64,000 bases of DNA. It comes from Bacteroidota bacterium. GTDB taxonomy: Bacteria; Bacteroidota; Bacteroidia; M30B66. The position numbers were made by a program, and so were the translations under genes. The stretch lies in contig JAIXYK010000043.1 in the NCBI GenBank assembly GCA_027490225.1, positions 1 through 64,000 of the forward strand, read 5' to 3'. Of this stretch, positions 1 through 64,000 are shown piece after piece (positions within the stretch are counted from its first letter, which is position 1; every line of letters starts with the position of its first letter). Below the pieces are notes generated by a model. That model was given only the letters and a program-made list of their open reading frames with translations. It was not told the origin of the DNA and did not search any database.

Positions 1-481
1 TAAATCCGTTTTTCTTTGCGTAATCTTTCAAAAATGTTTCTATTGTATCAAAAATCTGCTTGTTTACTTCCGATTCTTGTTGGCTTAATCTATTGGTTAA
101 TTGTTGCTCTAGTTGCGCCAACTGCTGTTGTTGCATGTACAGCTTTTCTTGTTTTGATTCCTTTTCTGTTATGGTGAGAAATTGTGCTCTTTGTTGAAAA
201 TCAGTTGCTTCTTTTTCAAAAGCTTTTTGTTTTCCAATTAACTCTTGTTCTGCATTTTTGGTTTGTTCTTCTAACTTGCTACGTTCAACTTTAAAATATT
301 CATATTGCGCCATCAAACTATCTGAATTAAAAAAAGCAATACGCAAATTGGTATTGGCAGCTGCAACAGCAGCCGAAGGAACACCTGAATCTCCTGACTT
401 TTTATCTTTAAAATACAAGGCAAAAAGAACAACTACTGCCATTGTTAATACTACATTCAATACTAAATTTACGTTTTTCAT
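1..481 (-). CDS. OmpH/Skp-like periplasmic chaperone family protein (3' end cut by window)
   Basis: This is the first 160 codons of a leftward gene that runs off the left edge; the ATG is at 481. The N-terminus has one hydrophobic segment (about residues 5-23) followed by a short linker. A beta-strand-like stretch reading RIAFFNSDSL and a long Gln/Glu/Lys-rich coiled coil follow, the layout of the OmpH/Skp family, which holds outer-membrane proteins in the periplasm. The uncleaved-looking anchor suggests a membrane-tethered version, as is common in Bacteroidota. The C-terminus is not visible, so length and family cannot be confirmed. The function is inferred from architecture only. Confidence 0.6.
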   Translation of the reverse strand, partial: MKNVNLVLNVVLTMAVVVLFALYFKDKKSGDSGVPSAAVAAANTNLRIAFFNSDSLMAQYEYFKVERSKLEEQTKNAEQELIGKQKAFEKEATDFQQRAQFLTITEKESKQEKLYMQQQQLAQLEQQLTNRLSQQESEVNKQIFDTIETFLKDYAKKNGF

Positions 482-581
482 TAGTTAATTTTAAGGCTGC
501 AAATATAATTGGATAATGAATAATGAATAGCTAAAAATCAATATTGAATAATTTGTTTTTTGAGCTCATTCAAAGACAGTA

Positions 582-1463
582 TTAATCTTCTATTAAAATA
601 CCCATTTTGCCCATTCTGTAATCTCTCATAGCTTCCATAATTTCTATTTCTGTATTCATTACAAAAGGCCCCTGAGCTGCAATTGGCTCATTTAAAGGCG
701 TTCCACTCATTAGCAAAGCATTGACTTTAGTTTTTGCTGTAATATGAATCCCTTCACCGTCCTTATTCAAAGTAGCTGCGTGTAAAGCTTCCATTTTACC
801 ATAACCAGAAATATTTATTTCTCCTTCCAGCAAATAAATAAATGCATTATGGTCTTCTGGAATTGCAATACTAAAATCTGCGCCAGCGACTAATTCTAGC
901 GTATATGCATTTATCGCCGACAATGTAGGAATGCTACTTTTTGCTCCTTCAAAACTGCCAGCAACCACATTTATACGCGCTTTTCCTTCATCCTTTAAAA
1001 CAAATGGGATTTCTGCTTTTGTTCTTGGAAAATAGGCTGGCTGTTCTTTTTTAAATGCTGCAGGAGTATTTACCCACATTTGTATTATTTCTTGTTTACC
1101 GCCCAGTTCCTGAATATTTGCAGGAGGCCTTTCACTGTGAATTATTCCCATGCCAGCATTCATCCATTGTACACCACCTGCCTCAATAACACTGTTATTT
1201 CCTCTGCTATCTCGGTGATGAACACCTCCTTTAAAAATAAAAGTAACGGGAGAAAATCCACGATGCGGATGCGGCCCAACGCCTTCATGCAGTTGATTAA
1301 TTCCCTCAGGAACATCTATTGCAGCATGATGTAACAAAATAAATGGATCTAAAAATTCAACCTGCGCAGAAGGAAACGCTTGTCTTACTTTGATTTTCCC
1401 CATTGGAAATTCTTCAGCATAAATCATTGCATTTACAGTTCGAGATGTATGTATAGTTTTCAT
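582..1463 (-). CDS. Pirin family protein (bicupin)
   Basis: A 293-residue protein with the pirin layout: an N-terminal cupin carrying the metal-binding HPHRGFSPVTFI and HSERP segments (about residues 65-130) and a second, degenerate cupin at the C-terminus. Bacterial pirins are cytosolic iron proteins; some act as quercetinases and others as redox-responsive regulators. The metal-ligand His and Glu residues of the first cupin are present, so an active metal site is plausible. The substrate is unknown. The gene stands alone, and its ATG lies 16 bases from a TACATTTG promoter box flanked by a repeated ATGTACAAA motif, which suggests specific regulation. Confidence 0.9.
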   Translation of the reverse strand: MKTIHTSRTVNAMIYAEEFPMGKIKVRQAFPSAQVEFLDPFILLHHAAIDVPEGINQLHEGVGPHPHRGFSPVTFIFKGGVHHRDSRGNNSVIEAGGVQWMNAGMGIIHSERPPANIQELGGKQEIIQMWVNTPAAFKKEQPAYFPRTKAEIPFVLKDEGKARINVVAGSFEGAKSSIPTLSAINAYTLELVAGADFSIAIPEDHNAFIYLLEGEINISGYGKMEALHAATLNKDGEGIHITAKTKVNALLMSGTPLNEPIAAQGPFVMNTEIEIMEAMRDYRMGKMGILIED

Positions 1464-1479
1464 CGTTTAAAATTATATA

Positions 1480-1510
1480 CAAATGTACAAACATTATTTG
1501 TATGTACAAA
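1480..1510 (-). promoter_or_regulatory. Promoter and possible operator of the pirin gene
   Basis: Read on the minus strand, 1487-1480 is TACATTTG, a perfect TAnnTTTG box 16 bases before the ATG. On the plus strand the 9-mer ATGTACAAA occurs at 1483-1491 and again at 1502-1510, exactly 19 bases apart, with the first copy overlapping the promoter box. A direct repeat at about two helical turns over a promoter is a typical operator arrangement. The binding protein is unknown. Confidence 0.5.
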
Positions 1511-1530
1511 TATTCCACTTTGATAAGATT

Positions 1531-2661
1531 TTACAGTTTGCTTTTCAATAATTCTAATGCTAAATCGATGTCTTCTTTTGTTGTTGTAATTCCAAGACTT
1601 ATTCTCACAGCGGAATAAGCATCCTCATCTTTTATTCCCATAGCTTTCAAAACATGAGATGGCTCGGATAAAGCAGCGCTGCAAGCCGAACCTGTTGAGC
1701 AAGCCAATTGAGGAATGGAGGCCAATAATAAATCCGCCTTTTTATTTTTCACAATAAAATTAGTGGTGTTTGGCAATCTATTGGCAACCTCAGCATTGAC
1801 AGTGATATTCCTGAACTTCAATATTTCAGTCTCAAAATAATCTCTCAGTTTAAGTACATGATTTCGGTATACTTCTATAAATGTTGATGATAATTTTGCG
1901 CATTCACCTAAACCAACTATACCAGGAACGTTGAGCGTACCCGAACGTTTTCCTTTTTCATGACCACCTCCTGTGAGCTGAGGTATTATAGAAACTCTGG
2001 GATTTTTTCTTTTCAAATAAATTGCACCTACACCTTTAGGTCCATAAACTTTATGCGCAGAAATTGCTAAAATATCCACTTTCAAATCTCGCACATAAAC
2101 TGGAATTTTTCCAAAAGCCTGAGTAGCATCACAAAAAAACAAGGCTCCTTTTTGATGTGTAATTTCAACCATTTGCTGAATTGGAAAAATTACACCCGTT
2201 TCGTTATTGGCAAACATTCCCGCAACCAGCACCGTGTCAATTCTAATTGCTTGTTCTAATTGCTTTAAATCTGGCAATCCGTTTATATCAACTTCTAACA
2301 AAGTAATTTCTACTCCTTTTAACTGAAGAGCTGCAAGTGTATCTAAAACGGCTCGGTGTTCAGTAGTAAATGAAACTATGTGTTTTCCTTTTGAAGCATA
2401 AGCTTCTGCAACTCCTCTAATTGCTAAGTTTATGCTTTCTGTTGCTCCTGAAGTAAAATAAATTTCATCAGGTTCAGCTTCAATTGCTATTGCCAGGTTT
2501 TCTCTTGCAATTTTTACAGCTTCAGATGCTTGCCATCCAGCATAATGGATACTGGAAGCATTTCCAAAATTAGTGCTGAAAAAGGGAAGCATTTTTTCCA
2601 AGACCAACTCATGGACAGGAGTAGTCGCATTGAAATCGAGGTAAATATTTTTATTTAACAT
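1531..2661 (-). CDS. Cysteine desulfurase, NifS/IscS type
   Basis: A 376-residue fold-type I PLP enzyme that removes sulfur from cysteine for Fe-S cluster or tRNA thiolation. The PLP lysine is K204 in SAHKVYGPKG, the catalytic histidine is H103 in TEHRAV, and the persulfide cysteine is C327 in STGSACSA. All expected active-site residues are therefore present. The length fits the NifS/IscS group rather than SufS. The start codon lies inside the 3' end of the preceding 487-residue gene (11-base overlap), so the two are translated from one transcript. No IscU or SufE gene is adjacent, so the sulfur acceptor cannot be named. Confidence 0.92.
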   Translation of the reverse strand: MLNKNIYLDFNATTPVHELVLEKMLPFFSTNFGNASSIHYAGWQASEAVKIARENLAIAIEAEPDEIYFTSGATESINLAIRGVAEAYASKGKHIVSFTTEHRAVLDTLAALQLKGVEITLLEVDINGLPDLKQLEQAIRIDTVLVAGMFANNETGVIFPIQQMVEITHQKGALFFCDATQAFGKIPVYVRDLKVDILAISAHKVYGPKGVGAIYLKRKNPRVSIIPQLTGGGHEKGKRSGTLNVPGIVGLGECAKLSSTFIEVYRNHVLKLRDYFETEILKFRNITVNAEVANRLPNTTNFIVKNKKADLLLASIPQLACSTGSACSAALSEPSHVLKAMGIKDEDAYSAVRISLGITTTKEDIDLALELLKSKL

Positions 2662-4114
2662 TTGTATTTTCTTTTAACCAAATGATGTAATCAATTATCT
2701 CATCTTCATGCTCAGCATCAGCATATTTATTAATGTAGATTTGAATCTCTTCTTTTAATTCCTTGTCTTTAATTCCACTTGCAGCGATACTTGCTTTTTT
2801 TAAGATTAAAATAAAATCTTTTTCCTTTTCATTTATCTCTTTTGATAAAGTAACTGAATAATCCTTCACTATCTGGTCATATCTGTACTTCCATAAATCT
2901 CCGTCTTTTAATTCATAGCGAATAATTAATTCCGCTATCGAAATTTTAAACTTTAAAGTATCATCTGCCTTTTTAAATGCATCAATTAAATATAATTTAT
3001 TTAAGTTTTTAATTGATTGATTAAATTGCTTTAAATCAAAATAACTTGTAGCTAAATTTAAATAAATAAATAATTCATAAAATGGAACTTTATTTACATT
3101 TTTATTTTGCTGCATTTCTTTTAATAATTCAATTGCTTTATTTACATCATAAGTACTATAGTTGTTTACCAGTGCATTGTAATAGAATATTTCATATCTA
3201 TCAAAAAATAAATTATTATATTCTTTCATTGCAATATTCAATTTTTCTGCATAAGCTAAAGAATCATTTATTTTTTTATTCTTAAATAACGTGTTCACAA
3301 TATATGTGAGCATTTGTAATTTACTGTCGTGATTATTTTTATTAAATAAATTTTCTTTATTAAATGTTTCCCAACTTTTTAATAAATAAACTTCTAAATT
3401 CAGGAAGTCTTTTTTCTGTAGCAATAACTGACTCACTAGGCCATATAATTTAAATCTGAATCTGGCAGTTTTAACAACTGAAGGCTCATTTACAAATTGT
3501 TGAGTAGTATTTTCCAACAACTCTAACAAGTTGTTTTGTTTTTCACCAAAATTCTGAGATACTTTAAGTCTGTATGAAACCACTGCAAGTAAATCGTCCA
3601 TTTGTCTGAGTTGACTCACTTTTACTGAATTTTCTATTCTAAGGCCAATATACTTTTCAGGATTAATTATCAATAGTTGATGAGAAAGCTGAATAAATTC
3701 TCCATATATATTGTCTAACAATTCGTGATTTTCAATTTTCAAGGCCCATTGTTCTGCCTTTCGCAAAAAATGGAAAGCCAGTTGAAATTCATTTTTACCA
3801 ATATAAATTCGCACCAGAGACATCAAATGGTAGATAAAAAGCAACTCATTATCGCTATAGTGTTGCAATGAAAGTGACTTATTGATATCCTCAATCAACC
3901 TATTCTTCAAGCGGTAAAAGGAATTCTTATCTCCTTCACCATAAAGTTTTTTATGTAGTTTATCATCATCTACTTCTACACCGTTTTTCCTTATTAAATC
4001 AAACAATAAGATATCTTTTCTCTCTTCATTAGATTGTTGGCGATGTGCAAATAATTTAAAGAATCTAACTTCTTCTTTACTGAGAATATTAACAATTTGA
4101 TTCAATACATCCAT
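2651..4114 (-). CDS. Hypothetical helical-repeat protein upstream of the cysteine desulfurase
   Basis: A 487-residue protein with no recognised catalytic motif. It is almost entirely helical, with Lys/Glu/Leu/Asn-rich repeats of TPR-like spacing and several Tyr-rich consensus stretches (for example around residues 340-370). It has no signal peptide or membrane segment, so it is probably cytoplasmic. The N-terminus (Leu-Ser-Lys-Glu-Glu-Val-Arg-Phe-Phe-Lys) looks like a conserved domain of Bacteroidota hypotheticals. It overlaps the cysteine desulfurase gene by 11 bases. A scaffold role is possible, but the function is unknown. Confidence 0.7.
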   Translation of the reverse strand: MDVLNQIVNILSKEEVRFFKLFAHRQQSNEERKDILLFDLIRKNGVEVDDDKLHKKLYGEGDKNSFYRLKNRLIEDINKSLSLQHYSDNELLFIYHLMSLVRIYIGKNEFQLAFHFLRKAEQWALKIENHELLDNIYGEFIQLSHQLLIINPEKYIGLRIENSVKVSQLRQMDDLLAVVSYRLKVSQNFGEKQNNLLELLENTTQQFVNEPSVVKTARFRFKLYGLVSQLLLQKKDFLNLEVYLLKSWETFNKENLFNKNNHDSKLQMLTYIVNTLFKNKKINDSLAYAEKLNIAMKEYNNLFFDRYEIFYYNALVNNYSTYDVNKAIELLKEMQQNKNVNKVPFYELFIYLNLATSYFDLKQFNQSIKNLNKLYLIDAFKKADDTLKFKISIAELIIRYELKDGDLWKYRYDQIVKDYSVTLSKEINEKEKDFILILKKASIAASGIKDKELKEEIQIYINKYADAEHEDEIIDYIIWLKENTNVK

Positions 4115-4179
4115 GTCAAAACCTTATTTGGGTAAGTAAGAAAGTTCGATATTACGCATTTTTTAGAAATTATAATTAT

Positions 4180-4187
4180 TATTTTTG
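4180..4187 (+). promoter_or_regulatory. Promoter box for the small T9SS protein
   Basis: TATTTTTG matches TAnnTTTG and lies 21 bases before the ATG at 4209. A TTG reading start exists inside this box at 4185, but it would be within the promoter, so the ATG is preferred. Confidence 0.45.
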
Positions 4188-4208
4188 TTACTCAGAAATA
4201 CAACAATT

Positions 4209-4943
4209 ATGAAAAACAATGTCTTTTCTTATTTAAGAACTATTCAACTTAGCTTGAATGCTAAAGTTAGTGTAGTTGTATTTTTTATGTTTGGGACTTT
4301 AATTGTACCCCAAAAAGTCACTGCTCAAACCCTTGCAATTGAGATAAATTCTATTCCTGATACTGTACTTATAAATAGTATTTTTGAAGCTAGTTTTACT
4401 ATTCACAATTTAAGTGCTGATGCTCAACTAGGTAATCTTCAAATTTGGTTTCTCAACGAAAGTAATGACTCTGTTGCAGCTCCTTTAGGAGGTTTTAATG
4501 TAAACCAGTATTTTGCAGCAGCACAGCCCAGAACTTTCGATCTCATTATACCTGTAACGCCCGATTTTTTTAGACAAGGGGGAAATACTGTAGTAATCTG
4601 GCCGTCATTTGTAGGTCAACCAATTTTAGGTGATTCAACTTTCAAAGAAATTTATGTATTAGATCCTAATAACATCAAAAAACCTGTTACAAATGATCAA
4701 ATATATTTCTTTCCAAATCCTGCAGGATCTTCCTTGAGTGTAAAAGCTTCTCCGAAGTCCGCAATTCCCGAAAAAATAATCATTCGCGACTTAAGCGGCC
4801 GAATTCTTTTGCAATGTGCTTATGCTGAAAACGAAGGGACTATGAGCATAGAAAACCTTTCCGCAGGCGTTTATATTCTTGAGTTGCAATTACCAGAAGG
4901 AAAGAATTTTGTACAGCGCATTGTAAAATCCTCTTCAGAATAA
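4209..4943 (+). CDS. Small secreted protein with T9SS C-terminal sorting domain
   Basis: A 244-residue protein starting at the ATG at 4209. An N-terminal hydrophobic signal segment (about residues 20-38, ending near Val-Thr-Ala-Gln) is followed by a beta-sandwich-like domain of about 120 residues. The C-terminal 75 residues carry the T9SS type A pattern: FFPNPAGSSLSV, then IRDLSGRIL, then LSAGVYILEL and a basic end. Such domains direct export through the outer membrane by the Por/Gld machinery and are removed on arrival. The central domain resembles generic CARDB/Ig-like modules, and no enzyme motif is visible. The gene is a single unit between divergent and convergent neighbours. Confidence 0.8.
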   Translation: MKNNVFSYLRTIQLSLNAKVSVVVFFMFGTLIVPQKVTAQTLAIEINSIPDTVLINSIFEASFTIHNLSADAQLGNLQIWFLNESNDSVAAPLGGFNVNQYFAAAQPRTFDLIIPVTPDFFRQGGNTVVIWPSFVGQPILGDSTFKEIYVLDPNNIKKPVTNDQIYFFPNPAGSSLSVKASPKSAIPEKIIIRDLSGRILLQCAYAENEGTMSIENLSAGVYILELQLPEGKNFVQRIVKSSSE

Positions 4944-5043
4944 ATTCAAAATAAAAGCAAGTCAATCGATTTAATTCCATCTTTTAATCTTTTCAATAAA
5001 ACTTTTCCTTGCAGTTTTATGTTTGGTTACTCAATTCTTCATG

Positions 5044-5051
5044 TATTTTTG
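5044..5051 (+). promoter_or_regulatory. Promoter box of ispG
   Basis: TATTTTTG matches TAnnTTTG, with a TTTG at 5022-5025 (spacer 18) as a plausible -33 element. The ATG at 5067 is 15 bases downstream, giving a leader of about 10 bases. Confidence 0.5.
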
Positions 5052-5066
5052 GAGAAATTTTGAAAA

Positions 5067-7013
5067 ATGATTTCTGATATTATCAGTGCCCCATATTGCA
5101 ATAGTCTTACTGAATATAGCCGTTTTATTACACGTGAAGTAAAAATTGGCGACATTGGTTTAGGTGGACAAAATCCTATACGAGTGCAATCCATGACGAC
5201 AACAGATACGATGGATACTGCTGGCACTGTTGCGCAAAGTATTAGGATGATTGAAGCGGGCTGCGAATTAGTTAGAATTACAGCACCTAGCATTAAAGAA
5301 GCGCAGAACCTTCTAGAAATAAAAAAAGCATTAAGAGAAAAAGGATACAATACTCCATTAGTTGCAGATATCCATTTTACACCCAATGCTGCAGAATTAG
5401 CAGCGCGTATAGTAGAAAAAGTCCGGGTAAATCCAGGAAATTATGCCGACAAGAAAAAGTTTGAGCACATAGATTACACTGATTTAGGCTACGAAGCAGA
5501 ATTAGAAAGAATTCGCGAAAGATTCACCCCTTTGGTAAAAATCTGCAAGGAATATGGAACTGCAATGCGGATTGGCACCAATCACGGTTCTCTTTCTGAT
5601 AGAATAATGAGCCGCTATGGTGATAGCGCGTTGGGTATGGTAGAATCTGCAATGGAATTCTTAAAAATTGCCGAAGAAAATAATTACTATTCATTAGTAT
5701 TATCAATGAAATCTTCTAATACGCAAGTAATGGTGCAAGCGTATCGTTTACTGGTACAAAGAATGATTTCTGAGGGCATGAATTACCCGCTACATTTGGG
5801 AGTTACTGAAGCTGGAGAAGGTGAAGACGGTAGAATAAAATCAGCAGTAGGAATTGCAACTTTATTAGAAGATGGTTTAGGTGATACAGTAAGAGTTTCA
5901 TTAACGGAAGAGCCAGAATTCGAAATTCCTGTTGCAAAAGCGTTGGTAAGCAGATATTCCAATAGAAATAACCAGCAGACTATTACTCCAATAAATATTT
6001 ACCCAATTAATCCTTTTGAGTATAACAAAAGAATTACCCATGAAGTCTTAAATATTGGAGGAGCAAATCCTCCAAGGGTTGTTGCTGATTTTAGTAAAAC
6101 TGAAGTAGATCAACCATCTAAATTATTTCGAGTTGGCTATAATTATTCTGTAGAACTTGATAAATGGAACATCACGGACCAGGCATGCGATTACATTTAT
6201 ATTGGAAAACAATCTTTATCATTTGAAATCCCCGGAACATTGGGAATTATTCAAGATGCTAAATTTTGGAATCCAGCAATTTCAAATGCTTATCCTTTAT
6301 TTTCGATTGATGAATTAAATTCAGGCGAAAAGCAATTTTCTTCCAAGTTGAATTTCCTTCAGCTAAATCAAGATGAACTTACAGATTCAATCATAGAAAT
6401 TTTAAAAAACAATTCAAATTGGGTACTGGTAATTTCAACAATTAACACGCATGTGATGCCTGCATTGAGAAGGCTCTTTGTAAATTTATTGGAAAAAGGA
6501 ATTTCCACTCCAGTTATGATTCAGCGCGATTTCATTGGAAATGATGAGGCAACTTTTCAATTGAATGCTGCAGCAGATTTAGGAGGATTATTGATTGATG
6601 GATTGGGTGACGGAATCTGGTTAAGTAGCGCCGATAAAGGTTTAAACCAACGACAAATAAACGGAACAGCCTTTGGGATTTTACAAGCCGCACGTGTTAG
6701 AATTTCTAAAACAGAATATATTTCTTGTCCATCTTGCGGCCGAACTTTATTCGATTTGCAGGAGACTACAGCAAAAATCCGTCAAAGAACTGGACATTTA
6801 AAAGGTTTAAAAATCGGAATTATGGGCTGTATAGTAAACGGTCCAGGTGAAATGGCAGATGCTGACTTTGGATATGTTGGAACTGGTGTTGGAAAAATCA
6901 CCCTTTACAAAGGAAAAGAAGTGGTAAAAAGAAATGTCGTTTCTGAAAATGCGGTTGAAGAATTAATAGATTTGATAAAAGAACATGGATGCTGGTCAGA
7001 ACCAGTAATTTAA
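5067..7013 (+). CDS. ispG: 4-hydroxy-3-methylbut-2-enyl-diphosphate synthase, long form
   Basis: A 648-residue IspG (GcpE), the penultimate enzyme of the non-mevalonate isoprenoid pathway, converting MEcPP to HMBPP. Short bacterial forms have about 370 residues. This one has the extra central domain of about 270 residues (roughly 290-540) seen in plants, Chlamydia and Bacteroidota. The N-terminal TIM barrel starts near residue 15 (VKIGDIGLGG, IRVQSMTTTDT). The C-terminal 4Fe-4S domain shows C554 and C557 (CPSCGRTLFD) and C588 in GIMGCIVNGPGE, whose final Glu is the fourth ligand. All cluster ligands are intact. It overlaps the 3' end of convergent pdxH by four bases. Confidence 0.97.
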   Translation: MISDIISAPYCNSLTEYSRFITREVKIGDIGLGGQNPIRVQSMTTTDTMDTAGTVAQSIRMIEAGCELVRITAPSIKEAQNLLEIKKALREKGYNTPLVADIHFTPNAAELAARIVEKVRVNPGNYADKKKFEHIDYTDLGYEAELERIRERFTPLVKICKEYGTAMRIGTNHGSLSDRIMSRYGDSALGMVESAMEFLKIAEENNYYSLVLSMKSSNTQVMVQAYRLLVQRMISEGMNYPLHLGVTEAGEGEDGRIKSAVGIATLLEDGLGDTVRVSLTEEPEFEIPVAKALVSRYSNRNNQQTITPINIYPINPFEYNKRITHEVLNIGGANPPRVVADFSKTEVDQPSKLFRVGYNYSVELDKWNITDQACDYIYIGKQSLSFEIPGTLGIIQDAKFWNPAISNAYPLFSIDELNSGEKQFSSKLNFLQLNQDELTDSIIEILKNNSNWVLVISTINTHVMPALRRLFVNLLEKGISTPVMIQRDFIGNDEATFQLNAAADLGGLLIDGLGDGIWLSSADKGLNQRQINGTAFGILQAARVRISKTEYISCPSCGRTLFDLQETTAKIRQRTGHLKGLKIGIMGCIVNGPGEMADADFGYVGTGVGKITLYKGKEVVKRNVVSENAVEELIDLIKEHGCWSEPVI

Positions 7014-7654
7014 GGAGCTAATCGAAATATTTTCCAATTATCTTCCTTTTTTTCATAACTAACTCTATCGTGTAATCTGTTTTCTCGGCCTTGCCAAAAC
7101 TCAAAATAATCTGGTTTTAAAAGATAACCACCCCAATGTTCTGGTCTTGGAACAGGTAGGTTTTGAAACTTCTCTGTATAATCTTTTTCATTTTGTTCCA
7201 ATATTTCGCGACTTTCAATTTTAGTACTTTGAGGTGAAGCCCAAGCTCCAATTTGGGAACCACGGGGACGAAGGGCAAAATATTCGTCAGATACCTTTGT
7301 GGAGACTTTCTCAAGTTCTCCTTCAATACGCACTTGCCTTTCTAGCTCGGGCCAAAAGAAATTAATAGCTCCAAAATTTCTTTCGTTAATTTGTTTTGCT
7401 TTTCTGCTTAAGTAATTCGTATAGAATACAAATCCGTTTTCATTTACATCTCTTAATAATACTATGCGGGACGAAGGTCTATTCTCATTATCAACTGTAG
7501 AAATGTTCATTGCATATGGCTCAATTATACCAGATTTCATTGCCTGATCGAACCAACTTTTAAATTGTTGAATAGGATTTTCTGAGACATCGGTAATTTC
7601 TAAAGAAGCTTGCGCGTATTCTTTACGCAATTGGAGGATTTGTGATTGTAACAT
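7010..7654 (-). CDS. pdxH: Pyridoxine/pyridoxamine 5'-phosphate oxidase
   Basis: A 214-residue FMN enzyme that makes pyridoxal 5'-phosphate from the pyridoxine or pyridoxamine phosphates. The sequence shows the FMN-binding RIVLLRDV and FYTNYLSRKA segments (about residues 62-85), NFFWPELERQVRIEG in the core, and a C-terminal EFWQGRENRLHDR signature. The length is typical. It is a single leftward gene whose stop overlaps the stop of ispG. Several PLP enzymes are nearby (cysteine desulfurase, class IV aminotransferase, alanine racemase, BioF), but there is no sign of co-regulation. Confidence 0.96.
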   Translation of the reverse strand: MLQSQILQLRKEYAQASLEITDVSENPIQQFKSWFDQAMKSGIIEPYAMNISTVDNENRPSSRIVLLRDVNENGFVFYTNYLSRKAKQINERNFGAINFFWPELERQVRIEGELEKVSTKVSDEYFALRPRGSQIGAWASPQSTKIESREILEQNEKDYTEKFQNLPVPRPEHWGGYLLKPDYFEFWQGRENRLHDRVSYEKKEDNWKIFRLAP

Positions 7655-7851
7655 GGCATTTTATTAAAAGAACAAAGGAAAAGATAAATGTTTCATAAAA
7701 GCGAAACAAAAATCAGTTAGAAAGATGATGATTAAAAAATAATACAACTAGCACAACGTTTTTCCGACAAGTGCGGTAATATGTTCTGTGATAATTCTTT
7801 AAAAAAGTAACATTTTTAATATCAAATTCGTTTTAAATAAAAAACGGTATT

Positions 7852-8412
7852 ATGAAACATAATATACTTACACCAGAAAAAGGACGCATCTTGTTGTCAG
7901 AACCATTTTTGGGAGACAGCTTTTTTAAGCGCTCTGTAATACTATTAGCTGAGAATACTGAAAAGGGTTCTATGGGTTTTATAGTAAATAAACCAGTTGG
8001 ATATAAAATTCATGAATTAATTAATGATTTTCCTGAGTTCAATGCTGATGTTTATTTCGGAGGACCAGTAGAAAGTAATTCCCTGTTTTTTATTCATACC
8101 GTTCCAAAATTAGTAGATAGTAACTTTGAAATTGGAGGAGGAATTCACTATGGTGGAAACTTTGCAAAATTAAAAAGCTTAATCAGCTTAGGAATGATAG
8201 CTCCAGATCAGGTACGTTTCTTTGCTGGCTATTCTGGTTGGGATGCAGGGCAGCTTAGTTTCGAAATGGAAGAAGATTCCTGGTTAGTGTTTGAACGTCC
8301 CCAAAAACTGCTCTATATGAAAACAGAATCACTTTGGGGCGATTTATTAAAAGATAGTCACTCTGAATTGGCCATTTGGTCTAATTATCCTGAAGACCCA
8401 ACTCAAAACTAA
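7852..8412 (+). CDS. YqgE/AlgH family protein
   Basis: A 186-residue member of the YqgE/AlgH (DUF179) family. It opens with the usual LTPEKGRILLSEP and FFKRSVILL strands, then GFIVNKPVG, VYFGGPVES and the RFFAGYSGWDAGQL signature at about residues 123-136. The family is cytosolic; its biochemical role is unsettled, and in Pseudomonas AlgH was tied to alginate expression. The gene is alone between pdxH and a convergent aminotransferase operon, so context adds nothing. The family assignment is firm and the function is not. Confidence 0.9.
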   Translation: MKHNILTPEKGRILLSEPFLGDSFFKRSVILLAENTEKGSMGFIVNKPVGYKIHELINDFPEFNADVYFGGPVESNSLFFIHTVPKLVDSNFEIGGGIHYGGNFAKLKSLISLGMIAPDQVRFFAGYSGWDAGQLSFEMEEDSWLVFERPQKLLYMKTESLWGDLLKDSHSELAIWSNYPEDPTQN

Positions 8413-8443
8413 CTTTTAATTGAAATCTTTTAGGAGTGTTTTC

Positions 8444-9298
8444 TTACCCTAAATACTGCTGAAGTTCGAGTAAAATTTCTCTTGACTTAGTACTGTAAAA
8501 TCTCTTTTCTCTAAAAGCAATACACCAGCGTATACCTTGAATTGCATTTGTTAAGAACACTTCTTCAGCCCTGTATAAATCTTCTGTAAGTACAGCTCCT
8601 TCAACAACTTTGCGCCCCGAATTCTTCAGTAATTCAATTAAATTTTTTCTCATAACTCCAGCCAAACAACCCTCTGTAAGCGCAGGAGTTAATATGGATT
8701 TATCGGGCATTATTAGAAAAATATTACTCGCGGAACATTCACAAATTCGGCCTTGTTCGTTTAAAATCAACGCCTCATTCCAATTTTGAATATCTGCATG
8801 TCTGGCAGCTAAAACATACAATAAGCCATTCGCAGACTTAATACCCGAAAGAGAATTAATTGGTTTTCTAATATCTGCATACAAACCAATATGAAAGCCT
8901 TTATCGTTGAGGATAAATCTTTCTTCTTCAAGACTGTCAGCATAAATTACATAACTGCACTGGTCTGTAGCAGGTTTATAATTACCGCCATCATTTCTAA
9001 AAATATGCAAACGAATGCGCGCGGTAGAGAAATTTTTGTCATTCACAAGCTTTAAACAATCCTGATAAACCGCTTCGATATCAAAAAATGAAGTTTCAAA
9101 ACCTAACACAAACATTCCAGCGACAAGTCTTTCGAAATGCGCATCCACAAAAAGGATTTGTCCATTTTGGAAGCGCATTGTTTCAAACAAACCATCGCCA
9201 TATTTAAAACTTCTGTTATGAAGCCCTACAGCAGCGTTTTCTATGGGTAAAAAAAGCCCATTCAAACAAATTATATCATCTACTTTTGTTAGAGACAT
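8444..9298 (-). CDS. Class IV aminotransferase (branched-chain aminotransferase / aminodeoxychorismate lyase type)
   Basis: A 284-residue fold-type IV PLP enzyme. The likely PLP lysine is K154 (SGIKSANGLLYVLAAR), and the phosphate-binding region is ECSASNIFLI with E187. The Arg-Ser-Phe-Lys-Tyr-Gly-Asp-Gly-Leu-Phe-Glu-Thr opening (29-40) is usual for this class. PabC, IlvE and D-amino-acid aminotransferases share these motifs and cannot be separated here. The small size and lack of ilv genes nearby make PabC-like activity a fair guess. It is last in a leftward operon and overlaps the preceding phosphatase gene by 10 bases. Confidence 0.85.
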   Translation of the reverse strand: MSLTKVDDIICLNGLFLPIENAAVGLHNRSFKYGDGLFETMRFQNGQILFVDAHFERLVAGMFVLGFETSFFDIEAVYQDCLKLVNDKNFSTARIRLHIFRNDGGNYKPATDQCSYVIYADSLEEERFILNDKGFHIGLYADIRKPINSLSGIKSANGLLYVLAARHADIQNWNEALILNEQGRICECSASNIFLIMPDKSILTPALTEGCLAGVMRKNLIELLKNSGRKVVEGAVLTEDLYRAEEVFLTNAIQGIRWCIAFREKRFYSTKSREILLELQQYLG

Positions 9299-9768
9299 GC
9301 CAAAAGCTGGTTAAGAGTTGGGTTAGGAGGAAGTAAAATTCCTTTAATACCTGCACTGTTAGCAGCATCAACATCGCGTTGTTTATCGCCCAGCATAAAG
9401 CTTTTGCTCTTATCTATTTTGAAGCGGGCAATTGCTTTTTCAATGAAAATTCCTTGAGGTTTTCTGCATAAACAGTTAACAAAATCCGGATGATGAATAC
9501 AGTAATAAATTTCAAGAAAGGAAAGCCCCAAACCCATCAAATGACTTTTAAGGTAAAGATGACAGTCTTCAACTAATTGAGGTGTGTATAATCCTTTAGC
9601 TATTCCTGCTTGGTTTGTTACAATAATAAATTCATAGCCTTGAAATTTAGCTTTTTGTAAAAAAGGAATTAAAGGTGGATGAATTTCAAACGATTCGAAA
9701 TTCAGGATATAATCACCTAATTCTTTGTTAACTATACCATCTCGGTCTAAAAAAATTACTTTTCTCAT
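9289..9768 (-). CDS. HAD phosphatase of the GmhB / histidinol-phosphatase type
   Basis: A 159-residue HAD-IIIA phosphatase. Nucleophile and acid are D8 and D10 in FLDRDG, motif II is IIVTNQAGI, and motif III is in MLGDKQRDVDAA. A zinc loop C90-x-H92 ... C99-x-C101 (YYCIHHPDFVNCLC) is complete; this loop marks D-glycero-D-manno-heptose-1,7-bisphosphate 7-phosphatase (GmhB) and the related HisB-N domain. GmhB would serve ADP-heptose synthesis for surface polysaccharide. No other heptose gene is in the window, so the substrate is inferred. It overlaps the rhomboid gene by four bases and the aminotransferase by ten, so all three are cotranslated. Confidence 0.85.
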   Translation of the reverse strand: MRKVIFLDRDGIVNKELGDYILNFESFEIHPPLIPFLQKAKFQGYEFIIVTNQAGIAKGLYTPQLVEDCHLYLKSHLMGLGLSFLEIYYCIHHPDFVNCLCRKPQGIFIEKAIARFKIDKSKSFMLGDKQRDVDAANSAGIKGILLPPNPTLNQLLACL

Positions 9769-10379
9769 CTAAAAACATACATTAATTGTGTGAGAAAATC
9801 TCTTGCTATTGCCGGACTTAAAAGCAAAGTAAGTAGCATTCCGAAAAAGCCACCCCAAAGATGTGCTTCATGATTCACATTATCACCACCACGTTTTCCC
9901 ATATATGCACTATAAAGTACGTATAAAAATGCCCAAACTATTGCCGGTAGAGGAATGATACCATATAATCTTATTTCCATGAATGGAGCAAAAACCACAC
10001 TTGAAAAAATAACGGCCGACACAGCGCCAGATGCGCCAACGGCATTGTAATAATGATTGTCTTTATGCTTTACATAAGTACTTATACTGGCGATGATAAT
10101 TGCAGCAATGTACATTCCAGCATAAATAAAGGTGCCTAAATCACCAAAAAACAAGAACAATTTGAATTCTACAAATTGCCCAAATGAATACAACACCAGC
10201 ATATTGATAATCAAATGCAACCAATCTGCATGCAAAAAACCGTGTGTGAGAAAGCGGTACCATTGTCCACGGTTGGCAACCATCCAAGGGTTAAATTGAA
10301 AGCGCGACATGATATCGGATTGATTAAATGCCAAAACCGAAATTGCCGCTGTGATTAAAATAATTGGAAGTGTAATCAT
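9765..10379 (-). CDS. Rhomboid family intramembrane serine protease
   Basis: A 204-residue polytopic membrane protein with about six transmembrane helices. The catalytic Ser117 lies in GASGAVS and the catalytic His173 in EAHLWGGFFG, the dyad of active rhomboids. The HADWLHLIINMLVLY segment (about 50-64) is the usual family signature with the conserved His and Asn. It should cleave transmembrane substrates within the inner membrane; substrates are unknown. It is the second gene of the operon, 21 bases after a TPR lipoprotein and overlapping the HAD phosphatase by four bases. Confidence 0.93.
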   Translation of the reverse strand: MITLPIILITAAISVLAFNQSDIMSRFQFNPWMVANRGQWYRFLTHGFLHADWLHLIINMLVLYSFGQFVEFKLFLFFGDLGTFIYAGMYIAAIIIASISTYVKHKDNHYYNAVGASGAVSAVIFSSVVFAPFMEIRLYGIIPLPAIVWAFLYVLYSAYMGKRGGDNVNHEAHLWGGFFGMLLTLLLSPAIARDFLTQLMYVFR

Positions 10380-10400
10380 GAGGCGCCAAAAGTACGAATA

Positions 10401-11393
10401 CTAAAGGCTCACTCCTAAGCGAATTAATGCATTTTTTGGTAATTCAAACTTAGGATTCAAACGAACACTTTCTTTGTAATCAACAATTGCATTATCCTTT
10501 TTTCCTAAATCTTCCTGACAAAGACCTCTCATATAAAATGCTTCTGCATATCCTGGATTTGTAATGGTTGCCTTTTGGAAAAACTCCAGGGCTTTTTCTA
10601 CGCTTTTATTTTGTGTGTAAATTATATAGCCCATATTGTAATATGCATCAGCATAATTCGGGTCTATTGCAACTAGCTCCTTATATACTTCCATTGCCGA
10701 TTCAATGGCTCCTTGTTCCTGATAAAAGATACCTAAATTATATCTGGTTAATGAATTTTTAGGATTGATACGTAAGGCATTTTTGTAATAATCAACAGCT
10801 CTTTTATCTCCCCTATCAGCGAATAAAAGACCTATCTGTTCGTAAGCAGAACCATTATTTGGATCTTGTTCTATAGTCGTCATAAAACTAGAGAAAGCCA
10901 ATGAAGTGTCTCCAATTTCCTTGTAAATCATTCCTTTTAGAAAATATGCTTTCGGAAATTTCTGGTCCAATCTTAAGGCTGCATTTATTTCATTCAAAGC
11001 TTCTTGCCTCATTTCAACATATAGGTACAACTCGGCAAGTTTCATGTGGGCGCTTACATTGTTGGGCGCTAGTTTTACAGCTTTTTCTAAGGCCTGTTTT
11101 GTGTACCTTGTTCTGTTAGTAACCAAATAAACATCTCCCATTGCCTCATAATATTGAGATTTTGTGGAATCAATCTTCACTAATTGTTGAAGGTCTAAGA
11201 TTGCTGAATCTGGTTTATTCTGCCCTATAAAGAACTTAGCTCTTGCAAAAAGTGCTGCGGTATCTTTTGGATTTTCTTTTAATGCAGCATTAATTCCTTC
11301 CATTGAAGATAAGTCAACTTCATTTTTAAAATTACATGAATAAACCAAAAGCAACGAGAATATTGCTGAGATTCGAAGAATATGATACTGCAT
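10401..11393 (-). CDS. TPR-repeat lipoprotein
   Basis: A 330-residue lipoprotein. The lipobox ends at C20 (LLLVYSC), so it is membrane anchored. From about residue 35 to the end there are roughly eight 34-residue tetratricopeptide repeats, for example AHMKLAELYLYVEM and ADAYYNMGYIIYTQNK, with the usual Gly/Ala/Tyr spacing. TPR lipoproteins act as scaffolds in the periplasm. It is the first gene of an operon with a rhomboid protease, a phosphatase and an aminotransferase, which does not point to one pathway. Confidence 0.85.
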   Translation of the reverse strand: MQYHILRISAIFSLLLVYSCNFKNEVDLSSMEGINAALKENPKDTAALFARAKFFIGQNKPDSAILDLQQLVKIDSTKSQYYEAMGDVYLVTNRTRYTKQALEKAVKLAPNNVSAHMKLAELYLYVEMRQEALNEINAALRLDQKFPKAYFLKGMIYKEIGDTSLAFSSFMTTIEQDPNNGSAYEQIGLLFADRGDKRAVDYYKNALRINPKNSLTRYNLGIFYQEQGAIESAMEVYKELVAIDPNYADAYYNMGYIIYTQNKSVEKALEFFQKATITNPGYAEAFYMRGLCQEDLGKKDNAIVDYKESVRLNPKFELPKNALIRLGVSL

Positions 11394-11717
11394 CTATAAA
11401 TTATAATTGCTGCAAATAAAGGAATTAATCCGTTTTGAATTCAACAATAATTTTTTCGATTTATCGCCATAAAATACATTGTTAAATATCAAATTAGTGA
11501 TTTTCTGATGTTAATTCTTGCAAGGGTAGAAAATTACTATAAAATCACATTTACTTAATAATGTGTGTATTACAAGTTTAAAATGAGAGACTTTCCAAAG
11601 TAAATTCTGCTATTCGATAATTTTCTTACATCAGTAAGTTAAGCATCTCTTAGTATGAAGGTAAACGCAACACCAATTTCAACAAGCAAGTATAAGAGCC
11701 ATAATAATAATTGAAAT
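11394..11717. other. Divergent intergenic region of 324 bases
   Basis: AT-rich spacer between the leftward TPR lipoprotein operon and the rightward 1304-residue repeat protein. It must hold both promoters. A TTTATTTG, one mismatch from TAnnTTTG, lies on the minus strand close to the lipoprotein start. I see no convincing box before 11718, no ORF of note, no strong hairpin and no RNA gene. Confidence 0.5.
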
Positions 11718-14700
11718 ATGAAACGTGTGTACGAAATATTAATTTTAAAAAGAAAAATCGTTTTGGCAACGCTTTTTTGTTTGATTTCCCTAAGTTCAAC
11801 TGTAAAAGCAACAAGCTATACATGGAATGGTTCGGTTTCATCTTCTTGGGGAGAGCCTAATAATTGGACACCTGCAGGAATACCTGACTTAGGTGATGAT
11901 GTTTCAATTAGTTCAACGGCTAACAATCCCGTTTTTGAAGAAATATCAGGCTTAAACAACTTTACTATTAACTCAGGTTCTTTAAATATGAGTTTATTTA
12001 CGCTTGTAATTTATGGAACTGCAACATTCAATGGAGGCTCATTAAGCAATGGAAATATAAATTGCCAAAGTAATGTTGTTTTTGCAGGAACAACTTTCAA
12101 CGTTGGAGTTACGGTTGCAAGCAGCGACATATCTTTTACTTCTGCCACAACATTTAATAATCCAGTTTCATTTACGAAAACAGGTTCAACAAACTTTTAT
12201 GAAGCAGGAGGAAATACATTTAACTCGACACTATCGCTTACCAACTCGGGAAGCGGAGAAGTAAGACTCGCTACTACTACTGCTGATACATATGTTGGAA
12301 ATGTTACCTTTTCTAACTCAGGAACAGGCTGGATATCTCCTTCATACGGTGCAACTGGAAATTCTTACCAAGGAAACATCATTGTAAATTCAACTGGTTC
12401 AAGTCCAGGAGTCAGATTTGGACAAAATAATGGCACTTCTACACTTTCTTCCGGACAAACAATTTCAATCGGAGGAAGTGGATTTTCGGTTGGAGATTTA
12501 CTGATTAAAAACTTAACACAATCTGGCGCAACAGCTCAAGCTTTAACACTTACTGGTTCATCTGCTTTGTATATTGAAACAGGTTGCACTTGGAATGGTG
12601 ACGTAACATTTACCTCTCCACAAGTTTATTTAAATGGGGCTACTTTTAATGGTGCAGCTAGCGTTACAAAAAATGGAAGCACAAGTAATCAAAGCATTGG
12701 AGGAAACACATTCGGCGGAGCAACTGTTATATCATTATCTGGTAGTGGAGATTTTACTTTAGGTGTTTCAAATCCCGATATTTTTAATGGAACAGCCACT
12801 TTCACAAACACAGGAGGTGGTAATTTATTAGTTGCGCATGGTTCATCAGGAAATCAATTCAATCAAAACATATTATTAAATACTACTGGTTCTGGACGAG
12901 GTGTAAGATTTGGACAAGGTGGAGGTACATCCACATTAGCTGCAACCAAAACAATTGGTATTGGAGGCGCGGGGTTTACAACAGGAACTTTAAGAATTAG
13001 AAATTTCACGCAAACAGGAATTACTGCTCAGTCTATGACAGCTGCAACAGGAACTGCCGCATTGTATTTAGAAACTGGTACAACATTTAACGGTAATGTT
13101 AACTTCTCTTTTCCTCAATTATTCTTAAACGGAAGTACATTCAATGGAACAGCAGATTTAACAAAAAACGGAGCTACTGACAATACTACAGGAACTGGTG
13201 GAAATATATTTTCAAGTGCTACAAGTATTACAAATTCTGGAAGTGGCAGACTATCTATCGGAAATACTTCTGCTGATATATTTAATGGGAATGTTACATT
13301 TTCTTCAACCGGCAGCAATATGATTCAAGTGGCTTTAGGAGCCAGTGGAACTCAATTCAATCAAAACGTGATTTTAAATTCTACAGGTTCAAGTACAGGC
13401 ATCACCATTGGAAATAGCGGAGGAACTTCCACTTTGGCTTCTGGTAGAACCATAACCGTAGGTGGTTCAGGATTTTCATCTGGAGATTTAGTTTTGAAAG
13501 GACTTACTCAAGTTGGTGCTACAGCGCAATCAATTACAGAACTTACTTCCGATGTTGGTTTATATTTAGAAACAGGAACCACTTTTAATGCGGCGGTTAC
13601 ATTCACCAGCGGCAGAATATTCTTAAATGGTACAACGTTCAGCAGTACTTCTTTACTTACTCAAACAGGGCCCAATGCAGCAATATCTAATGGAGGTTGC
13701 ACTTTTACCGGAGTAACAACACTCAATAAAACAGGAGATGGTGAATGGACTTTAGCTGCCATTTCTCCTGATATTTTTACTTCAGACTTAACGCTAGAAA
13801 ACACTGGAACTGACCCAATAAACTTGGCAGATGTTGCAACAGGAACGCAATTTAACGGCAATATCATCTTAAATTCTACAGGTTCTGGAGGTGGAATAAG
13901 ATTTGGGCAAGGCGGAGGAACAAGTTCTTTAGCGAGTACCAAAACAATTACAATAGGAAGTTCAGGCTTTGATTCTGGTGAATTAAGAATTGCGAATTTT
14001 ACACAAAATGGCTCAACCAGTCAAACACTCACCAGTTTTGGAGGAAGCGTCTCAGTTTCTTTAGAAGAAGGAAATACCTTCAATGGAAGTTTAGTTGTAA
14101 CAAGCCCATCTCTTTATTTAAATGGAACAACTTTTAATGCTTCAGGTGCATTTACTAAAACTGGTTCTGCTTATAATTTATCAAATGGTGGAAATACTTT
14201 CAATGGAATTACTTCTGTAGTAAATACTGGTTCAGGTGTGTTCATAATGGGCGGTTCTTCAACAGATGTTTTCAATGAAAATGTCGTGTTTAGACAAACA
14301 AATGCATTTACATTGTATCCAGCATATAACGTTAACTGCACTTTCGCAAAAAATATTTCAACTTTAGGAACATCTAACGCCATACTATTTGCAAACAATG
14401 GAGGTAGAGTTACTTTAAATGGATCTGGCGCACAATCTATAGACGGTAGTTCTTCTGAAGCACCTGATTTTTATAATTTAACAATAAACAAATCAAGCAA
14501 TCACGTAACGTTAAATTGCGTTGTAGAAATTACTAATAACTTAACTTTAACAAGCGGGCGAATCAATACTTCAGGTACAAACCTTTTAATTATAAAGGAT
14601 AATGCAACCGTAAGTAGTGTTTCAAACAGTAGTTACGTTTCAGGACCTGTGCGCAAAGTTGGCGATGATGCTTTTACTTTCCCAGTAGGGAAAAGTGGTT

Positions 14701-15632
14701 TTTACAGACCGTGCGCTATATCTGCTCCTAGTGCTGCAGGACATCATTTTACAGCAGAATTCTTTTTAGCTGATTCTGATGGATCTTATTCGCATAGTTC
14801 AAAAGATGCTTCAATTGATCACTTAAGTCATTGCGAATATTGGACAGTTGACAGAACAAATGGTACTTCCAATGTAACCGTTCGCTTGAGCTGGGACGCG
14901 CCAAGTTGTGGTGTAACTTCACTGGGCGATTTATTAGTTTGTCGCTGGAATGGCAGCATGTGGAAAGATCATGGCAATGGCGGAACTAATGGCAATACAA
15001 CAGTTGGAACTGTAGTTTCAAACGGCTCAATTACTAGTTTCAGTCCTTTTACATTGGGTTCAACCAACAAAGAAAATCCTTTACCAATAAACTTAATTCA
15101 CTTTGCAGCTGCCCCCATCAATGGAAATATAAAATTAGATTGGACAACTGCCTCTGAGATCAACAACGATTATTTTGTTATTGAGTCAAGTGTAGATGCA
15201 ATTAATTTTGAAGAAGTTACACGTTTATCTGGAGCAGGAAACAGCAATGTAGTATTAAATTACCGCGCATTCGACAATGCTCCACACCCAGGAGTTTCTT
15301 ACTACAGACTAAAGCAAGTAGATTTTGATGGTAAATTCATGTATTCTAACATTGAAGTAGTAAACTTACCTACTCTTTGGCAAAATGAAATTGTGTTGAG
15401 TCCTAATCCTGTAATTAACCAACTAGATGTGCGATTAGACCCAGATAACTTTAAAAATCCACAATTAGAACTTCGTGACATCCAGGGCAAACTGGTATTT
15501 ACTAAAACTGATGCAGAGGTAAATCCACAAACGCCTATTAAATTAGACTTGCACGAATTGCCTCAAGGTCTCTATTTCATAACCGTTACTGAGAACAAAC
15601 ATACTTTAACAAAGAAACTCATTAAACAGTAA
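11718..15632 (+). CDS. Large repeat-built secreted protein with T9SS sorting domain
   Basis: A 1304-residue surface or secreted protein. A signal peptide covers about residues 1-33 (hydrophobic core ATLFCLISLSS). It is followed by a YTWNGSVSSSWGEPNNW motif common at the start of bacterial beta-helix proteins. Residues 220-878 are four near-identical repeats of 164-166 residues, rich in Gly, Thr, Ser and Asn, preceded by a half repeat; the pattern FNxNIxLNSTGSG ... GGTSTLA ... TQxGxTAQ recurs in each. A beta-sandwich region follows, and the last 80 residues are a type A T9SS domain (LSPNPVINQLDVRL, LRDIQGKLVF, LPQGLYFITV). No enzyme motif is visible. An adhesin or matrix role is likely but unproven. 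Confidence 0.8.
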   Translation: MKRVYEILILKRKIVLATLFCLISLSSTVKATSYTWNGSVSSSWGEPNNWTPAGIPDLGDDVSISSTANNPVFEEISGLNNFTINSGSLNMSLFTLVIYGTATFNGGSLSNGNINCQSNVVFAGTTFNVGVTVASSDISFTSATTFNNPVSFTKTGSTNFYEAGGNTFNSTLSLTNSGSGEVRLATTTADTYVGNVTFSNSGTGWISPSYGATGNSYQGNIIVNSTGSSPGVRFGQNNGTSTLSSGQTISIGGSGFSVGDLLIKNLTQSGATAQALTLTGSSALYIETGCTWNGDVTFTSPQVYLNGATFNGAASVTKNGSTSNQSIGGNTFGGATVISLSGSGDFTLGVSNPDIFNGTATFTNTGGGNLLVAHGSSGNQFNQNILLNTTGSGRGVRFGQGGGTSTLAATKTIGIGGAGFTTGTLRIRNFTQTGITAQSMTAATGTAALYLETGTTFNGNVNFSFPQLFLNGSTFNGTADLTKNGATDNTTGTGGNIFSSATSITNSGSGRLSIGNTSADIFNGNVTFSSTGSNMIQVALGASGTQFNQNVILNSTGSSTGITIGNSGGTSTLASGRTITVGGSGFSSGDLVLKGLTQVGATAQSITELTSDVGLYLETGTTFNAAVTFTSGRIFLNGTTFSSTSLLTQTGPNAAISNGGCTFTGVTTLNKTGDGEWTLAAISPDIFTSDLTLENTGTDPINLADVATGTQFNGNIILNSTGSGGGIRFGQGGGTSSLASTKTITIGSSGFDSGELRIANFTQNGSTSQTLTSFGGSVSVSLEEGNTFNGSLVVTSPSLYLNGTTFNASGAFTKTGSAYNLSNGGNTFNGITSVVNTGSGVFIMGGSSTDVFNENVVFRQTNAFTLYPAYNVNCTFAKNISTLGTSNAILFANNGGRVTLNGSGAQSIDGSSSEAPDFYNLTINKSSNHVTLNCVVEITNNLTLTSGRINTSGTNLLIIKDNATVSSVSNSSYVSGPVRKVGDDAFTFPVGKSGFYRPCAISAPSAAGHHFTAEFFLADSDGSYSHSSKDASIDHLSHCEYWTVDRTNGTSNVTVRLSWDAPSCGVTSLGDLLVCRWNGSMWKDHGNGGTNGNTTVGTVVSNGSITSFSPFTLGSTNKENPLPINLIHFAAAPINGNIKLDWTTASEINNDYFVIESSVDAINFEEVTRLSGAGNSNVVLNYRAFDNAPHPGVSYYRLKQVDFDGKFMYSNIEVVNLPTLWQNEIVLSPNPVINQLDVRLDPDNFKNPQLELRDIQGKLVFTKTDAEVNPQTPIKLDLHELPQGLYFITVTENKHTLTKKLIKQ
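12375..14351 (+). repeat. Four tandem 492-498 base coding repeats
   Basis: Equivalent Asn codons in the repeat motif fall at 12375, 12867, 13365, 13860 and 14352, giving periods of 492, 498, 495 and 492 bases. Each unit encodes 164-166 residues with the order FNxNI, RFGQGGGTSTLA, GGSGF, TQxGxTAQ, LYLETGTTFN, LNGTTFN, GGNTF. About 270 bases before 12375 encode the second half of another unit, making about 4.5 copies. Units differ by scattered substitutions, so they are not recent exact copies, but they could still recombine. Confidence 0.85.
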
Positions 15633-15672
15633 AACCTAATTGAAAAAAACAATCTGGTTAAAAAAAATCAAA

Positions 15673-15703
15673 AAAAAATCCCGACTCTTCATCGGGATTT
15701 TTT
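15673..15703. terminator. Bidirectional terminator between the repeat protein and metK
   Basis: A 7-bp core stem ATCCCGA / TCGGGAT with a 7-base loop (15685-15691), extended by A-tract/T-tract pairing on both sides. It works as a Rho-independent terminator on either strand and sits between two convergent genes. Confidence 0.9.
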
Positions 15704-15721
15704 CATTTTATGTTATTCAGT

Positions 15722-17137
15722 TTATGCTTTTGAAGTAGCTTTAGCTTTTGCAGCCGGCTTTGCTTTCGCAGCTGGTTTTGCTTTGTCAGCAGCCTTTGCT
15801 TTTGCAGCTGGCTTAGCTTTAGCTTCTGCTTTTGAAGCTGGTTTTGCTTTCACAACTTCTGCTTTTGCAGCTGGCTTAGCTCCAGTTACAGCAAATCCTT
15901 TTTTGAAAGCATCTACCAATGAAAGTTCTTCCCAAGGGAATAATTTTACTTTCACCTTTAATTCTGTTTTTTTGCCTTTATTAAAAGTCTTAGTAACCAC
16001 TTGCGTTTCGCGGCCCATGTGACCGTAAGCAGCAGTTTCAGAATAAATTGGCGTACGTAATGCAAAACGTTGCTCAATTGCATAAGGACGTAAATCCACC
16101 AATTTTGCTACAATTTCAGCAATTTCACCATCCGTTTTATTCACTTTAGCAGTACCATAAGTGCTTACATATAAACCAACAGGCTCAGCAACACCAATCG
16201 CATAAGCAACTTGTACCAAAACCTCATCAGCAACGCCAGCAGCAACTAAATTCTTTGCAATATGACGTGTTGCGTAAGCAGCAGAACGGTCAACCTTGCT
16301 TGGATCTTTACCAGAGAATGCACCACCACCGTGAGCACCTTTTCCACCGTAAGTATCTACAATAATTTTACGGCCAGTTAAGCCAGTATCACCATGTGGA
16401 CCACCAATTACAAATTTACCAGTTGGGTTAACGTGGTATTTAATTTTATTGTTAAACAATGCTTGAACACGTTTAGGCAATTTCTTTAAAATGCGAGGAA
16501 CCAAAATGTTTACAACATCTTTTGTAATCTGGTCCAACATTTTTTTCTCAGCATCAAAATCATCGTGTTGCGTAGAAATTACAATTGTATCTATTCTAAT
16601 CGGTTGGTTTTGGTCGTTGTATTCAACTGTAACCTGAGATTTCGCATCCGGACGTAAATACTTCATTTGTTTGCCTTCACGGCGAATGTCAGCCAATTCT
16701 TTCAACAACAAATGCGCTAATTCCAAAGGCAAAGGCATAAAGTTGTCAGTTTCTCTACAAGCGTAGCCAAACATCATTCCTTGGTCACCAGCACCTTGTT
16801 TCCAAGGATCTTTCTTTTCTACACCTTGGTTAATGTCTGCAGACTGTTCGTGAATGGCTGAGAAAATACCACAAGAATTCGCCTCAAACATGTATTCAGA
16901 CTTGGTATATCCAATTTTACGAATTACTTCGCGAGCAATTTCTTGTACGTCTAAATAAGCCTCAGATTTTACCTCACCAGCAAGCACAACTTGACCAGTT
17001 GTAACCAACGTTTCGCAAGCTACTTTTGAAGATGGATCGTAAGCAAGAAATTGGTCAATTAGCGCGTCTGATATCTGATCTGCAACTTTATCCGGATGAC
17101 CTTCCGAAACTGATTCTGATGTGAATAAATATGGCAT
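15722..17137 (-). CDS. metK: S-adenosylmethionine synthetase with Ala/Lys/Pro-rich C-terminal tail
   Basis: A 471-residue MetK, which makes S-adenosylmethionine from methionine and ATP. Core motifs are intact: [21 protein letters not shown] at the N-terminus, [12 protein letters not shown], and the glycine-rich [19 protein letters not shown] loop. The catalytic fold ends near residue 415. Residues 420-471 are an added low-complexity tail of 52 residues containing 23 Ala, 16 Lys and 5 Pro in AKPAAKA-type repeats. Typical MetK proteins have about 380-430 residues and no such tail. The tail resembles histone H1 or H1-like bacterial tails and would be strongly basic. A perfect promoter lies at 17165-17195. 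Confidence 0.97.
15725..15880 (-). repeat. Low-complexity coding repeat, MetK C-terminal tail
   Basis: These bases encode 52 residues of repeated Ala-Lys-Pro-Ala-Ala-Lys-Ala units with a few Glu, Val, Ser and Asp. The codons are dominated by GCT/GCA/GCC and AAA/AAG, giving an imperfect repeat of about 12-24 bases at DNA level. Such a tract can expand or shrink by slippage, so tail length may vary between strains. Confidence 0.8.
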
Positions 17138-17164
17138 CTATTGTATTTTTACGTTTTAGAGGCG

Positions 17165-17195
17165 CAAAAGTAAGTAAAGCAAGTCATTAAACCAA
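17165..17195 (-). promoter_or_regulatory. Promoter of metK
   Basis: On the minus strand, TTG (17195-17193), a 20-base spacer, then TACTTTTG (17172-17165): a full match to the Bacteroidota consensus. The metK ATG at 17137 is 27 bases beyond the box. Confidence 0.75.
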
Positions 17196-17280
17196 TTCAA
17201 ATTTTCACCCAACAATTTTGCTTGAAATGCAACACTACAATAGGTGTTTTTTGGGCGCCTTTACAAAACAATACAAGCCT

Positions 17281-17313
17281 TTTGCAAAAATTAAACAACA
17301 CGTTATAGTTTTG
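17281..17313 (+). promoter_or_regulatory. Orphan rightward promoter
   Basis: TTTG (17281-17284), a 21-base spacer and TAGTTTTG (17306-17313) form a perfect consensus promoter on the plus strand, pointing away from metK towards the 3' end of leftward gldA. No plus-strand gene follows. A transcript would begin near 17319 and immediately contain the hairpin at 17331-17359. Confidence 0.5.
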
Positions 17314-17330
17314 TAAACCGTGCTTTCGCT

Positions 17331-17359
17331 ACTACTGCCCTCCTTCGTCGGGCGGTAGT
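17331..17359. repeat. Strong intergenic hairpin
   Basis: ACTACTGCCC (17331-17340) pairs with GGGCGGTAGT (17350-17359) over 10 bp with one G-T wobble, closing a 9-base loop (TCCTTCGTC). It has no following T-tract on the plus strand, so it is probably a structured RNA or a dispersed repeat and not a terminator. Confidence 0.55.
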
Positions 17360-17431
17360 TTGCTCAATCACTGGCGCGGGCATTTGTTTTTTGAAGGGAA
17401 ATTTGGATGGCATTATGGCAAATTTTAAAAT

Positions 17432-17479
17432 CCATGGGTTGAAACTCATGGCAATTCAGTTAAAACCCATGGCAATTCA
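17432..17479. repeat. CCATGG-centred palindromic repeat block
   Basis: The 17-mer at 17442-17458 recurs at 17463-17479 with one mismatch (core CATGGCAATTCA, period 21). In addition CCATGGGTT at 17432-17440 is a perfect 9-bp inverted repeat with AACCCATGG at 17464-17472. This organisation is like REP or MITE-type intergenic elements. Confidence 0.6.
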
Positions 17480-17527
17480 TGCCGTGCACGGGTGAAGACA
17501 CGGTGGCTGGCCACGTGCCAAAAAAAA

Positions 17528-18439
17528 TTATTTTCTCGTAAGTAACTGAAAAACTTCTTCGAGTTTCTTTTCGGTTTTATTGATGGTGAGCACCGTTAAA
17601 TTGTGTTCAACCGCGAATTTGAATATTGCCGGACGAATGTCTTCGTTTGGATTTTTAGAGAAAAATTCCCATTGTTGCTTGCCTAAACTTTCTACGCGCG
17701 CTGCTCCTTCTATGTTTTGCAATAATTTTAGTGAAATTTCCTTATCGAATTCTACGATAATGGTGGAATTGTTTTTGCCGATTTTACCAATCATATCGGC
17801 TTTTTCGTCTGCTACAATTTTACCTTGGTTAATAATGATTACACGGTCGCAAACTGCCTCAACTTCTTGCATAATATGGGTAGAAAACATGAGGGTTTTT
17901 TCTTTCCCTATTTTCTTTATAAGTGCGCGAATATCAGCCAATTGATTAGGGTCGAGTCCGCTGGTTGGCTCATCTAAAATCAACACTTTTGGGTCATGAA
18001 TGAGTGCTTGCGCCAAGCCAACTCTTTGTCGGTAACCTTTGGATAGCGCCCCAATTTTCTTGTGTTGCTCGGCACTTAAACCTGTAAGTCCAATCATGTC
18101 AGCAACGCGCTTGTCTTTGTTAGGCAATTGGTGCAAACCTGCAATAAATCCAAGGTATTCCTTTACATACATGTCGAGATACAAAGGATTGTGTTCAGGC
18201 AAATAGCCAACATTCCGGCGAACTTCCATACTTTGTTCCATCACATCATAACCACATACTTCTGCGGTTCCTTCGGTTGGAGGAATAAAGGTGGTAAGAA
18301 TCTTCATCATAGTAGATTTTCCGGCACCGTTAGGACCTAAAAAACCTAGAATTTCTCCCTTGGCAACTTCGAACGAAAGTCCATCCAGGGCTTTCTGTTT
18401 GCCATAATTTTTTGATACGTTAGTTACTTTGATTGACAC
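17528..18439 (-). CDS. gldA: GldA-like ABC transporter ATP-binding protein
   Basis: A 303-residue ABC ATPase starting at a GTG. Walker A is GPNGAGKST (35-43), the signature is LSKGYRQRVGLAQ, and Walker B is VLILDEPTSGLDP. The C-terminal 90 residues match the extended domain of GldA, the ATPase linked to gliding motility in flavobacteria (partners GldF and GldG). Those partners are not in the window, and many non-gliding Bacteroidota keep this gene. It lies 26 bases after murF-alr and is probably in one transcript with tdk and murF-alr. A general CcmA-type exporter ATPase is the alternative. Confidence 0.8.
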   Translation of the reverse strand: MSIKVTNVSKNYGKQKALDGLSFEVAKGEILGFLGPNGAGKSTMMKILTTFIPPTEGTAEVCGYDVMEQSMEVRRNVGYLPEHNPLYLDMYVKEYLGFIAGLHQLPNKDKRVADMIGLTGLSAEQHKKIGALSKGYRQRVGLAQALIHDPKVLILDEPTSGLDPNQLADIRALIKKIGKEKTLMFSTHIMQEVEAVCDRVIIINQGKIVADEKADMIGKIGKNNSTIIVEFDKEISLKLLQNIEGAARVESLGKQQWEFFSKNPNEDIRPAIFKFAVEHNLTVLTINKTEKKLEEVFQLLTRK

Positions 18440-18465
18440 GCAGCGAAATTAGTAATAAGATTGAA

Positions 18466-20949
18466 TTATTCTTGAAAGTAAATGCGTTTTACACGCGCCG
18501 AAATTCCAGTGAGCACTTCATACGGAATGGTATCGAGCGTTTCGGCCATTTGGTGAATGTGTTGTGGATTTCCAAATACGATAACGGTATCGCCTTCATT
18601 TACTTTTGGCAAATGGGTAATGTCTACCATACACATGTCCATGCAGATGCCGCCAATGGTAAATGCTGCTTGTCCATTTATAAAGACACAACCTTTGCCA
18701 TTGCCCAATTTCCTGAGAAATCCATCGGCATAACCAATGGGCAAAGTGGCGATTCTGGAAGATTGAGTAATTTTTCCGCGACGGTTATAGCCAACTGTTT
18801 CCCCCATAGCCAATTCTTTGATTTGAGAAATAGTGGTTTTGAGCGTGCTCACATGTTGCAAAAAAGGTTGTTCCTCTTTAGAACCAATGCCATACAAACC
18901 AATGCCCAGTCGCACCATGTCGAAATGAGCAGAGACATGACGTGAAATTCCGCCTGAATTTAAAATATGCCTCAAGAAAGTTCTACCAGTTTGTTGCTGA
19001 ATGTAATTGCTCCAATCGGTAAAACGATGAATTTGCATTTGGGTAAAGTCATCGAAATCGGGTTCCGAACTAGCGGCAAGGTGCGAAAACACAGCTTCCA
19101 CTTCAAACCAAGGCATTGCATTGATGCGTTTACACAATTCGGGTAAATCTGCTTTTTCAAAACCTAGACGATGCATTCCAGTATCTAGTTTTAGTTGAAT
19201 CTTTATTGGATTTTCCTCATAGCCTGCGCGGTTCTTTGCAATTTCTGAAAATGCTTCTAAGATTCTAAAGTTGTAAATTTCAGGTGCCAATTGGTGTTCA
19301 ATCATGGCTAACAAACCATCTTTTTCAGGATTCATTACCATAATTGGCAAAGTTATGCCGGCTTTTCTCAGTGCAATTCCTTCATCGGCGTAAGCTACAG
19401 CCAGGTAATCAACGCCATTGTGTTGTAAAACATTGGCAATTTCGGCACTTCCGCTACCGTAGGAAAATGCCTTTACCATTGCCATCATTTTCACATTTGG
19501 TTTCAGTAAACTACGGTAGTAATTGAGGTTTTGTAAAAGTGCTGAAAGGTTTATTTCTAAAACTGTTTCGTGAGATTTTTCTTGTAAAATATCTGCAATC
19601 TTTTCGAACTCAAATACCCTTGCTCCTTTTAATAAAATACAGGCATTATGGATGGGAATTTGAGCAATATTGTCTAAGCAATCGTTGGTTGTTTTGAAAA
19701 ACAAAGAGCTATTGGGGAAATAATTTCTGAATGTGGCTATTTCCTCTCCGATTCCTATCAATAATGAGATTCCTTTTTGTTTGATAAGTAAACTTATCTC
19801 TGAATAAAGCTCATCATTTGATTTACCTGTCTGGTAAAAATCAGATAAAAACAAAACCCGCTGTTTGAATTTTACCTGTTGTTCCATGCTGTTAAGCGCA
19901 ATCTTTAGAGACTCAATATCGGCGCTATAGGCATCGTTTATTATTACACTATTGTTGATAGCTGCTTTAATTTCCAAGCGCATTTCCAATGCTTGCAGTT
20001 GTAGAATGCGACTTTGGATGGTTTCAAAATTATAGCCCAAATGAAGCATCAACAAACAAACATGCATTATATTTTCTACAGAAGCGCTATCAGCAAATGG
20101 AAGCGTTAATGTATGTTCGTGTTCTTGCCAAATCAATCTTACAAAAGTATTCCCCAGATTTACATGCGAAGAAATAACCTTGAGTTGTGCATTTTCTTGC
20201 TTTCCCCAAGTAATTTTCTGGCAGTTTGCTAACTGTTTGCTTTGAGTTACTTCTTGGTGAATGAGCGCATGATCGGTGCAATAAAAAAGCACTTTGCACC
20301 TCTCGAAAAGCTGCATTTTTTCCTGGATTCTTTCTTCGAAGGAATTAAAATTTTCGGCATGAGCAGAACCAATATTCGTAAAAATGCCCCAATCTGGTTG
20401 TATTACACTAGCCAGTTTGTGCATTTCATTTGGTTGAGAAATTCCAGCTTCAATAATTGCAAAGTTGTTTTCCTGATTTATCTGCAAAACCGAAATTGGA
20501 ACCCCCAACTGAGAATTAAAACTTTTAGGACTTCTGTATATTTTATAATCTTCCTGTAAAACTGAATACAACCATTCTTTAACAATGGTTTTCCCGTTGC
20601 TGCCTGTAATTCCAACAATTGGAGATGTAAATTGATTCCTATGTTGAGTGGCAATCTTTTGCAAGGCATCTATTGCATTGTCGACTAAAATGTAGTTTAC
20701 ATTGTCAATATTCTTTATTTCAGAATCACGTTCTACAATAAAATTTGCAACACCTTTTTCAGCGAGGTCCTTAATATACTTGTGTCCATCACCTTTATTG
20801 CTTTTAATGGCAACAAACAAACTATTTACTGGATAAAAAACCTTTCGGCTATCGAACACTATTTCTTTGAATTCAGTTTTTGAAGCTGCTTTGATTTGGG
20901 CAGAAACAGATAAATAATCAGCAAATTGAAGCAAAGAAAAATCCTGCAT
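18466..20949 (-). CDS. murF-alr: Bifunctional UDP-MurNAc-tripeptide:D-Ala-D-Ala ligase / alanine racemase
   Basis: An 827-residue fusion. The N-terminal half (about 1-455) is a Mur ligase: P-loop GSNGKT at 116-121, substrate region PKSFNSQLGVP at 141-151, C-terminal ligase domain at 330-450. MurF adds D-Ala-D-Ala to the peptidoglycan precursor. The second half (about 465-827) is alanine racemase with PLP lysine K493 (MVKAFSYGSG) and MNPE / HLAASSEPD / NSGGISRH motifs. The fusion is well known in Bacteroidota and couples D-Ala supply to its use. The start ATG overlaps the tdk stop by one base (TAATG), so translation is coupled. I see no lesion in either domain. Confidence 0.95.
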   Translation of the reverse strand: MQDFSLLQFADYLSVSAQIKAASKTEFKEIVFDSRKVFYPVNSLFVAIKSNKGDGHKYIKDLAEKGVANFIVERDSEIKNIDNVNYILVDNAIDALQKIATQHRNQFTSPIVGITGSNGKTIVKEWLYSVLQEDYKIYRSPKSFNSQLGVPISVLQINQENNFAIIEAGISQPNEMHKLASVIQPDWGIFTNIGSAHAENFNSFEERIQEKMQLFERCKVLFYCTDHALIHQEVTQSKQLANCQKITWGKQENAQLKVISSHVNLGNTFVRLIWQEHEHTLTLPFADSASVENIMHVCLLMLHLGYNFETIQSRILQLQALEMRLEIKAAINNSVIINDAYSADIESLKIALNSMEQQVKFKQRVLFLSDFYQTGKSNDELYSEISLLIKQKGISLLIGIGEEIATFRNYFPNSSLFFKTTNDCLDNIAQIPIHNACILLKGARVFEFEKIADILQEKSHETVLEINLSALLQNLNYYRSLLKPNVKMMAMVKAFSYGSGSAEIANVLQHNGVDYLAVAYADEGIALRKAGITLPIMVMNPEKDGLLAMIEHQLAPEIYNFRILEAFSEIAKNRAGYEENPIKIQLKLDTGMHRLGFEKADLPELCKRINAMPWFEVEAVFSHLAASSEPDFDDFTQMQIHRFTDWSNYIQQQTGRTFLRHILNSGGISRHVSAHFDMVRLGIGLYGIGSKEEQPFLQHVSTLKTTISQIKELAMGETVGYNRRGKITQSSRIATLPIGYADGFLRKLGNGKGCVFINGQAAFTIGGICMDMCMVDITHLPKVNEGDTVIVFGNPQHIHQMAETLDTIPYEVLTGISARVKRIYFQE

Positions 20950-21551
20950 TAGCTTGTAATGTTATTATACGGATGAGGATTTCTATCGTAAAAACAATCT
21001 CTGCAAAGTGGCTGATAAGTTTCGGTTTCACCTAATAAAACCAAAGCATCATTAGAATTATCTAAGCGATGAGAATGATTGGCCAAATTTCCGCAAATCA
21101 TACAGATGGCATGTACTTTTGTAACATATTCAGCAGTTGCCATTAATGCGGGAATGGGTCCAAAAGGAACACCCCTAAAATCCATGTCAAGTCCAGCTAC
21201 AATTACACGAATGCCTTGTTTTGCGAGCACATTGCACACATTTACGATTTCTGAATCGAAAAACTGAGCCTCGTCAATTCCCACAACATCTACTTCACTT
21301 GCAAACAATAAAATACTCTGTGAAGATTCAACAGGCGTAGACCTGATAGAATTAGAATCATGTGATACTACATCCTCAATATGATACCTTTTATCAATGG
21401 CTGGTTTAAAGATTTCCACCTTCTGTTTTGCGAATTGTGCACGTTTTAGCCTTCTAATGAGCTCTTCAGTTTTTCCGGAAAACATTGAACCACAGACTAC
21501 TTCAATCCAACCGCGGCGTTTATTTGAATGAATGGTATTTTCTAAAAACAT
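20949..21551 (-). CDS. tdk: Thymidine kinase, type II
   Basis: A 200-residue cytosolic thymidine kinase for pyrimidine salvage. The P-loop is [11 protein letters not shown] (21-31), the catalytic and lid region is [12 protein letters not shown], and two zinc-binding pairs are visible (CMICGN and CRDCF). The length fits the TK1-like family. It is the first gene of the tdk / murF-alr / gldA transcript, with a TAGTTTTG box on the minus strand at 21611-21604, 52 bases before the ATG. Confidence 0.95.
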
Positions 21552-21603
21552 ATCAGTATTTCAAAACCTATTTTACTTATTTTTACAAACTTTTGTATTG
21601 TTG

Positions 21604-21611
21604 CAAAACTA
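21604..21611 (-). promoter_or_regulatory. Probable promoter box of the tdk operon
   Basis: TAGTTTTG on the minus strand matches TAnnTTTG, 52 bases before the tdk ATG. A clear -33 element is not seen. Confidence 0.4.
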
Positions 21612-21652
21612 TATAAAAGTAATTAGGTTTTTCTTGAAATAAATATTCAATA

Positions 21653-22627
21653 ATGGACGCCAGCCGCATTCACGAAGACATTACCCACACGCTTTATAAA
21701 GTGGAAGAACAGTATGCACGTATCATACAGTTCAATAATAATATTCCTACTTTAGAAATTGATCTTGCTTTAAAAGACATTCAAGAGTTATATGAGTGTT
21801 TTTTAGATTTGAAATCTGCTGCGGTACACCATAGAAGAGCAAATTTGGCTACTTTGGCTTCTAAAGCGGTTGCTGCTCCGGTAGAAGCTGAAAAAATAGA
21901 AGTCCCTGTTGCAAAAGCAGAAGTTGTTATTGAGAAACCTGTTGAGGTAAAACCAGTAGAAAAAGTTGCTGAAGTTAAGGCTGAAGAAATTCAAGAAAAA
22001 AATAATACTAAAGCTGCTATTGAAGAGGAAGAGCCTGAAGAAGTTAAAGTTGAAGAGGTTTCTAAAATTGAAGAGTCACCTTCACCCATTGCATGGCAAA
22101 AAACTATTAATGGAACAGAGATAAAAGAAGATGTAAAAGCAAAAACGCCACCAGCAAATGTTTCTGTTGTAAACAATGCAGCGCCAAACATAGCTCCAAA
22201 GGTTGATTTGCTGAAGGAACGTGAGAAAGACTTCGTGCCAACTGTGAGAAAAATTGAGTTTAAGCCGGAACCATCATCAGCTGAGCCTAAAAAAGAAAGC
22301 ATTTTCGAAAAGGCAGCCTCTTTATATGATAAAATTGCAAAACCGGTAGCTGAAAAAACTGTTACGAGCACTGCTAATCGCCAGCCAATTTCAAATATAA
22401 AATCTGCTATTGGCATAAACGAGAAATTCATTTATCTGAAGGAATTATTCAAAAATAACGTTACAGATTATAACGAAGCACTTGAGAAGTTGAATAATTT
22501 CGATAGTTATTCTGATGCGGAAGATTGTTTTCAGGATATGAAAACAAAGTATTCATGGGATCCAGAATCAAAATCTTTTCAGGGCCTTGCTGAACTACTA
22601 AACAGAAGATATCTGTTCAATTCATAA
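21653..22627 (+). CDS. Conserved hypothetical with low-complexity linker
   Basis: A 324-residue protein of unknown function. Residues 1-70 are a helical N-terminal domain (HEDITHTLYKVEEQYARI). Residues 75-245 are a low-complexity linker rich in Ala, Glu, Lys, Pro and Val. Residues 250-324 form a conserved helical domain (INEKFIYLKELFKNN, YNEALEKLNNF, FQDMKTKYSW) that I recognise only as a recurring element of Bacteroidota hypotheticals. There is no signal peptide or membrane segment. rsmI starts one base after its stop, so the two are co-transcribed, but a link to ribosomal RNA is not shown. Confidence 0.75.
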   Translation: MDASRIHEDITHTLYKVEEQYARIIQFNNNIPTLEIDLALKDIQELYECFLDLKSAAVHHRRANLATLASKAVAAPVEAEKIEVPVAKAEVVIEKPVEVKPVEKVAEVKAEEIQEKNNTKAAIEEEEPEEVKVEEVSKIEESPSPIAWQKTINGTEIKEDVKAKTPPANVSVVNNAAPNIAPKVDLLKEREKDFVPTVRKIEFKPEPSSAEPKKESIFEKAASLYDKIAKPVAEKTVTSTANRQPISNIKSAIGINEKFIYLKELFKNNVTDYNEALEKLNNFDSYSDAEDCFQDMKTKYSWDPESKSFQGLAELLNRRYLFNS

Positions 22628-22628
22628 A

Positions 22629-23384
22629 ATGGGAAGTCTGGTACTTGTACCAACGCCCGTTGGAAATTTAGAAGATATTACATTAAGGGCAATACGCACA
22701 CTTAAAGAAGCAGATTTCATACTTGCTGAAGACACCAGAACCACTGGTTTTTTATTGCATCATTTAGGCATTTCTAGGCCTTTAAAGCCATTTCACCTCA
22801 ACAATGAGCACCAGCAGTTACAATCTATAATAACGCAAATTAAAACCGCGAATTCTGTAGCATTGGTTAGCGATGCTGGTACACCGTCTATTTCCGACCC
22901 AGGTTATTTATTGGTAAAGGCTTGTATTGAAGAGAAAATTCCTGTTACATGTTTACCTGGACCAACTGCAATTATTCCTGCACTTGCCATGTCTGGATTT
23001 CCAACCGAACGATTTTGCTTTGAAGGATTTTTACCTCATAAAAAGGGAAGAGTGGCGAGACTTCAGCAATTAGAGCAAGAAGAAAGAACCATCGTTTTTT
23101 ATGAGTCACCTCATAGAATTGCCAAGACATTGGCTCAAATGATTCCTGTATTCGGAAAAGACAGAAAGGTTGCGTTAGTGAGAGAAATTTCTAAAATGTT
23201 TGAAGAATGTGTTAGGGCAACACTTGAAGAATTGCATCAAAAATATGCGGAAAATGCGCCTAAGGGAGAATTGGTATTAATTTTATCTGGTAAAGGAACA
23301 AAGGCTGAAAATGAAGATATTTCTGATGAAAAGCCACAAACTCCAGAAGAATTATTCCTCTTTGGTCCTAGAAAAAAGAAATAA
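22629..23384 (+). CDS. rsmI: 16S rRNA (cytidine-1402-2'-O)-methyltransferase
   Basis: A 251-residue tetrapyrrole-methylase-fold enzyme. It shows LVLVPTPVGNLEDITLRA at the N-terminus, LAEDTRTTGFLLHHL, ALVSDAGTPSISDPG (about residues 79-93) and FYESPHRI, the recognised RsmI set. It methylates the ribose of C1402 in the decoding centre. The last 33 bases overlap the 3' end of the convergent O-antigen-ligase-like gene, encoding a basic GPRKKK end here. Confidence 0.95.
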   Translation: MGSLVLVPTPVGNLEDITLRAIRTLKEADFILAEDTRTTGFLLHHLGISRPLKPFHLNNEHQQLQSIITQIKTANSVALVSDAGTPSISDPGYLLVKACIEEKIPVTCLPGPTAIIPALAMSGFPTERFCFEGFLPHKKGRVARLQQLEQEERTIVFYESPHRIAKTLAQMIPVFGKDRKVALVREISKMFEECVRATLEELHQKYAENAPKGELVLILSGKGTKAENEDISDEKPQTPEELFLFGPRKKK

Positions 23385-24926
23385 GCTGTAAAAGTAAGCT
23401 ACAAAAGAAACTCCTGCTTGTGTTGTAAATAAATCTTCAGTTAGCATTGCTATTGCAGCAATCAATACTAAAGCGCTTAAAGGAAAATACGAGAAATTCC
23501 TATTTGAAAAAACAGGATAAAAAAATGAAATCAAGAAAATTAAAAGACCTGGAATTCCTGCTATGAGCGCGACATATAAGTAATAATTATGTGCAGTTAA
23601 TTGCCATTTTTCTTCCAGCCAAGAATTACTTTTTTGATATTGCTCTTGCGTTGCTAATTTAGCATCACCTGTTCCAACTCCTGTAAAAGGATGTACTTTT
23701 ATAACAGCTAAAGTATTTATCCAAAACTCTTTTTTCATCAAAATGGTATAACCCGAGCCATTATCACCACCCCGTTTATAAAAATCGAATTCCCATAAAA
23801 ACTGGTAAAACCTCATTTTAAGTCCCCAAAAACCTGTGTAATTATAATTGGCAATTCCATTTTCAATAAATCGAATATCACTTTCAGTTAACCGATTAAT
23901 GCCTTCTTCATCTTTGCGTAAATCTTTCGAATTTAAATACCTAATAATTGTGAAATAAATCGGATTCCCTTTTCCATCTAAGCTATCAACAGAAATTTTA
24001 CTTCTTTTATTCCATGTTTCTTTTATTTCCTTTTCGCTTAAATAGGCCAGCACAAAATTTCCATTTTCCACTACACTACAGTCGTGTTTATAAGGATTTC
24101 CATTTCTAGTATTTAAATCTACAATCTCAGATGCTGAATATTTGGGAGTGCTATATTCTTTTAATGAATCATTTGCGCTCTTTAAAATTAACATAGAAAT
24201 GCCAAGAAGTATTAAAATAAATCCTGTAAATCGAAATAGATTAAATCTTTTTAAAAAAAACTTTAATGAATAAATGATTGAAATAAATAGGAAAATACCT
24301 ATTCCTGTTATTGATTGTAGGATAATTAAAAAGGCAAACAATAAAATAAATACAATTAATAAAGATAATTTAATGTATTTAATAAATAATAAATTTGAAT
24401 TTCTATATAACCAAATGCAAAGCAAAGCTGCAAATGCAATCATCATAGAAAACCTAATATGAGAAATAAATAATGATATTTCTCTTATATCAGATAATTT
24501 TCCATTTAACCAGTCGGGGAGCCCAATTACAGCGCAACAAAATGATGCTGCCAGAACGGAACCAATGAAAATCAGAAATATGTTAACTAATTGATTTTCT
24601 TTTAGCGGGGTTGAAGTAGAAAAAATAAAAGGTAAAACAATAAACGGTAAATTGATTTTTACTTGTTTTAAAGCTTCTTGGGTATTATCAGAATAAAAAA
24701 TGCCAGGGATGAGCATAAAAAAAATGCAGGTTAAGAACACCGCATTTTTATTTGAAAAAAACATTTTCAATTTGCTTTTATAATCACCTTCAAGAATCCA
24801 GTTTCCAATTAAAATAAATTGTGATGCACTCATCAAAAACAATGAAAAAGGCAGGCCAATGGCCATTATTAACAATGCAAATAAAAAAAGATGAGGGTGA
24901 ATAAATTTAAACCGTTCTGGAAGCAT
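23352..24926 (-). CDS. O-antigen ligase / Wzy-like membrane protein
   Basis: A 524-residue inner-membrane protein with about ten hydrophobic helices and one long extracytoplasmic region (roughly residues 245-400). The later segment HPFTGVGTGDAKLATQ followed by LTAHNYYLYVALIAGIPG is the Wzy_C / O-antigen ligase signature, including the His in AHNYYL thought to be catalytic. It should join or polymerise surface glycans at the periplasmic face. The lipid A acceptor cannot be assumed, and other members glycosylate proteins or make exopolysaccharide. It overlaps rsmI by 33 bases. Confidence 0.8.
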   Translation of the reverse strand: MLPERFKFIHPHLFLFALLIMAIGLPFSLFLMSASQFILIGNWILEGDYKSKLKMFFSNKNAVFLTCIFFMLIPGIFYSDNTQEALKQVKINLPFIVLPFIFSTSTPLKENQLVNIFLIFIGSVLAASFCCAVIGLPDWLNGKLSDIREISLFISHIRFSMMIAFAALLCIWLYRNSNLLFIKYIKLSLLIVFILLFAFLIILQSITGIGIFLFISIIYSLKFFLKRFNLFRFTGFILILLGISMLILKSANDSLKEYSTPKYSASEIVDLNTRNGNPYKHDCSVVENGNFVLAYLSEKEIKETWNKRSKISVDSLDGKGNPIYFTIIRYLNSKDLRKDEEGINRLTESDIRFIENGIANYNYTGFWGLKMRFYQFLWEFDFYKRGGDNGSGYTILMKKEFWINTLAVIKVHPFTGVGTGDAKLATQEQYQKSNSWLEEKWQLTAHNYYLYVALIAGIPGLLIFLISFFYPVFSNRNFSYFPLSALVLIAAIAMLTEDLFTTQAGVSFVAYFYSLFLFSRTKEE

Positions 24927-24972
24927 CTGCTAATTAACAAAGGCAAAGATGAAATACTTTTGCAAGTAAACG

Positions 24973-25998
24973 CTAATTAGCTTGCTGAATTACCTGCATT
25001 TTTAAAAAATCAATCCAACCTGAATCACTGTTCATACTTGGAACAAGTGTAACAGATTCACCTCCATTGTGCTGAAATAGTTCATTATATTCAACACCAA
25101 CCTCATGAATAGTTTCCAAACAATCTGCAGTAAATGAAGGAGAAAAAACCAGAATTTTCTTTTTACCTTCTTTTGCCAATTTAATTAAGGTTTCATCAGT
25201 GTATGGTGTAAGCCAAGGATCTCTACCCAATCTCGATTGAAAAGTTATCACAGTTTTTTCCTTTGGCAAACCTATGGCGTCTCTCACAGCTCTTGCGTTT
25301 GCAAAACATTGCGCGCGATAGCAAACATGATTTTCGGCATTTATTAATGCACATTCTTTTGGCCCTTCCTGACAATTTCCTCCGCATTCTGTTTTACGAA
25401 TATGTCTCCAAGGAACACCATGAAAAGTAAACATAAAGGCATCAAAATTTTCTGTAAGCATTGCTGTACCTTTATTTGCCCAAAGTTTAATATAATCTGT
25501 ATGATCATAATAACTTGAAATAGCATTAACGGAAGGAATTATTTCCCATTTCGAAATAATTTCCATTGCTTTTTGCATAGCCGAGCCTGTGCTAGAAGAA
25601 GCGAACTGAGGAAACAAGGGCAATAAAATAATTTTTTCTAGCTTCAGTTTTCTAAATCTCTCCAAAGCATCTTTCATTGGGGGATTTTGATAACGCATGC
25701 CAAGCTCAACAACAAAATTTTCACCTAACTGATTTTGCAAAAGTTTTGAGACTTCTTTGCCATGAATTAAAAGAGGGGAACCTTTTTCAGACCATATCTC
25801 TTTGTATAGCTTTGCTGATTTAGGTGCTCTAAAATTGGCGATTATCCCATTTACCAATATTTGTCGCAACAAATAAGGAACATCAATTACTCTTGGATCC
25901 ATAAGGAATTCACGCAAATACTTCCTAACATCTTTGGTAGAAGCACTATCTGGAGTTCCTAATTGCATTAATAAAACACCTGTTTTCGTTTGATTCAT
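24973..25998 (-). CDS. hemH: Ferrochelatase with an internal cysteine cluster
   Basis: A 341-residue ferrochelatase that inserts iron into protoporphyrin IX (or coproporphyrin III). Visible: GVLLMQLGTPDS, LPLFPQFASSSTGSA, catalytic H193 in FTFHGVPWRH, FQSRLGRDPWL, and CLETIHEVGVEY near the C-terminus. Between the catalytic His and residue 235 are five cysteines, C205, C209, C216, C226 and C231. Some bacterial ferrochelatases (described in Myxococcus) carry an internal 2Fe-2S cluster at this place, so this one probably does too. The promoter box TACTTTTG lies 39 bases before the ATG. No other haem genes are adjacent. Confidence 0.94.
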   Translation of the reverse strand: MNQTKTGVLLMQLGTPDSASTKDVRKYLREFLMDPRVIDVPYLLRQILVNGIIANFRAPKSAKLYKEIWSEKGSPLLIHGKEVSKLLQNQLGENFVVELGMRYQNPPMKDALERFRKLKLEKIILLPLFPQFASSSTGSAMQKAMEIISKWEIIPSVNAISSYYDHTDYIKLWANKGTAMLTENFDAFMFTFHGVPWRHIRKTECGGNCQEGPKECALINAENHVCYRAQCFANARAVRDAIGLPKEKTVITFQSRLGRDPWLTPYTDETLIKLAKEGKKKILVFSPSFTADCLETIHEVGVEYNELFQHNGGESVTLVPSMNSDSGWIDFLKMQVIQQAN

Positions 25999-26037
25999 AA
26001 TAGCTAAATAAACAGCACGTAAATTTGTTTAAAAAAG

Positions 26038-26045
26038 CAAAAGTA
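26038..26045 (-). promoter_or_regulatory. Promoter box of hemH
   Basis: TACTTTTG on the minus strand is a perfect TAnnTTTG match, 39 bases before the hemH ATG at 25998. Confidence 0.5.
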
Positions 26046-26111
26046 ATTAAACCTGCTTTGTAATTTCATAAATAGGTATTAATACTCATATAGTATCTAC
26101 CAAAAGAATTT

Positions 26112-26119
26112 TACATTTG
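26112..26119 (+). promoter_or_regulatory. Promoter box of the PAS kinase operon
   Basis: TACATTTG is a perfect match to TAnnTTTG and lies 40 bases before the kinase ATG at 26160. Confidence 0.5.
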
Positions 26120-26159
26120 GATTGAATAAAAAATTAATTCCCCTGTGCTCTGATTAATT

Positions 26160-27971
26160 ATGAGTGAATCTGTTAATGATGTAAACTTAATTTGGTTTGA
26201 AATAGACAATAACTCTTGTTTTACAAGAATTAACAAATCTGCTCAATTGCTTTTAGAAGCTGATGAATGCATGCTTAAGGGCAAAAATATAGAATCTATT
26301 TTTAAACCTTTTCATGTTGAATTACTAAAGGTTAGAATTGCTTCACTTATAGAAGGAACAATAGATAGTTTTTCTTTAAGAATGGAATTACTAAATTCTG
26401 GTAAGAAAGTGATTCTAGGAATTTATATCAATGATTTGATTGACGGTCAAAGAAGAATGATTGGTGCTTTTCAGATAATTCAAGAAAAGAAAGCTTTTCT
26501 TGAAAATCCAAAAAAATTATTAATTCAGCTAAATCATACGAAAGAAGCGATAGCAATTAGAAATCAGAAAGGTGATTACTTCTTTATCAATAAAGCATTG
26601 ATAGATATTTTTGGATATAACTCATCTAAGGAATTATTAGGCAAACAATGGACTGCGCTTCATTTCCCAGAAGATACTCAAAAAATTGATGCTGAAGTTA
26701 AAGAACAGCTTAGTTTAAACGGTAATTTTAGAGGAGAAATTAGAGGAAAGAAAAAAGACAATTCATTGATTTATTTAGAGCTAAGTTTAACTCAGCTTGA
26801 CAATGGAGATACGCTTAGTTTATTTAAAGATATTTCGAATAAAAAAATACAAGAAAAAGAACTCGAGAAATTAGGAATGGTGCTTGAAAAGACTAATTCT
26901 CAAGTTTTAATGTTAGATAAAAAAGGAAATATTGAATGGGTCAATGAAGGATATCTTAAAAATTCCGGTTACAATGCAGATGATATCATTGGTAAAAACA
27001 TTCAAATTCTAGGAATGGGCGAAGCTACCAGTGTAGCTAGCATGCTGGAAATATCAAAATCCATAGAATTAGGAAATCCATATCGAGGGGAACAGTATCA
27101 ATATAAAAAATCAGGGCTAGGATATTGGATTTATTTCGATATTACTCCTTTAAAAAATCCTTCTTTTGAAGTCGAAGGATTTATTGTAGTTCAAAACGAT
27201 ATCTCTTCTATAAAAGAGGCCGAGAAAAATATACTTCAAACACTAGAAAGTGAAAGGAATCTAAGTAATCTTAAAACTAAATTTATACATCTTGCTTCTC
27301 ATGAATTTAGAACTCCTTTAGCTAGTATTCAGTCTAGTATTGACATTCTCGACTTATCTTTTATACAAAATGTAGATTCCAAAGATCCTCTAAGAAAGAC
27401 GTTTGAAAGGCATCATAAAAGAATTACTCATGAAATCAGAAGAATGTCTGATATAATGAGTAACATATTAGTTTTAGGAAGATTTGATGCAGGAAGGATG
27501 GTATACAACCCAGTGGAGGCAGACTTTTTAAACTTTGTAAATGAACTGATTATAGAGGAAACTTTTAGTAATTATTCTCCACGAACCGTTTGTCATGAAA
27601 TTAGAGGTAACCCAAGAAAAATTGAAATGGATGTGAGCATGATGAGATATATTTTTAAAAATTTACTTTCAAATGCCTTTAAATATTCTATGAACGAGCC
27701 CGATCCAATAATGATTGTGAGATATCTAGAAGAGTCAATTGTGATTGAAATAAAAGATTATGGTATTGGAGTTCCAGAAGAAGAGACATCTAATTTATTT
27801 ACTTCATTTTACAGATGCTCTAATGCAGAGGCTATTCCAGGAACTGGACTCGGTCTAGTTATAGTAAAACAACTCACAGAAATGCACCAAGGAAAAGTAA
27901 GCTTTATAAGTAACCATGAAAAAGGAACCACCTTTAAACTAGAATTTCCATATATACAAAAAAAATTATGA
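26160..27971 (+). CDS. PAS-domain sensor histidine kinase
   Basis: A 603-residue histidine kinase with no transmembrane segment, so it is likely a soluble sensor. Up to three PAS domains precede the kinase: a weak one at about 5-110, then about 115-235 (IRNQKGDYFFINKAL, GYNSSKELLGK) and 240-355 (GNIEWVNEGYLKNSGY). The phosphoacceptor is H381 in LASHEFRTPL. The ATPase has the N box NLLSNAFKYS, G1 DYGIGVPEEE and G2 GTGLGLVIVK, all intact. PAS domains can bind flavin, haem or small ligands, and the signal is unknown. The stop overlaps the start of the response regulator by four bases (ATGA). Confidence 0.93.
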   Translation: MSESVNDVNLIWFEIDNNSCFTRINKSAQLLLEADECMLKGKNIESIFKPFHVELLKVRIASLIEGTIDSFSLRMELLNSGKKVILGIYINDLIDGQRRMIGAFQIIQEKKAFLENPKKLLIQLNHTKEAIAIRNQKGDYFFINKALIDIFGYNSSKELLGKQWTALHFPEDTQKIDAEVKEQLSLNGNFRGEIRGKKKDNSLIYLELSLTQLDNGDTLSLFKDISNKKIQEKELEKLGMVLEKTNSQVLMLDKKGNIEWVNEGYLKNSGYNADDIIGKNIQILGMGEATSVASMLEISKSIELGNPYRGEQYQYKKSGLGYWIYFDITPLKNPSFEVEGFIVVQNDISSIKEAEKNILQTLESERNLSNLKTKFIHLASHEFRTPLASIQSSIDILDLSFIQNVDSKDPLRKTFERHHKRITHEIRRMSDIMSNILVLGRFDAGRMVYNPVEADFLNFVNELIIEETFSNYSPRTVCHEIRGNPRKIEMDVSMMRYIFKNLLSNAFKYSMNEPDPIMIVRYLEESIVIEIKDYGIGVPEEETSNLFTSFYRCSNAEAIPGTGLGLVIVKQLTEMHQGKVSFISNHEKGTTFKLEFPYIQKKL

Positions 27972-28618
27972 AAAAAATCGTAGTAGTAGAAGATGAAAAT
28001 AGATTGAGAGAAAACATTATTGAAATATTGCAAATGGAAGGCTACGAGACTTTTGCTGCCTCAAATGGGAAAGAAGGTCTTCATGAAATAAAAAAGAATA
28101 ACCCAGATATCATACTGTGTGATATAAAAATGAATGATTATGATGGTTATTGGTTGATTAACGAACTCTCAAAAAGTGAAAAATTTTTGAATATTCCATT
28201 TATATATATTTCTGCCAAAGTAGATAGAATAGATATTAGAAACGGAATGTCTTTGGGGGCTGATGATTATATTACCAAGCCTTTTACAAGAGCCGAATTA
28301 GTTTCTGCAATTAATATTAGATTGAAGAGAAAAGAAGATTTCATAAAAAATATTGATGATTCAGAAACAATTACACCGATTGTTGCAGCTCAAGTTAGAG
28401 AACAAATAAAAAATCTCACTTCTTCTGAAAAACGAATTTTGAAATTAATAACAGAAAACAGAACCTCTCAAGATATAGCAGCTGAACTTTTTATTAGTAT
28501 AAAGACCGTTGACAATCACCGTTCTAATATTGCTCATAAGCTGCAAATAAAAGGACATCTATCTTTATTAAAGTATTGTTTGAATTATAAATCAATAATA
28601 AATGAATTTGAAAAATGA
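27968..28618 (+). CDS. NarL/LuxR-family response regulator
   Basis: A 216-residue regulator, cognate to the kinase it overlaps by four bases. The receiver domain (1-120) has phosphoacceptor D52 in ILCDIKMND, acidic residues E9 and D10, and K104 in YITKPF. Residues 150-216 form a LuxR-type helix-turn-helix (LTSSEKRILKLI, SQDIAAELFISIKTVDNHR). It should bind DNA when phosphorylated. A promoter for a probable small RNA begins 37 bases after its stop, an obvious candidate target, though nothing in the sequence proves this. Confidence 0.95.
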   Translation: MKKIVVVEDENRLRENIIEILQMEGYETFAASNGKEGLHEIKKNNPDIILCDIKMNDYDGYWLINELSKSEKFLNIPFIYISAKVDRIDIRNGMSLGADDYITKPFTRAELVSAINIRLKRKEDFIKNIDDSETITPIVAAQVREQIKNLTSSEKRILKLITENRTSQDIAAELFISIKTVDNHRSNIAHKLQIKGHLSLLKYCLNYKSIINEFEK

Positions 28619-28654
28619 GTAGTAACACCTATTTCAAATTAAACTTAGAGAGTA

Positions 28655-28662
28655 TAGTTTTG
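28655..28662 (+). promoter_or_regulatory. Promoter of the candidate small RNA
   Basis: TAGTTTTG matches TAnnTTTG exactly, with TTTC at 28632-28635 and a 19-base spacer as a near -33 element. It lies after the response-regulator stop and points rightward, where there is no protein gene before the terminator at 28785-28819. Confidence 0.55.
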
Positions 28663-28667
28663 TATAA

Positions 28668-28819
28668 CGATTAGGAAAGAAAAAATGTACGGATTTTCTA
28701 ATTGTTACTTCGGTATCTGGTAGTATGCGAAGTGGTTTGTGAATAAATTATTCGAGTCTTTACAGACTTATCCGTACTAAATAAAAAAAGAGGCTATCCT
28801 AGGGGAGTAGCCTCTTTTT
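28668..28819 (+). ncRNA. Candidate structured small RNA of about 150 bases
   Basis: A promoter box ends at 28662 and a terminator begins at 28785. Between them an 8-bp perfect stem GTACGGAT (28687-28694) / ATCCGTAC (28770-28777) closes a domain with further inverted repeats: ACTTCG (28707-28712) / CGAAGT (28728-28733), GAATAA / TTATTC (28741-28753) and GTCT / AGAC (28756-28767). A closing stem, inner hairpins and a terminator are what an independent structured RNA would show. It matches no RNA family I know; 6S, SRP RNA, tmRNA and RNase P RNA were considered and not recognised. A 12-codon reading frame begins at 28685 within it. Confidence 0.55.
28785..28819. terminator. Terminator between the small-RNA candidate and dnaK
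   Basis: Stem GAGGCTA / TAGCCTC with an 11-base loop, flanked by A5 on the left and T5 on the right. It is symmetrical, so it can serve both the rightward transcript and leftward dnaK. Confidence 0.88.
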
Positions 28820-28836
28820 ATTTGTTAAATCTTTAC

Positions 28837-30738
28837 TTATTTTACTTCTTCAAAATCCACATCTGTAACCTCAGCATTTTGAGTTTCATTTGACTGACTT
28901 TGATTTGGTGCTTCATTTTGCGGTGCATCCTGAGATGCTTTGTACATATCTTCTGAAGCTGCAGCCCACGCTGCATTTAAAGTTTCCATTGCTGTATCTA
29001 TTCCATTTAAGTCTCTGCTTTGGTGCGCTGTTTTAAGTGTAGTTAAAGCACCTTCAATGTTAGATTTCTTATCTGCCGGAATTTTGTCACCGAACTCTTT
29101 TAGTTGTTTTTCTGTTTGGAAAATTAAACTATCAGCTTGGTTTACTTTATCCGCCTCTTCTTTTGCTTTTCTATCAACCTCTGCATTTGCTTCTGCTTCA
29201 GCTTTCATTTTTTTGATTTCGTCGTCACTTAAACCTGAAGATGCCTCAATTCGAATTTTCTGTTCTTTACCAGTTGCTTTATCTTTTGCTGCAACATGTA
29301 AAATTCCATTTGCATCTATATCAAAAGTTACTTCAATTTGAGGAACTCCACGCGGAGCTGGAGGTAAGCCATCTAAATGGAAACGGCCTATCGTTCTATT
29401 TTGAGCAGCCATTGGTCTTTCTCCTTGTAAAATATGAATCTCAACCGATGGCTGACTGTCACTGGCTGTTGAGAACGTTTCAGATTTCTTAGTTGGAATC
29501 GTCGTGTTTGACTCAATCAATCTTGTCATTACACCACCCATGGTCTCAATACCTAAAGAAAGAGGAGTAACATCTAACAATAAAACATCTTTTACTTCAC
29601 CTGTTAATACTCCACCTTGAATTGCTGCACCAATCGCAACTACTTCATCTGGATTTACTCCTTTTGAAGGTGCTTTACCAAAGAATTTTTCAACAGCAGC
29701 CTGAACAGCAGGAATTCTAGTAGAACCTCCAACCAAAATAATTTCATCGATATCACTGGTTGTGTAGCCTGCATTTTTTAATGCATTTTTACAAGGCTCT
29801 ATTGTACGACGGATTAAGTCGTCAACTAATTGTTCGAATTTAGCCTTTGTTAAACTCCTAACAAGATGTTTAGGGCCTGAAGATGTTGCTGTAATGTAAG
29901 GCAAGTTAATCTCTGTAACTGAAGAACTAGATAACTCGATTTTTGCTTTTTCTGCAGCTTCTTTTAAACGCTGCAATGCCATTGGATCTTTTGTTAAATC
30001 TAAGCCTTCTCCTTCTGTTGATTTGAATTCTTCAGATAACCAGTCAATGATTTTTTGATCAAAATCATCTCCACCTAAATGGGTATCTCCATCAGTTGCT
30101 TTTACTTCAAATACGCCTTCACCTAGTTCAAGAATTGAAACATCATGTGTACCTCCTCCACAATCAAATACAGCTATTTTCATATCTGCATTCTTTTTAT
30201 CTAAACCATAAGCCAAAGCTGCTGCAGTTGGCTCATTTATTATACGCATAACCTTTAAACCAGCAATTTCTCCGGCTTCTTTGGTAGCTTGGCGCTGTGC
30301 GTCGTTAAAATATGCAGGAACTGTGATTACAGCTTCTGTAATATCGTGACCTAAATAATCTTGAGCGGTTTGCTTCATTTTTTGAAGCACCATCGCAGAA
30401 ATTTCTTGAGGTGTATATGTGCGGTCATCAATTTGTACACGTGGAGTATTATTATCTCCTTTTACAACTTTATAAGGTACACGGCCCGCCTCTGATTGTA
30501 CTTCAGAAAAGGAATTCCCCATAAATCGTTTTATTGATGAAATAGTTTTCGTAGGATTTGTGATGGCTTGGCGTTTAGCCGGATCTCCAACTTTACGTTC
30601 GCCCTTATCTAAGAACGCTACAATTGATGGCGTTGTGCGTTTACCTTCACTATTAGGAATCACTACAGGCTCGTTACCTTCCATTACAGATACACATGAA
30701 TTTGTTGTACCTAAGTCAATACCAATTATTTTTCCCAT
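28837..30738 (-). CDS. dnaK: Molecular chaperone DnaK (Hsp70)
   Basis: A 633-residue Hsp70. The ATPase domain starts [17 protein letters not shown] and contains [29 protein letters not shown] and [12 protein letters not shown]. The substrate domain and lid follow, ending in the acidic [10 protein letters not shown] tail that binds partners. Length and all signatures are normal. grpE and dnaJ are not adjacent. Two 13-base palindromes lie 106-139 bases upstream and may control heat-shock expression. Confidence 0.98.
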
Positions 30739-30843
30739 AATATTATATGTTTAAGATTTATTTGAAACGGCAATTTCAATCATTATGCCACCCAAAACCT
30801 CGATTGTATTTAGGTAATTATTGACAGAATCTTATTCGAAATA

Positions 30844-30877
30844 GTGCAAATGGCACAATTTGAATGACATTTAGTCA
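30844..30877 (-). promoter_or_regulatory. Possible heat-shock operators upstream of dnaK
   Basis: Two perfect 4-5-4 inverted repeats: GTGCAAATGGCAC at 30844-30856 and TGACATTTAGTCA at 30865-30877, with centres 21 bases apart (about two helical turns). They lie on the dnaK side of the intergenic region, 106-139 bases before the ATG. Same-length palindromes at helical spacing suggest dimeric repressor or activator binding. No CIRCE element is present. Confidence 0.4.
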
Positions 30878-30885
30878 GAAATTTA

Positions 30886-31902
30886 CTATTGAAAATTCAA
30901 GCCGTTTGTAATTGGACTGTTCTGCAGAGAATCTAAAGTGTTGTCATTAAAAGGCAGAAACTTAGATACATTTCCCCTTGAAGAAAAAATCCCTATTCCA
31001 TTAGTAATGTTCGTGTATTGTGGACGTTCCTGAGTAATAGTGTTAGAGGGCTGATTAACACTAATATAAGTGTTCATTTCGTTTGTTGTAGCATTTACAA
31101 TAAACTCTATTCCTGTAGGAAAACGCACTGCTTGATTAGTTGCGGTTGCCTGCGGAATAAAAGAAAAGAGGGCTTGATAAATGTTTTTATTCTCAATATC
31201 TGCTTCTAATACTATTGGATTGGTTCCTTCTTCATAAATACTTGTTTGTCTGCCAAGATTCAATTCTACATATTTATATGCTGTGTCGTTGGGTGCATCT
31301 GGTTTGATCTCTTTATATAAAAATCTTAAAAAAGCTTCGTAGAGATAACCGTTTCTTGAAGATTGCCATCTAAAAGCGGTCGTACCTGCAGGATAAAGTC
31401 TAATTTCTTGTTCAATGCCAGTGGGTTTAGTTATCAAAGGATTGGAAACGAGATTAGTTGTTGCTGAAACTTCATTACCCGTTTTATTATTTTTAACAAC
31501 TAATTTATAAGAGGCATTAACATCTAAAGAATTAACTCCAAAAGTGTTAAAAGTGTAAAGCAATTGTTTTGGTGAATTAAAAATACCGGGCTCTTTATCA
31601 ATGCTTGAGTCTGCCGTAAGAATATAAGTTTCGGTAAGTAGTCCGTTTTTATATTCTTCCATTTTTACATCTAAATCTGTTGTTTTGTAATAAAGAGAAT
31701 CAAATTCTTTGGCAAAATCAAGTGCATTTCCTTCACCTAGAAAAGCTTTGCTTATTCTGATATACTGAATTGAATCTCCTTTGTTGAGAAGGCCGAAAAC
31801 AATCGTCGTATCTTTCCAAGGAGCATTTACTTCAAGGTCATTTTTACAAGAATTAAAAAAAGTGGCAAGGCCAAGAAATACAAAAAACAATAATTTACGC
31901 AT
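30886..31902 (-). CDS. Lipoprotein, DUF4249-like
   Basis: A 338-residue lipoprotein with the lipobox ending at C19 (ATFFNSC). The mature part is beta-rich, with the order VFGLLNKGDSIQYIRISKAFLG, then a Tyr/Lys strand region, YKLVVKNNKTGNEVSATT, and a long C-terminal domain. This resembles the DUF4249 lipoproteins of Bacteroidota, which are often near TonB-linked systems, but no such gene is next to it. It is probably periplasmic or at the outer membrane. It is separated from dnaK by 147 bases. The function is unknown. Confidence 0.6.
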   Translation of the reverse strand: MRKLLFFVFLGLATFFNSCKNDLEVNAPWKDTTIVFGLLNKGDSIQYIRISKAFLGEGNALDFAKEFDSLYYKTTDLDVKMEEYKNGLLTETYILTADSSIDKEPGIFNSPKQLLYTFNTFGVNSLDVNASYKLVVKNNKTGNEVSATTNLVSNPLITKPTGIEQEIRLYPAGTTAFRWQSSRNGYLYEAFLRFLYKEIKPDAPNDTAYKYVELNLGRQTSIYEEGTNPIVLEADIENKNIYQALFSFIPQATATNQAVRFPTGIEFIVNATTNEMNTYISVNQPSNTITQERPQYTNITNGIGIFSSRGNVSKFLPFNDNTLDSLQNSPITNGLNFQ

Positions 31903-31971
31903 GGTGCAAATGTAGAAATTTCAACCAATAGATGTAAATGACTAATATTGCCTTTTATCGGAAAGAAATAT

Positions 31972-32787
31972 ATGTCAGTACAAAAAGAAGTTAAACGAGT
32001 AACTACCAAAACTTTACAAGAAATGAAGTTTAAGGGAGAGAGGATTTCAATGCTCACTGCCTATGATTTTTCGATGGCTAAAATGGTAGATGCGGCCGGG
32101 GTGGATGTTATTTTAGTTGGAGATTCAGCCTCGAATGTCATGGCTGGACATGAAACCACCTTGCCAATAACTTTAGACCAAATGATTTATCACGCCTCCT
32201 CTGTTATAAAAGGAACAGAAAGAGCCTTAGTGGTTGTTGATTTGCCATTTGGTTCGTATCAGGGAAATTCTAAGGAAGCATTAACTTCAGCAATTAGGGT
32301 AATGAAAGAAACTGGCGCTCATTCAATTAAATTAGAAGGCGGAGAAGAAGTTGTAGAATCAATTAAAAGAATTTTAAGTGCAGGTGTTCCAGTTATGGGG
32401 CATTTAGGTCTGACGCCACAATCAATTTACAAGTTTGGCACTTATGTGGTACGTGCCAAAGAAGAAGAAGAAGCTAATAAATTGATACATGATGCCCATC
32501 TATTGCAAGAAGCTGGATGTTTTGCAATTGTGATAGAAAAAGTTCCTGCAGCTTTAGCAGAAAGAGTTGCAAAAGAACTCACAATTCCCATTATTGGAAT
32601 AGGAGCTGGAGGCGGAGTTGATGGACAAGTGCTTGTTTTGCATGATATGTTAGGTATAAACACAGAATTTAAACCAAGGTTTTTGCGTACTTATCTCAAT
32701 TTGTTTGAGCAAATTACTGGCGCAATTGGCAATTATGTGACTGACGTAAAAAGTAGGGATTTTCCAAACAAAAATGAGCAATATTAA
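31972..32787 (+). CDS. panB: 3-methyl-2-oxobutanoate hydroxymethyltransferase
   Basis: A 271-residue PanB, the first committed step of pantothenate (CoA) synthesis, transferring a hydroxymethyl group from methylene-THF to ketoisovalerate. Motifs: [50 protein letters not shown], and [10 protein letters not shown] with IGIGAGGG near the end. The start is placed at the ATG at 31972; an in-frame TTG eight codons earlier is less likely. It is 11 bases upstream of a pseudouridine synthase gene and probably shares its transcript. Confidence 0.96.
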
Positions 32788-32798
32788 GGTAAATATTA

Positions 32799-33461
32799 AT
32801 GGATGAGCTTGAAGTCTTATTTGAAGACAATCACTTAATTGCTGTAAATAAAAAGTCAGGACAAATTGTTCAGGGAGATAAAACGGGAGATGTTCCTTTA
32901 AGCGAATTGGTTGCAGGTTTTCTAAAAATCAAATATGAAAAACCCGGAGATGCTTTTATAGGCGTAATTCACAGAATTGACAGACCTGTTAGCGGTGTGG
33001 TGTTGTTTGCAAAAACAAGCAAAGGCTTATCAAAAATGAATGAGCTATTCAGATTAAGAACCATCCAGAAAACATACTGGGCGCTGGTTGAAGGTAAAGT
33101 AGCTGAGAAGGAAGGTGTTTTGGTTCATTATCTTAATAAAAACGAGGAGAAAAATCGCTCTAAGGCCTTAAAAGAACCTAAAGAAGGATACTTAAGATGC
33201 GAATTAAAATTTAAAGTTGTAAGTGTTCTTGATAATTACACATTATTAGAAGTAGATCCTTTAACAGGCCGGCATCATCAAATAAGGGTTCAACTTTCAG
33301 CTATGAATTGGCCAATCAAAGGAGATGTAAAATATGGAGCAAGAAGAGGAAATACAGATCGCAGTATTTGCTTACACGCAAGAAAACTGCAATTTGAACA
33401 CCCGATAAAAAAAGAATTGGTGAGTATTGTAGCAGAAATACCAAAAAGTTGGCCTAAATGA
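32799..33461 (+). CDS. RluA-family pseudouridine synthase
   Basis: A 220-residue stand-alone catalytic domain with the RluA motif HRIDRPVSGVVLFAKT (about 54-69), whose Asp is the nucleophile, and the RHHQIRVQLS binding motif near residue 158. There is no S4 domain. It isomerises uridines in rRNA or tRNA; short RluA relatives of this size occur throughout Bacteroidota, and the exact site cannot be read from sequence. It follows panB after 11 bases; the pairing looks like simple co-transcription. Confidence 0.92.
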   Translation: MDELEVLFEDNHLIAVNKKSGQIVQGDKTGDVPLSELVAGFLKIKYEKPGDAFIGVIHRIDRPVSGVVLFAKTSKGLSKMNELFRLRTIQKTYWALVEGKVAEKEGVLVHYLNKNEEKNRSKALKEPKEGYLRCELKFKVVSVLDNYTLLEVDPLTGRHHQIRVQLSAMNWPIKGDVKYGARRGNTDRSICLHARKLQFEHPIKKELVSIVAEIPKSWPK

Positions 33462-33522
33462 AATAAATGCTAAATACTTTTTAAATAATGCATTCGATTC
33501 TATAAAACCCCTTATAATTTAT

Positions 33523-34257
33523 TTAGTAGGTTTTCTTAAAATCGCCTCTAGAAAAATACTTTTCAATTAAACAATAAAGGAGAATAAAGAAATATCTGCT
33601 ACCCATTTCTTTGATTTTCAATTTACTTTCGCCGTATTTTCTATTGGTCCAGCTATTTGGTAGCACTGCATAAGAATAACCTCTTACAATCGCTTTTAGT
33701 GGCAATTCTAGTGTTAAGTTGAAATGTGGTGAAAGAAATGGCTTTATCCCCTGAATAGTTTCCTTTCTATATAGTTTGAAAGCATTCGTGCAATCGTTAT
33801 ATTTTAAACGAAAAACCATTCTTACTATAAAATTTGCTGTTCTATTGATTCTTCTTTTTAAGACAGGATAATCTATAACTTTTCCACCTTTAATCCATCT
33901 TGAGCCAAATACACAATCGTAGCCTTCTTGCAGTTTATTATAGTATGCCACTAAATCTGAAGGAGAATCAGATAAGTCGGCCATCATAACTGCCACACAA
34001 TCACCAGAAAAACGTTCTAACCCGTATCTTACAGCAAATCCAAACCCATTGGGGCCATTATTGGTATAAACAACTAATTCTTTTATTTTTTGACTTAAAT
34101 TTTCTAGTACTTCTAGCGTTCCGTCTTTTGAATTATCATTCACTACAATAATTTCATGCAATATATTCTCACTCAGAAGCTTTTCAGATAGCGTCTCAAT
34201 AGTTTCTGTTATGCTTTCTTGCTCATTATAAGCAGGAATTACTACACTTAACTTCAT
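33523..34257 (-). CDS. Glycosyltransferase family 2, dolichol-phosphate mannosyltransferase type
   Basis: A 244-residue GT-A enzyme. It opens with LSVVIPAYNEQESI, has VVNDNSKDGTLEVLE and the metal-binding ADLSDSP region, and GYDCVFGSRWIKGG downstream, the order of polyprenyl- or dolichol-phosphate sugar transferases. The C-terminus has one short hydrophobic patch but no clear membrane domain. Donor sugar is unknown. It is the last gene of a leftward operon with two sugar-nucleotide epimerases (7- and 1-base gaps), so it probably uses a sugar made by them. Confidence 0.85.
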   Translation of the reverse strand: MKLSVVIPAYNEQESITETIETLSEKLLSENILHEIIVVNDNSKDGTLEVLENLSQKIKELVVYTNNGPNGFGFAVRYGLERFSGDCVAVMMADLSDSPSDLVAYYNKLQEGYDCVFGSRWIKGGKVIDYPVLKRRINRTANFIVRMVFRLKYNDCTNAFKLYRKETIQGIKPFLSPHFNLTLELPLKAIVRGYSYAVLPNSWTNRKYGESKLKIKEMGSRYFFILLYCLIEKYFSRGDFKKTY

Positions 34258-34264
34258 TTTTATT

Positions 34265-35326
34265 TTATACTCTTTCTGTTATTCCCTCAAAAATTTCTTC
34301 GAGTGTATTTTGAAGGTCATATTTATATTCCCACTGAGAATAATGCGATTTAAATTTAGAAACATCAGAAATATACCAAATATGGTCTCCTTTTCTGTTT
34401 TGATCAGATAAAGTATAATTCAACTTTTTTCCACTTATCTTTTCACAAATTAAAATAGCTTCTAGCATAGAACAATTAGAGAAACGGCCACCTCCTGCAT
34501 TATAAACTTCTCCAATTCGAGGATTTTGATAAAAATGCCAAAACATATTTACCAAGTCAAAACTATGTATATTGTCTCTTACTTGCTTTCCTTTATATCC
34601 AAATATAGTATAGGAGTCACCAGAAATTGCGCATTTCATGAGATAAGATAAAAAACCATGAAGCTGAGTTCCTGAATGATTAGGTCCAGTTAAACAACCG
34701 CCCCTGAAAACACCTGTTTTTAAACCAAAATACCTACCGTATTCCTGAACGAGGATATCTGCAGCAACTTTAGAAGCCCCAAAAAGAGAATGCATCGTGT
34801 TATCGATGGACATGTTTTCGTCAATTCCATTTTTTGAGAAAGGGTGATTTTCAGGAAGTTCCCAACGCAATTCTTTTTCGATTAACGGCAAATAATTGGG
34901 ATTATCTCCATAAACTTTATTGGTTGAAGTGAATACAAAAACTGCTTCTGGTGCAAACTGCCGAGTAGCTTCAAGCATATTTAACGTGCCATTTGCGTTT
35001 ACAGTAAAATCAGTAAAAGGTTCTCTTGCTGCCCAATCGTGACTTGGTTGCGCAGCGGTGTGAATGATCAATTTAATATCATTACCAAATTCATTAAAAA
35101 TTTTAGTAATAGCATCAAAATCTCTTATGTCTGCATTCCTGTGGGTATAGTTTGAATATTTTGATTTAAGCAAATCAAGATTCCAAGAAGTTGAAGCCTC
35201 TTTCCCAAAGAAATAACTTCTTAAATCATTGTCTATTCCAACAATTAAGTCGAATTTATCCGACATAAAAGCAACAGATTCGCTTCCAATTAACCCGCAA
35301 GAGCCAGTAATTAATGCAATTTTCAT
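34265..35326 (-). CDS. NAD-dependent sugar-nucleotide epimerase, CDP-paratose 2-epimerase-like
   Basis: A 353-residue extended SDR. The dinucleotide fold is [13 protein letters not shown] at 4-16. [12 protein letters not shown] (34-45) matches the CDP-paratose/tyvelose 2-epimerase subgroup. A YxxxK-type catalytic centre is less obvious, with FGASKVAAD carrying the Ser/Lys part (the Tyr is replaced by Phe, as in this subgroup). It should act on a nucleotide sugar for surface glycan. It lies one base after a paralogous epimerase gene and seven before the glycosyltransferase. The exact substrate is inferred. Confidence 0.8.
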
Positions 35327-35327
35327 T

Positions 35328-36401
35328 TTAACTTAGTATTGGTTCTAATATTACTTTATTATCGATTATCCACTTTGAAACATCTTCAATTATCATTTCA
35401 GGATTCCAGATTGGTTTCCATCCTAAAACACTATTTATTTTAGTATTGTCTGTTATATAAAGCTTGATATCAGCCGCCCTATTCTCCATAATTTTATTAA
35501 TTGGAATAGAACAATTATTTATTCTGGCAGACAATTCAGTTAATTCAGAAAGAGAAACGCTACATTCTCTTCCTCCACCAACATTATAAGTGCTCCCTTG
35601 AAACAATTCAAAATTCAATATTTGGCTTTCAATTAACCTACATAAGTCTTCAATATGCAAAATATCTCTAACTTGTTTACCAGTGCCCCCATAGCCAATA
35701 TATGCTAATGATTTATTAAATATGTGTTTTGCCACCCACAAAACGACAACACCTTGATCAACTTTACCCATTTGATAAGGTCCAGTTATTACTCCACATC
35801 TATTAATTATTGAATTTACATTCAAAAAACTATCAAATTCTTGAATAATTAACTCTGAGGATAGTTTTGTAGCTCCATACAATGATCTTGGCCCTTCGAT
35901 TGGGAACTTTTCTGTAATCCCATTTTTAGTGCAACCTTCCACTCCAGGATTTGAAGCTATTTCAAATCTTGTTTCTGTTTCAATTGTTGATATTCTCTCT
36001 AATTGAGAAATTGGGTAGATTCTGCTAGTTGAAACAAAAATTACTTTCGCTTTGCATTTTTGAGCAAAGTTTAAACAGTTAATGGTCCCGTATAAATTAG
36101 TTTCAATAAGATAATTTGGCGATGAATCGATTCCAGCTAAAACTGAAGGTTCTGCAGAAGCATCAATTAATAAATCAACAATAGGTAAGTCCTCAAAATC
36201 TGACTTTGCTCTAACATCTCCATGAATAAAATTAACACCCGCTTCACGAAGTCTAGTTAAATTTAGTTCTGAACCTCTTCGTTTAAGATTGTCGAATGCA
36301 TAAACTTCAAACTCCGGATGATTCTTTTTAAGAAATATCGAAAGCCCTGATCCAACAAAACCAGCACCTCCTGTTATTAATATTCTTTTCAATTGTTTCA
36401 A
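35328..36401 (-). CDS. Second NAD-dependent sugar-nucleotide epimerase of the extended SDR family
   Basis: A 357-residue extended SDR with [12 protein letters not shown] at 9-20, [13 protein letters not shown] (35-47) and the catalytic [11 protein letters not shown]. The DNLKRRGSE segment again points to the CDP-paratose 2-epimerase-like group, so this operon carries two related enzymes. Start codons are TTG at either 36401 or 36392; no ATG fits. A perfect promoter box TATATTTG lies at 36417-36410, only 8 bases before the first TTG. As the first gene of the operon it probably sets its expression. Confidence 0.8.
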
Positions 36402-36409
36402 ATAAGCGA

Positions 36410-36417
36410 CAAATATA
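36410..36417 (-). promoter_or_regulatory. Promoter box of the glycosyltransferase-epimerase operon
   Basis: TATATTTG on the minus strand is a perfect match. It ends 8 bases before the TTG start at 36401, so the leader would be nearly absent. Confidence 0.5.
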
Positions 36418-36639
36418 TCATTACAAATTAAAAATAACCACTTAGATAAGTGCTATTCTTTTAAAATCAAGATGAGAAATTTTAAAATTCAGTGTTTAAA
36501 AAAGAGAAAATCTTGTTAATTAGAGATTATTTTTATTAATCATTTACCTAAGTTGTTAAATATCATATAGTTGAACTTTTAGCATTACTGCATGTTAATT
36601 TGTGTTTATTATAATTTAATGATGTAGGTAAAACAAAAA

Positions 36640-36667
36640 AAGCGCTACATAATAAATGTAGCACTTA
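36640..36667 (-). terminator. Terminator of the DUF2795 gene
   Basis: On the minus strand, GCTACAT / ATGTAGC (7 bp, extended by AGxG pairing past one mismatch) closes the loop TTATT and is followed by seven T residues. It lies 28 bases after the DUF2795 stop. Confidence 0.85.
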
Positions 36668-36694
36668 AGATCAAAAAATTCCCGAATAGTTTGA

Positions 36695-36916
36695 TCAATA
36701 TTCGTCTTCGTTAAAGAAGAAGTCTTCTTTTGTAGGATAATCTGGCCAAATTTCGTCGATGCTTTCGTATATTTCACCTTCATCTTCAATTTCCTGAAGG
36801 TTTTCTATAACTTCAAGTGGTGCCCCAGAGCGGATAGCAAAATCTATCAATTCATCTTTGGTAGCAGGCCATGGCGCATCTTCCAAATAAGAAGCAAGTT
36901 CGAGTGTCCAATACAT
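36695..36916 (-). CDS. DUF2795 family small protein
   Basis: A 73-residue acidic protein of the DUF2795 family. The core LEDAPWPATKDELIDFAIRSG (approximate residues 11-31) with GAPLEVIENLQEI is characteristic; the rest is very rich in Asp and Glu. It is cytosolic and of unknown function, and nearly universal in Bacteroidota as a single small gene. It has its own strong terminator and is 118 bases from the adenosyltransferase gene, so it is probably transcribed separately. Confidence 0.85.
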   Translation of the reverse strand: MYWTLELASYLEDAPWPATKDELIDFAIRSGAPLEVIENLQEIEDEGEIYESIDEIWPDYPTKEDFFFNEDEY

Positions 36917-37034
36917 AGCCGTTTATTTTATTAAATTATTTTTTGAGTTAACGTAATAATCAAAAAGTTTGTTGCTTCTCAATTTTCCGCAAAAGTAAGA
37001 AGTTTATGTTCGGTATTACATCTGTGAATATATT

Positions 37035-37583
37035 TTACATCCTTGGTTTCCAAGGAGTTTCGATTGCACCTGTTTCTTGCGCCAGTTTTCTACCCAACAC
37101 AAACAAGTAATCTGAAAGTCTGTTTACATATTGTATCACAATTGACTCTACATAACTGTGTTCAGAAAGGTGAACAATACTCCTTTCTGCTCTTCTGCAT
37201 ATACAGCGTGCCATATGACAAATCGAAACTGCTGTATGGCCACCAGGAAGCACAAAATTGCGCATCTCAGGCAAGGTTTCATTAAATGCATCCATCCCGA
37301 TTTCGAGAAATTCAATATCATTATCAGAAATATCTGGTATTTTCACTTTACTTTTTTTTTTTTTATAAGCTAAATGTGAGCCCAGGGTAAAAATTCTATC
37401 TTGAATTTCAACAAGCACAGCCTCATGATTTTTATTTGGTATAGAATCGCGCAGTAAACCAATTGCTGAATTCAATTCGTCTAAATTACCGTAAGCTTCA
37501 ATACGCAAATGATGTTTAGGAACTCTTGTGCCTCCTAGCAATGAGGTTTGACCCTGATCTCCTGTTTTAGTATAAATTTTCAT
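37035..37583 (-). CDS. Cob(I)alamin adenosyltransferase, PduO type
   Basis: A 182-residue enzyme that adenosylates cob(I)alamin to make coenzyme B12. The N-terminus has YTKTGDQGQTSLLGG and LRIEAYGNLDELNSAIG, and the C-terminal half has ARCICRRAERSI and VQYVNRLSDYLFVLGR, all standard. The linker at residues 74-77 is four AAA Lys codons plus the A of AGT, giving a run of 13 A. The product is full length in this sequence, but the run can slip. The gene starts one base after an ABC ATPase gene; no B12 enzyme is adjacent. Confidence 0.93.
   Translation of the reverse strand: MKIYTKTGDQGQTSLLGGTRVPKHHLRIEAYGNLDELNSAIGLLRDSIPNKNHEAVLVEIQDRIFTLGSHLAYKKKKSKVKIPDISDNDIEFLEIGMDAFNETLPEMRNFVLPGGHTAVSICHMARCICRRAERSIVHLSEHSYVESIVIQYVNRLSDYLFVLGRKLAQETGAIETPWKPRM
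37352..37364 (-). repeat. 13-base homopolymer inside the adenosyltransferase gene
   Basis: Thirteen consecutive T on the plus strand (A on the coding strand) encode Lys74-Lys77 and the first base of Ser78. Runs of this length are prone to replication and transcription slippage. The current length keeps the frame open. Confidence 0.9.
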
Positions 37584-37584
37584 T

Positions 37585-38310
37585 TTATAAATTAGCTTTT
37601 TGGTATACTCTGATATTCGAATTTATTTCATCAGATTCCACAACACCATCTCTTAACCTAATAATTCGATGTGCATGTTGAGCAATGTCTTCTTCGTGTG
37701 TTACAATAATGATAGTATTGCCTTGCTGATGAATTTCATGCAATAAACCCATAATTTCTATAGAAGTTTTAGAATCCAAATTTCCTGTTGGCTCATCGGC
37801 CAGTAAAATTGATGGGGAATTAACTAAAGCTCTTGCAATGGCGACTCTCTGGCGCTGACCACCAGAAAGCTCATTTGGCTTGTGCGTCATTCTATCTGCC
37901 AAGCCTACTTGGTTGAGCGTTTTTTCTGCTTTTAGAATGCGTTCTTGTTTTTTTAAACCGGCATAAATCAAAGGAAGAATCACATTATCTAATGCTGTAG
38001 AACGAGGCAACAAATTAAAAGTCTGGAAAATAAAACCGATTTCTTTGTTTCTAATTTCGGCGAGTTCATTATCCGAAAGTCGAGCTACATCTTTTCCATT
38101 CAAAAAATACTCGCCACTAGTTGGGGTGTCTAAACAACCTAATATATTCATTAATGTTGATTTTCCTGAACCAGATGGCCCCATCAAAGCAACATATTCA
38201 CCTCTATTAATTTGAAGATTCAATTGTTTTAAGACATAAATTGTTTCCGCTCCCAATTGAAAATTGCGGACAATATTGCGAATGTCTATAACTGTTTCCT
38301 TACTTATCAT
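37585..38310 (-). CDS. ABC transporter ATP-binding protein, MacB/LolD type
   Basis: A 241-residue ATPase with Walker [10 protein letters not shown] (about 44-52), Q-loop [10 protein letters not shown], signature [15 protein letters not shown], Walker [13 protein letters not shown] and H-loop VTHEED. The [21 protein letters not shown] stretch is diagnostic of the MacB/LolD group that drives lipoprotein or antibiotic export through a FtsX-like permease. No permease is adjacent, so its partner is elsewhere. It sits between a methyltransferase gene (57 bases) and the adenosyltransferase gene (1 base). Confidence 0.88.
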
Positions 38311-38367
38311 GATAGTTCAAACGTACGTGATTTAATTGCATTGCGCAATTTATTTAATCTTAATAAA

Positions 38368-39144
38368 TTAAAATCTCAATGTAAAATGTTCTTTGCTTTG
38401 CCCTTTGTGAAAGAAAACAAGCCCCATTCTATAAATGTCTATTGTAACCGTAACTTGAGGAAGTTGTTTAACAAATTGCCAGGCTTTATTCATGTCTGCA
38501 CTCCAGTGAATGTCATCTAACACTAAAACTGAGCTTTCTGATAAATTCGGGATTAATTGATTTACATAATTCACTGTTGATTCATATTTATGGTCACCAT
38601 CAATAAATACAAAATCGAATACCGTATGCAATTTTAACAATTCCGCGAGCTTCTCATTGAATGTCCCTTGTATCAATTGGATATTATCAACTTTTAATGT
38701 TTGAAAATTCGTTTTTGCAATTTCACAACATGCTTTGTTGGCTTCAATCGTAATTACTTGTGAATTTGAATTGCATTTTGCTAGGTAAATTGAAGTTATT
38801 CCTAGACAGGTCCCTAATTCTAGCGTTATTTTAGGTGAAAAATGAAGTGTAAGCCTGTGAAGCAGACGCGCATACTTTGAAGGAGCCAAGCTAGTTTTGG
38901 CTAAATCTGAAATCTTTCTTTTATTTTTCTTTTTACCAGCACCTACTTCTTCCCATTCAATTGTTTGATCGCTTAACAATAATTGACTTCTAAGGTTTTC
39001 AATCTCTTCATATATATAATAGCCTCTATCTTCTAAAATTTGATTCATATATAAGTTATACACGAAAGGAGAGTGAACCCTATGTGGACCTTTAGAATTC
39101 CACAAGAATCTTAAATACGAGAATATCCTATACGCCAATTTCAT
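38368..39144 (-). CDS. Class I SAM-dependent methyltransferase (O-methyltransferase-like)
   Basis: A 258-residue methyltransferase. It has the motif LELGTCLGITSIYLAKC (SAM binding), VITIEANKACCEIAKTNF, then FDFVFIDGDHKYEST, the catechol O-methyltransferase-like arrangement. The N-terminal 80 residues resemble a recurring Bacteroidota extension (FSYLRFLWNSKGPHRVHSPF). The ATG at 39144 is preferred; a TTG three codons upstream abuts a TTATTTTG box, one mismatch from consensus. Substrate is unknown. First in a possible operon with the ABC ATPase and adenosyltransferase. Confidence 0.85.
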   Translation of the reverse strand: MKLAYRIFSYLRFLWNSKGPHRVHSPFVYNLYMNQILEDRGYYIYEEIENLRSQLLLSDQTIEWEEVGAGKKKNKRKISDLAKTSLAPSKYARLLHRLTLHFSPKITLELGTCLGITSIYLAKCNSNSQVITIEANKACCEIAKTNFQTLKVDNIQLIQGTFNEKLAELLKLHTVFDFVFIDGDHKYESTVNYVNQLIPNLSESSVLVLDDIHWSADMNKAWQFVKQLPQVTVTIDIYRMGLVFFHKGQSKEHFTLRF

Positions 39145-39402
39145 TCTGGGCAAAATAACCTCAATTTTTCATGATTTCATTTCAATTGCTTTAAAATTAA
39201 AGAAAAATTACATTGAAATAATGATTGGTAACGTAATAATCGAATCAAGAATATCTATTGTATATATTGAAATACAAAGAGGTTATGCAATGATAAACGA
39301 CTTTGAACAAGTAAGATTATTTTGATTAGTACTTGTCCAAAGAAAAAAGAAAATTCACTTTTGTATCATCAAAAAAATAAAACCATCTCAAACTTTACAA
39401 TT

Positions 39403-42400
39403 ATGAAAAAACTACTTTTTGTTTTCGCCTTGTTGCTTTCCTTAATTGGAATGAAAGCGGAGGCTTCTAATGACCTCATCATACATGGGTTTATTACAGA
39501 AGCAGGCACAGGACTTCCAATTGCAAATCAAACTGTTATAGCTTATGCTACTGCAGATTCTTCCAACTTAAATGGAATAGCTGTTACTGACCCAACAGGA
39601 TGGTATACTATTACAATTGTTAATGGTAGCCTTCAACAGTCTAGTAATAACTTTTTAATTAAAACGTTAAATTGTAACGGTGTTAACCTTGAACGGGTTA
39701 TTGAAAACATCCTTGGAGTAGTAGACGAAGTTGAAATAAGTTTTGAAATTTGTAATGCTCAAACTTATCCATGTACTCCAACTTTTGGTATTTATACTTT
39801 AAATGATGGAGTAATAATGGTTCCAACATTACCAATTAACCCTGATAATTATTACAGCTGGATTTTATCAAATGGTACAACTTCACAAGATTACAGCTTA
39901 TACATACCAAATTCTGGTCTTGGCGAATACGGAGTTTGCCTGCAAGTAAGCGGAACTACATGTCAAGATTATTTCTGTGATACAATTGTTATTAATTCGA
40001 ACGATTCTATATGTGATGCTCAATTTTTCTATAACGTTTTACAAGATGCGTATACTTTGCAACCAATTGCCCCAATAAGCAGTTCATTAACTTATACGTG
40101 GACTTTCCTAGAAGGCCCCACTTACACAGGATACGAGCTTGTGATGCCGGGCGTAACAGGACTAGATAATATAGTTGTTTGCTTAACTGTTTCAGGTGCA
40201 AATTGTTCTGCTTATAACTGCGATACAATTAGCCCTAGCTCACCTCCAGATGATTCATTATGTGCACCTAATTTTTTAACGTCTGTTATCACAAATGATC
40301 CATTATCAGTAAATTTCATTAATTCATCAGTACCTGGAAATGAAGCTACTTATATATGGGATTTTGGAGATGGCACAACACAAGGTTCTTTAAATGCAGA
40401 ACATACATATGCAATGCCTGGGCTTTACACTGTATGCCTTACTCTTTTTGGAAATGGCTGTACAAATACATATTGCAGAGTTATTGCAGTTACTGGCGGC
40501 GATGTACAATGTGATGCAAGTTTCACTTATGTTAATGATGGAGCTACTTTATACCTCAACAGCAATTATCCAAACGTTTCTGATTATGTGCACGAGTGGA
40601 TTATTAATGGAAGCGAATTACTATCTACTGAAGCCAATCCTGTTGTTCCAGTTGGTTTAGACTTTTTCGAACTTTGTCATTTTGTAACCAGTCAGAATGG
40701 TTGTTCTGATCAATTCTGTTCTGTAGTTTATTTGGATACTGTAAATAACAATCCAAACTGCCAAGCATATTTTACATATTTCAATTCTCAAAATAACCCA
40801 AACACAATTGGATTCCAGCACCAAAGTTTGATGGATCCCAATACTGAGTATACTGCTAGTTGGGATTTTGGCGACGGAACATTTGGAGATAATCTTGGAA
40901 ATATTGATCACACCTATGCACAATCTGGTTATTATGTAGTTTGTTTAACCATAACTTCAGCAAACTGCCAAAATACTTATTGTGCCTATGTTTATGCAGG
41001 TGAAGTTGCGAATCCATTATGTGATGCAGGTTTCTATTATTATCAGTTAACTACTGAACCTCCATATTTGGTGCAGTTTGTTTCTAATTCTGGTTTCGAA
41101 AACTTAAATTTTCACTCTTGGAATTTTGGAGACGGGCAAGTTTCTACTGAAGCAAATCCAATAATGACTTTCAGCCAAGTAGGAAGTTTGAATGTTTTCC
41201 ATGCAGTAGTGAGTTTAGAAAATACTTGCGCAGATTCTGTTTCTTTTGAAATTGGAATTTATGGAGGAGATGTAACTTCTAATTGTAGCGCAACATTCGG
41301 TTACCAGCAAGAAGGAGCTGATCCTACTTCTATCACCTTTTATCCATATAACTTAACTCAAATAGGATATACTTATTCTTGGAGTTTTGGCGATGGCGCA
41401 ACCTCAACTGGAGGAAATCCAACCCATAATTATGCAACAACAGGGTACTATGAAGTTTGCTTAACAGTTTCTTTACCTAATGATAGCTGTTCAGATACTT
41501 ATTGTACTTATGTTTATGTGTACGACCAAAATGCAAACTTGTATATCTATGGTCAGGTGTTTGCCGGAGCAAATTATGCAGATGAAGGGACTGTTTATCT
41601 AGTGCAACAAGACACTACCTCTGGTTCAATGACAGTAGTAGCTGAAACACCTATCACTGGCGGGACTTATTATTTCAGTAACATTTCTCCGGGTACTTAT
41701 TTCGTGAGAGCTTCTCTATCAGAAACTTCTGCATATTATTCTAATTATGTTCCTACTTATTTTGGAAGCCAGTACTACTGGGAATTAGCTGAGCCTATTG
41801 AATTGAATATTAACACAATAAGCAATGCTGGTTATAATATTGCATTGATTTATTCTACAAATCCAGGTGGACCAGGAACTGTTGGAGGTGATATTGATGA
41901 TGGACCATTTAAAATTAGCGCTGAAGGTACTAATCCAATCGCGAACGCTACAGTTGTGGTAACAAACTTAAGTAATGTGCCTCAACGTTGGACCAAAACT
42001 GATGCTTCAGGAAACTTTAGCCTAGGAAACTTAGCTTATGGAACTTACAGATTAATGGCAGACGTTGCAGGCATGCCATGTGTTCCAATTGAGTTTACAC
42101 TATCTCCAGAAACTCCTACTGTAGATATAACTTTAATGATGGGAACTGAACTTACAGGAATTGCAGATTATGCGCAAGCAGAAATCAATGGTGAAATATT
42201 CCCTAATCCTTCATCAGATATTGCACAATTAAAAATGAATTTACAAGAATCAAAACAACTATCATTCACGCTGACCACCATCACTGGTCAAACGGTATGG
42301 AGCCAAAACCAGACCATCACAACTGGGGCTCAAACCATCACTATACCGGTGAATGAACTTTCCGGGGGGGTATATCTCTTATCGCTACGTGACGCCCAAA

Positions 42401-42441
42401 GCAAACTAATGGGGGTTCGACGCTTAGTCATCGCGAGATAA
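39403..42441 (+). CDS. PKD-repeat secreted protein with T9SS sorting domain
   Basis: A 1012-residue protein starting at the ATG at 39403. A signal peptide (KKLLFVFALLLSLIGMKAEA) precedes a Cna-B-like domain (25-110). About six PKD/Ig-like repeats follow; four have a clear FGDG motif (WDFGDGTT, WDFGDGTF, WNFGDGQV, WSFGDGAT). Most repeats end with a CX4C pair (CQDYFC, CSAYNC, CTNTYC, CSDQFC, CQNTYC, CSDTYC). Two more carboxypeptidase-regulatory-like domains precede the T9SS domain (FPNPSSDIAQL, LSGGVYLLSL). The last 180 bases have a different base and codon use. A surface or matrix role is likely. No enzyme motif is visible. Confidence 0.82.
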   Translation: MKKLLFVFALLLSLIGMKAEASNDLIIHGFITEAGTGLPIANQTVIAYATADSSNLNGIAVTDPTGWYTITIVNGSLQQSSNNFLIKTLNCNGVNLERVIENILGVVDEVEISFEICNAQTYPCTPTFGIYTLNDGVIMVPTLPINPDNYYSWILSNGTTSQDYSLYIPNSGLGEYGVCLQVSGTTCQDYFCDTIVINSNDSICDAQFFYNVLQDAYTLQPIAPISSSLTYTWTFLEGPTYTGYELVMPGVTGLDNIVVCLTVSGANCSAYNCDTISPSSPPDDSLCAPNFLTSVITNDPLSVNFINSSVPGNEATYIWDFGDGTTQGSLNAEHTYAMPGLYTVCLTLFGNGCTNTYCRVIAVTGGDVQCDASFTYVNDGATLYLNSNYPNVSDYVHEWIINGSELLSTEANPVVPVGLDFFELCHFVTSQNGCSDQFCSVVYLDTVNNNPNCQAYFTYFNSQNNPNTIGFQHQSLMDPNTEYTASWDFGDGTFGDNLGNIDHTYAQSGYYVVCLTITSANCQNTYCAYVYAGEVANPLCDAGFYYYQLTTEPPYLVQFVSNSGFENLNFHSWNFGDGQVSTEANPIMTFSQVGSLNVFHAVVSLENTCADSVSFEIGIYGGDVTSNCSATFGYQQEGADPTSITFYPYNLTQIGYTYSWSFGDGATSTGGNPTHNYATTGYYEVCLTVSLPNDSCSDTYCTYVYVYDQNANLYIYGQVFAGANYADEGTVYLVQQDTTSGSMTVVAETPITGGTYYFSNISPGTYFVRASLSETSAYYSNYVPTYFGSQYYWELAEPIELNINTISNAGYNIALIYSTNPGGPGTVGGDIDDGPFKISAEGTNPIANATVVVTNLSNVPQRWTKTDASGNFSLGNLAYGTYRLMADVAGMPCVPIEFTLSPETPTVDITLMMGTELTGIADYAQAEINGEIFPNPSSDIAQLKMNLQESKQLSFTLTTITGQTVWSQNQTITTGAQTITIPVNELSGGVYLLSLRDAQSKLMGVRRLVIAR

Positions 42442-42473
42442 GAGTTATTTAGTTTGGTTGTTTGAATCAAAGG

Positions 42474-42503
42474 AGGCTGTCTTTAAAAAGACAGCCTTTT
42501 TTT
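42474..42503 (+). terminator. Terminator after the PKD-repeat gene
   Basis: AGGCTGTCTTT (42474-42484) and AAAGACAGCCT (42487-42497) form a long stem, followed by a T run to 42503. In practice the A/T pairs near the tip will open to form the loop. Confidence 0.88.
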
Positions 42504-42518
42504 ATTGCCCATTACAAG

Positions 42519-42526
42519 TATATTTG
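42519..42526 (+). promoter_or_regulatory. Promoter box of lnt
   Basis: TATATTTG is a perfect match to TAnnTTTG and ends only five bases before the lnt ATG at 42532, so the transcript would begin at or next to the start codon. Confidence 0.5.
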
Positions 42527-42531
42527 CAGGG

Positions 42532-44154
42532 ATGAAAAAATTAAGATTACTATTTCTTTCCATATTATCGGGTGTTTTACTTGCATTTTCATGGCCTGAA
42601 ATAGGTTGGGTTCCAATTATTTTTATTGCTTGGTTTCCCTTATTAATTGTAGAAGAAAGTTTACTTCAAGAATCTAGAAAAGCTACCAATGCAGCTGTAT
42701 TTGGATACTCTTACATTACTTTTCTAATTTGGAATATTGGTGCTACTTGGTGGGTTGTAAATGCCTCATTTGAAGGTGGCTTGATGGCATTCTTTGCTAA
42801 TTCGCTTTTGATGTCCTGCACATTTACCATATTTCATGCAGTTAGAAGAGGAATTAAAGGAATAAATACTGCCTGGTTATTACCTGCTTTTTGGATTGCA
42901 TTTGAATCTTTTCACCATAATTGGGATTTATCATGGCCATGGCTTACATTAGGAAATGCTTTTGCCGGAACACATCAGTTAATTCAATGGTATGAATTTA
43001 CAGGAACAAGCGGAGGAAGTCTTTGGGCGCTATTAGTTAATATTGGTTTTTTTGAAGCTGCGAAGCGTTACTATGCGAAAGATAAAGCATTTCCAGTAAA
43101 ACCCATCGTTAGGGCATTGGCTCTTGGGTTGTTAATTCCTGGAGCATTTTCACTTTTAATGTATGCCGAAACAAATGACAAGGGAAATACAGCCCAAATT
43201 GCCATAGTACAGCCCAATGTTGATCCTTACAACGAAAAATTTGATCCTTCAACCACCGAACAACAACTAGATAATTTTCTTACCCAAGCCAAAACAGTGG
43301 TTGATAAAAAAACCGATTGGCTTTTGGGCCCCGAAACAGCTTTAGTTGGCAGCATGAATGAGGCTGAAATTTGGAAACAAAGCCGAATTTTGAAACTAAG
43401 TGCTTTTGCAGATTCATTTCCAAGATTGAATGTTTTAACCGGCATAGAGTCGCACAGATTTTATTTGGGAAAAGAAAACAAAACAATAACTGCGCGTAAG
43501 GCCGGCGGAGCAGAAAATGTATATTATGATGCATACAACACTGCAATACTTCTGAAAAAAGATAGTCTTCGGTTATATCATAAATCGAAATTAGTTCCTG
43601 GAGTGGAGCAAATGCCGTTTCCCGCTTTTTTTCAATACTTTGAAGATTTTGCAATTAATATGGGAGGAACCACTGGAACATTAGGAACTCAAAAAGAAAG
43701 AACATTATTTATTGGCCTGAAACAAAACGGTATAGCGGCTCCTTCTGTGTGCTATGAATCTATTTATGGTGATTTTATGGCAGAATATGTTAGAAATGGA
43801 GCCAACTTTATTGCAATTATTACCAATGATGGCTGGTGGGGCGAAACACCAGGATATAAGCAACACTTAGCTTATGCAAAACTTAGAGCAATTGAGAATA
43901 GAAGAAGTATTGCAAGAGGAGCAAACACTGGTGTAAGCTGTTTTATTAATCAAAGAGGTGATATTCAACAAGCCCAGCCATACTGGCAAAAAGCAGCCAT
44001 AAAACAAGATGTTGCATTGAATAATGAATTAACCATTTTTAGTATTACAGGAGATTTAATTGGGAAATCTGCAATTATCTTATCACTAGGTTTAATTGTA
44101 TTTGCTATTTATAATTCTTTAAAAAAGAAGAAAAATAAAATTCAATCTTCTTAA
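42532..44154 (+). CDS. lnt: Apolipoprotein N-acyltransferase
   Basis: A 540-residue inner-membrane enzyme that adds the third acyl chain to lipoproteins. About six N-terminal transmembrane helices precede a nitrilase-like domain whose catalytic triad is visible: E268 in LLGPETAL, K353 in HKSKLVPGVEQMPF and C407 in PSVCYESI. The LSWPWLTLGNAF stretch and NDGWWGETPG are also conserved in Lnt. The ATG at 42532 is chosen; an upstream TTG lies inside the promoter-terminator region. Many lipoproteins in the window would be substrates. Confidence 0.95.
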   Translation: MKKLRLLFLSILSGVLLAFSWPEIGWVPIIFIAWFPLLIVEESLLQESRKATNAAVFGYSYITFLIWNIGATWWVVNASFEGGLMAFFANSLLMSCTFTIFHAVRRGIKGINTAWLLPAFWIAFESFHHNWDLSWPWLTLGNAFAGTHQLIQWYEFTGTSGGSLWALLVNIGFFEAAKRYYAKDKAFPVKPIVRALALGLLIPGAFSLLMYAETNDKGNTAQIAIVQPNVDPYNEKFDPSTTEQQLDNFLTQAKTVVDKKTDWLLGPETALVGSMNEAEIWKQSRILKLSAFADSFPRLNVLTGIESHRFYLGKENKTITARKAGGAENVYYDAYNTAILLKKDSLRLYHKSKLVPGVEQMPFPAFFQYFEDFAINMGGTTGTLGTQKERTLFIGLKQNGIAAPSVCYESIYGDFMAEYVRNGANFIAIITNDGWWGETPGYKQHLAYAKLRAIENRRSIARGANTGVSCFINQRGDIQQAQPYWQKAAIKQDVALNNELTIFSITGDLIGKSAIILSLGLIVFAIYNSLKKKKNKIQSS

Positions 44155-44174
44155 AATGCAAGTGATGGTATTGC

Positions 44175-44182
44175 TATTTTTG
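44175..44182 (+). promoter_or_regulatory. Promoter box of the dihydrolipoyl dehydrogenase gene
   Basis: TATTTTTG is a perfect match to TAnnTTTG in the 54-base gap after lnt, 26 bases before the ATG at 44209. Confidence 0.5.
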
Positions 44183-44208
44183 CCCGATAAAAATTTAAAA
44201 CTAAAATA

Positions 44209-45615
44209 ATGGATACTTTTGATGTTGTAATAATTGGTTCTGGTCCCGGTGGATATGTTGGTGCGATAAGAGCGGCTCAATTAGGTTTTAAAACCGCTCT
44301 AATTGAAAAGTATTCCACTATGGGAGGAACATGTTTAAATGTAGGTTGCATTCCTTCTAAAGCAATGCTCGATTCTTCAGAACATTTCCATAATGCCCAA
44401 CATACATTTTCTGAACATGGCATTCAGTTGAGCAACTTAAAGATTGATTTACCGCAATTGGTAAAACGTAAAAATGAAGTTGTGAAACAGACTGTTGGAG
44501 GAATTGACTTTCTAATGAAAAAGAACAAAATCACTGTTTTCCGTGGAATTGGTTCTTTTGAAAATAAAAACACCATCAATATAAAAGATGATAGTGGTAA
44601 AACCACTCAAATTTCTGCTGGTAAAGTTATTATTGCAACTGGCTCAAAACCATCATCTGTACCTGGAGTTGTTGTTGACAAAAAAAGAATCATCACCAGC
44701 ACAGAAGCATTGAATTTACAAGAAGTTCCTAAACACATGATTATAATTGGTGGAGGTGTAATTGGAATGGAACTAGGTTCTGTTTATGCACGTTTGGGTG
44801 CAAAAGTTTCTGTTGTAGAATTTACTGATGGAATATGTGGAGCATTCGACAAAACATTATCAAAGGAACTTCAGAAAGTATTAACTAAACTAGATTTCAC
44901 TTTTTATCTGCAACATAAAGTAACAGAAGCAAAATCAACTGCAAAAAGTGCTTCCATTAAAGCAGAATCCCTAAAAACAGGCGAAATCGTAGAATTAAAA
45001 GGTGATATAGTTCTTGTTTCTACTGGCAGAAGACCTTATACAGATGGTCTTAATTTAGAAAAAGCTGGGCTAAAAACAGATGAAAAAGGAAGAATTGCTG
45101 TGAATGAAAATTGCGAAACGGAAGTTGCAGGAATTTTTGCAATTGGTGATGTAGTTAGAGGTGCAATGTTAGCTCATAAAGCAGAAGAAGAAGGTACTTT
45201 CGTAGCTGAATTTATTGCTGGGCAACATCCGCATATTAATCATTTATTGATTCCAAATGTTGTTTATACTTGGCCAGAAGTAGCAAGTGTTGGGTTTACA
45301 GAAGAACAACTGAAAGAAAATAAAACAGCTTATAAAGTAGGTAGTTTTCCTTTTAAAGCTTCAGGAAGAGCGAGAGCAAGTATGGACACAGATGGCTTGG
45401 TGAAAATTCTTGCTGATGCTACAACCGATGAAGTTTTAGGAGTTCATATAATTGGGCCTCGCGCAGCTGATATGATAATGGAAGCAGTTGTTGCTATGGA
45501 GTTCAGGGCTTCTGCGGAGGATATTTCTAGGATTTCTCATGCGCATCCTACTTTTTCAGAAGCTACAAGAGAAGCAGCTTTGGCAGCTACTGGTAACAGA
45601 GCTATTCATATTTAA
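44209..45615 (+). CDS. lpdA: Dihydrolipoyl dehydrogenase
   Basis: A 468-residue flavoprotein disulfide reductase, the E3 component of 2-oxoacid dehydrogenase complexes and the glycine cleavage system. FAD site: VVIIGSGPGGYVGA. Redox disulfide: C42 and C47 in GGTCLNVGCIPSKAML. NAD site: IIIGGGVIGMELGSVYARLG. The C-terminal catalytic His-Glu is in HAHPTFSEATREA. All are intact. No lipoyl-complex subunit is nearby, so which complex it serves is open. It has its own promoter box after lnt. Confidence 0.97.
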   Translation: MDTFDVVIIGSGPGGYVGAIRAAQLGFKTALIEKYSTMGGTCLNVGCIPSKAMLDSSEHFHNAQHTFSEHGIQLSNLKIDLPQLVKRKNEVVKQTVGGIDFLMKKNKITVFRGIGSFENKNTINIKDDSGKTTQISAGKVIIATGSKPSSVPGVVVDKKRIITSTEALNLQEVPKHMIIIGGGVIGMELGSVYARLGAKVSVVEFTDGICGAFDKTLSKELQKVLTKLDFTFYLQHKVTEAKSTAKSASIKAESLKTGEIVELKGDIVLVSTGRRPYTDGLNLEKAGLKTDEKGRIAVNENCETEVAGIFAIGDVVRGAMLAHKAEEEGTFVAEFIAGQHPHINHLLIPNVVYTWPEVASVGFTEEQLKENKTAYKVGSFPFKASGRARASMDTDGLVKILADATTDEVLGVHIIGPRAADMIMEAVVAMEFRASAEDISRISHAHPTFSEATREAALAATGNRAIHI

Positions 45616-45617
45616 AA

Positions 45618-46790
45618 TTAAAGAATTACCGTAAACTCAGAACCCTTTCCTGCTACTGAAGTTACTGTAATTGTACCATTCATTTTTTCTGCAAGTCGTT
45701 TCACAGTAGCTAAGCCTATTCCAGAGCCCTTGTTACCGAACCTATCCGTTGGAACCAGAGTTTTAAAAATTTGAAAAATGCTTTGCTGAAATTCTATTGG
45801 AATCCCACTTCCGTTGTCTTTTACGGTAAATACTGTTTTTCCATCTTGTTTAAAAATATGTAAATGCACTTCCGTGTTATCCTTATCACTATATTTTATA
45901 GCATTACTTAGTAAGTTTTGAAGGATCTGGTGCAAATAGGTGATGTCAGAATAGATTTCTTGTATCTCGATTTTATGCGTTAACTTAACATTTTCTGGCG
46001 CCCCAATAAAATCAAAGATCTCTGTTACAAAATCTATTAATATTATTTTTTCAATGTTTAATTTATCCTCTTCTAAAACTGAGTGAGTTAATATTCCATT
46101 GACAAGATTTGTTAATTGATCGGCTCTATTAGAAATTAAATTTAAGGCGAGTTTAGAAACATCATCCAAAATTGATGAGTTATCTGCTAATACATTGTTA
46201 GCCAACAATTTCATTCCTCGAATTGGAGCCTTTATATCGTGTGAAGCTAGGTAAGCAAACCTATTCGTTTCTTCATTTCTAAATTGTAACTCACGAATTG
46301 TCTTTGTCATCTCCAATTGCGCAACAATTTGTTTAGAAAGAGATTTCAAAATATTTTTTTGAATTTGAGATAATTCTCTAGGTTTATAATCAAGTACACA
46401 TAAAGTTCCCAGAGCAAAACCATCCTTGTTTAATAAAGGAACTCCTGCATAAAATCTAGCAAATGGACTTCCTGCAACCAAAGGATTATCATGAAATCTT
46501 TCGTCGATAGATAAGTCTTTCACTTCGAAGATTTCATTTTCATTCAAAATTGAATGTGCACAAAAAGAAAAGTCTCTGTGAGTTTCTTGGACTAATGTTC
46601 CAAAATGTGATTTAAACCATTGTCTTTCAATATCTACAAATGAGATTAATGATATTGGCATCGCACAAATTTGAGATGCTATTAAAGTTATTGAGTCAAA
46701 GTTATCGTCAGCTAAAGTATCCAGTATATTATAAGATTCTAAAGCCTTTATTCTGTTGGCTTCATTGACAGGTTTTGATGCTTTAATCAT
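45618..46790 (-). CDS. GAF-domain sensor histidine kinase
   Basis: A 390-residue soluble kinase. Residues 20-160 are a GAF domain (AMPISLISFVDIERQWFKS, DFSFCAHSIL, FYAGVPLLNKDGFALGTL) of the type that often binds small ligands or bilins. The phosphoacceptor is H184 in LASHDIKAPIRG. The ATPase shows LLSNAIKYSDKDN, DNGSGIP and GSGIGLATVKRL. It has no transmembrane segment and no receiver domain, and no response regulator is adjacent, so it is an orphan. Ligand and partner are unknown. Confidence 0.92.
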   Translation of the reverse strand: MIKASKPVNEANRIKALESYNILDTLADDNFDSITLIASQICAMPISLISFVDIERQWFKSHFGTLVQETHRDFSFCAHSILNENEIFEVKDLSIDERFHDNPLVAGSPFARFYAGVPLLNKDGFALGTLCVLDYKPRELSQIQKNILKSLSKQIVAQLEMTKTIRELQFRNEETNRFAYLASHDIKAPIRGMKLLANNVLADNSSILDDVSKLALNLISNRADQLTNLVNGILTHSVLEEDKLNIEKIILIDFVTEIFDFIGAPENVKLTHKIEIQEIYSDITYLHQILQNLLSNAIKYSDKDNTEVHLHIFKQDGKTVFTVKDNGSGIPIEFQQSIFQIFKTLVPTDRFGNKGSGIGLATVKRLAEKMNGTITVTSVAGKGSEFTVIL

Positions 46791-46881
46791 GCTAACTTAT
46801 TAAAAACTGGAAAATTATACCAATAAATTATGCTTAAATGAAATTTTATGCATAGTTACAAAATAATCAATAGCAAATTTA

Positions 46882-47835
46882 CTAATTAGATAATTTATCA
46901 CGTTCAGACATTGGCAATGTTATAGAAAATATAAATCGTAACCCAATTGCAACCAATACTAGTGAAATGCCTAATTCTATAAATCTATAATTTCCAGTTC
47001 CAAGTTCATCTGTAGTATGAATAACATGCCCATGCTGGTACAAAAAATACAATACAACTGCTGTTGCATTATTTACAAAGTGAACCAGGACTGACAGCCA
47101 AATAGAGCCTGACCAATAAAAAAGATAGCCCAAAAATCCACCAATAAAAAAACGGGGTAAAAATCCTAAAAATTGAAAATGAATAAAACTAAAAATAAAA
47201 GCAGCTCCCCAAATTGCCAAATGTGGATTCTTAAATGCCTTCTGCAAAATAGGTTGGATAGTACCTCTAAAAAGCAACTCCTCGCCTATTGCTGGTATTA
47301 TTGCGATAATCAAAAGTGATAGCAACAAATCGGCGAGGCCATCCATCTTTAAAAACCCATTTGCAACAATATTTGCAGCATCTTCTTTTTCTTGAATCCA
47401 TTGCATAATTGAATCAAAAAAAGAAGGTAATTGGATAGATGCATTCAGTTCGGCAGAAAAATTAATCAATGGAAGAAAGCTCCACATTAATAAAATTCCA
47501 ATTATTGAAACCAATACTGATGGAAAAATTTTTATGTTAAAATATCTTATTCTAGTTATAAAAATAAATGCAATTGGTGGCAGTAAAAACAATCCAACAC
47601 TTGAAAACAATTGAAGCATTTGCATGCAGCGCAAAACACTATGTTCTCCTATACGGCTCGATAATTCAGGTAATTCTTTTATTGAAAAGCCCCAGATTTC
47701 ATGTGCTAACAGCATACTAAAACTTGCCAAAACAGAGGCAATCATTATGCATAAAAACAGAAGTATTAACAACAAATAACTGCTGTTTGCATCTTTCCAG
47801 TCTTTCGGAAATAAGGTAAAAGGGCTTGAATTCAT
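46882..47835 (-). CDS. CPBP-family intramembrane metalloprotease
   Basis: A 317-residue membrane protein with about eight hydrophobic segments. The CPBP (Abi, CAAX protease-like) motifs are present: IGEELLFRGTIQP with the double Glu and Arg, FSFIHFQFLGFLPRFFIGG carrying the first His, and VHFVNNATAVV with the second His and Asn. The fold is that of prenyl-protein endopeptidases; bacterial members include immunity proteins and processing proteases. The role is unknown here. It is divergent from dusB with an 81-base gap. Confidence 0.9.
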   Translation of the reverse strand: MNSSPFTLFPKDWKDANSSYLLLILLFLCIMIASVLASFSMLLAHEIWGFSIKELPELSSRIGEHSVLRCMQMLQLFSSVGLFLLPPIAFIFITRIRYFNIKIFPSVLVSIIGILLMWSFLPLINFSAELNASIQLPSFFDSIMQWIQEKEDAANIVANGFLKMDGLADLLLSLLIIAIIPAIGEELLFRGTIQPILQKAFKNPHLAIWGAAFIFSFIHFQFLGFLPRFFIGGFLGYLFYWSGSIWLSVLVHFVNNATAVVLYFLYQHGHVIHTTDELGTGNYRFIELGISLVLVAIGLRFIFSITLPMSERDKLSN

Positions 47836-47898
47836 TGTTTACAAAGATGAACATTCAAGTTTCAATACACAAATACACTTTTAAAACTTGATTTGCAG

Positions 47899-47906
47899 TA
47901 TCTTTG
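47899..47906 (+). promoter_or_regulatory. Promoter box of dusB-thiL
   Basis: TATCTTTG is a perfect match to TAnnTTTG and ends ten bases before the dusB ATG at 47917. Confidence 0.5.
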
Positions 47907-47916
47907 CACCCCGAAA

Positions 47917-48930
47917 ATGGAAACAGTACGCATAGGTTCAATTGATTTAGGAGTTTTTCCATTGCTGCTTGCGCCAATGGAAGATGTGAGTGACCCTCCA
48001 TTCCGTTTGGTTTGCAAACAATATGGAGCCGACATGATGTATACTGAGTTTATTTCTTCAGAAGGACTCATTCGCGACGCTGTAAAAAGCAAACAAAAAC
48101 TTGATATTTTCGAATATGAACGCCCAATCGGTATTCAACTTTTTGGAAGTGATATAGACTCCATGAGAGAAGCGGCAATAATTGCGGCGCAAGCTCAACC
48201 TGACCTAATTGATATTAATTATGGCTGCCCAGTAAAAAATGTAGCTTGCAAAGGGGCTGGCGCTGCGCTTTTACAAGATATACCAAAAATGGTGGCCATG
48301 ACTTCAGAAATTGTGAAGTGCACCACTTTACCAGTTACTGTAAAAACAAGATTGGGCTGGGACGATAACACAAAAAACATTGAAGAAGTTGCAGAAAGGC
48401 TGCAAGATATTGGCATACAAGCTCTCACGATACACGGGCGCACAAGGGCACAATTATATAAAGGACCGGCAGTTTGGGAGCTTATTGGGAAAGTGAAAAA
48501 TAATCCTAGAATCAAAATTCCCATTTTTGGAAATGGTGATGTTGATTCTCCAGAAAAAGCAATAGAAATGCAGCGCACTTTTGGTGTAGACGGAGTGATG
48601 ATTGGCCGCGCTAGTATTGGTTACCCTTGGATTTTCAATGAGATTAAGCATTTTATGCGAACAGGAAAACACCTAGCTCCTCCAACAATTGCAGACCGTG
48701 TAAAAGTTTGCAGAACTCACCTCAACGCTTCTATAGAATGGAAAGGTCCCGTTTTAGGAATCATTGAAATGAGAAGACATTATACCAATTACTTCAAAGG
48801 AATTCCACATTTTAAAGATTATAGAATGCAATTGGTTACTTTAAATCAATTTGAAGCAGTGAGTGCTGTATTAGACGAAATTGAACAAGTACTAGGAAAT
48901 ACTGAATTACACCTTACACTAAATAATTAA
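47917..48930 (+). CDS. dusB: tRNA-dihydrouridine synthase, DusB type
   Basis: A 337-residue flavin enzyme that reduces specific tRNA uridines to dihydrouridine. It shows LLLAPMEDVSDPPFR (FMN binding), IDINYGCPVKNVACKGAGAALL with catalytic C111, ALTIHGRTRAQLYKG and NGDVDSPEKA. The ATG at 47917 is chosen, because an upstream TTG would place the start before the promoter box at 47899-47906. Named DusB on resemblance of the CPVKN motif; DusA and DusC differ. thiL starts four bases after the stop, so the two form an operon. Confidence 0.94.
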   Translation: METVRIGSIDLGVFPLLLAPMEDVSDPPFRLVCKQYGADMMYTEFISSEGLIRDAVKSKQKLDIFEYERPIGIQLFGSDIDSMREAAIIAAQAQPDLIDINYGCPVKNVACKGAGAALLQDIPKMVAMTSEIVKCTTLPVTVKTRLGWDDNTKNIEEVAERLQDIGIQALTIHGRTRAQLYKGPAVWELIGKVKNNPRIKIPIFGNGDVDSPEKAIEMQRTFGVDGVMIGRASIGYPWIFNEIKHFMRTGKHLAPPTIADRVKVCRTHLNASIEWKGPVLGIIEMRRHYTNYFKGIPHFKDYRMQLVTLNQFEAVSAVLDEIEQVLGNTELHLTLNN

Positions 48931-48934
48931 TTAC

Positions 48935-49981
48935 ATGTTGCAACAACCTGCCAATAAAACCGAATTAAAAAAATTGGGTGAGTTTGGATTGATTCATACC
49001 CTAACCGATAACATTAAACTTGTAAATACGAGCTCTAAGCTTGGTGTTGGAGACGATGCGGCAGTAATTAATCAAGGAGACAAAGACTTACTTGTTTCTA
49101 CTGATATGCTATTGGAAGGTGTGCATTTCGATTTAACTTATGTTCCATTAAAACATTTGGGTTATAAAGCTGCTATTGTAAATTTCTCAGACATTTATGC
49201 AATGAATGGCCATCCAAAGCAATTAACAATTGGGCTTGCTTGTTCGAATAGGTTTCCTGTAGAAGCATTAGAACAATTATATGAAGGAATTCAAATGGCA
49301 TGTTCAGCTTATGGTGTTGATTTAGTAGGTGGCGACACTACATCTTCAAGGGCAGGACTTATTTTAAGCTTAACAATAATAGGTGAAGTTGAAAAAGACA
49401 AAGCTGTAAAAAGAAATGGTGCGAAAGTGGGCGATTTATTAGTTGTTTCAGGAGATTTAGGAGGTGCTTATGTTGGTTTGCAATTATTAGAAAGGGAAAA
49501 ATCTGTATTTATGGACCATCCTGATGCACAACCCGATTTAGAAGGCAATGATTATATTTTGGAAAGACAATTAAAACCAGAAGCAAGAAAAGATATTGTT
49601 GAATACTTAGCAGAAATTGGCATTCAACCGTCTTCAATGATTGATATTTCCGATGGATTAAGTTCTGAAATTCTTCACATTTGTAATCAAAGTAATACAG
49701 GTTGTAGGTTATATGAAGAAAAAATACCCATTGATTCAACCACTTACAATATGGCGCGTGAATTTGGTTTAGATCCAACAGTTTGTGCTTTAAGCGGCGG
49801 TGAAGATTATGAATTGTTATTTACCATTGCTCAAAGCGACTTCGATAAAATTAAAAACAGTCCGCTTTTAACAGTTATAGGACATATTACTGATATCAGT
49901 GAAGGTGTTCAGATGGTTGATAAAAGTGGAGGCATTCACCCTATTGTAGCCCAAGGCTGGAGCTCTTTTGAAGAAGAATAA
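48935..49981 (+). CDS. thiL: Thiamine-monophosphate kinase
   Basis: A 348-residue kinase that makes thiamine pyrophosphate from thiamine monophosphate. Motifs: GDDAAVI (about 37-43), LLVSTDMLLEGVHFD, ALGYKAAIVNFSDIYAMNG region, GGDTTSS, DISDGLSSEI and LSGGEDYELLF, all of the AIR synthase-like ThiL fold. It lies four bases after dusB and is followed by a strong bidirectional terminator. No other thi gene is in view. Confidence 0.95.
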   Translation: MLQQPANKTELKKLGEFGLIHTLTDNIKLVNTSSKLGVGDDAAVINQGDKDLLVSTDMLLEGVHFDLTYVPLKHLGYKAAIVNFSDIYAMNGHPKQLTIGLACSNRFPVEALEQLYEGIQMACSAYGVDLVGGDTTSSRAGLILSLTIIGEVEKDKAVKRNGAKVGDLLVVSGDLGGAYVGLQLLEREKSVFMDHPDAQPDLEGNDYILERQLKPEARKDIVEYLAEIGIQPSSMIDISDGLSSEILHICNQSNTGCRLYEEKIPIDSTTYNMAREFGLDPTVCALSGGEDYELLFTIAQSDFDKIKNSPLLTVIGHITDISEGVQMVDKSGGIHPIVAQGWSSFEEE

Positions 49982-50011
49982 TACATATCTTTTGTTTTAA
50001 ATTACTCCCAT

Positions 50012-50047
50012 AAAAAAAGCCCCTTGGAAATACCGAGGGGCTTTTTT
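50012..50047. terminator. Bidirectional terminator between thiL and rplS
   Basis: GCCCCTTGG / CCGAGGGGC with a 5-base loop AAATA, flanked by A7 on the left and T6 on the right. It serves convergent thiL and rplS. Confidence 0.92.
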
Positions 50048-50068
50048 ATATATATTTTATGAGTCTTA

Positions 50069-50416
50069 TTAAACAACTCTTTCTTTGATACGTGCTTTTT
50101 TACCTTTCAGTTCACGTATGTAGTAAATACGAGCGCGACGTACAACACCACGTTTATTCACATCAATTTTATCGATAAAAGGAGAATTATCAGGAAAAAT
50201 ACGCTCTACGCCTACTCCATTTGACATTTTACGAACTGTGAAAGTACGTGTAACGCCAGTTCCTTTGCGCTGTAAAACAACACCTTGGTATTGCTGAATA
50301 CGTTCTTTTTCACCTTCTTTAATTTTGAAGTGAACTGTTACTGTATCACCTGCTTTGAATGAAGGTAGCTCACGTTTTTCGGTAAGCTGTGCTGCTATAG
50401 TTGATAGAAAATCCAT
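50069..50416 (-). CDS. rplS: 50S ribosomal protein L19
   Basis: A 115-residue L19, located at the interface of the ribosomal subunits. It has [45 protein letters not shown] and [19 protein letters not shown], with the normal family length. trmD lies 85 bases upstream in the same direction; the trmD-rplS order is a widely conserved bacterial arrangement, although rpsP and rimM are missing here. Confidence 0.98.
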
Positions 50417-50501
50417 TGTTTGTTCCTGAAAAATAGGTTTTTAAAAGGGTTGCAATATTAGTAAAAGTTTTGTTACGCTCGGCAATTATTATGTAAATAT
50501 T

Positions 50502-51182
50502 TTAATAATCTTTTAATAAATCGGGTCTTCTTAGCTGTGTGCGCTGTAAAGACTGATCAAAGCGCCATTTTTCAATTTCTCCTGCATGGCCAGATAGCAG
50601 CACATCTGGAACTTTCAAACCCCTAAATTCCGCAGGTCGTGTGTAAACAGGTGGCGCCAAAAGGTCATCTTGAAAAGAATCTGTTAAAGCAGAAGTCTCG
50701 TCCGATAAAACTCCAGGTAACAAACGAATAACAGAATCACATAAAACTGCAGCAGCTAATTCACCACCCGAAAGCACATAATCGCCAATTGAAATTTCCT
50801 TTGTAACAAAATGTGTTCTAAGCCTTTCATCAATTCCTTTATAATGGCCGCAAAGAATGATGATATTTTTTAAAGTCGATATTTTGTTAGATAAACTTTG
50901 ATTTAACAATTCTCCGTCGGGAGACATATATATGACTTCTTCAAAGACGGTACTTTTTTGCAGATGTTCAATGCAATTTACAATAGGCTCCATCATCATA
51001 ACCATTCCTGCACCACCTCCAAAAGCATAATCATCCACGCTTTTATGTTTATCAGTAGAATAATCGCGTAAATTGTGAATTTGAAGATTAACCAGTTCCT
51101 TTTGTTGCGCTCTTTTTAAAATAGAGTGGCTGAAAGGGCTCGATAATAATTCAGGCAGCACGGAAATGATATGGATTTTCAT
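50502..51182 (-). CDS. trmD: tRNA (guanine-N1)-methyltransferase
   Basis: A 226-residue SPOUT methyltransferase that makes m1G37 in tRNA, needed to prevent frameshifting. Motifs: [48 protein letters not shown], and [14 protein letters not shown] (the trefoil knot that binds SAM). The catalytic Asp in LTDSFQ is present. A perfect promoter box TACTTTTG lies 17 bases before the ATG. Confidence 0.97.
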
Positions 51183-51199
51183 AAAAAAATTAGAAGCTG

Positions 51200-51207
51200 C
51201 AAAAGTA
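51200..51207 (-). promoter_or_regulatory. Promoter box of trmD
   Basis: TACTTTTG on the minus strand is a perfect match, 17 bases before the ATG at 51182. No clear -33 element is visible. Confidence 0.5.
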
Positions 51208-51299
51208 AGATTTTAAAGCTCAATTTGTTTATTCTTCAACTATCAACAAATTGAAGGAAATTGCTTTTATTTGTAGCATTACATTATCTATTAAAAACT

Positions 51300-52289
51300 A
51301 TGAGTGATATTCGTCATAACTGGACCAAACAAGAAATTATTGATATTTATAACAAGCCTTTACTTGAATTGGTGCACGAAGCTGCAACAATGCATCGTAA
51401 ATATAATAAAGGCTCGGAGGTTCAAGTTAGTTCGTTGATATCCATAAAAACTGGTGGTTGTTCAGAAGATTGTGGATATTGCCCTCAAGCTGCTCGTTAC
51501 CATACCGATATTGATGTGCACAAATTGATGTCTGTTGAAAAAGTAACTGAATACGCTTCACGTGCAAAAGCAGGAGGCGCTTCAAGGGTTTGCATGGGTG
51601 CTGCTTGGAGAGAAGTTCGTGACAATCGCGACTTTGACAATGTAATTGAAATGGTTAAAACTGTGAATGCAATGGACATGGAAGTCTGCTGCACACTTGG
51701 AATGATTACCGAAAGTCAGGCACAAAGATTAGCAGACGCTGGTTTGTATGCTTACAATCATAACTTAGATACATCTGAAGAAAATTATAGCAATATTATT
51801 TCTACCCGTCAATATGATGACAGATTAAATACCATTAAAAATGTTAGGAAAGCTAACATTACTGTTTGTTCTGGTGGAATAATTGGAATGGGAGAAAGTA
51901 CGGAAGATCGTTGTGGAATGTTATATACTTTGGTAAATTTACCCGAACATCCAGAATCTGTTCCAATTAATGCGCTAGTTGCTGTGAAAGGAACACCAAT
52001 GGAAAATCAAGCTCCTGTTCCTATTTGGGACATGGTACGCATGATTGCTACTACTAGAATGGTAATGCCTAAAACAGTAGTTCGCCTGAGTGCAGGTCGT
52101 CAACAAATGTCTTTGGAGGGACAAGCATTGTGTTTCATGGCAGGTGCAAACTCAATTTTTACAGGAGAAAAATTATTAACTACTTCCAATCCAGAATTTG
52201 ATGTCGATATGGAAATGTTTAAAATATTTGGTTTAGCTCCCAGAGCGCCATTTAAAAAACCTTTGGCAGTAGAAGTTGAAAATGCATAA
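51300..52289 (+). CDS. bioB: Biotin synthase
   Basis: A 329-residue radical-SAM enzyme that inserts sulfur into dethiobiotin. The 4Fe-4S cysteines C54, C58 and C61 are in GGCSEDCGYCPQ. RVCMGAAWR, YNHNLDTSEENY, SGGIIGMGES and VRLSAGR (2Fe-2S site Arg) are present. The start is the ATG at 51300 (SDIRHNW); an in-frame TTG 13 codons upstream is too early. A near-consensus TTTATTTG box lies about 20 bases before it. The next two genes, a TPR protein and bioF, follow with small gaps. Confidence 0.97.
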   Translation: MSDIRHNWTKQEIIDIYNKPLLELVHEAATMHRKYNKGSEVQVSSLISIKTGGCSEDCGYCPQAARYHTDIDVHKLMSVEKVTEYASRAKAGGASRVCMGAAWREVRDNRDFDNVIEMVKTVNAMDMEVCCTLGMITESQAQRLADAGLYAYNHNLDTSEENYSNIISTRQYDDRLNTIKNVRKANITVCSGGIIGMGESTEDRCGMLYTLVNLPEHPESVPINALVAVKGTPMENQAPVPIWDMVRMIATTRMVMPKTVVRLSAGRQQMSLEGQALCFMAGANSIFTGEKLLTTSNPEFDVDMEMFKIFGLAPRAPFKKPLAVEVENA

Positions 52290-52298
52290 ATCTTAGAT

Positions 52299-53132
52299 AT
52301 GATGGTTAAATGGCTTTTTTTTATCTTCATTTGCCTGTTTAACCATTTATATTCTCAGGTTACACCAATTTACAATGACCCATTAAATGTTATTAAAACC
52401 GAACAGCCATACTTGATTCAAGCTATGGAAATGATTCGGTTTGGAGATGCGGCAGGAGCTGTTAGATTGTTAAGACAAGATGCAAATCCTGCAAAGCAAA
52501 CCTTTGAATCAGATTTTTTAATTGGATATGGTTACAAACAACTAGGAGAAATTGATAAGGCTATCGATTTTTTTTCAAAAGCAACCAGATATGAAGCATT
52601 GTCTTTACCTGCTTTTTTTGAACGAGGTAATTGCTATTTAACGAGGAAAAACTTCGGGCAAGCCGTATTTGATTATGACAGAGCAATTGTAATTGATTCT
52701 ACATTTATTCCAGCTTATAACAACAGAGCTTACGCCAGAATTCGCAATTATGGTGAAGTTGGAATGCCTACACAACAGCTTAAATTTGCACGAATAGACA
52801 TGGCTACCGCTTTAAGATTAAGCATCAAAAATAAAGAAACAAGTAAATTTGAATATTATTACAACATTGGCTTAATTGATTTGTATTTATCAGAATATGC
52901 TTTGGCTAAACTAGATTTTGATGCTGCAATTGGCTCAAATCCCAATGTTCCAAAGGCCTATTACTATAGAGGAGCGGCTCAATTTTTAAATAAAGCTTAC
53001 CATGCAGCTGCAGATGATTTTAAAAAAGCGGAAGAAGGTGGTTTTGTAACCGAAAGTTCACCAGAATTCTTGCATATTATAGAACTTATAAAACAGCACG
53101 AGGCTTTGACTGGAGAGCGGATTTCAAAATAA
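52299..53132 (+). CDS. TPR-repeat secreted protein in the biotin operon
   Basis: A 277-residue protein with an N-terminal signal peptide (WLFFIFICLFNHLYS) and three to four TPR motifs from about residue 60 (GYGYKQLGEIDKAIDFFSKA, FERGNCYLTRKNFGQAVFDY, YYRGAAQFLNKAYHAAADDF). It should be periplasmic or surface located, which is odd for a gene between bioB (9-base gap) and bioF (2-base gap). It could be a hitchhiking conserved gene. No enzymatic motif is seen. Confidence 0.8.
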   Translation: MMVKWLFFIFICLFNHLYSQVTPIYNDPLNVIKTEQPYLIQAMEMIRFGDAAGAVRLLRQDANPAKQTFESDFLIGYGYKQLGEIDKAIDFFSKATRYEALSLPAFFERGNCYLTRKNFGQAVFDYDRAIVIDSTFIPAYNNRAYARIRNYGEVGMPTQQLKFARIDMATALRLSIKNKETSKFEYYYNIGLIDLYLSEYALAKLDFDAAIGSNPNVPKAYYYRGAAQFLNKAYHAAADDFKKAEEGGFVTESSPEFLHIIELIKQHEALTGERISK

Positions 53133-53134
53133 AA

Positions 53135-54265
53135 ATGGAACTAAATGCAATTCTCCAATACCAATTATTAAAGCGCAAAGAAGAAGGAAACTGGCGAGAA
53201 CTCAAATATAATAAGGATTTAATCGATTTTTCCTCAAATGATTATTTAGGTTTTGCCAGAAATTCAAACCTCAAGTTAAAAGCGCAAGAAATTCTAAAAA
53301 ATCACGAAGATTCTAATAGAATAAACGGGGCAACCGGCTCCCGATTGATTAGTGGACAATATCCGTTATATGAAAAGGTAGAGAAATACATTGCTTCTTT
53401 TCATCATGCTGAATCTGCATTAATTTTCAATTCAGGATATAATGCCAACTTGGGTTTTTTTTCCTGCATACCACAAAAGGGTGATACTATTTTATTTGAC
53501 CGTTTGATTCATGCCTCTATACACGATGGTATTAGGCTGAGTAAGGCGCAAGCCATGGCATTCAAACACAATAACGCTAAACATCTTAACGAATTAAAGG
53601 AGTACGCAACAGGAAATGTATTTGTTGTTGCTGAAAGTATTTATAGTATGGATGGAGATGCTGCCCCAATTGAGGAATTAATAAAAGTATGCAAAAAAAA
53701 TGCTTGGTATTTGGTTATTGATGAAGCACATGCTTTAGGAGTTTATGGAAACAAAAATGGTGGCCTAATAGACAACAAATCTCTGGCAGACGCTTGCTTT
53801 GCCCGACTTTATACCTTTGGAAAAGCAATTGGTGCGCATGGTGCTGCAATAGTAGGTAGCAAACTTCTTACAGATTACCTTATTAACTTTTCTAGACCTT
53901 TCATTTATACAACAGCTTTGCCTCCGGAAGCTTTGGCTAGTATTCAAGCTGCTTATCAATATTTGCCATTGGCAAATGAAGAATCAGAATGTTTGAGAAA
54001 AAACATACAGCTATTTAAAGAGTTAATGTTACAAAATCAAATTACAACCACAGAAAGTAATTCTGCTATCCAATGCATGCTAATTCCTGGAAATGAACAA
54101 GTAAATCGAACAGCAATTCAACTGCAATCAAAAGGTTTTGACATTCGTGCTATTAGAAGTCCAACAGTTAAAAAAGGAAGTGAAAGACTACGAATTTGTC
54201 TACATAGCTTTAATTCGGAAGAAGAAATTAAAAATCTTATTAATGCTTGTAATGGTTTGTTTTGA
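53135..54265 (+). CDS. bioF: 8-amino-7-oxononanoate synthase-like PLP enzyme
   Basis: A 376-residue alpha-oxoamine synthase that condenses pimeloyl-ACP (or CoA) with alanine in biotin synthesis. It has DFSSNDYLGF, NGATGSRLISGQYPLYE, the VIDEAHALGVYG Asp-His site, and the PLP lysine K230 in TFGKAIGAHGAA. Relatives such as Kbl and serine palmitoyltransferase share these motifs, but position after bioB makes BioF most likely. BioA, BioC, BioD and BioH are not seen. The start is two bases after the TPR gene. Confidence 0.88.
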   Translation: MELNAILQYQLLKRKEEGNWRELKYNKDLIDFSSNDYLGFARNSNLKLKAQEILKNHEDSNRINGATGSRLISGQYPLYEKVEKYIASFHHAESALIFNSGYNANLGFFSCIPQKGDTILFDRLIHASIHDGIRLSKAQAMAFKHNNAKHLNELKEYATGNVFVVAESIYSMDGDAAPIEELIKVCKKNAWYLVIDEAHALGVYGNKNGGLIDNKSLADACFARLYTFGKAIGAHGAAIVGSKLLTDYLINFSRPFIYTTALPPEALASIQAAYQYLPLANEESECLRKNIQLFKELMLQNQITTTESNSAIQCMLIPGNEQVNRTAIQLQSKGFDIRAIRSPTVKKGSERLRICLHSFNSEEEIKNLINACNGLF

Positions 54266-54355
54266 ATATTGATTTAGCATTCATCAAAATACAAGCGACT
54301 TTTAGTTGTAAAATGAATTCTTAAAATCTTCCTTAAAAAAATTATCATTTGGTGC

Positions 54356-54385
54356 TTGCAGATTAAAAATAATCAAGTACTTTTG
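54356..54385 (+). promoter_or_regulatory. Promoter of rpmH
   Basis: TTG (54356-54358), a 19-base spacer and TACTTTTG (54378-54385): a textbook Bacteroidota promoter, with the ATG at 54407. Confidence 0.75.
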
Positions 54386-54406
54386 CAATCCAATTTTTTA
54401 GAAGCC

Positions 54407-54565
54407 ATGTTAAGAACTTATCAGCCTTCGGTACGTAAAAGAAAAAACAAACACGGATTCCGTGAGCGTATGTCTACAGCAAATGGACGTCGTGTATTGG
54501 CTGCTCGTAGAGCAAAAGGAAGAAAACGCTTAACTGTTTCTTCTGCTAAATTGCACAAACGCTAA
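54407..54565 (+). CDS. rpmH: 50S ribosomal protein L34
   Basis: A 52-residue L34 starting at the ATG at 54407. The sequence begins [20 protein letters not shown] and is about 40 percent Lys and Arg, with [13 protein letters not shown] near the end; both match L34. Earlier in-frame starts overlap the promoter and are rejected. rpmH is commonly beside dnaA, rnpA and the origin, but none of these is in view, so this is not evidence for oriC. A terminator follows at 54586-54612. Confidence 0.98.
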
Positions 54566-54585
54566 GCAAAACTCTTTTTCTATCC

Positions 54586-54612
54586 AAGCGGCTTTTCAGT
54601 CGCTTTTTTTTT
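54586..54612 (+). terminator. Terminator of rpmH
   Basis: AAGCGGC / GTCGCTT stem (7 bp with one G-T pair), 6-base loop TTTTCA, then a run of nine T. Confidence 0.88.
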
Positions 54613-54614
54613 GC

Positions 54615-55406
54615 CTAAAAATAGCCTGCGAGTTTCTTTATAGCCTTTTCACTCAACAGATTATGCCCAGCCTCAAGCACAATAACACGAGAATCTGGAA
54701 AAGTTTCTTTCAGCCTTTTCTGTGTTTTCTTTAATGGAATAATGCCATCATGCATTCCTAAAACACAGGTAACTTCTCCATTTTTATTCCAGTTTGATAA
54801 ATTTTTCTTGTTTGGCAAAGCCTGTTTATAAGAAATCCAGGTAAGAAAAAGCTGTCTTCTTTTTTCCAAAGTAGCAATTTCAAAAAGATAATAACCAGCT
54901 AATTTAGAAGACAGTAGCTTTATTTCCTTTCCGAGTTTCACTAAAAAAATGGCAAACCCTGCGCTATTCACAAATCTTTGGAATAAAGCTTTTCCTAACC
55001 AAGTATGAGTTAAAAAGAAATACGCTTTTGAAACAGGTAAGCCATCGGGAGCAAAAAGATATATTTCTGATATTTTATCAGGAACAAGAGAAGCTACACT
55101 CAACGCAATTCTCCCCCCAATTGAATACCCTAATAATCCAACTTGAGACTTTCCAGAACTCAATAGTATTGTATTTATCAAATCTTCTGCATAATGCTTA
55201 TCAAATTGAAAATCCTGATTGATTGCAGTGTTTTCGCCATGAAAAGCTAAATCTAAACACCAGATACTGTGAGATTCACACATCAATTCTGCAAAATGCT
55301 CAAAAACTGAATTGTTTTGTCCATAGCCATGAAATGCAAGCAAAATGTTATTCCCATTCCCAAGAACAGTAATATTCCACTCGTTTTTTCCGACTACAAT
55401 TTTCAT
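54615..55406 (-). CDS. Alpha/beta hydrolase
   Basis: A 263-residue hydrolase. The oxyanion region is AFHGYGQNNSVF, the nucleophile elbow LLGYSIGGRIALS with the Ser, the acid LGMHDGIIP, and the catalytic His GHNLLS near the C-terminus, so the triad is complete. No signal peptide is seen. Esterase, MenH-like or BioH-like activities share this fold; proximity to bioB-bioF makes a BioH (pimeloyl-ACP methyl ester esterase) role worth testing, but the gene is in the opposite direction behind rpmH. Substrate unknown. Confidence 0.8.
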   Translation of the reverse strand: MKIVVGKNEWNITVLGNGNNILLAFHGYGQNNSVFEHFAELMCESHSIWCLDLAFHGENTAINQDFQFDKHYAEDLINTILLSSGKSQVGLLGYSIGGRIALSVASLVPDKISEIYLFAPDGLPVSKAYFFLTHTWLGKALFQRFVNSAGFAIFLVKLGKEIKLLSSKLAGYYLFEIATLEKRRQLFLTWISYKQALPNKKNLSNWNKNGEVTCVLGMHDGIIPLKKTQKRLKETFPDSRVIVLEAGHNLLSEKAIKKLAGYF

Positions 55407-55485
55407 TTGTATATTTGATTAAATCAAAGTAAAAGAAATAAATCCAATTTTGACCTTACATTCGCACTCAATCTAAATTATTCTC

Positions 55486-56820
55486 TTGCAACAAGTAATT
55501 GCCCCTTTTATTAGCATACTTTACTGCATTGTGATGCTTTATTGGGTTGGTAAATGGCAGGTTTTTAAACTTCCAGGACTTCCAAAATATGCAGCACAAT
55601 TGGTCTTTCTTTTAAAATTTGGAGCAGGACTTTCTCTAACTTGGATTTACACAAACTATTATACCGATAGAAGTACCGCAGATTTATACAAATTATTTGA
55701 TGATAGTAGGTTTATGTATGAAGCCCTTTTTGATAAACCAAAGGACTTCTTCAAAATGATTACTGGCTTAGATAATAATGCGCCATATTTTGACCATTAT
55801 TATTTCAAAATGAACAATTGGTACAGACCGTATGATGTTGATTATGACGTATATTACGACACACGCACATTAATAAGGCTCAATGCTTTTGTAAGGCTGT
55901 TCTCTTTAGGAGTCTTTGCTGTTCATACGTTGGTATGGTGTTTTTTATCGTTGATTGGTTTGTGTTTGATTTACAAAGCTTGTTATAGATATTTTCATGA
56001 AAAACAATACTGGTTAGGCGCCAGTATCTTTTTAATGCCATCAGTTTTGTGCTGGAGTTCAGGCGTGCTGAAAGAAGGAATTGTATTTTTCTGGATGGGA
56101 GTTTTGATCTATAGCATTTTTCAATGGATAAATGTTGGCTTTAAGTTAAGCTATATTATTGCAATTGCATTTTCAATAATTGGTTTTTCTTTGCTTAAGG
56201 TGCATATCTTATTTGCGTTTATCCCAGGATTACTTGCATTTATTATTTGTAGAATTAGAGCCTATAAAAATGTACGTTTTACCTATTTACTTGTTTTAAC
56301 GGTGATAGTAATAGTTGGATTTAACATTCACCTATTATTTCCTTCGATTAATTTTGTTAAAGTCATCGCCTTTAAACAACAAGCTTTGTTAAGATTGGCT
56401 TATTATACAGATTCGGGAAGCCTGGTAGAGATGAACCCACTTGATCCATCCTTTTTTGGTTTTTTAAGAAACTGGCCTCAAGCCATTATTAATGCTGCAG
56501 TAAGACCTAGTGTATTTGATGCAAAAAATGCTATGCAATGGTTCGCAGCTTATGAAAATCTTTTTATTTCTATTTGTATCATTCTTTGTATTGGATTGTA
56601 TAAACCAATTGCCGACCCTAAAAAAAGGGCCTTCGTTTGGTTTTGTATCACTTTTACTTTGGTATTATATTCTATAATGGGCCTCACAACGCCTATTTTA
56701 GGAACTTTGGTAAGATACAGAATGCCTGCACTACCTTTTTTAATGATGGCTTTAATATTATTGACCGATACAGATAGATTGACTAAACTAATTAAAGATT
56801 TACTAAGAAGATATGCTTAA
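55486..56820 (+). CDS. Polytopic membrane protein of unknown function
   Basis: A 444-residue inner-membrane protein with about ten transmembrane helices and a hydrophilic loop at about 55-125 rich in Tyr and Asp (YRPYDVDYDVYYDTRT). It resembles the EpsG/Wzy and glycosyltransferase-39 type membrane proteins, but no diagnostic motif is seen. The start is TTG at 55486, or ATG at 55534; TTG is preferred because the first helix begins before the ATG. It overlaps the following SDR gene by eight bases. Confidence 0.65.
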   Translation: MQQVIAPFISILYCIVMLYWVGKWQVFKLPGLPKYAAQLVFLLKFGAGLSLTWIYTNYYTDRSTADLYKLFDDSRFMYEALFDKPKDFFKMITGLDNNAPYFDHYYFKMNNWYRPYDVDYDVYYDTRTLIRLNAFVRLFSLGVFAVHTLVWCFLSLIGLCLIYKACYRYFHEKQYWLGASIFLMPSVLCWSSGVLKEGIVFFWMGVLIYSIFQWINVGFKLSYIIAIAFSIIGFSLLKVHILFAFIPGLLAFIICRIRAYKNVRFTYLLVLTVIVIVGFNIHLLFPSINFVKVIAFKQQALLRLAYYTDSGSLVEMNPLDPSFFGFLRNWPQAIINAAVRPSVFDAKNAMQWFAAYENLFISICIILCIGLYKPIADPKKRAFVWFCITFTLVLYSIMGLTTPILGTLVRYRMPALPFLMMALILLTDTDRLTKLIKDLLRRYA

Positions 56821-57571
56821 CGAAACCATTTTAATTTCTGGAGCAACCTCAGGAATAGGATTATCAACCGCAAAAATACTTGCAAAGCCAGGAAGAAAGC
56901 TAATCATAACTGGGCGAAGAAAAGAATTGCTACAATCTGTTAAAAATGAACTGGTTGAAAAAGGTGCTGAAGTGTATATAGCTCAATTTGATGTGAGAAA
57001 TAAAATAGAAGTAGAATCTTTTTTTGAGCAATTACCTATTGAATTTCAAAAGATTAGGGTTCTGGTCAATAATGCGGGTTTAGCAGCAGGTTTGGATTTT
57101 ATTCAAAACGGTGACACCGACGACTGGGACCAAATGATTGATACAAACATTAAAGGGCTATTATATATGACAAGGGCTGCTATAAAATTTCTTGAAAATA
57201 CAAACGGTGCCCAAATTGTAAATGTTGGCTCGATTGCAGGCAAAGAAGTGTATCCCAAAGGAAATGTTTATTGCGCAACAAAACATGCTGTTGATGCCCT
57301 TTCAAGAGCTATGAGGATAGATTTACAAGAAAAAGGAATTCGGGTAAGTAGTGTAAATCCGGGTTTAGTAGAAACGGAATTCTCTTTGGTCCGTTTTAAA
57401 GGTGATTCAGAAAAAGCCAATGCCGTTTACAAAGGGTTAGAGCCTCTTCACGGTGATGATATTGCTGAAACGATTCGATACATTGTTGAAACTCCATTTA
57501 GAATTTCAATTGCAGACCTTACAATTTTTGCTTCTGCTCAAGCTAGTTCAAGAGATGTAATTAGAAAATAA
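56813..57571 (+). CDS. Short-chain dehydrogenase/reductase
   Basis: A 252-residue classical SDR. The cofactor loop is ISGATSGIGLSTA, NNAGLAAG is the structural Asn-Asn-Ala-Gly site, the catalytic Ser is in VNVGSIAGKE, and the YCATKHA Tyr-Lys pair is present. The TGRRKELL segment with Arg-Arg after beta2 indicates NADP(H). It is most like YdfG-type NADP-dependent 3-hydroxy-acid or serine dehydrogenases. The start overlaps the preceding membrane-protein gene by eight bases, so the two are cotranslated. Confidence 0.88.
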   Translation: MLNETILISGATSGIGLSTAKILAKPGRKLIITGRRKELLQSVKNELVEKGAEVYIAQFDVRNKIEVESFFEQLPIEFQKIRVLVNNAGLAAGLDFIQNGDTDDWDQMIDTNIKGLLYMTRAAIKFLENTNGAQIVNVGSIAGKEVYPKGNVYCATKHAVDALSRAMRIDLQEKGIRVSSVNPGLVETEFSLVRFKGDSEKANAVYKGLEPLHGDDIAETIRYIVETPFRISIADLTIFASAQASSRDVIRK

Positions 57572-58621
57572 TTAAGCTGCAAGAGATAACTGATCCTTTG
57601 GAATTCTTGGATTCATCATCCTAAAAAATAACGAAGGAATTAAGGAACAAAGCATCATTGCTGGGTAGCCAAGTGGCAATTCAGGGCTATCATTGTGGTG
57701 ATTTAATACTTGGTATTTTTTCGAAGCTTTGTAATGATGGTCAGCATGTCTTGTCAACTCAAATAGCATAAGTCTTCCAATTGTTTTATCTGAGTTCCAT
57801 GAGTGAATCGGTTTTACTTTTTCATATTGTCCTGGAGATACTTCTTTTCGTAATAAGCCATAATGCTCTATGTAATTGATTATTTCTAATAAAATAAATC
57901 CTATTACAGCAGATACAATAAATAGTGAACCTGCCAAAAACCCAAAAAAGAAATAAAAGGCAGCAATAGTGATCAATTGAATAAATTGAAACCAAAACAT
58001 TTCATTTTGAAAACTGAAGAAGCTTTTATTATTTTTCTTGTTTAGTTCCAATTGTATTTTCCAAGCCGAAACATAACTTCCAACAAAAGAACGAAGTACA
58101 AATAAATAAACAGACTCATTTAGTTTTGCAGTTGCTGGATCATTCGGAGTTGCTACATATTTATGATGTCCTCGGTTGTGTTCCACATAAAAATGCATAT
58201 AAAGCGAGCTCAACAATAAACCTTTTGCCGTAAACTGTTCGTAATACTTTGAACGGTGCCCCAATTCATGTGCTACATTAATACCAATGGTTCCAGAACA
58301 AATTCCAACAGAAAATGTCATTCCAACTAATTGCAAAATTGTATACTCATTATGACTAACCAAATAAGCAAAGAATATTAAAATAGCCCATTGAACAGGC
58401 AAACTGAGGTACAATAAAACATCATATGTCTTGTCAGAGAGCAATTGCGTTTCTAGCGTTTCTGAAACATTATCTATGCTTCCTGCAAAAAATTGTTCCC
58501 CGATTGGAATGATAACAAAAGCGTATATAAGTGTTAAAAATGCAAAATGATTTGGCCAAATAAGTGAAACGACCGCAAACAAAGGAATTGTAAAACCTGC
58601 TAAATATTTAAGACCGCGCAT
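57572..58621 (-). CDS. Alkane 1-monooxygenase-like membrane di-iron enzyme
   Basis: A 349-residue membrane protein with six or so hydrophobic helices and the complete AlkB set: HELGHR (118-123), EHNRGHH (147-153), NYIEHYGL (249-256) and LTRHADHH (289-296). In AlkB these bind two irons that hydroxylate medium-chain alkanes. Close relatives hydroxylate fatty acids or other hydrocarbons, so the substrate is not fixed. Rubredoxin, an electron donor, is not adjacent. It is leftward, with its 3' end next to the SDR gene, and diverges from the T9SS gene at 58678. Confidence 0.9.
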   Translation of the reverse strand: MRGLKYLAGFTIPLFAVVSLIWPNHFAFLTLIYAFVIIPIGEQFFAGSIDNVSETLETQLLSDKTYDVLLYLSLPVQWAILIFFAYLVSHNEYTILQLVGMTFSVGICSGTIGINVAHELGHRSKYYEQFTAKGLLLSSLYMHFYVEHNRGHHKYVATPNDPATAKLNESVYLFVLRSFVGSYVSAWKIQLELNKKNNKSFFSFQNEMFWFQFIQLITIAAFYFFFGFLAGSLFIVSAVIGFILLEIINYIEHYGLLRKEVSPGQYEKVKPIHSWNSDKTIGRLMLFELTRHADHHYKASKKYQVLNHHNDSPELPLGYPAMMLCSLIPSLFFRMMNPRIPKDQLSLAA

Positions 58622-58677
58622 AATGTAAATTCATTTCAGTTATTTTCGCCTTTCATTTAATCTCTGCAAGTTACAAA

Positions 58678-61221
58678 ATGTTTCAGAAAAGTAAATTCTA
58701 CCAATTACTATTAATTTCATCAATTACAGGGGCAATAATACTTTCTGGATTGCAATTATTACCTTTTAAAAAAGATAAAAATGAGCATTATTTAAAACCA
58801 AGCTCAGGAGGAACAAAGGTAAGAATTGAAAAAGAAGAAAGCGAAGCTGAGGAACATTTTAGGCGCCTACAATGGATAGAACAAATGCATAAAACAGCTC
58901 CTGGAGTTGATTGGAGAGAAATGGATAATCAAACACGATTAAAGAATTATTCTAATTATTTAGCAAATAAAAATAACCGGTCTGGCGGTTTGGTAAATAT
59001 TCCAGGAGCTAATTTAGAAGGAAATTGGGTGGAAAAAGGCAGCATAAATAATGCAGGAAGAACCAGATATGCTGATTTAGATACTAGTACAAACAAATTA
59101 TATGTTGGGTCTGATGGTGGAAATATTTGGAAAGGAAATTTAGATGGAACAAATTGGGAAGTACTAAACGATCAACTACAATTTAATGACATTCAATATG
59201 TAAAAGTGATTCATCATAACGGATTAAAAAGAATTTTGGCTGCAACTTGGAGCCGTGAAATTTATTTTACAGATGATGATGGTGAAACATGGCAAAACGC
59301 TAATGGATTTTCGACTTTAACTGGCGGCTCGGACAGGATTGAAAGAGTTATAGTTAGCGACGATTCAATTAAAACCGTTTATGCGTTGCTGAGAGAAACA
59401 TTTTCAGGATCAAAAGTTTCATTGTTTAAATCTATTGACCAAGGAAGCAATTTTACAAGAATGTTGTCTTTTAATTTAACAGGAAATAATTCGCTAAGTC
59501 AGTTTGACCTTTGGGTTGCTCCTTTTGGCGATTGTGACCCATTTATAGTAAATAAAGAGAAAGCATACAGAATCGATAGAATAACAAATACTGCAAATCA
59601 AGTTGGTACAATTGCAACTGGAATTTCTGGTTATACGATGCTCACAGGTCACCTTGCCGGCAATGGACAAATTTACTTGTATGCTTATGTAAATCAATTG
59701 GTTTATCGTTCTCAAGACGCTGGTGTAACCTGGCAATTTTCTGGTGACACACAAAAAGACCCGTTCTTTAAAACTAGCTTTAGTGCTTCAATTGAAACTC
59801 CTGACCTATTATTTTTTGGTGACATAGAATGTTATAAAAGTATAAATGGCGGAATTTCTTGGGCTTTGGTAAACGAATGGTTCGACTACTACGATAATGT
59901 TGAAAATAAATTACATGCCGATATTCCTTCAGTTAATAGTCTAAAGTATCAGGATGGAACTCCATTCTTGTTAATTAATACTGATGGAGGAACTTATATT
60001 TCAAACAATAATTTAAATACGGTACAAAACATAAGTATGAATGGCTTGAATATCAGTCAATATTATGGTTCTTATACAGGTATAGAAGATACCAATTTGG
60101 TTTTGATTGGATCTCAAGATCAAGGTTTCCAAAGATCAACTACCAACACTTCCGGAATATTATCGCCAGAGCAAGTTGTTAGTGGTGATTATGGACAATT
60201 TGTTAGCACAAGTGGAGGAAGCAGTTTTTGGATGGTTTATCCAGGTATTGCAATTTTTTATCCCGATGGGTATGGTGAATTAAGTTATGATTACAATTTT
60301 GAAGGAGCCAACTACTTTTGGATGCCTCCATTAATGGCCGATCCTGATAATGAATCTGTCGCTTATGCTGCTGTTGGAAATAAAATAGTGCAATTAGATT
60401 TTAATGGAAGTGATATTACAGCACAGGATTTTAGTGTTTCTCTTATTGGAAATGTTACTTCAATGGCATATTCACCAGTCAATTCTGAGCATTGGTATGC
60501 AATGACTGATGGTGGAAAATTTTACCGTTCTTTTGACCGTGGAATGACATGGACTTCTTCAAACATAGGCAGCAACCTTGATGGTAATTATTTATACGGT
60601 GCTTGTATTTTGCCATCGAACAATACACTTGGAGAAGTCTGGATTTCGGGGAGCGGATATTCAAATCCCGGTGTTTATTTATCGACTAACCATGGAGCAA
60701 ACTTTACAGCAAAATCTAACGGCTTACCATCAACCATGGTTTTTAAATTAGCAGCAACACCTGCCGAAACATTTATTTTTGCAGCTACAGAAGTTGGACC
60801 TTATGTTTATAATAAATATGCTGAAAGCTGGTTTCCAATGTCTGAAGGAGTTGCTCCTGATCAAACCTACTGGAGTGTAGAGTACAACAATAAAATGAAA
60901 ACCGCAAGATTTGTAACTTATGGAAGAGGAATCTGGGATTTTAGAATTGCAACACCTCTAAATGTTGAAGATAAAACAAATAAACTTGATATTACTTTGT
61001 TCCCAAATCCAACAACAAACTATTTGCAAGTGCATTTAGAAAACGAAAATTGGGGAAACACTACATATCAAATTTTTGATTTAAGCGGCAAGTTTGCGCT
61101 TTCAGGAACATTGAAAAAAGGTCAAAAGAATATTGACTTAATAAATTTGAGTGATGGTATTTACATCATTCAATTGAAAAACGGAAACAAAAACTATTCA
61201 AGAAAATTTCTTAAAAATTAA
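58678..61221 (+). CDS. BNR/VPS10-type secreted protein with T9SS sorting domain
   Basis: An 847-residue secreted protein. A signal segment (FYQLLLISSITGAIILSG) begins it. Residues 110-745 contain multiple BNR/sortilin-like repeats with the aspartate box pattern SxDxGxTW (TDDDGETWQN, SQDAGVTWQF, SINGGISWAL, SFDRGMTWTS), a beta-propeller likely. The last 80 residues are a T9SS domain (LFPNPTTNYLQVHL, FDLSGKFALSG, LSDGIYIIQL). It lacks sialidase catalytic residues as far as I see. The box TATTTTCG (58641-58648) upstream is one mismatch from consensus. Its stop overlaps the lipoprotein stop at 61218. Confidence 0.83.
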   Translation: MFQKSKFYQLLLISSITGAIILSGLQLLPFKKDKNEHYLKPSSGGTKVRIEKEESEAEEHFRRLQWIEQMHKTAPGVDWREMDNQTRLKNYSNYLANKNNRSGGLVNIPGANLEGNWVEKGSINNAGRTRYADLDTSTNKLYVGSDGGNIWKGNLDGTNWEVLNDQLQFNDIQYVKVIHHNGLKRILAATWSREIYFTDDDGETWQNANGFSTLTGGSDRIERVIVSDDSIKTVYALLRETFSGSKVSLFKSIDQGSNFTRMLSFNLTGNNSLSQFDLWVAPFGDCDPFIVNKEKAYRIDRITNTANQVGTIATGISGYTMLTGHLAGNGQIYLYAYVNQLVYRSQDAGVTWQFSGDTQKDPFFKTSFSASIETPDLLFFGDIECYKSINGGISWALVNEWFDYYDNVENKLHADIPSVNSLKYQDGTPFLLINTDGGTYISNNNLNTVQNISMNGLNISQYYGSYTGIEDTNLVLIGSQDQGFQRSTTNTSGILSPEQVVSGDYGQFVSTSGGSSFWMVYPGIAIFYPDGYGELSYDYNFEGANYFWMPPLMADPDNESVAYAAVGNKIVQLDFNGSDITAQDFSVSLIGNVTSMAYSPVNSEHWYAMTDGGKFYRSFDRGMTWTSSNIGSNLDGNYLYGACILPSNNTLGEVWISGSGYSNPGVYLSTNHGANFTAKSNGLPSTMVFKLAATPAETFIFAATEVGPYVYNKYAESWFPMSEGVAPDQTYWSVEYNNKMKTARFVTYGRGIWDFRIATPLNVEDKTNKLDITLFPNPTTNYLQVHLENENWGNTTYQIFDLSGKFALSGTLKKGQKNIDLINLSDGIYIIQLKNGNKNYSRKFLKN

Positions 61222-61454
61222 TCTGAATCAACACAAGTGTAAGTAGCCCCGATTAAAAGCGAGGCTTGATCTTTTACTCGCTTTTCTTCAGCTTCCAACT
61301 CCTTTTTTGTCCCACATGTTTTTGTGGCTTGCATTAATACATTACCTGCAGCATCTTTTCTTTCGCAGGTAATACATTTTTTACAACTTGCAAACAAGGT
61401 AAAAAACAAAATAAAAGATGAAAGTACGCTAAAACTAAAATTACTCTTTTGCAC
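61218..61454 (-). CDS. Small Cys-rich lipoprotein A
   Basis: A 78-residue lipoprotein with a GTG start (61454). The lipobox ends at C24 (LFASC), and the mature part starts CKKCITC. Four further cysteines are C27, C30, C47 (in TCG) and C74, enough for two disulfides. It overlaps the 3' end of lipoprotein B by 14 bases and resembles it: SCKKC, TCGxK, and a final Cys near the end. No function is known. It probably faces the periplasm. Confidence 0.65.
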   Translation of the reverse strand: MQKSNFSFSVLSSFILFFTLFASCKKCITCERKDAAGNVLMQATKTCGTKKELEAEEKRVKDQASLLIGATYTCVDSD

Positions 61455-61665
61455 GAGTACAATTTAAAGTGAGTGAATCTGGAACATATTTTCTATAACT
61501 CAATTCTTGAACATCCAAGGTCGCCTTTTTTCCACAAGTTGGTTGATAGGTATCTACAACTTTGCCTGCACTATTTGTAGTATTACAATTCAAACATTTT
61601 TTACAAGACCCCATTGAAACTTGTATAAATAAAAGGAGGACAATGCTTTTAAAACCCTTTTTCAT
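61441..61665 (-). CDS. Small Cys-rich lipoprotein B
   Basis: A 74-residue lipoprotein from the ATG at 61665; an in-frame TTG three codons upstream lies inside the TATCTTTG promoter box (61679-61672) and is rejected. The lipobox ends at C21 (SMGSC), followed by CKKCLNC. Other cysteines are C24, C27, C44 (in TCGKK) and C69. It shares the layout of lipoprotein A, and the two are transcribed together. The promoter box ends six bases before the ATG, so the leader is almost absent. Confidence 0.7.
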   Translation of the reverse strand: MKKGFKSIVLLLFIQVSMGSCKKCLNCNTTNSAGKVVDTYQPTCGKKATLDVQELSYRKYVPDSLTLNCTRAKE

Positions 61666-61671
61666 ATTGAC

Positions 61672-61679
61672 CAAAGATA
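61672..61679 (-). promoter_or_regulatory. Promoter box of the lipoprotein B-A pair
   Basis: TATCTTTG on the minus strand is a perfect match, six bases before the ATG at 61665. Confidence 0.5.
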
Positions 61680-61797
61680 ATTACTAAGACTGAATTTTCA
61701 ATCATTTTTCAAAACTAAATATATCGTATATACAATTGATATTAAGAACAATAAGAGCAAAACAATTCAATGAAATGATATAATTTTATTAAAACCC

Positions 61798-61827
61798 TTG
61801 CAATTTCCATTGTAAAATATACTTTTG
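61798..61827 (+). promoter_or_regulatory. Promoter of small lipoprotein C
   Basis: TTG (61798-61800), a 19-base spacer and TACTTTTG (61820-61827): a full consensus promoter, with the ATG at 61856. Confidence 0.8.
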
Positions 61828-61855
61828 TAGCACAAAAAAATCAAAACCAATCAAC

Positions 61856-62074
61856 ATGAAAAAATTAATTATCGCTGTTGCAGCAGTAGCTTTTTTAGCT
61901 TCTTGCAAAAAAGATTACACTTGTGAGTGCACAACTACAGGATTAGGATTAACTTCTACAGTTTCTGCTGACCTAGGTAAACAAAGCAAATCTGATGCTG
62001 AAGATGCTTGTTCAGCTAAAGTTGGAACTCCAGTTACTGGTTTCACAACAACTTGTGTTGCAAAAGAAAAATAG
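61856..62074 (+). CDS. Small Cys-rich lipoprotein C
   Basis: A 72-residue lipoprotein with lipobox end C17 (AFLASC) followed by KKDYTCEC. The mature part has four other cysteines, C23, C25, C52 and C67, and many Thr. It shares the CKK start, the four-cysteine count and a final Thr-Cys with lipoproteins A and B, though spacing differs. It has its own perfect promoter and a terminator at 62090-62122. Function unknown; disulfide-stabilised cell-envelope protein is the likely kind. Confidence 0.75.
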   Translation: MKKLIIAVAAVAFLASCKKDYTCECTTTGLGLTSTVSADLGKQSKSDAEDACSAKVGTPVTGFTTTCVAKEK

Positions 62075-62089
62075 TCAAACCTCTTTTCA

Positions 62090-62122
62090 AAAAAAAGCTG
62101 ATCTTACGGTCAGCTTTTTTTT
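62090..62122 (+). terminator. Terminator of small lipoprotein C
   Basis: AGCTGA / TCAGCT stem with an 8-base loop (TCTTACGG), flanked by A and T runs. It separates lipoprotein C from the following gene. Confidence 0.88.
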
Positions 62123-62131
62123 TACCCCTAC

Positions 62132-63058
62132 ATGAAAATTACAACTCATATTTTAAGAAGTATTCTAGCAATTTTAACCTTTCTAACTGGTTATTATATG
62201 CTACAAACATTAGATTTTTCTGAAACAGCTCTGGTAGATAATGGCTGGTCAACATGGTTGATTGCCCCCTACATTATTAGAATCGTTTCTGGGCTATTTA
62301 TGTTTACTGGTTTAGTATTAATTTTAGGATTAAACCAATCAAAAAAAATGTTGATTTGGCCATTTGGTTTGTTTTTGTTTTCATCTTTTTTTCAATGTTC
62401 TATTATTTGGCAAATAGAATTAGACCGTTGCTACTTGTGTTTAAGAGAATTGTTTCAATGGAATATTTACCAAGGAATTGTTCTAGGAAGTATCGGCTTG
62501 GGCTTAACTATATTGCTTTACAACTTACCTCAAACATCATTTAATTGGAAATTTCGATTTCCCGTTATACTTATTTTGTTTTTAACGAGTATTAGTTACC
62601 CATTTATTTTGAATTACCCAGCGTCATGGGCTGTATATGGAGAAAGCGAATTTGAAGAAATTCAAAGACCAATGCAACTTGAAAGACTTGATACCATTGT
62701 TACTCCTAAAAAATATGGACAACTGCCCAAAAATCTTAATGAAGGTAAACAATTAATAGCATTTGTAACGCTTACTTGTCCTTATTGCAAAAGAGCTGCT
62801 TATAGATTGCATGTACTTAAAAAGAAATATCCCTTAGCTCCAATTACAATTATCACATCTGGCGACACAGCTGATTGGGACTTATTCATAAGAAGATCGA
62901 AAATTGAAAATGTTCCTCATGCTTTAATGAATCATCGAGTTTTTGCAGAATTAAGTGAAGGCAGTGTTCCAAAACTTTACCTAATCGACGAAGGAACTGC
63001 AATTCAGAAAGTTCAGTATTGGGCTATTGATGAAGCTTTCCTTGAAAAACTCCAGTAA
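62132..63058 (+). CDS. Membrane protein with MauE/DoxX-like and thioredoxin-like domains
   Basis: A 308-residue protein. The N-terminal half has four hydrophobic segments between residues 5 and 165 with an internal CYLC pair (C100, C103) and C89, as in MauE/DoxX-type membrane domains. The C-terminal part (about 195-305) is thioredoxin-like with the CPYC motif (216-219), and FVTLTCPYCKRAAYRL is the active site. The arrangement suggests electron transfer between a membrane thiol pair and a periplasmic or cytosolic thioredoxin, like VKOR and DsbB systems, but this is inferred. It sits next to three Cys-rich lipoproteins. Confidence 0.75.
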   Translation: MKITTHILRSILAILTFLTGYYMLQTLDFSETALVDNGWSTWLIAPYIIRIVSGLFMFTGLVLILGLNQSKKMLIWPFGLFLFSSFFQCSIIWQIELDRCYLCLRELFQWNIYQGIVLGSIGLGLTILLYNLPQTSFNWKFRFPVILILFLTSISYPFILNYPASWAVYGESEFEEIQRPMQLERLDTIVTPKKYGQLPKNLNEGKQLIAFVTLTCPYCKRAAYRLHVLKKKYPLAPITIITSGDTADWDLFIRRSKIENVPHALMNHRVFAELSEGSVPKLYLIDEGTAIQKVQYWAIDEAFLEKLQ

Positions 63059-63108
63059 TGCTTTATTGATTTTTTTTCATTCAATATAGCAACTAATCTC
63101 ATTTAGTC

Positions 63109-63116
63109 TATATTTG
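63109..63116 (+). promoter_or_regulatory. Promoter box of the acyl-CoA synthetase gene
   Basis: TATATTTG is a perfect match to TAnnTTTG, 21 bases before the ATG at 63138. A -33 element is not clear. Confidence 0.5.
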
Positions 63117-63137
63117 GAAACATCAATTTTTCCTGCC

Positions 63138-64000
63138 ATGAGTTTAAAACGGATAATAGACATTTTACCGCATATTCAAAAAAGCTACCATCGTGCTGAT
63201 ACCTTAGTTTCCAAAAGAAAAGGAAACTGGATTCCAATTAGCATAGACGAAATGATTAATGAAGTTGAAATGCTCAGTTTCGGATTAATGGATGCTGGAA
63301 TTCAACCTAACGATAAAGTTGCTATTATTTCTTCTAATTGTCCAGAATGGAATATTGCTGATTTTGCAATCGCAAATATTGGCGCAGTAAGTGTTCCGGT
63401 TTATCCTACTATGAATCCTTCAGAATCGGCATTTATACTAAATGATGCGACTGTTAAAATTGTTTTCGTTGCCGATAAAGAATTATATGAGAAGATTGCT
63501 GGAATAAAGAACGAAACGCCAACTGTAGAGTTTATTTACACTTTTCAAGAAATAGAAGGCCTTCCTAACTATAAAAGTATTCAAAAGAAAGGCGATGAAA
63601 CACAAACAAAATTATTGCAACAATATAAAGATGCAATAAAACCTAGCGATTTACTCACTTTAATTTACACTTCTGGAACAACAGGTACTCCAAAAGGAGT
63701 AATGCTTTCACATGATAATTTAGTATCTAATTTAATTGCTGCAAGAGAAGTTTGTCCTGTTAGAAATGAACATAAAGTATTAAGTTTCTTGCCACTTTCT
63801 CATATTTTTGAAAGAATGCTGGTTTACCTCTATTTATATGTTGGAGCAGGAATTTATTATGCAGAAAATTTAGAAACAATTGGAGATAACCTAAAAGAAG
63901 TAAAACCATTTGCTTTCTCAACTGTACCTCGCCTACTTGAAAAAGTATATGATAAAATTGTTGCAAAAGGAAATGAGTTAAGCGGAATTAAAAGAGCATT
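63138..64000 (+). CDS. Long-chain acyl-CoA synthetase (AMP-forming), 3' end cut by window
   Basis: The first 287 residues of an adenylate-forming enzyme; the 3' end is outside the window. It shows VAIISSNCPEWNIADFAI, GAVSVPVYPTMNPSE, the P-loop YTSGTTGTPKGVMLSHDNL, and FLPLSHIFERMLVYLY, typical of fatty-acid CoA ligases (FadD15/Faa type). It activates free fatty acids to acyl-CoA for degradation or lipid synthesis. The ATG at 63138 lies after a TATATTTG box. The partial status means the C-terminal domain cannot be checked. Confidence 0.93.
   Translation, partial: MSLKRIIDILPHIQKSYHRADTLVSKRKGNWIPISIDEMINEVEMLSFGLMDAGIQPNDKVAIISSNCPEWNIADFAIANIGAVSVPVYPTMNPSESAFILNDATVKIVFVADKELYEKIAGIKNETPTVEFIYTFQEIEGLPNYKSIQKKGDETQTKLLQQYKDAIKPSDLLTLIYTSGTTGTPKGVMLSHDNLVSNLIAAREVCPVRNEHKVLSFLPLSHIFERMLVYLYLYVGAGIYYAENLETIGDNLKEVKPFAFSTVPRLLEKVYDKIVAKGNELSGIKRA

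Follow-up and report, generated by a model that had tools for sequence, protein, structure and literature searches.

At the end of a two-component operon in a Bacteroidia genome (G000), a response regulator gene and the convergent dnaK gene are separated by 218 bp that hold no protein gene, and the question raised by this locus is whether the gap contains a gene of another kind. The window analysed here is the whole 64,000-nucleotide stretch from contig C31 of this genome, whose order was sampled by 10 genomes from five genera. The initial annotation had read it as a free-standing RNA of about 150 bases, which the preceding two-component system could control, and from the comparisons below we think it fairly probable that the region is a small non-coding RNA gene belonging to the regulon of this system and activated by the adjacent LuxR/NarL-type regulator. 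The neighbouring genes are:

26160–27971, plus strand: PAS-domain histidine kinase, 603 amino acids (open reading frame and domain analysis)
27968–28618, plus strand: response regulator with receiver and GerE domains (LuxR/NarL type), 216 amino acids (open reading frame and domain analysis)
28837–30738, minus strand: dnaK, convergent neighbour (open reading frame)

The perfect TAnnTTTG box from which the initial annotation had started is indeed present, as is the strong terminator, which is bidirectional and also serves dnaK; no open reading frame of at least 30 amino acids covers the candidate RNA region, in agreement with the earlier view that no convincing protein gene lies behind the box. 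In Flavobacterium psychrophilum the sigma-A box spans −12 to −5 (PMC9723704), and the transcription start (+1) is therefore predicted at 28667. The candidate RNA is single-copy within the genome, and its elements are:

28655–28662, plus strand: sigma-A −7 box TAGTTTTG of the RNA promoter (sequence; PMC9723704)
28667–28819, plus strand: predicted small RNA, about 153 nt (from the box position and the terminator)
28785–28819, unstranded: bidirectional intrinsic terminator, common to the RNA and dnaK (sequence and fold)

By itself the box is weak evidence, the window having 91 such boxes over both strands, and a bidirectional terminator would serve any transcript coming from the regulator gene. 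Both observations would suit a region that did no more than form the 3′ untranslated region of the regulator's mRNA; that transcript would stop at the terminator which dnaK also uses and might yield a processed RNA, and the box would be a chance match. We consider this unlikely, because an operator matching that of the kinase promoter lies at exactly the same spacing upstream of the box, an arrangement that is repeated in G001 and G002 and that would not be expected of an untranslated region. The elements concerned are:

28617–28630, unstranded: dyad GAGTAGTAACACCT of the RNA promoter, 20-mer 28615–28634 (sequence comparison)
26074–26087, unstranded: dyad AGGTATTAATACTC of the kinase operon promoter (sequence comparison)
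26112–26119, plus strand: sigma-A −7 box TACATTTG of the kinase operon, predicted +1 at 26124 (sequence; PMC9723704)

The dyad of the RNA promoter, which overlaps the stop codon of the regulator gene and was missed by the initial annotation, is centred 31.5 bp upstream of the box, approximately −43.5 from +1; the dyad of the kinase promoter is its inverted counterpart and is also centred 31.5 bp upstream of its own box. In comparisons made after the element had been noticed, the two 20-mer operators agreed at 18 of 20 positions, with 15/20 at the third-best place in 64 kb; when the dyad was sought at the same spacing from each of the 91 boxes, the kinase box gave 12/14 and all others 8/14 or less; and a generalised pattern of dyad, spacing and box matched only these two places within the window. 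The pattern GAGTNNTNACANCTA was not enriched over its reversed control (15 versus 28 matches), and for this reason it is not used as genome-wide proof; its position is what counts. The candidate RNA thus has a promoter of its own with an operator common to the two-component system, which is in keeping with the control suggested earlier, and we regard this dyad as the strongest evidence of all for an RNA gene. Activators in contact with RNA polymerase typically sit near −43.5, and regulators of the GerE type recognise dyads; the adjacent regulator (27968–28618) is therefore the natural candidate for the protein that binds both sites, presumably as an activator rather than a repressor. Since the promoter of the kinase operon also carries the dyad, the two-component system is probably autoregulated. 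A stretch on contig 17 of the same genome (L251) that resembles part of the element was rejected, as it does not have the first half of the dyad.

In the family, synteny is mostly kept, in the order hemH / kinase, LuxR-type regulator, (large sensor, CheY-type regulators), dnaK. Between the LuxR-type regulator and dnaK, the relatives have genes for a very large sensor kinase and for CheY-type regulators, which the window lacks there (28618–28837, compared with L239 and L244). In G002, a gene-less promoter lies between a CheY-type gene and dnaK, and its dyad GAGTGTTGACAACT has its centre 30.5 bp upstream of TAAATTTG; in the same genome, the large-sensor gene has a promoter with the dyad GAGTGTTAACAACT, likewise 30.5 bp from TACATTTA, and the two dyads agree at 13 of 14 positions. 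The equivalent gene-less promoter before dnaK in G001 has the dyad GGGGATCAACCCCC at 31.5 bp, and the kinase promoter of that genome has the inverted counterpart GGGGGTTGGTTCTC, again at 31.5 bp, the two operators agreeing at 15/20 positions (next best among 27 boxes, 11/20). Dyads of the same type are found at the kinase promoters of G003 and G008. The dyads drift between genomes and stay matched within each genome, as expected for sites of one regulator. Both G001 and G002 also have a terminator for the RNA unit that is separate from that of dnaK. In G004 there is no close orthologue of the regulator and the element is absent too, and in the genomes of genus g4 the two-component system is present and the gap before dnaK is too short for the RNA.

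These comparisons also bear on whether the promoter might drive no functional RNA, being a remnant of large-sensor and CheY-type genes lost from between the regulator and dnaK. Such an origin would fit the presence of those genes at this place in G002 and G008, their absence from the window and the occurrence of the same dyad at the large-sensor promoter of G002. It is rendered improbable by the further gene-less promoter that G001 and G002 have directly before dnaK, after the CheY-type gene, by the sequence and pairing that the RNA of G000 shares with that of G001, and by a fold that is better than chance (see below).

The pairing elements described in the initial annotation are all there: an 8-bp stem, in which GUACGGAU pairs with AUCCGUAC, and at least three inner inverted repeats, corresponding to the hairpins listed here. 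The fold differs in part from the one drawn from them and is probably more than a closed multiloop: a further stem (S1) that had been missed crosses the 8-bp stem (S2) and probably makes a pseudoknot:

28687–28777, plus strand: stem S2, 28687–28694 with 28770–28777, crossing S1 (fold)
28665–28707, plus strand: stem S1, 28665–28678 with 28694–28707, 14 bp including two G-U pairs (pairing search)
28705–28735, plus strand: hairpin H2 (28708–28732 with S1 formed) (fold)
28741–28769, plus strand: two small hairpins, 28741–28753 and 28754–28769 (fold)

S1 abuts S2, whose 5′ strand sits in the loop of S1, giving an H-type pseudoknot with an A-rich first loop of 8 nt. Because +1 is predicted at 28667, S1 begins where the RNA should begin, and it amounts to 12 bp when counted from there. 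The plus strand is favoured as the RNA, because in a transcript of the opposite strand the G-U pairs of S1 and H2 would turn into A-C mismatches. The two crossing helices are stronger than expected by chance, an equally strong pair being found in 1/200 shuffles and matched by about 0.2–0.3% of 120-nt stretches of the window. With the terminator included, the fold gave a z-score of −3.96, and none of 200 shuffles was as good; without it the values ranged from −1.8 (28669–28783) to −2.9 (28680–28783), so that the advantage of the nested fold over shuffles is owed largely to the terminator. Nested alternatives of similar energy exist beside the pseudoknot, and we therefore describe the pseudoknot as likely, not proven. 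The scan of the window for pseudoknots also picked out other stretches with very strong crossing helices, at 49961–50120 and 19401–19560.

The folded region also contains a 12-residue open reading frame, MYGFSNCYFGIW (28686–28724), and the transcript might be imagined as a tiny mRNA for it: its start lies in an A-rich upstream context (AAAGAAAAAAUG), and Bacteroidetes favour such contexts over Shine–Dalgarno sites (PMC6847099). We find this very improbable, as neither G001 nor G002 has such an open reading frame in the corresponding position, and its translation would break the pseudoknot.

Comparison of the same region among relatives had been suggested from the outset, and its outcome is divided: promoter and operator recur before dnaK in two other genera, but the sequence of the RNA is hardly conserved. 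A DNA similarity search of the relatives' genomes gave no match to the RNA, and a covariance search with a one-sequence model found no homologue and missed that of G001, so that position and operator were needed to find homologues. A class-wide pattern for the 5′ stem matched at about the control rate, and a contig scan with the regulator as query added no close relative. Local alignments of the intergenic regions were of weak significance (59/2000 shuffles for G000 with G002, 152/2000 for G000 with G001), and MAFFT alignments of the three RNAs (G000, G001 and G002) were unreliable.

What G000 and G001 do share, after the box, is the word ATTAGG, followed 18–20 nt later by TTTTCTAAT (in the RNA, AUUAGG...UUUUCUAAU); the words were noticed before being tested, and a pair of words of this kind was shared in register by 1/20,000 shuffles of G001. 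Between the two words lies the 5′ strand of S2, GUACGGAU in G000 and UCAUAUAAUU in G001, with its complement downstream in each. The helix has 7–8 bp in G000, a length not unusual alone (7 bp was reached in 105/2000 shuffles), and in G001 it is replaced by 10 new pairs (2/2000 shuffles); on these two sequences only, S2 looks like a helix that has been replaced but kept. The S1 of G001 has no more than 6 bp, other stems are preferred when the pseudoknot search is run unguided on that RNA, and the RNA of G002 looks different, with a 5′ hairpin and then a run of T. Promoter, operator and position together would thus trace the RNA gene to three genera, and some of its sequence and pairing to two. 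The proposal of an independent RNA of about 150 bases gains from the dyad-bearing promoter, from its recurrence before dnaK in two other genera and from the in-register conservation in G001.

The initial annotation had recognised no known RNA family, and a covariance scan with Rfam bears this out, giving no match at gathering scores; at permissive thresholds there were only weak matches far below the cut-offs, and the GibS model reached 20.6 bits, where the cut-off is 115, in a match that covered the terminator on the opposite strand. The models of 6S (RF00013) and 6S-Flavo (RF01685) gave no covariance-model match, and both RNAs resemble the candidate as structured non-coding RNAs of Bacteroidetes of similar length, with a different fold. 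The candidate could be imagined as an unrecognised 6S RNA of the order, since 6S-Flavo was undetected in G000 and 6S (RF00013) in all 10 genomes of the order, where 6S may either have been lost or be too diverged for the models. We give this scarcely any credence: the candidate has no long bulged rod and no 6S match even at permissive thresholds, it is missing from the corresponding position in genus g4 and in G004, and an operator of the regulator type would be unexpected for 6S.

Closer parallels are found in control logic. In the UvrY/SirA–CsrB/CsrC and GacA–RsmY/RsmZ systems, a FixJ/LuxR-type regulator and a palindromic site upstream of the small RNA gene are likewise combined, the palindrome for UvrY/SirA being 18 nt (PMC4682653). 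In contrast to those systems, here the RNA adjoins the regulator gene and the dyad lies near −43.5 rather than far upstream. The likeness ends with the control logic: the RNAs have no sequence relation, the Rfam covariance models gave no match, and there is no array of GGA in hairpin loops, the three GGA seen by inspection being in S1 (28674), S2 (28691) and the terminator hairpin (28804). In the GlrR–GlmY and RcsB–RprA circuits of enterobacteria, two-component regulators likewise switch on small RNA genes, and glmY adjoins its regulator genes; these circuits differ in RNA, in phylum and, for GlmY, in promoter type, sequence having been compared through the Rfam scan only. Within Bacteroidetes, GibS (145 nt, acting in trans; PMC7366714) and Rfp18 (PMC9723704) are likewise short intergenic RNAs with a sigma-A promoter and an intrinsic terminator, but their models gave no match at the gathering score and they have no known two-component operator. 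The candidate, known from its sequence, would thus be a new RNA within a functional type already known, the two-component-regulated small RNA.

We propose that the kinase activates the regulator, which, once phosphorylated, would bind the 14-bp dyad centred near −43.5 and recruit sigma-A RNA polymerase at two promoters, that of its own kinase operon, giving autoregulation, and that of the RNA. The RNA would begin near 28667 with its 5′ end buried in S1, fold as an H-type pseudoknot with S1 against S2 and the hairpins in the long loop, and end at the terminator common to dnaK. It would then act in trans, giving the system a post-transcriptional arm, most probably through the pairing of its exposed loops with mRNAs. 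The best target predicted within the window, the start of a trmD-like gene (−24.9 kcal/mol; 2/300 shuffles before correcting for 49 genes), is unconvincing, and we do not claim it.

Bacteroidetes small RNAs are poorly understood, and we know of none that has been assigned to a two-component regulator. We suggest tentatively that this RNA could be the founder of a class, in which one autoregulated LuxR-type two-component system has pseudoknotted small RNAs as its dedicated output in several Bacteroidia genera, and the operators of the kinase and RNA promoters change in step. Regulator, operator and RNA lie side by side, so the circuit is directly testable, and the dyad offers a way into the remainder of the regulon. 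Even where a small RNA has diverged so far that alignment and covariance search hardly recognise it, the promoter and operator of its gene can, it appears, be followed from one genus to another.

A sequence matching the 20-mer operator of the window at 19/20 positions was also seen in a long intergenic region on contig 15 of G002 (L235, 1499–1518); it has no TAnnTTTG box at the usual spacing, and possibly marks another member of the regulon.
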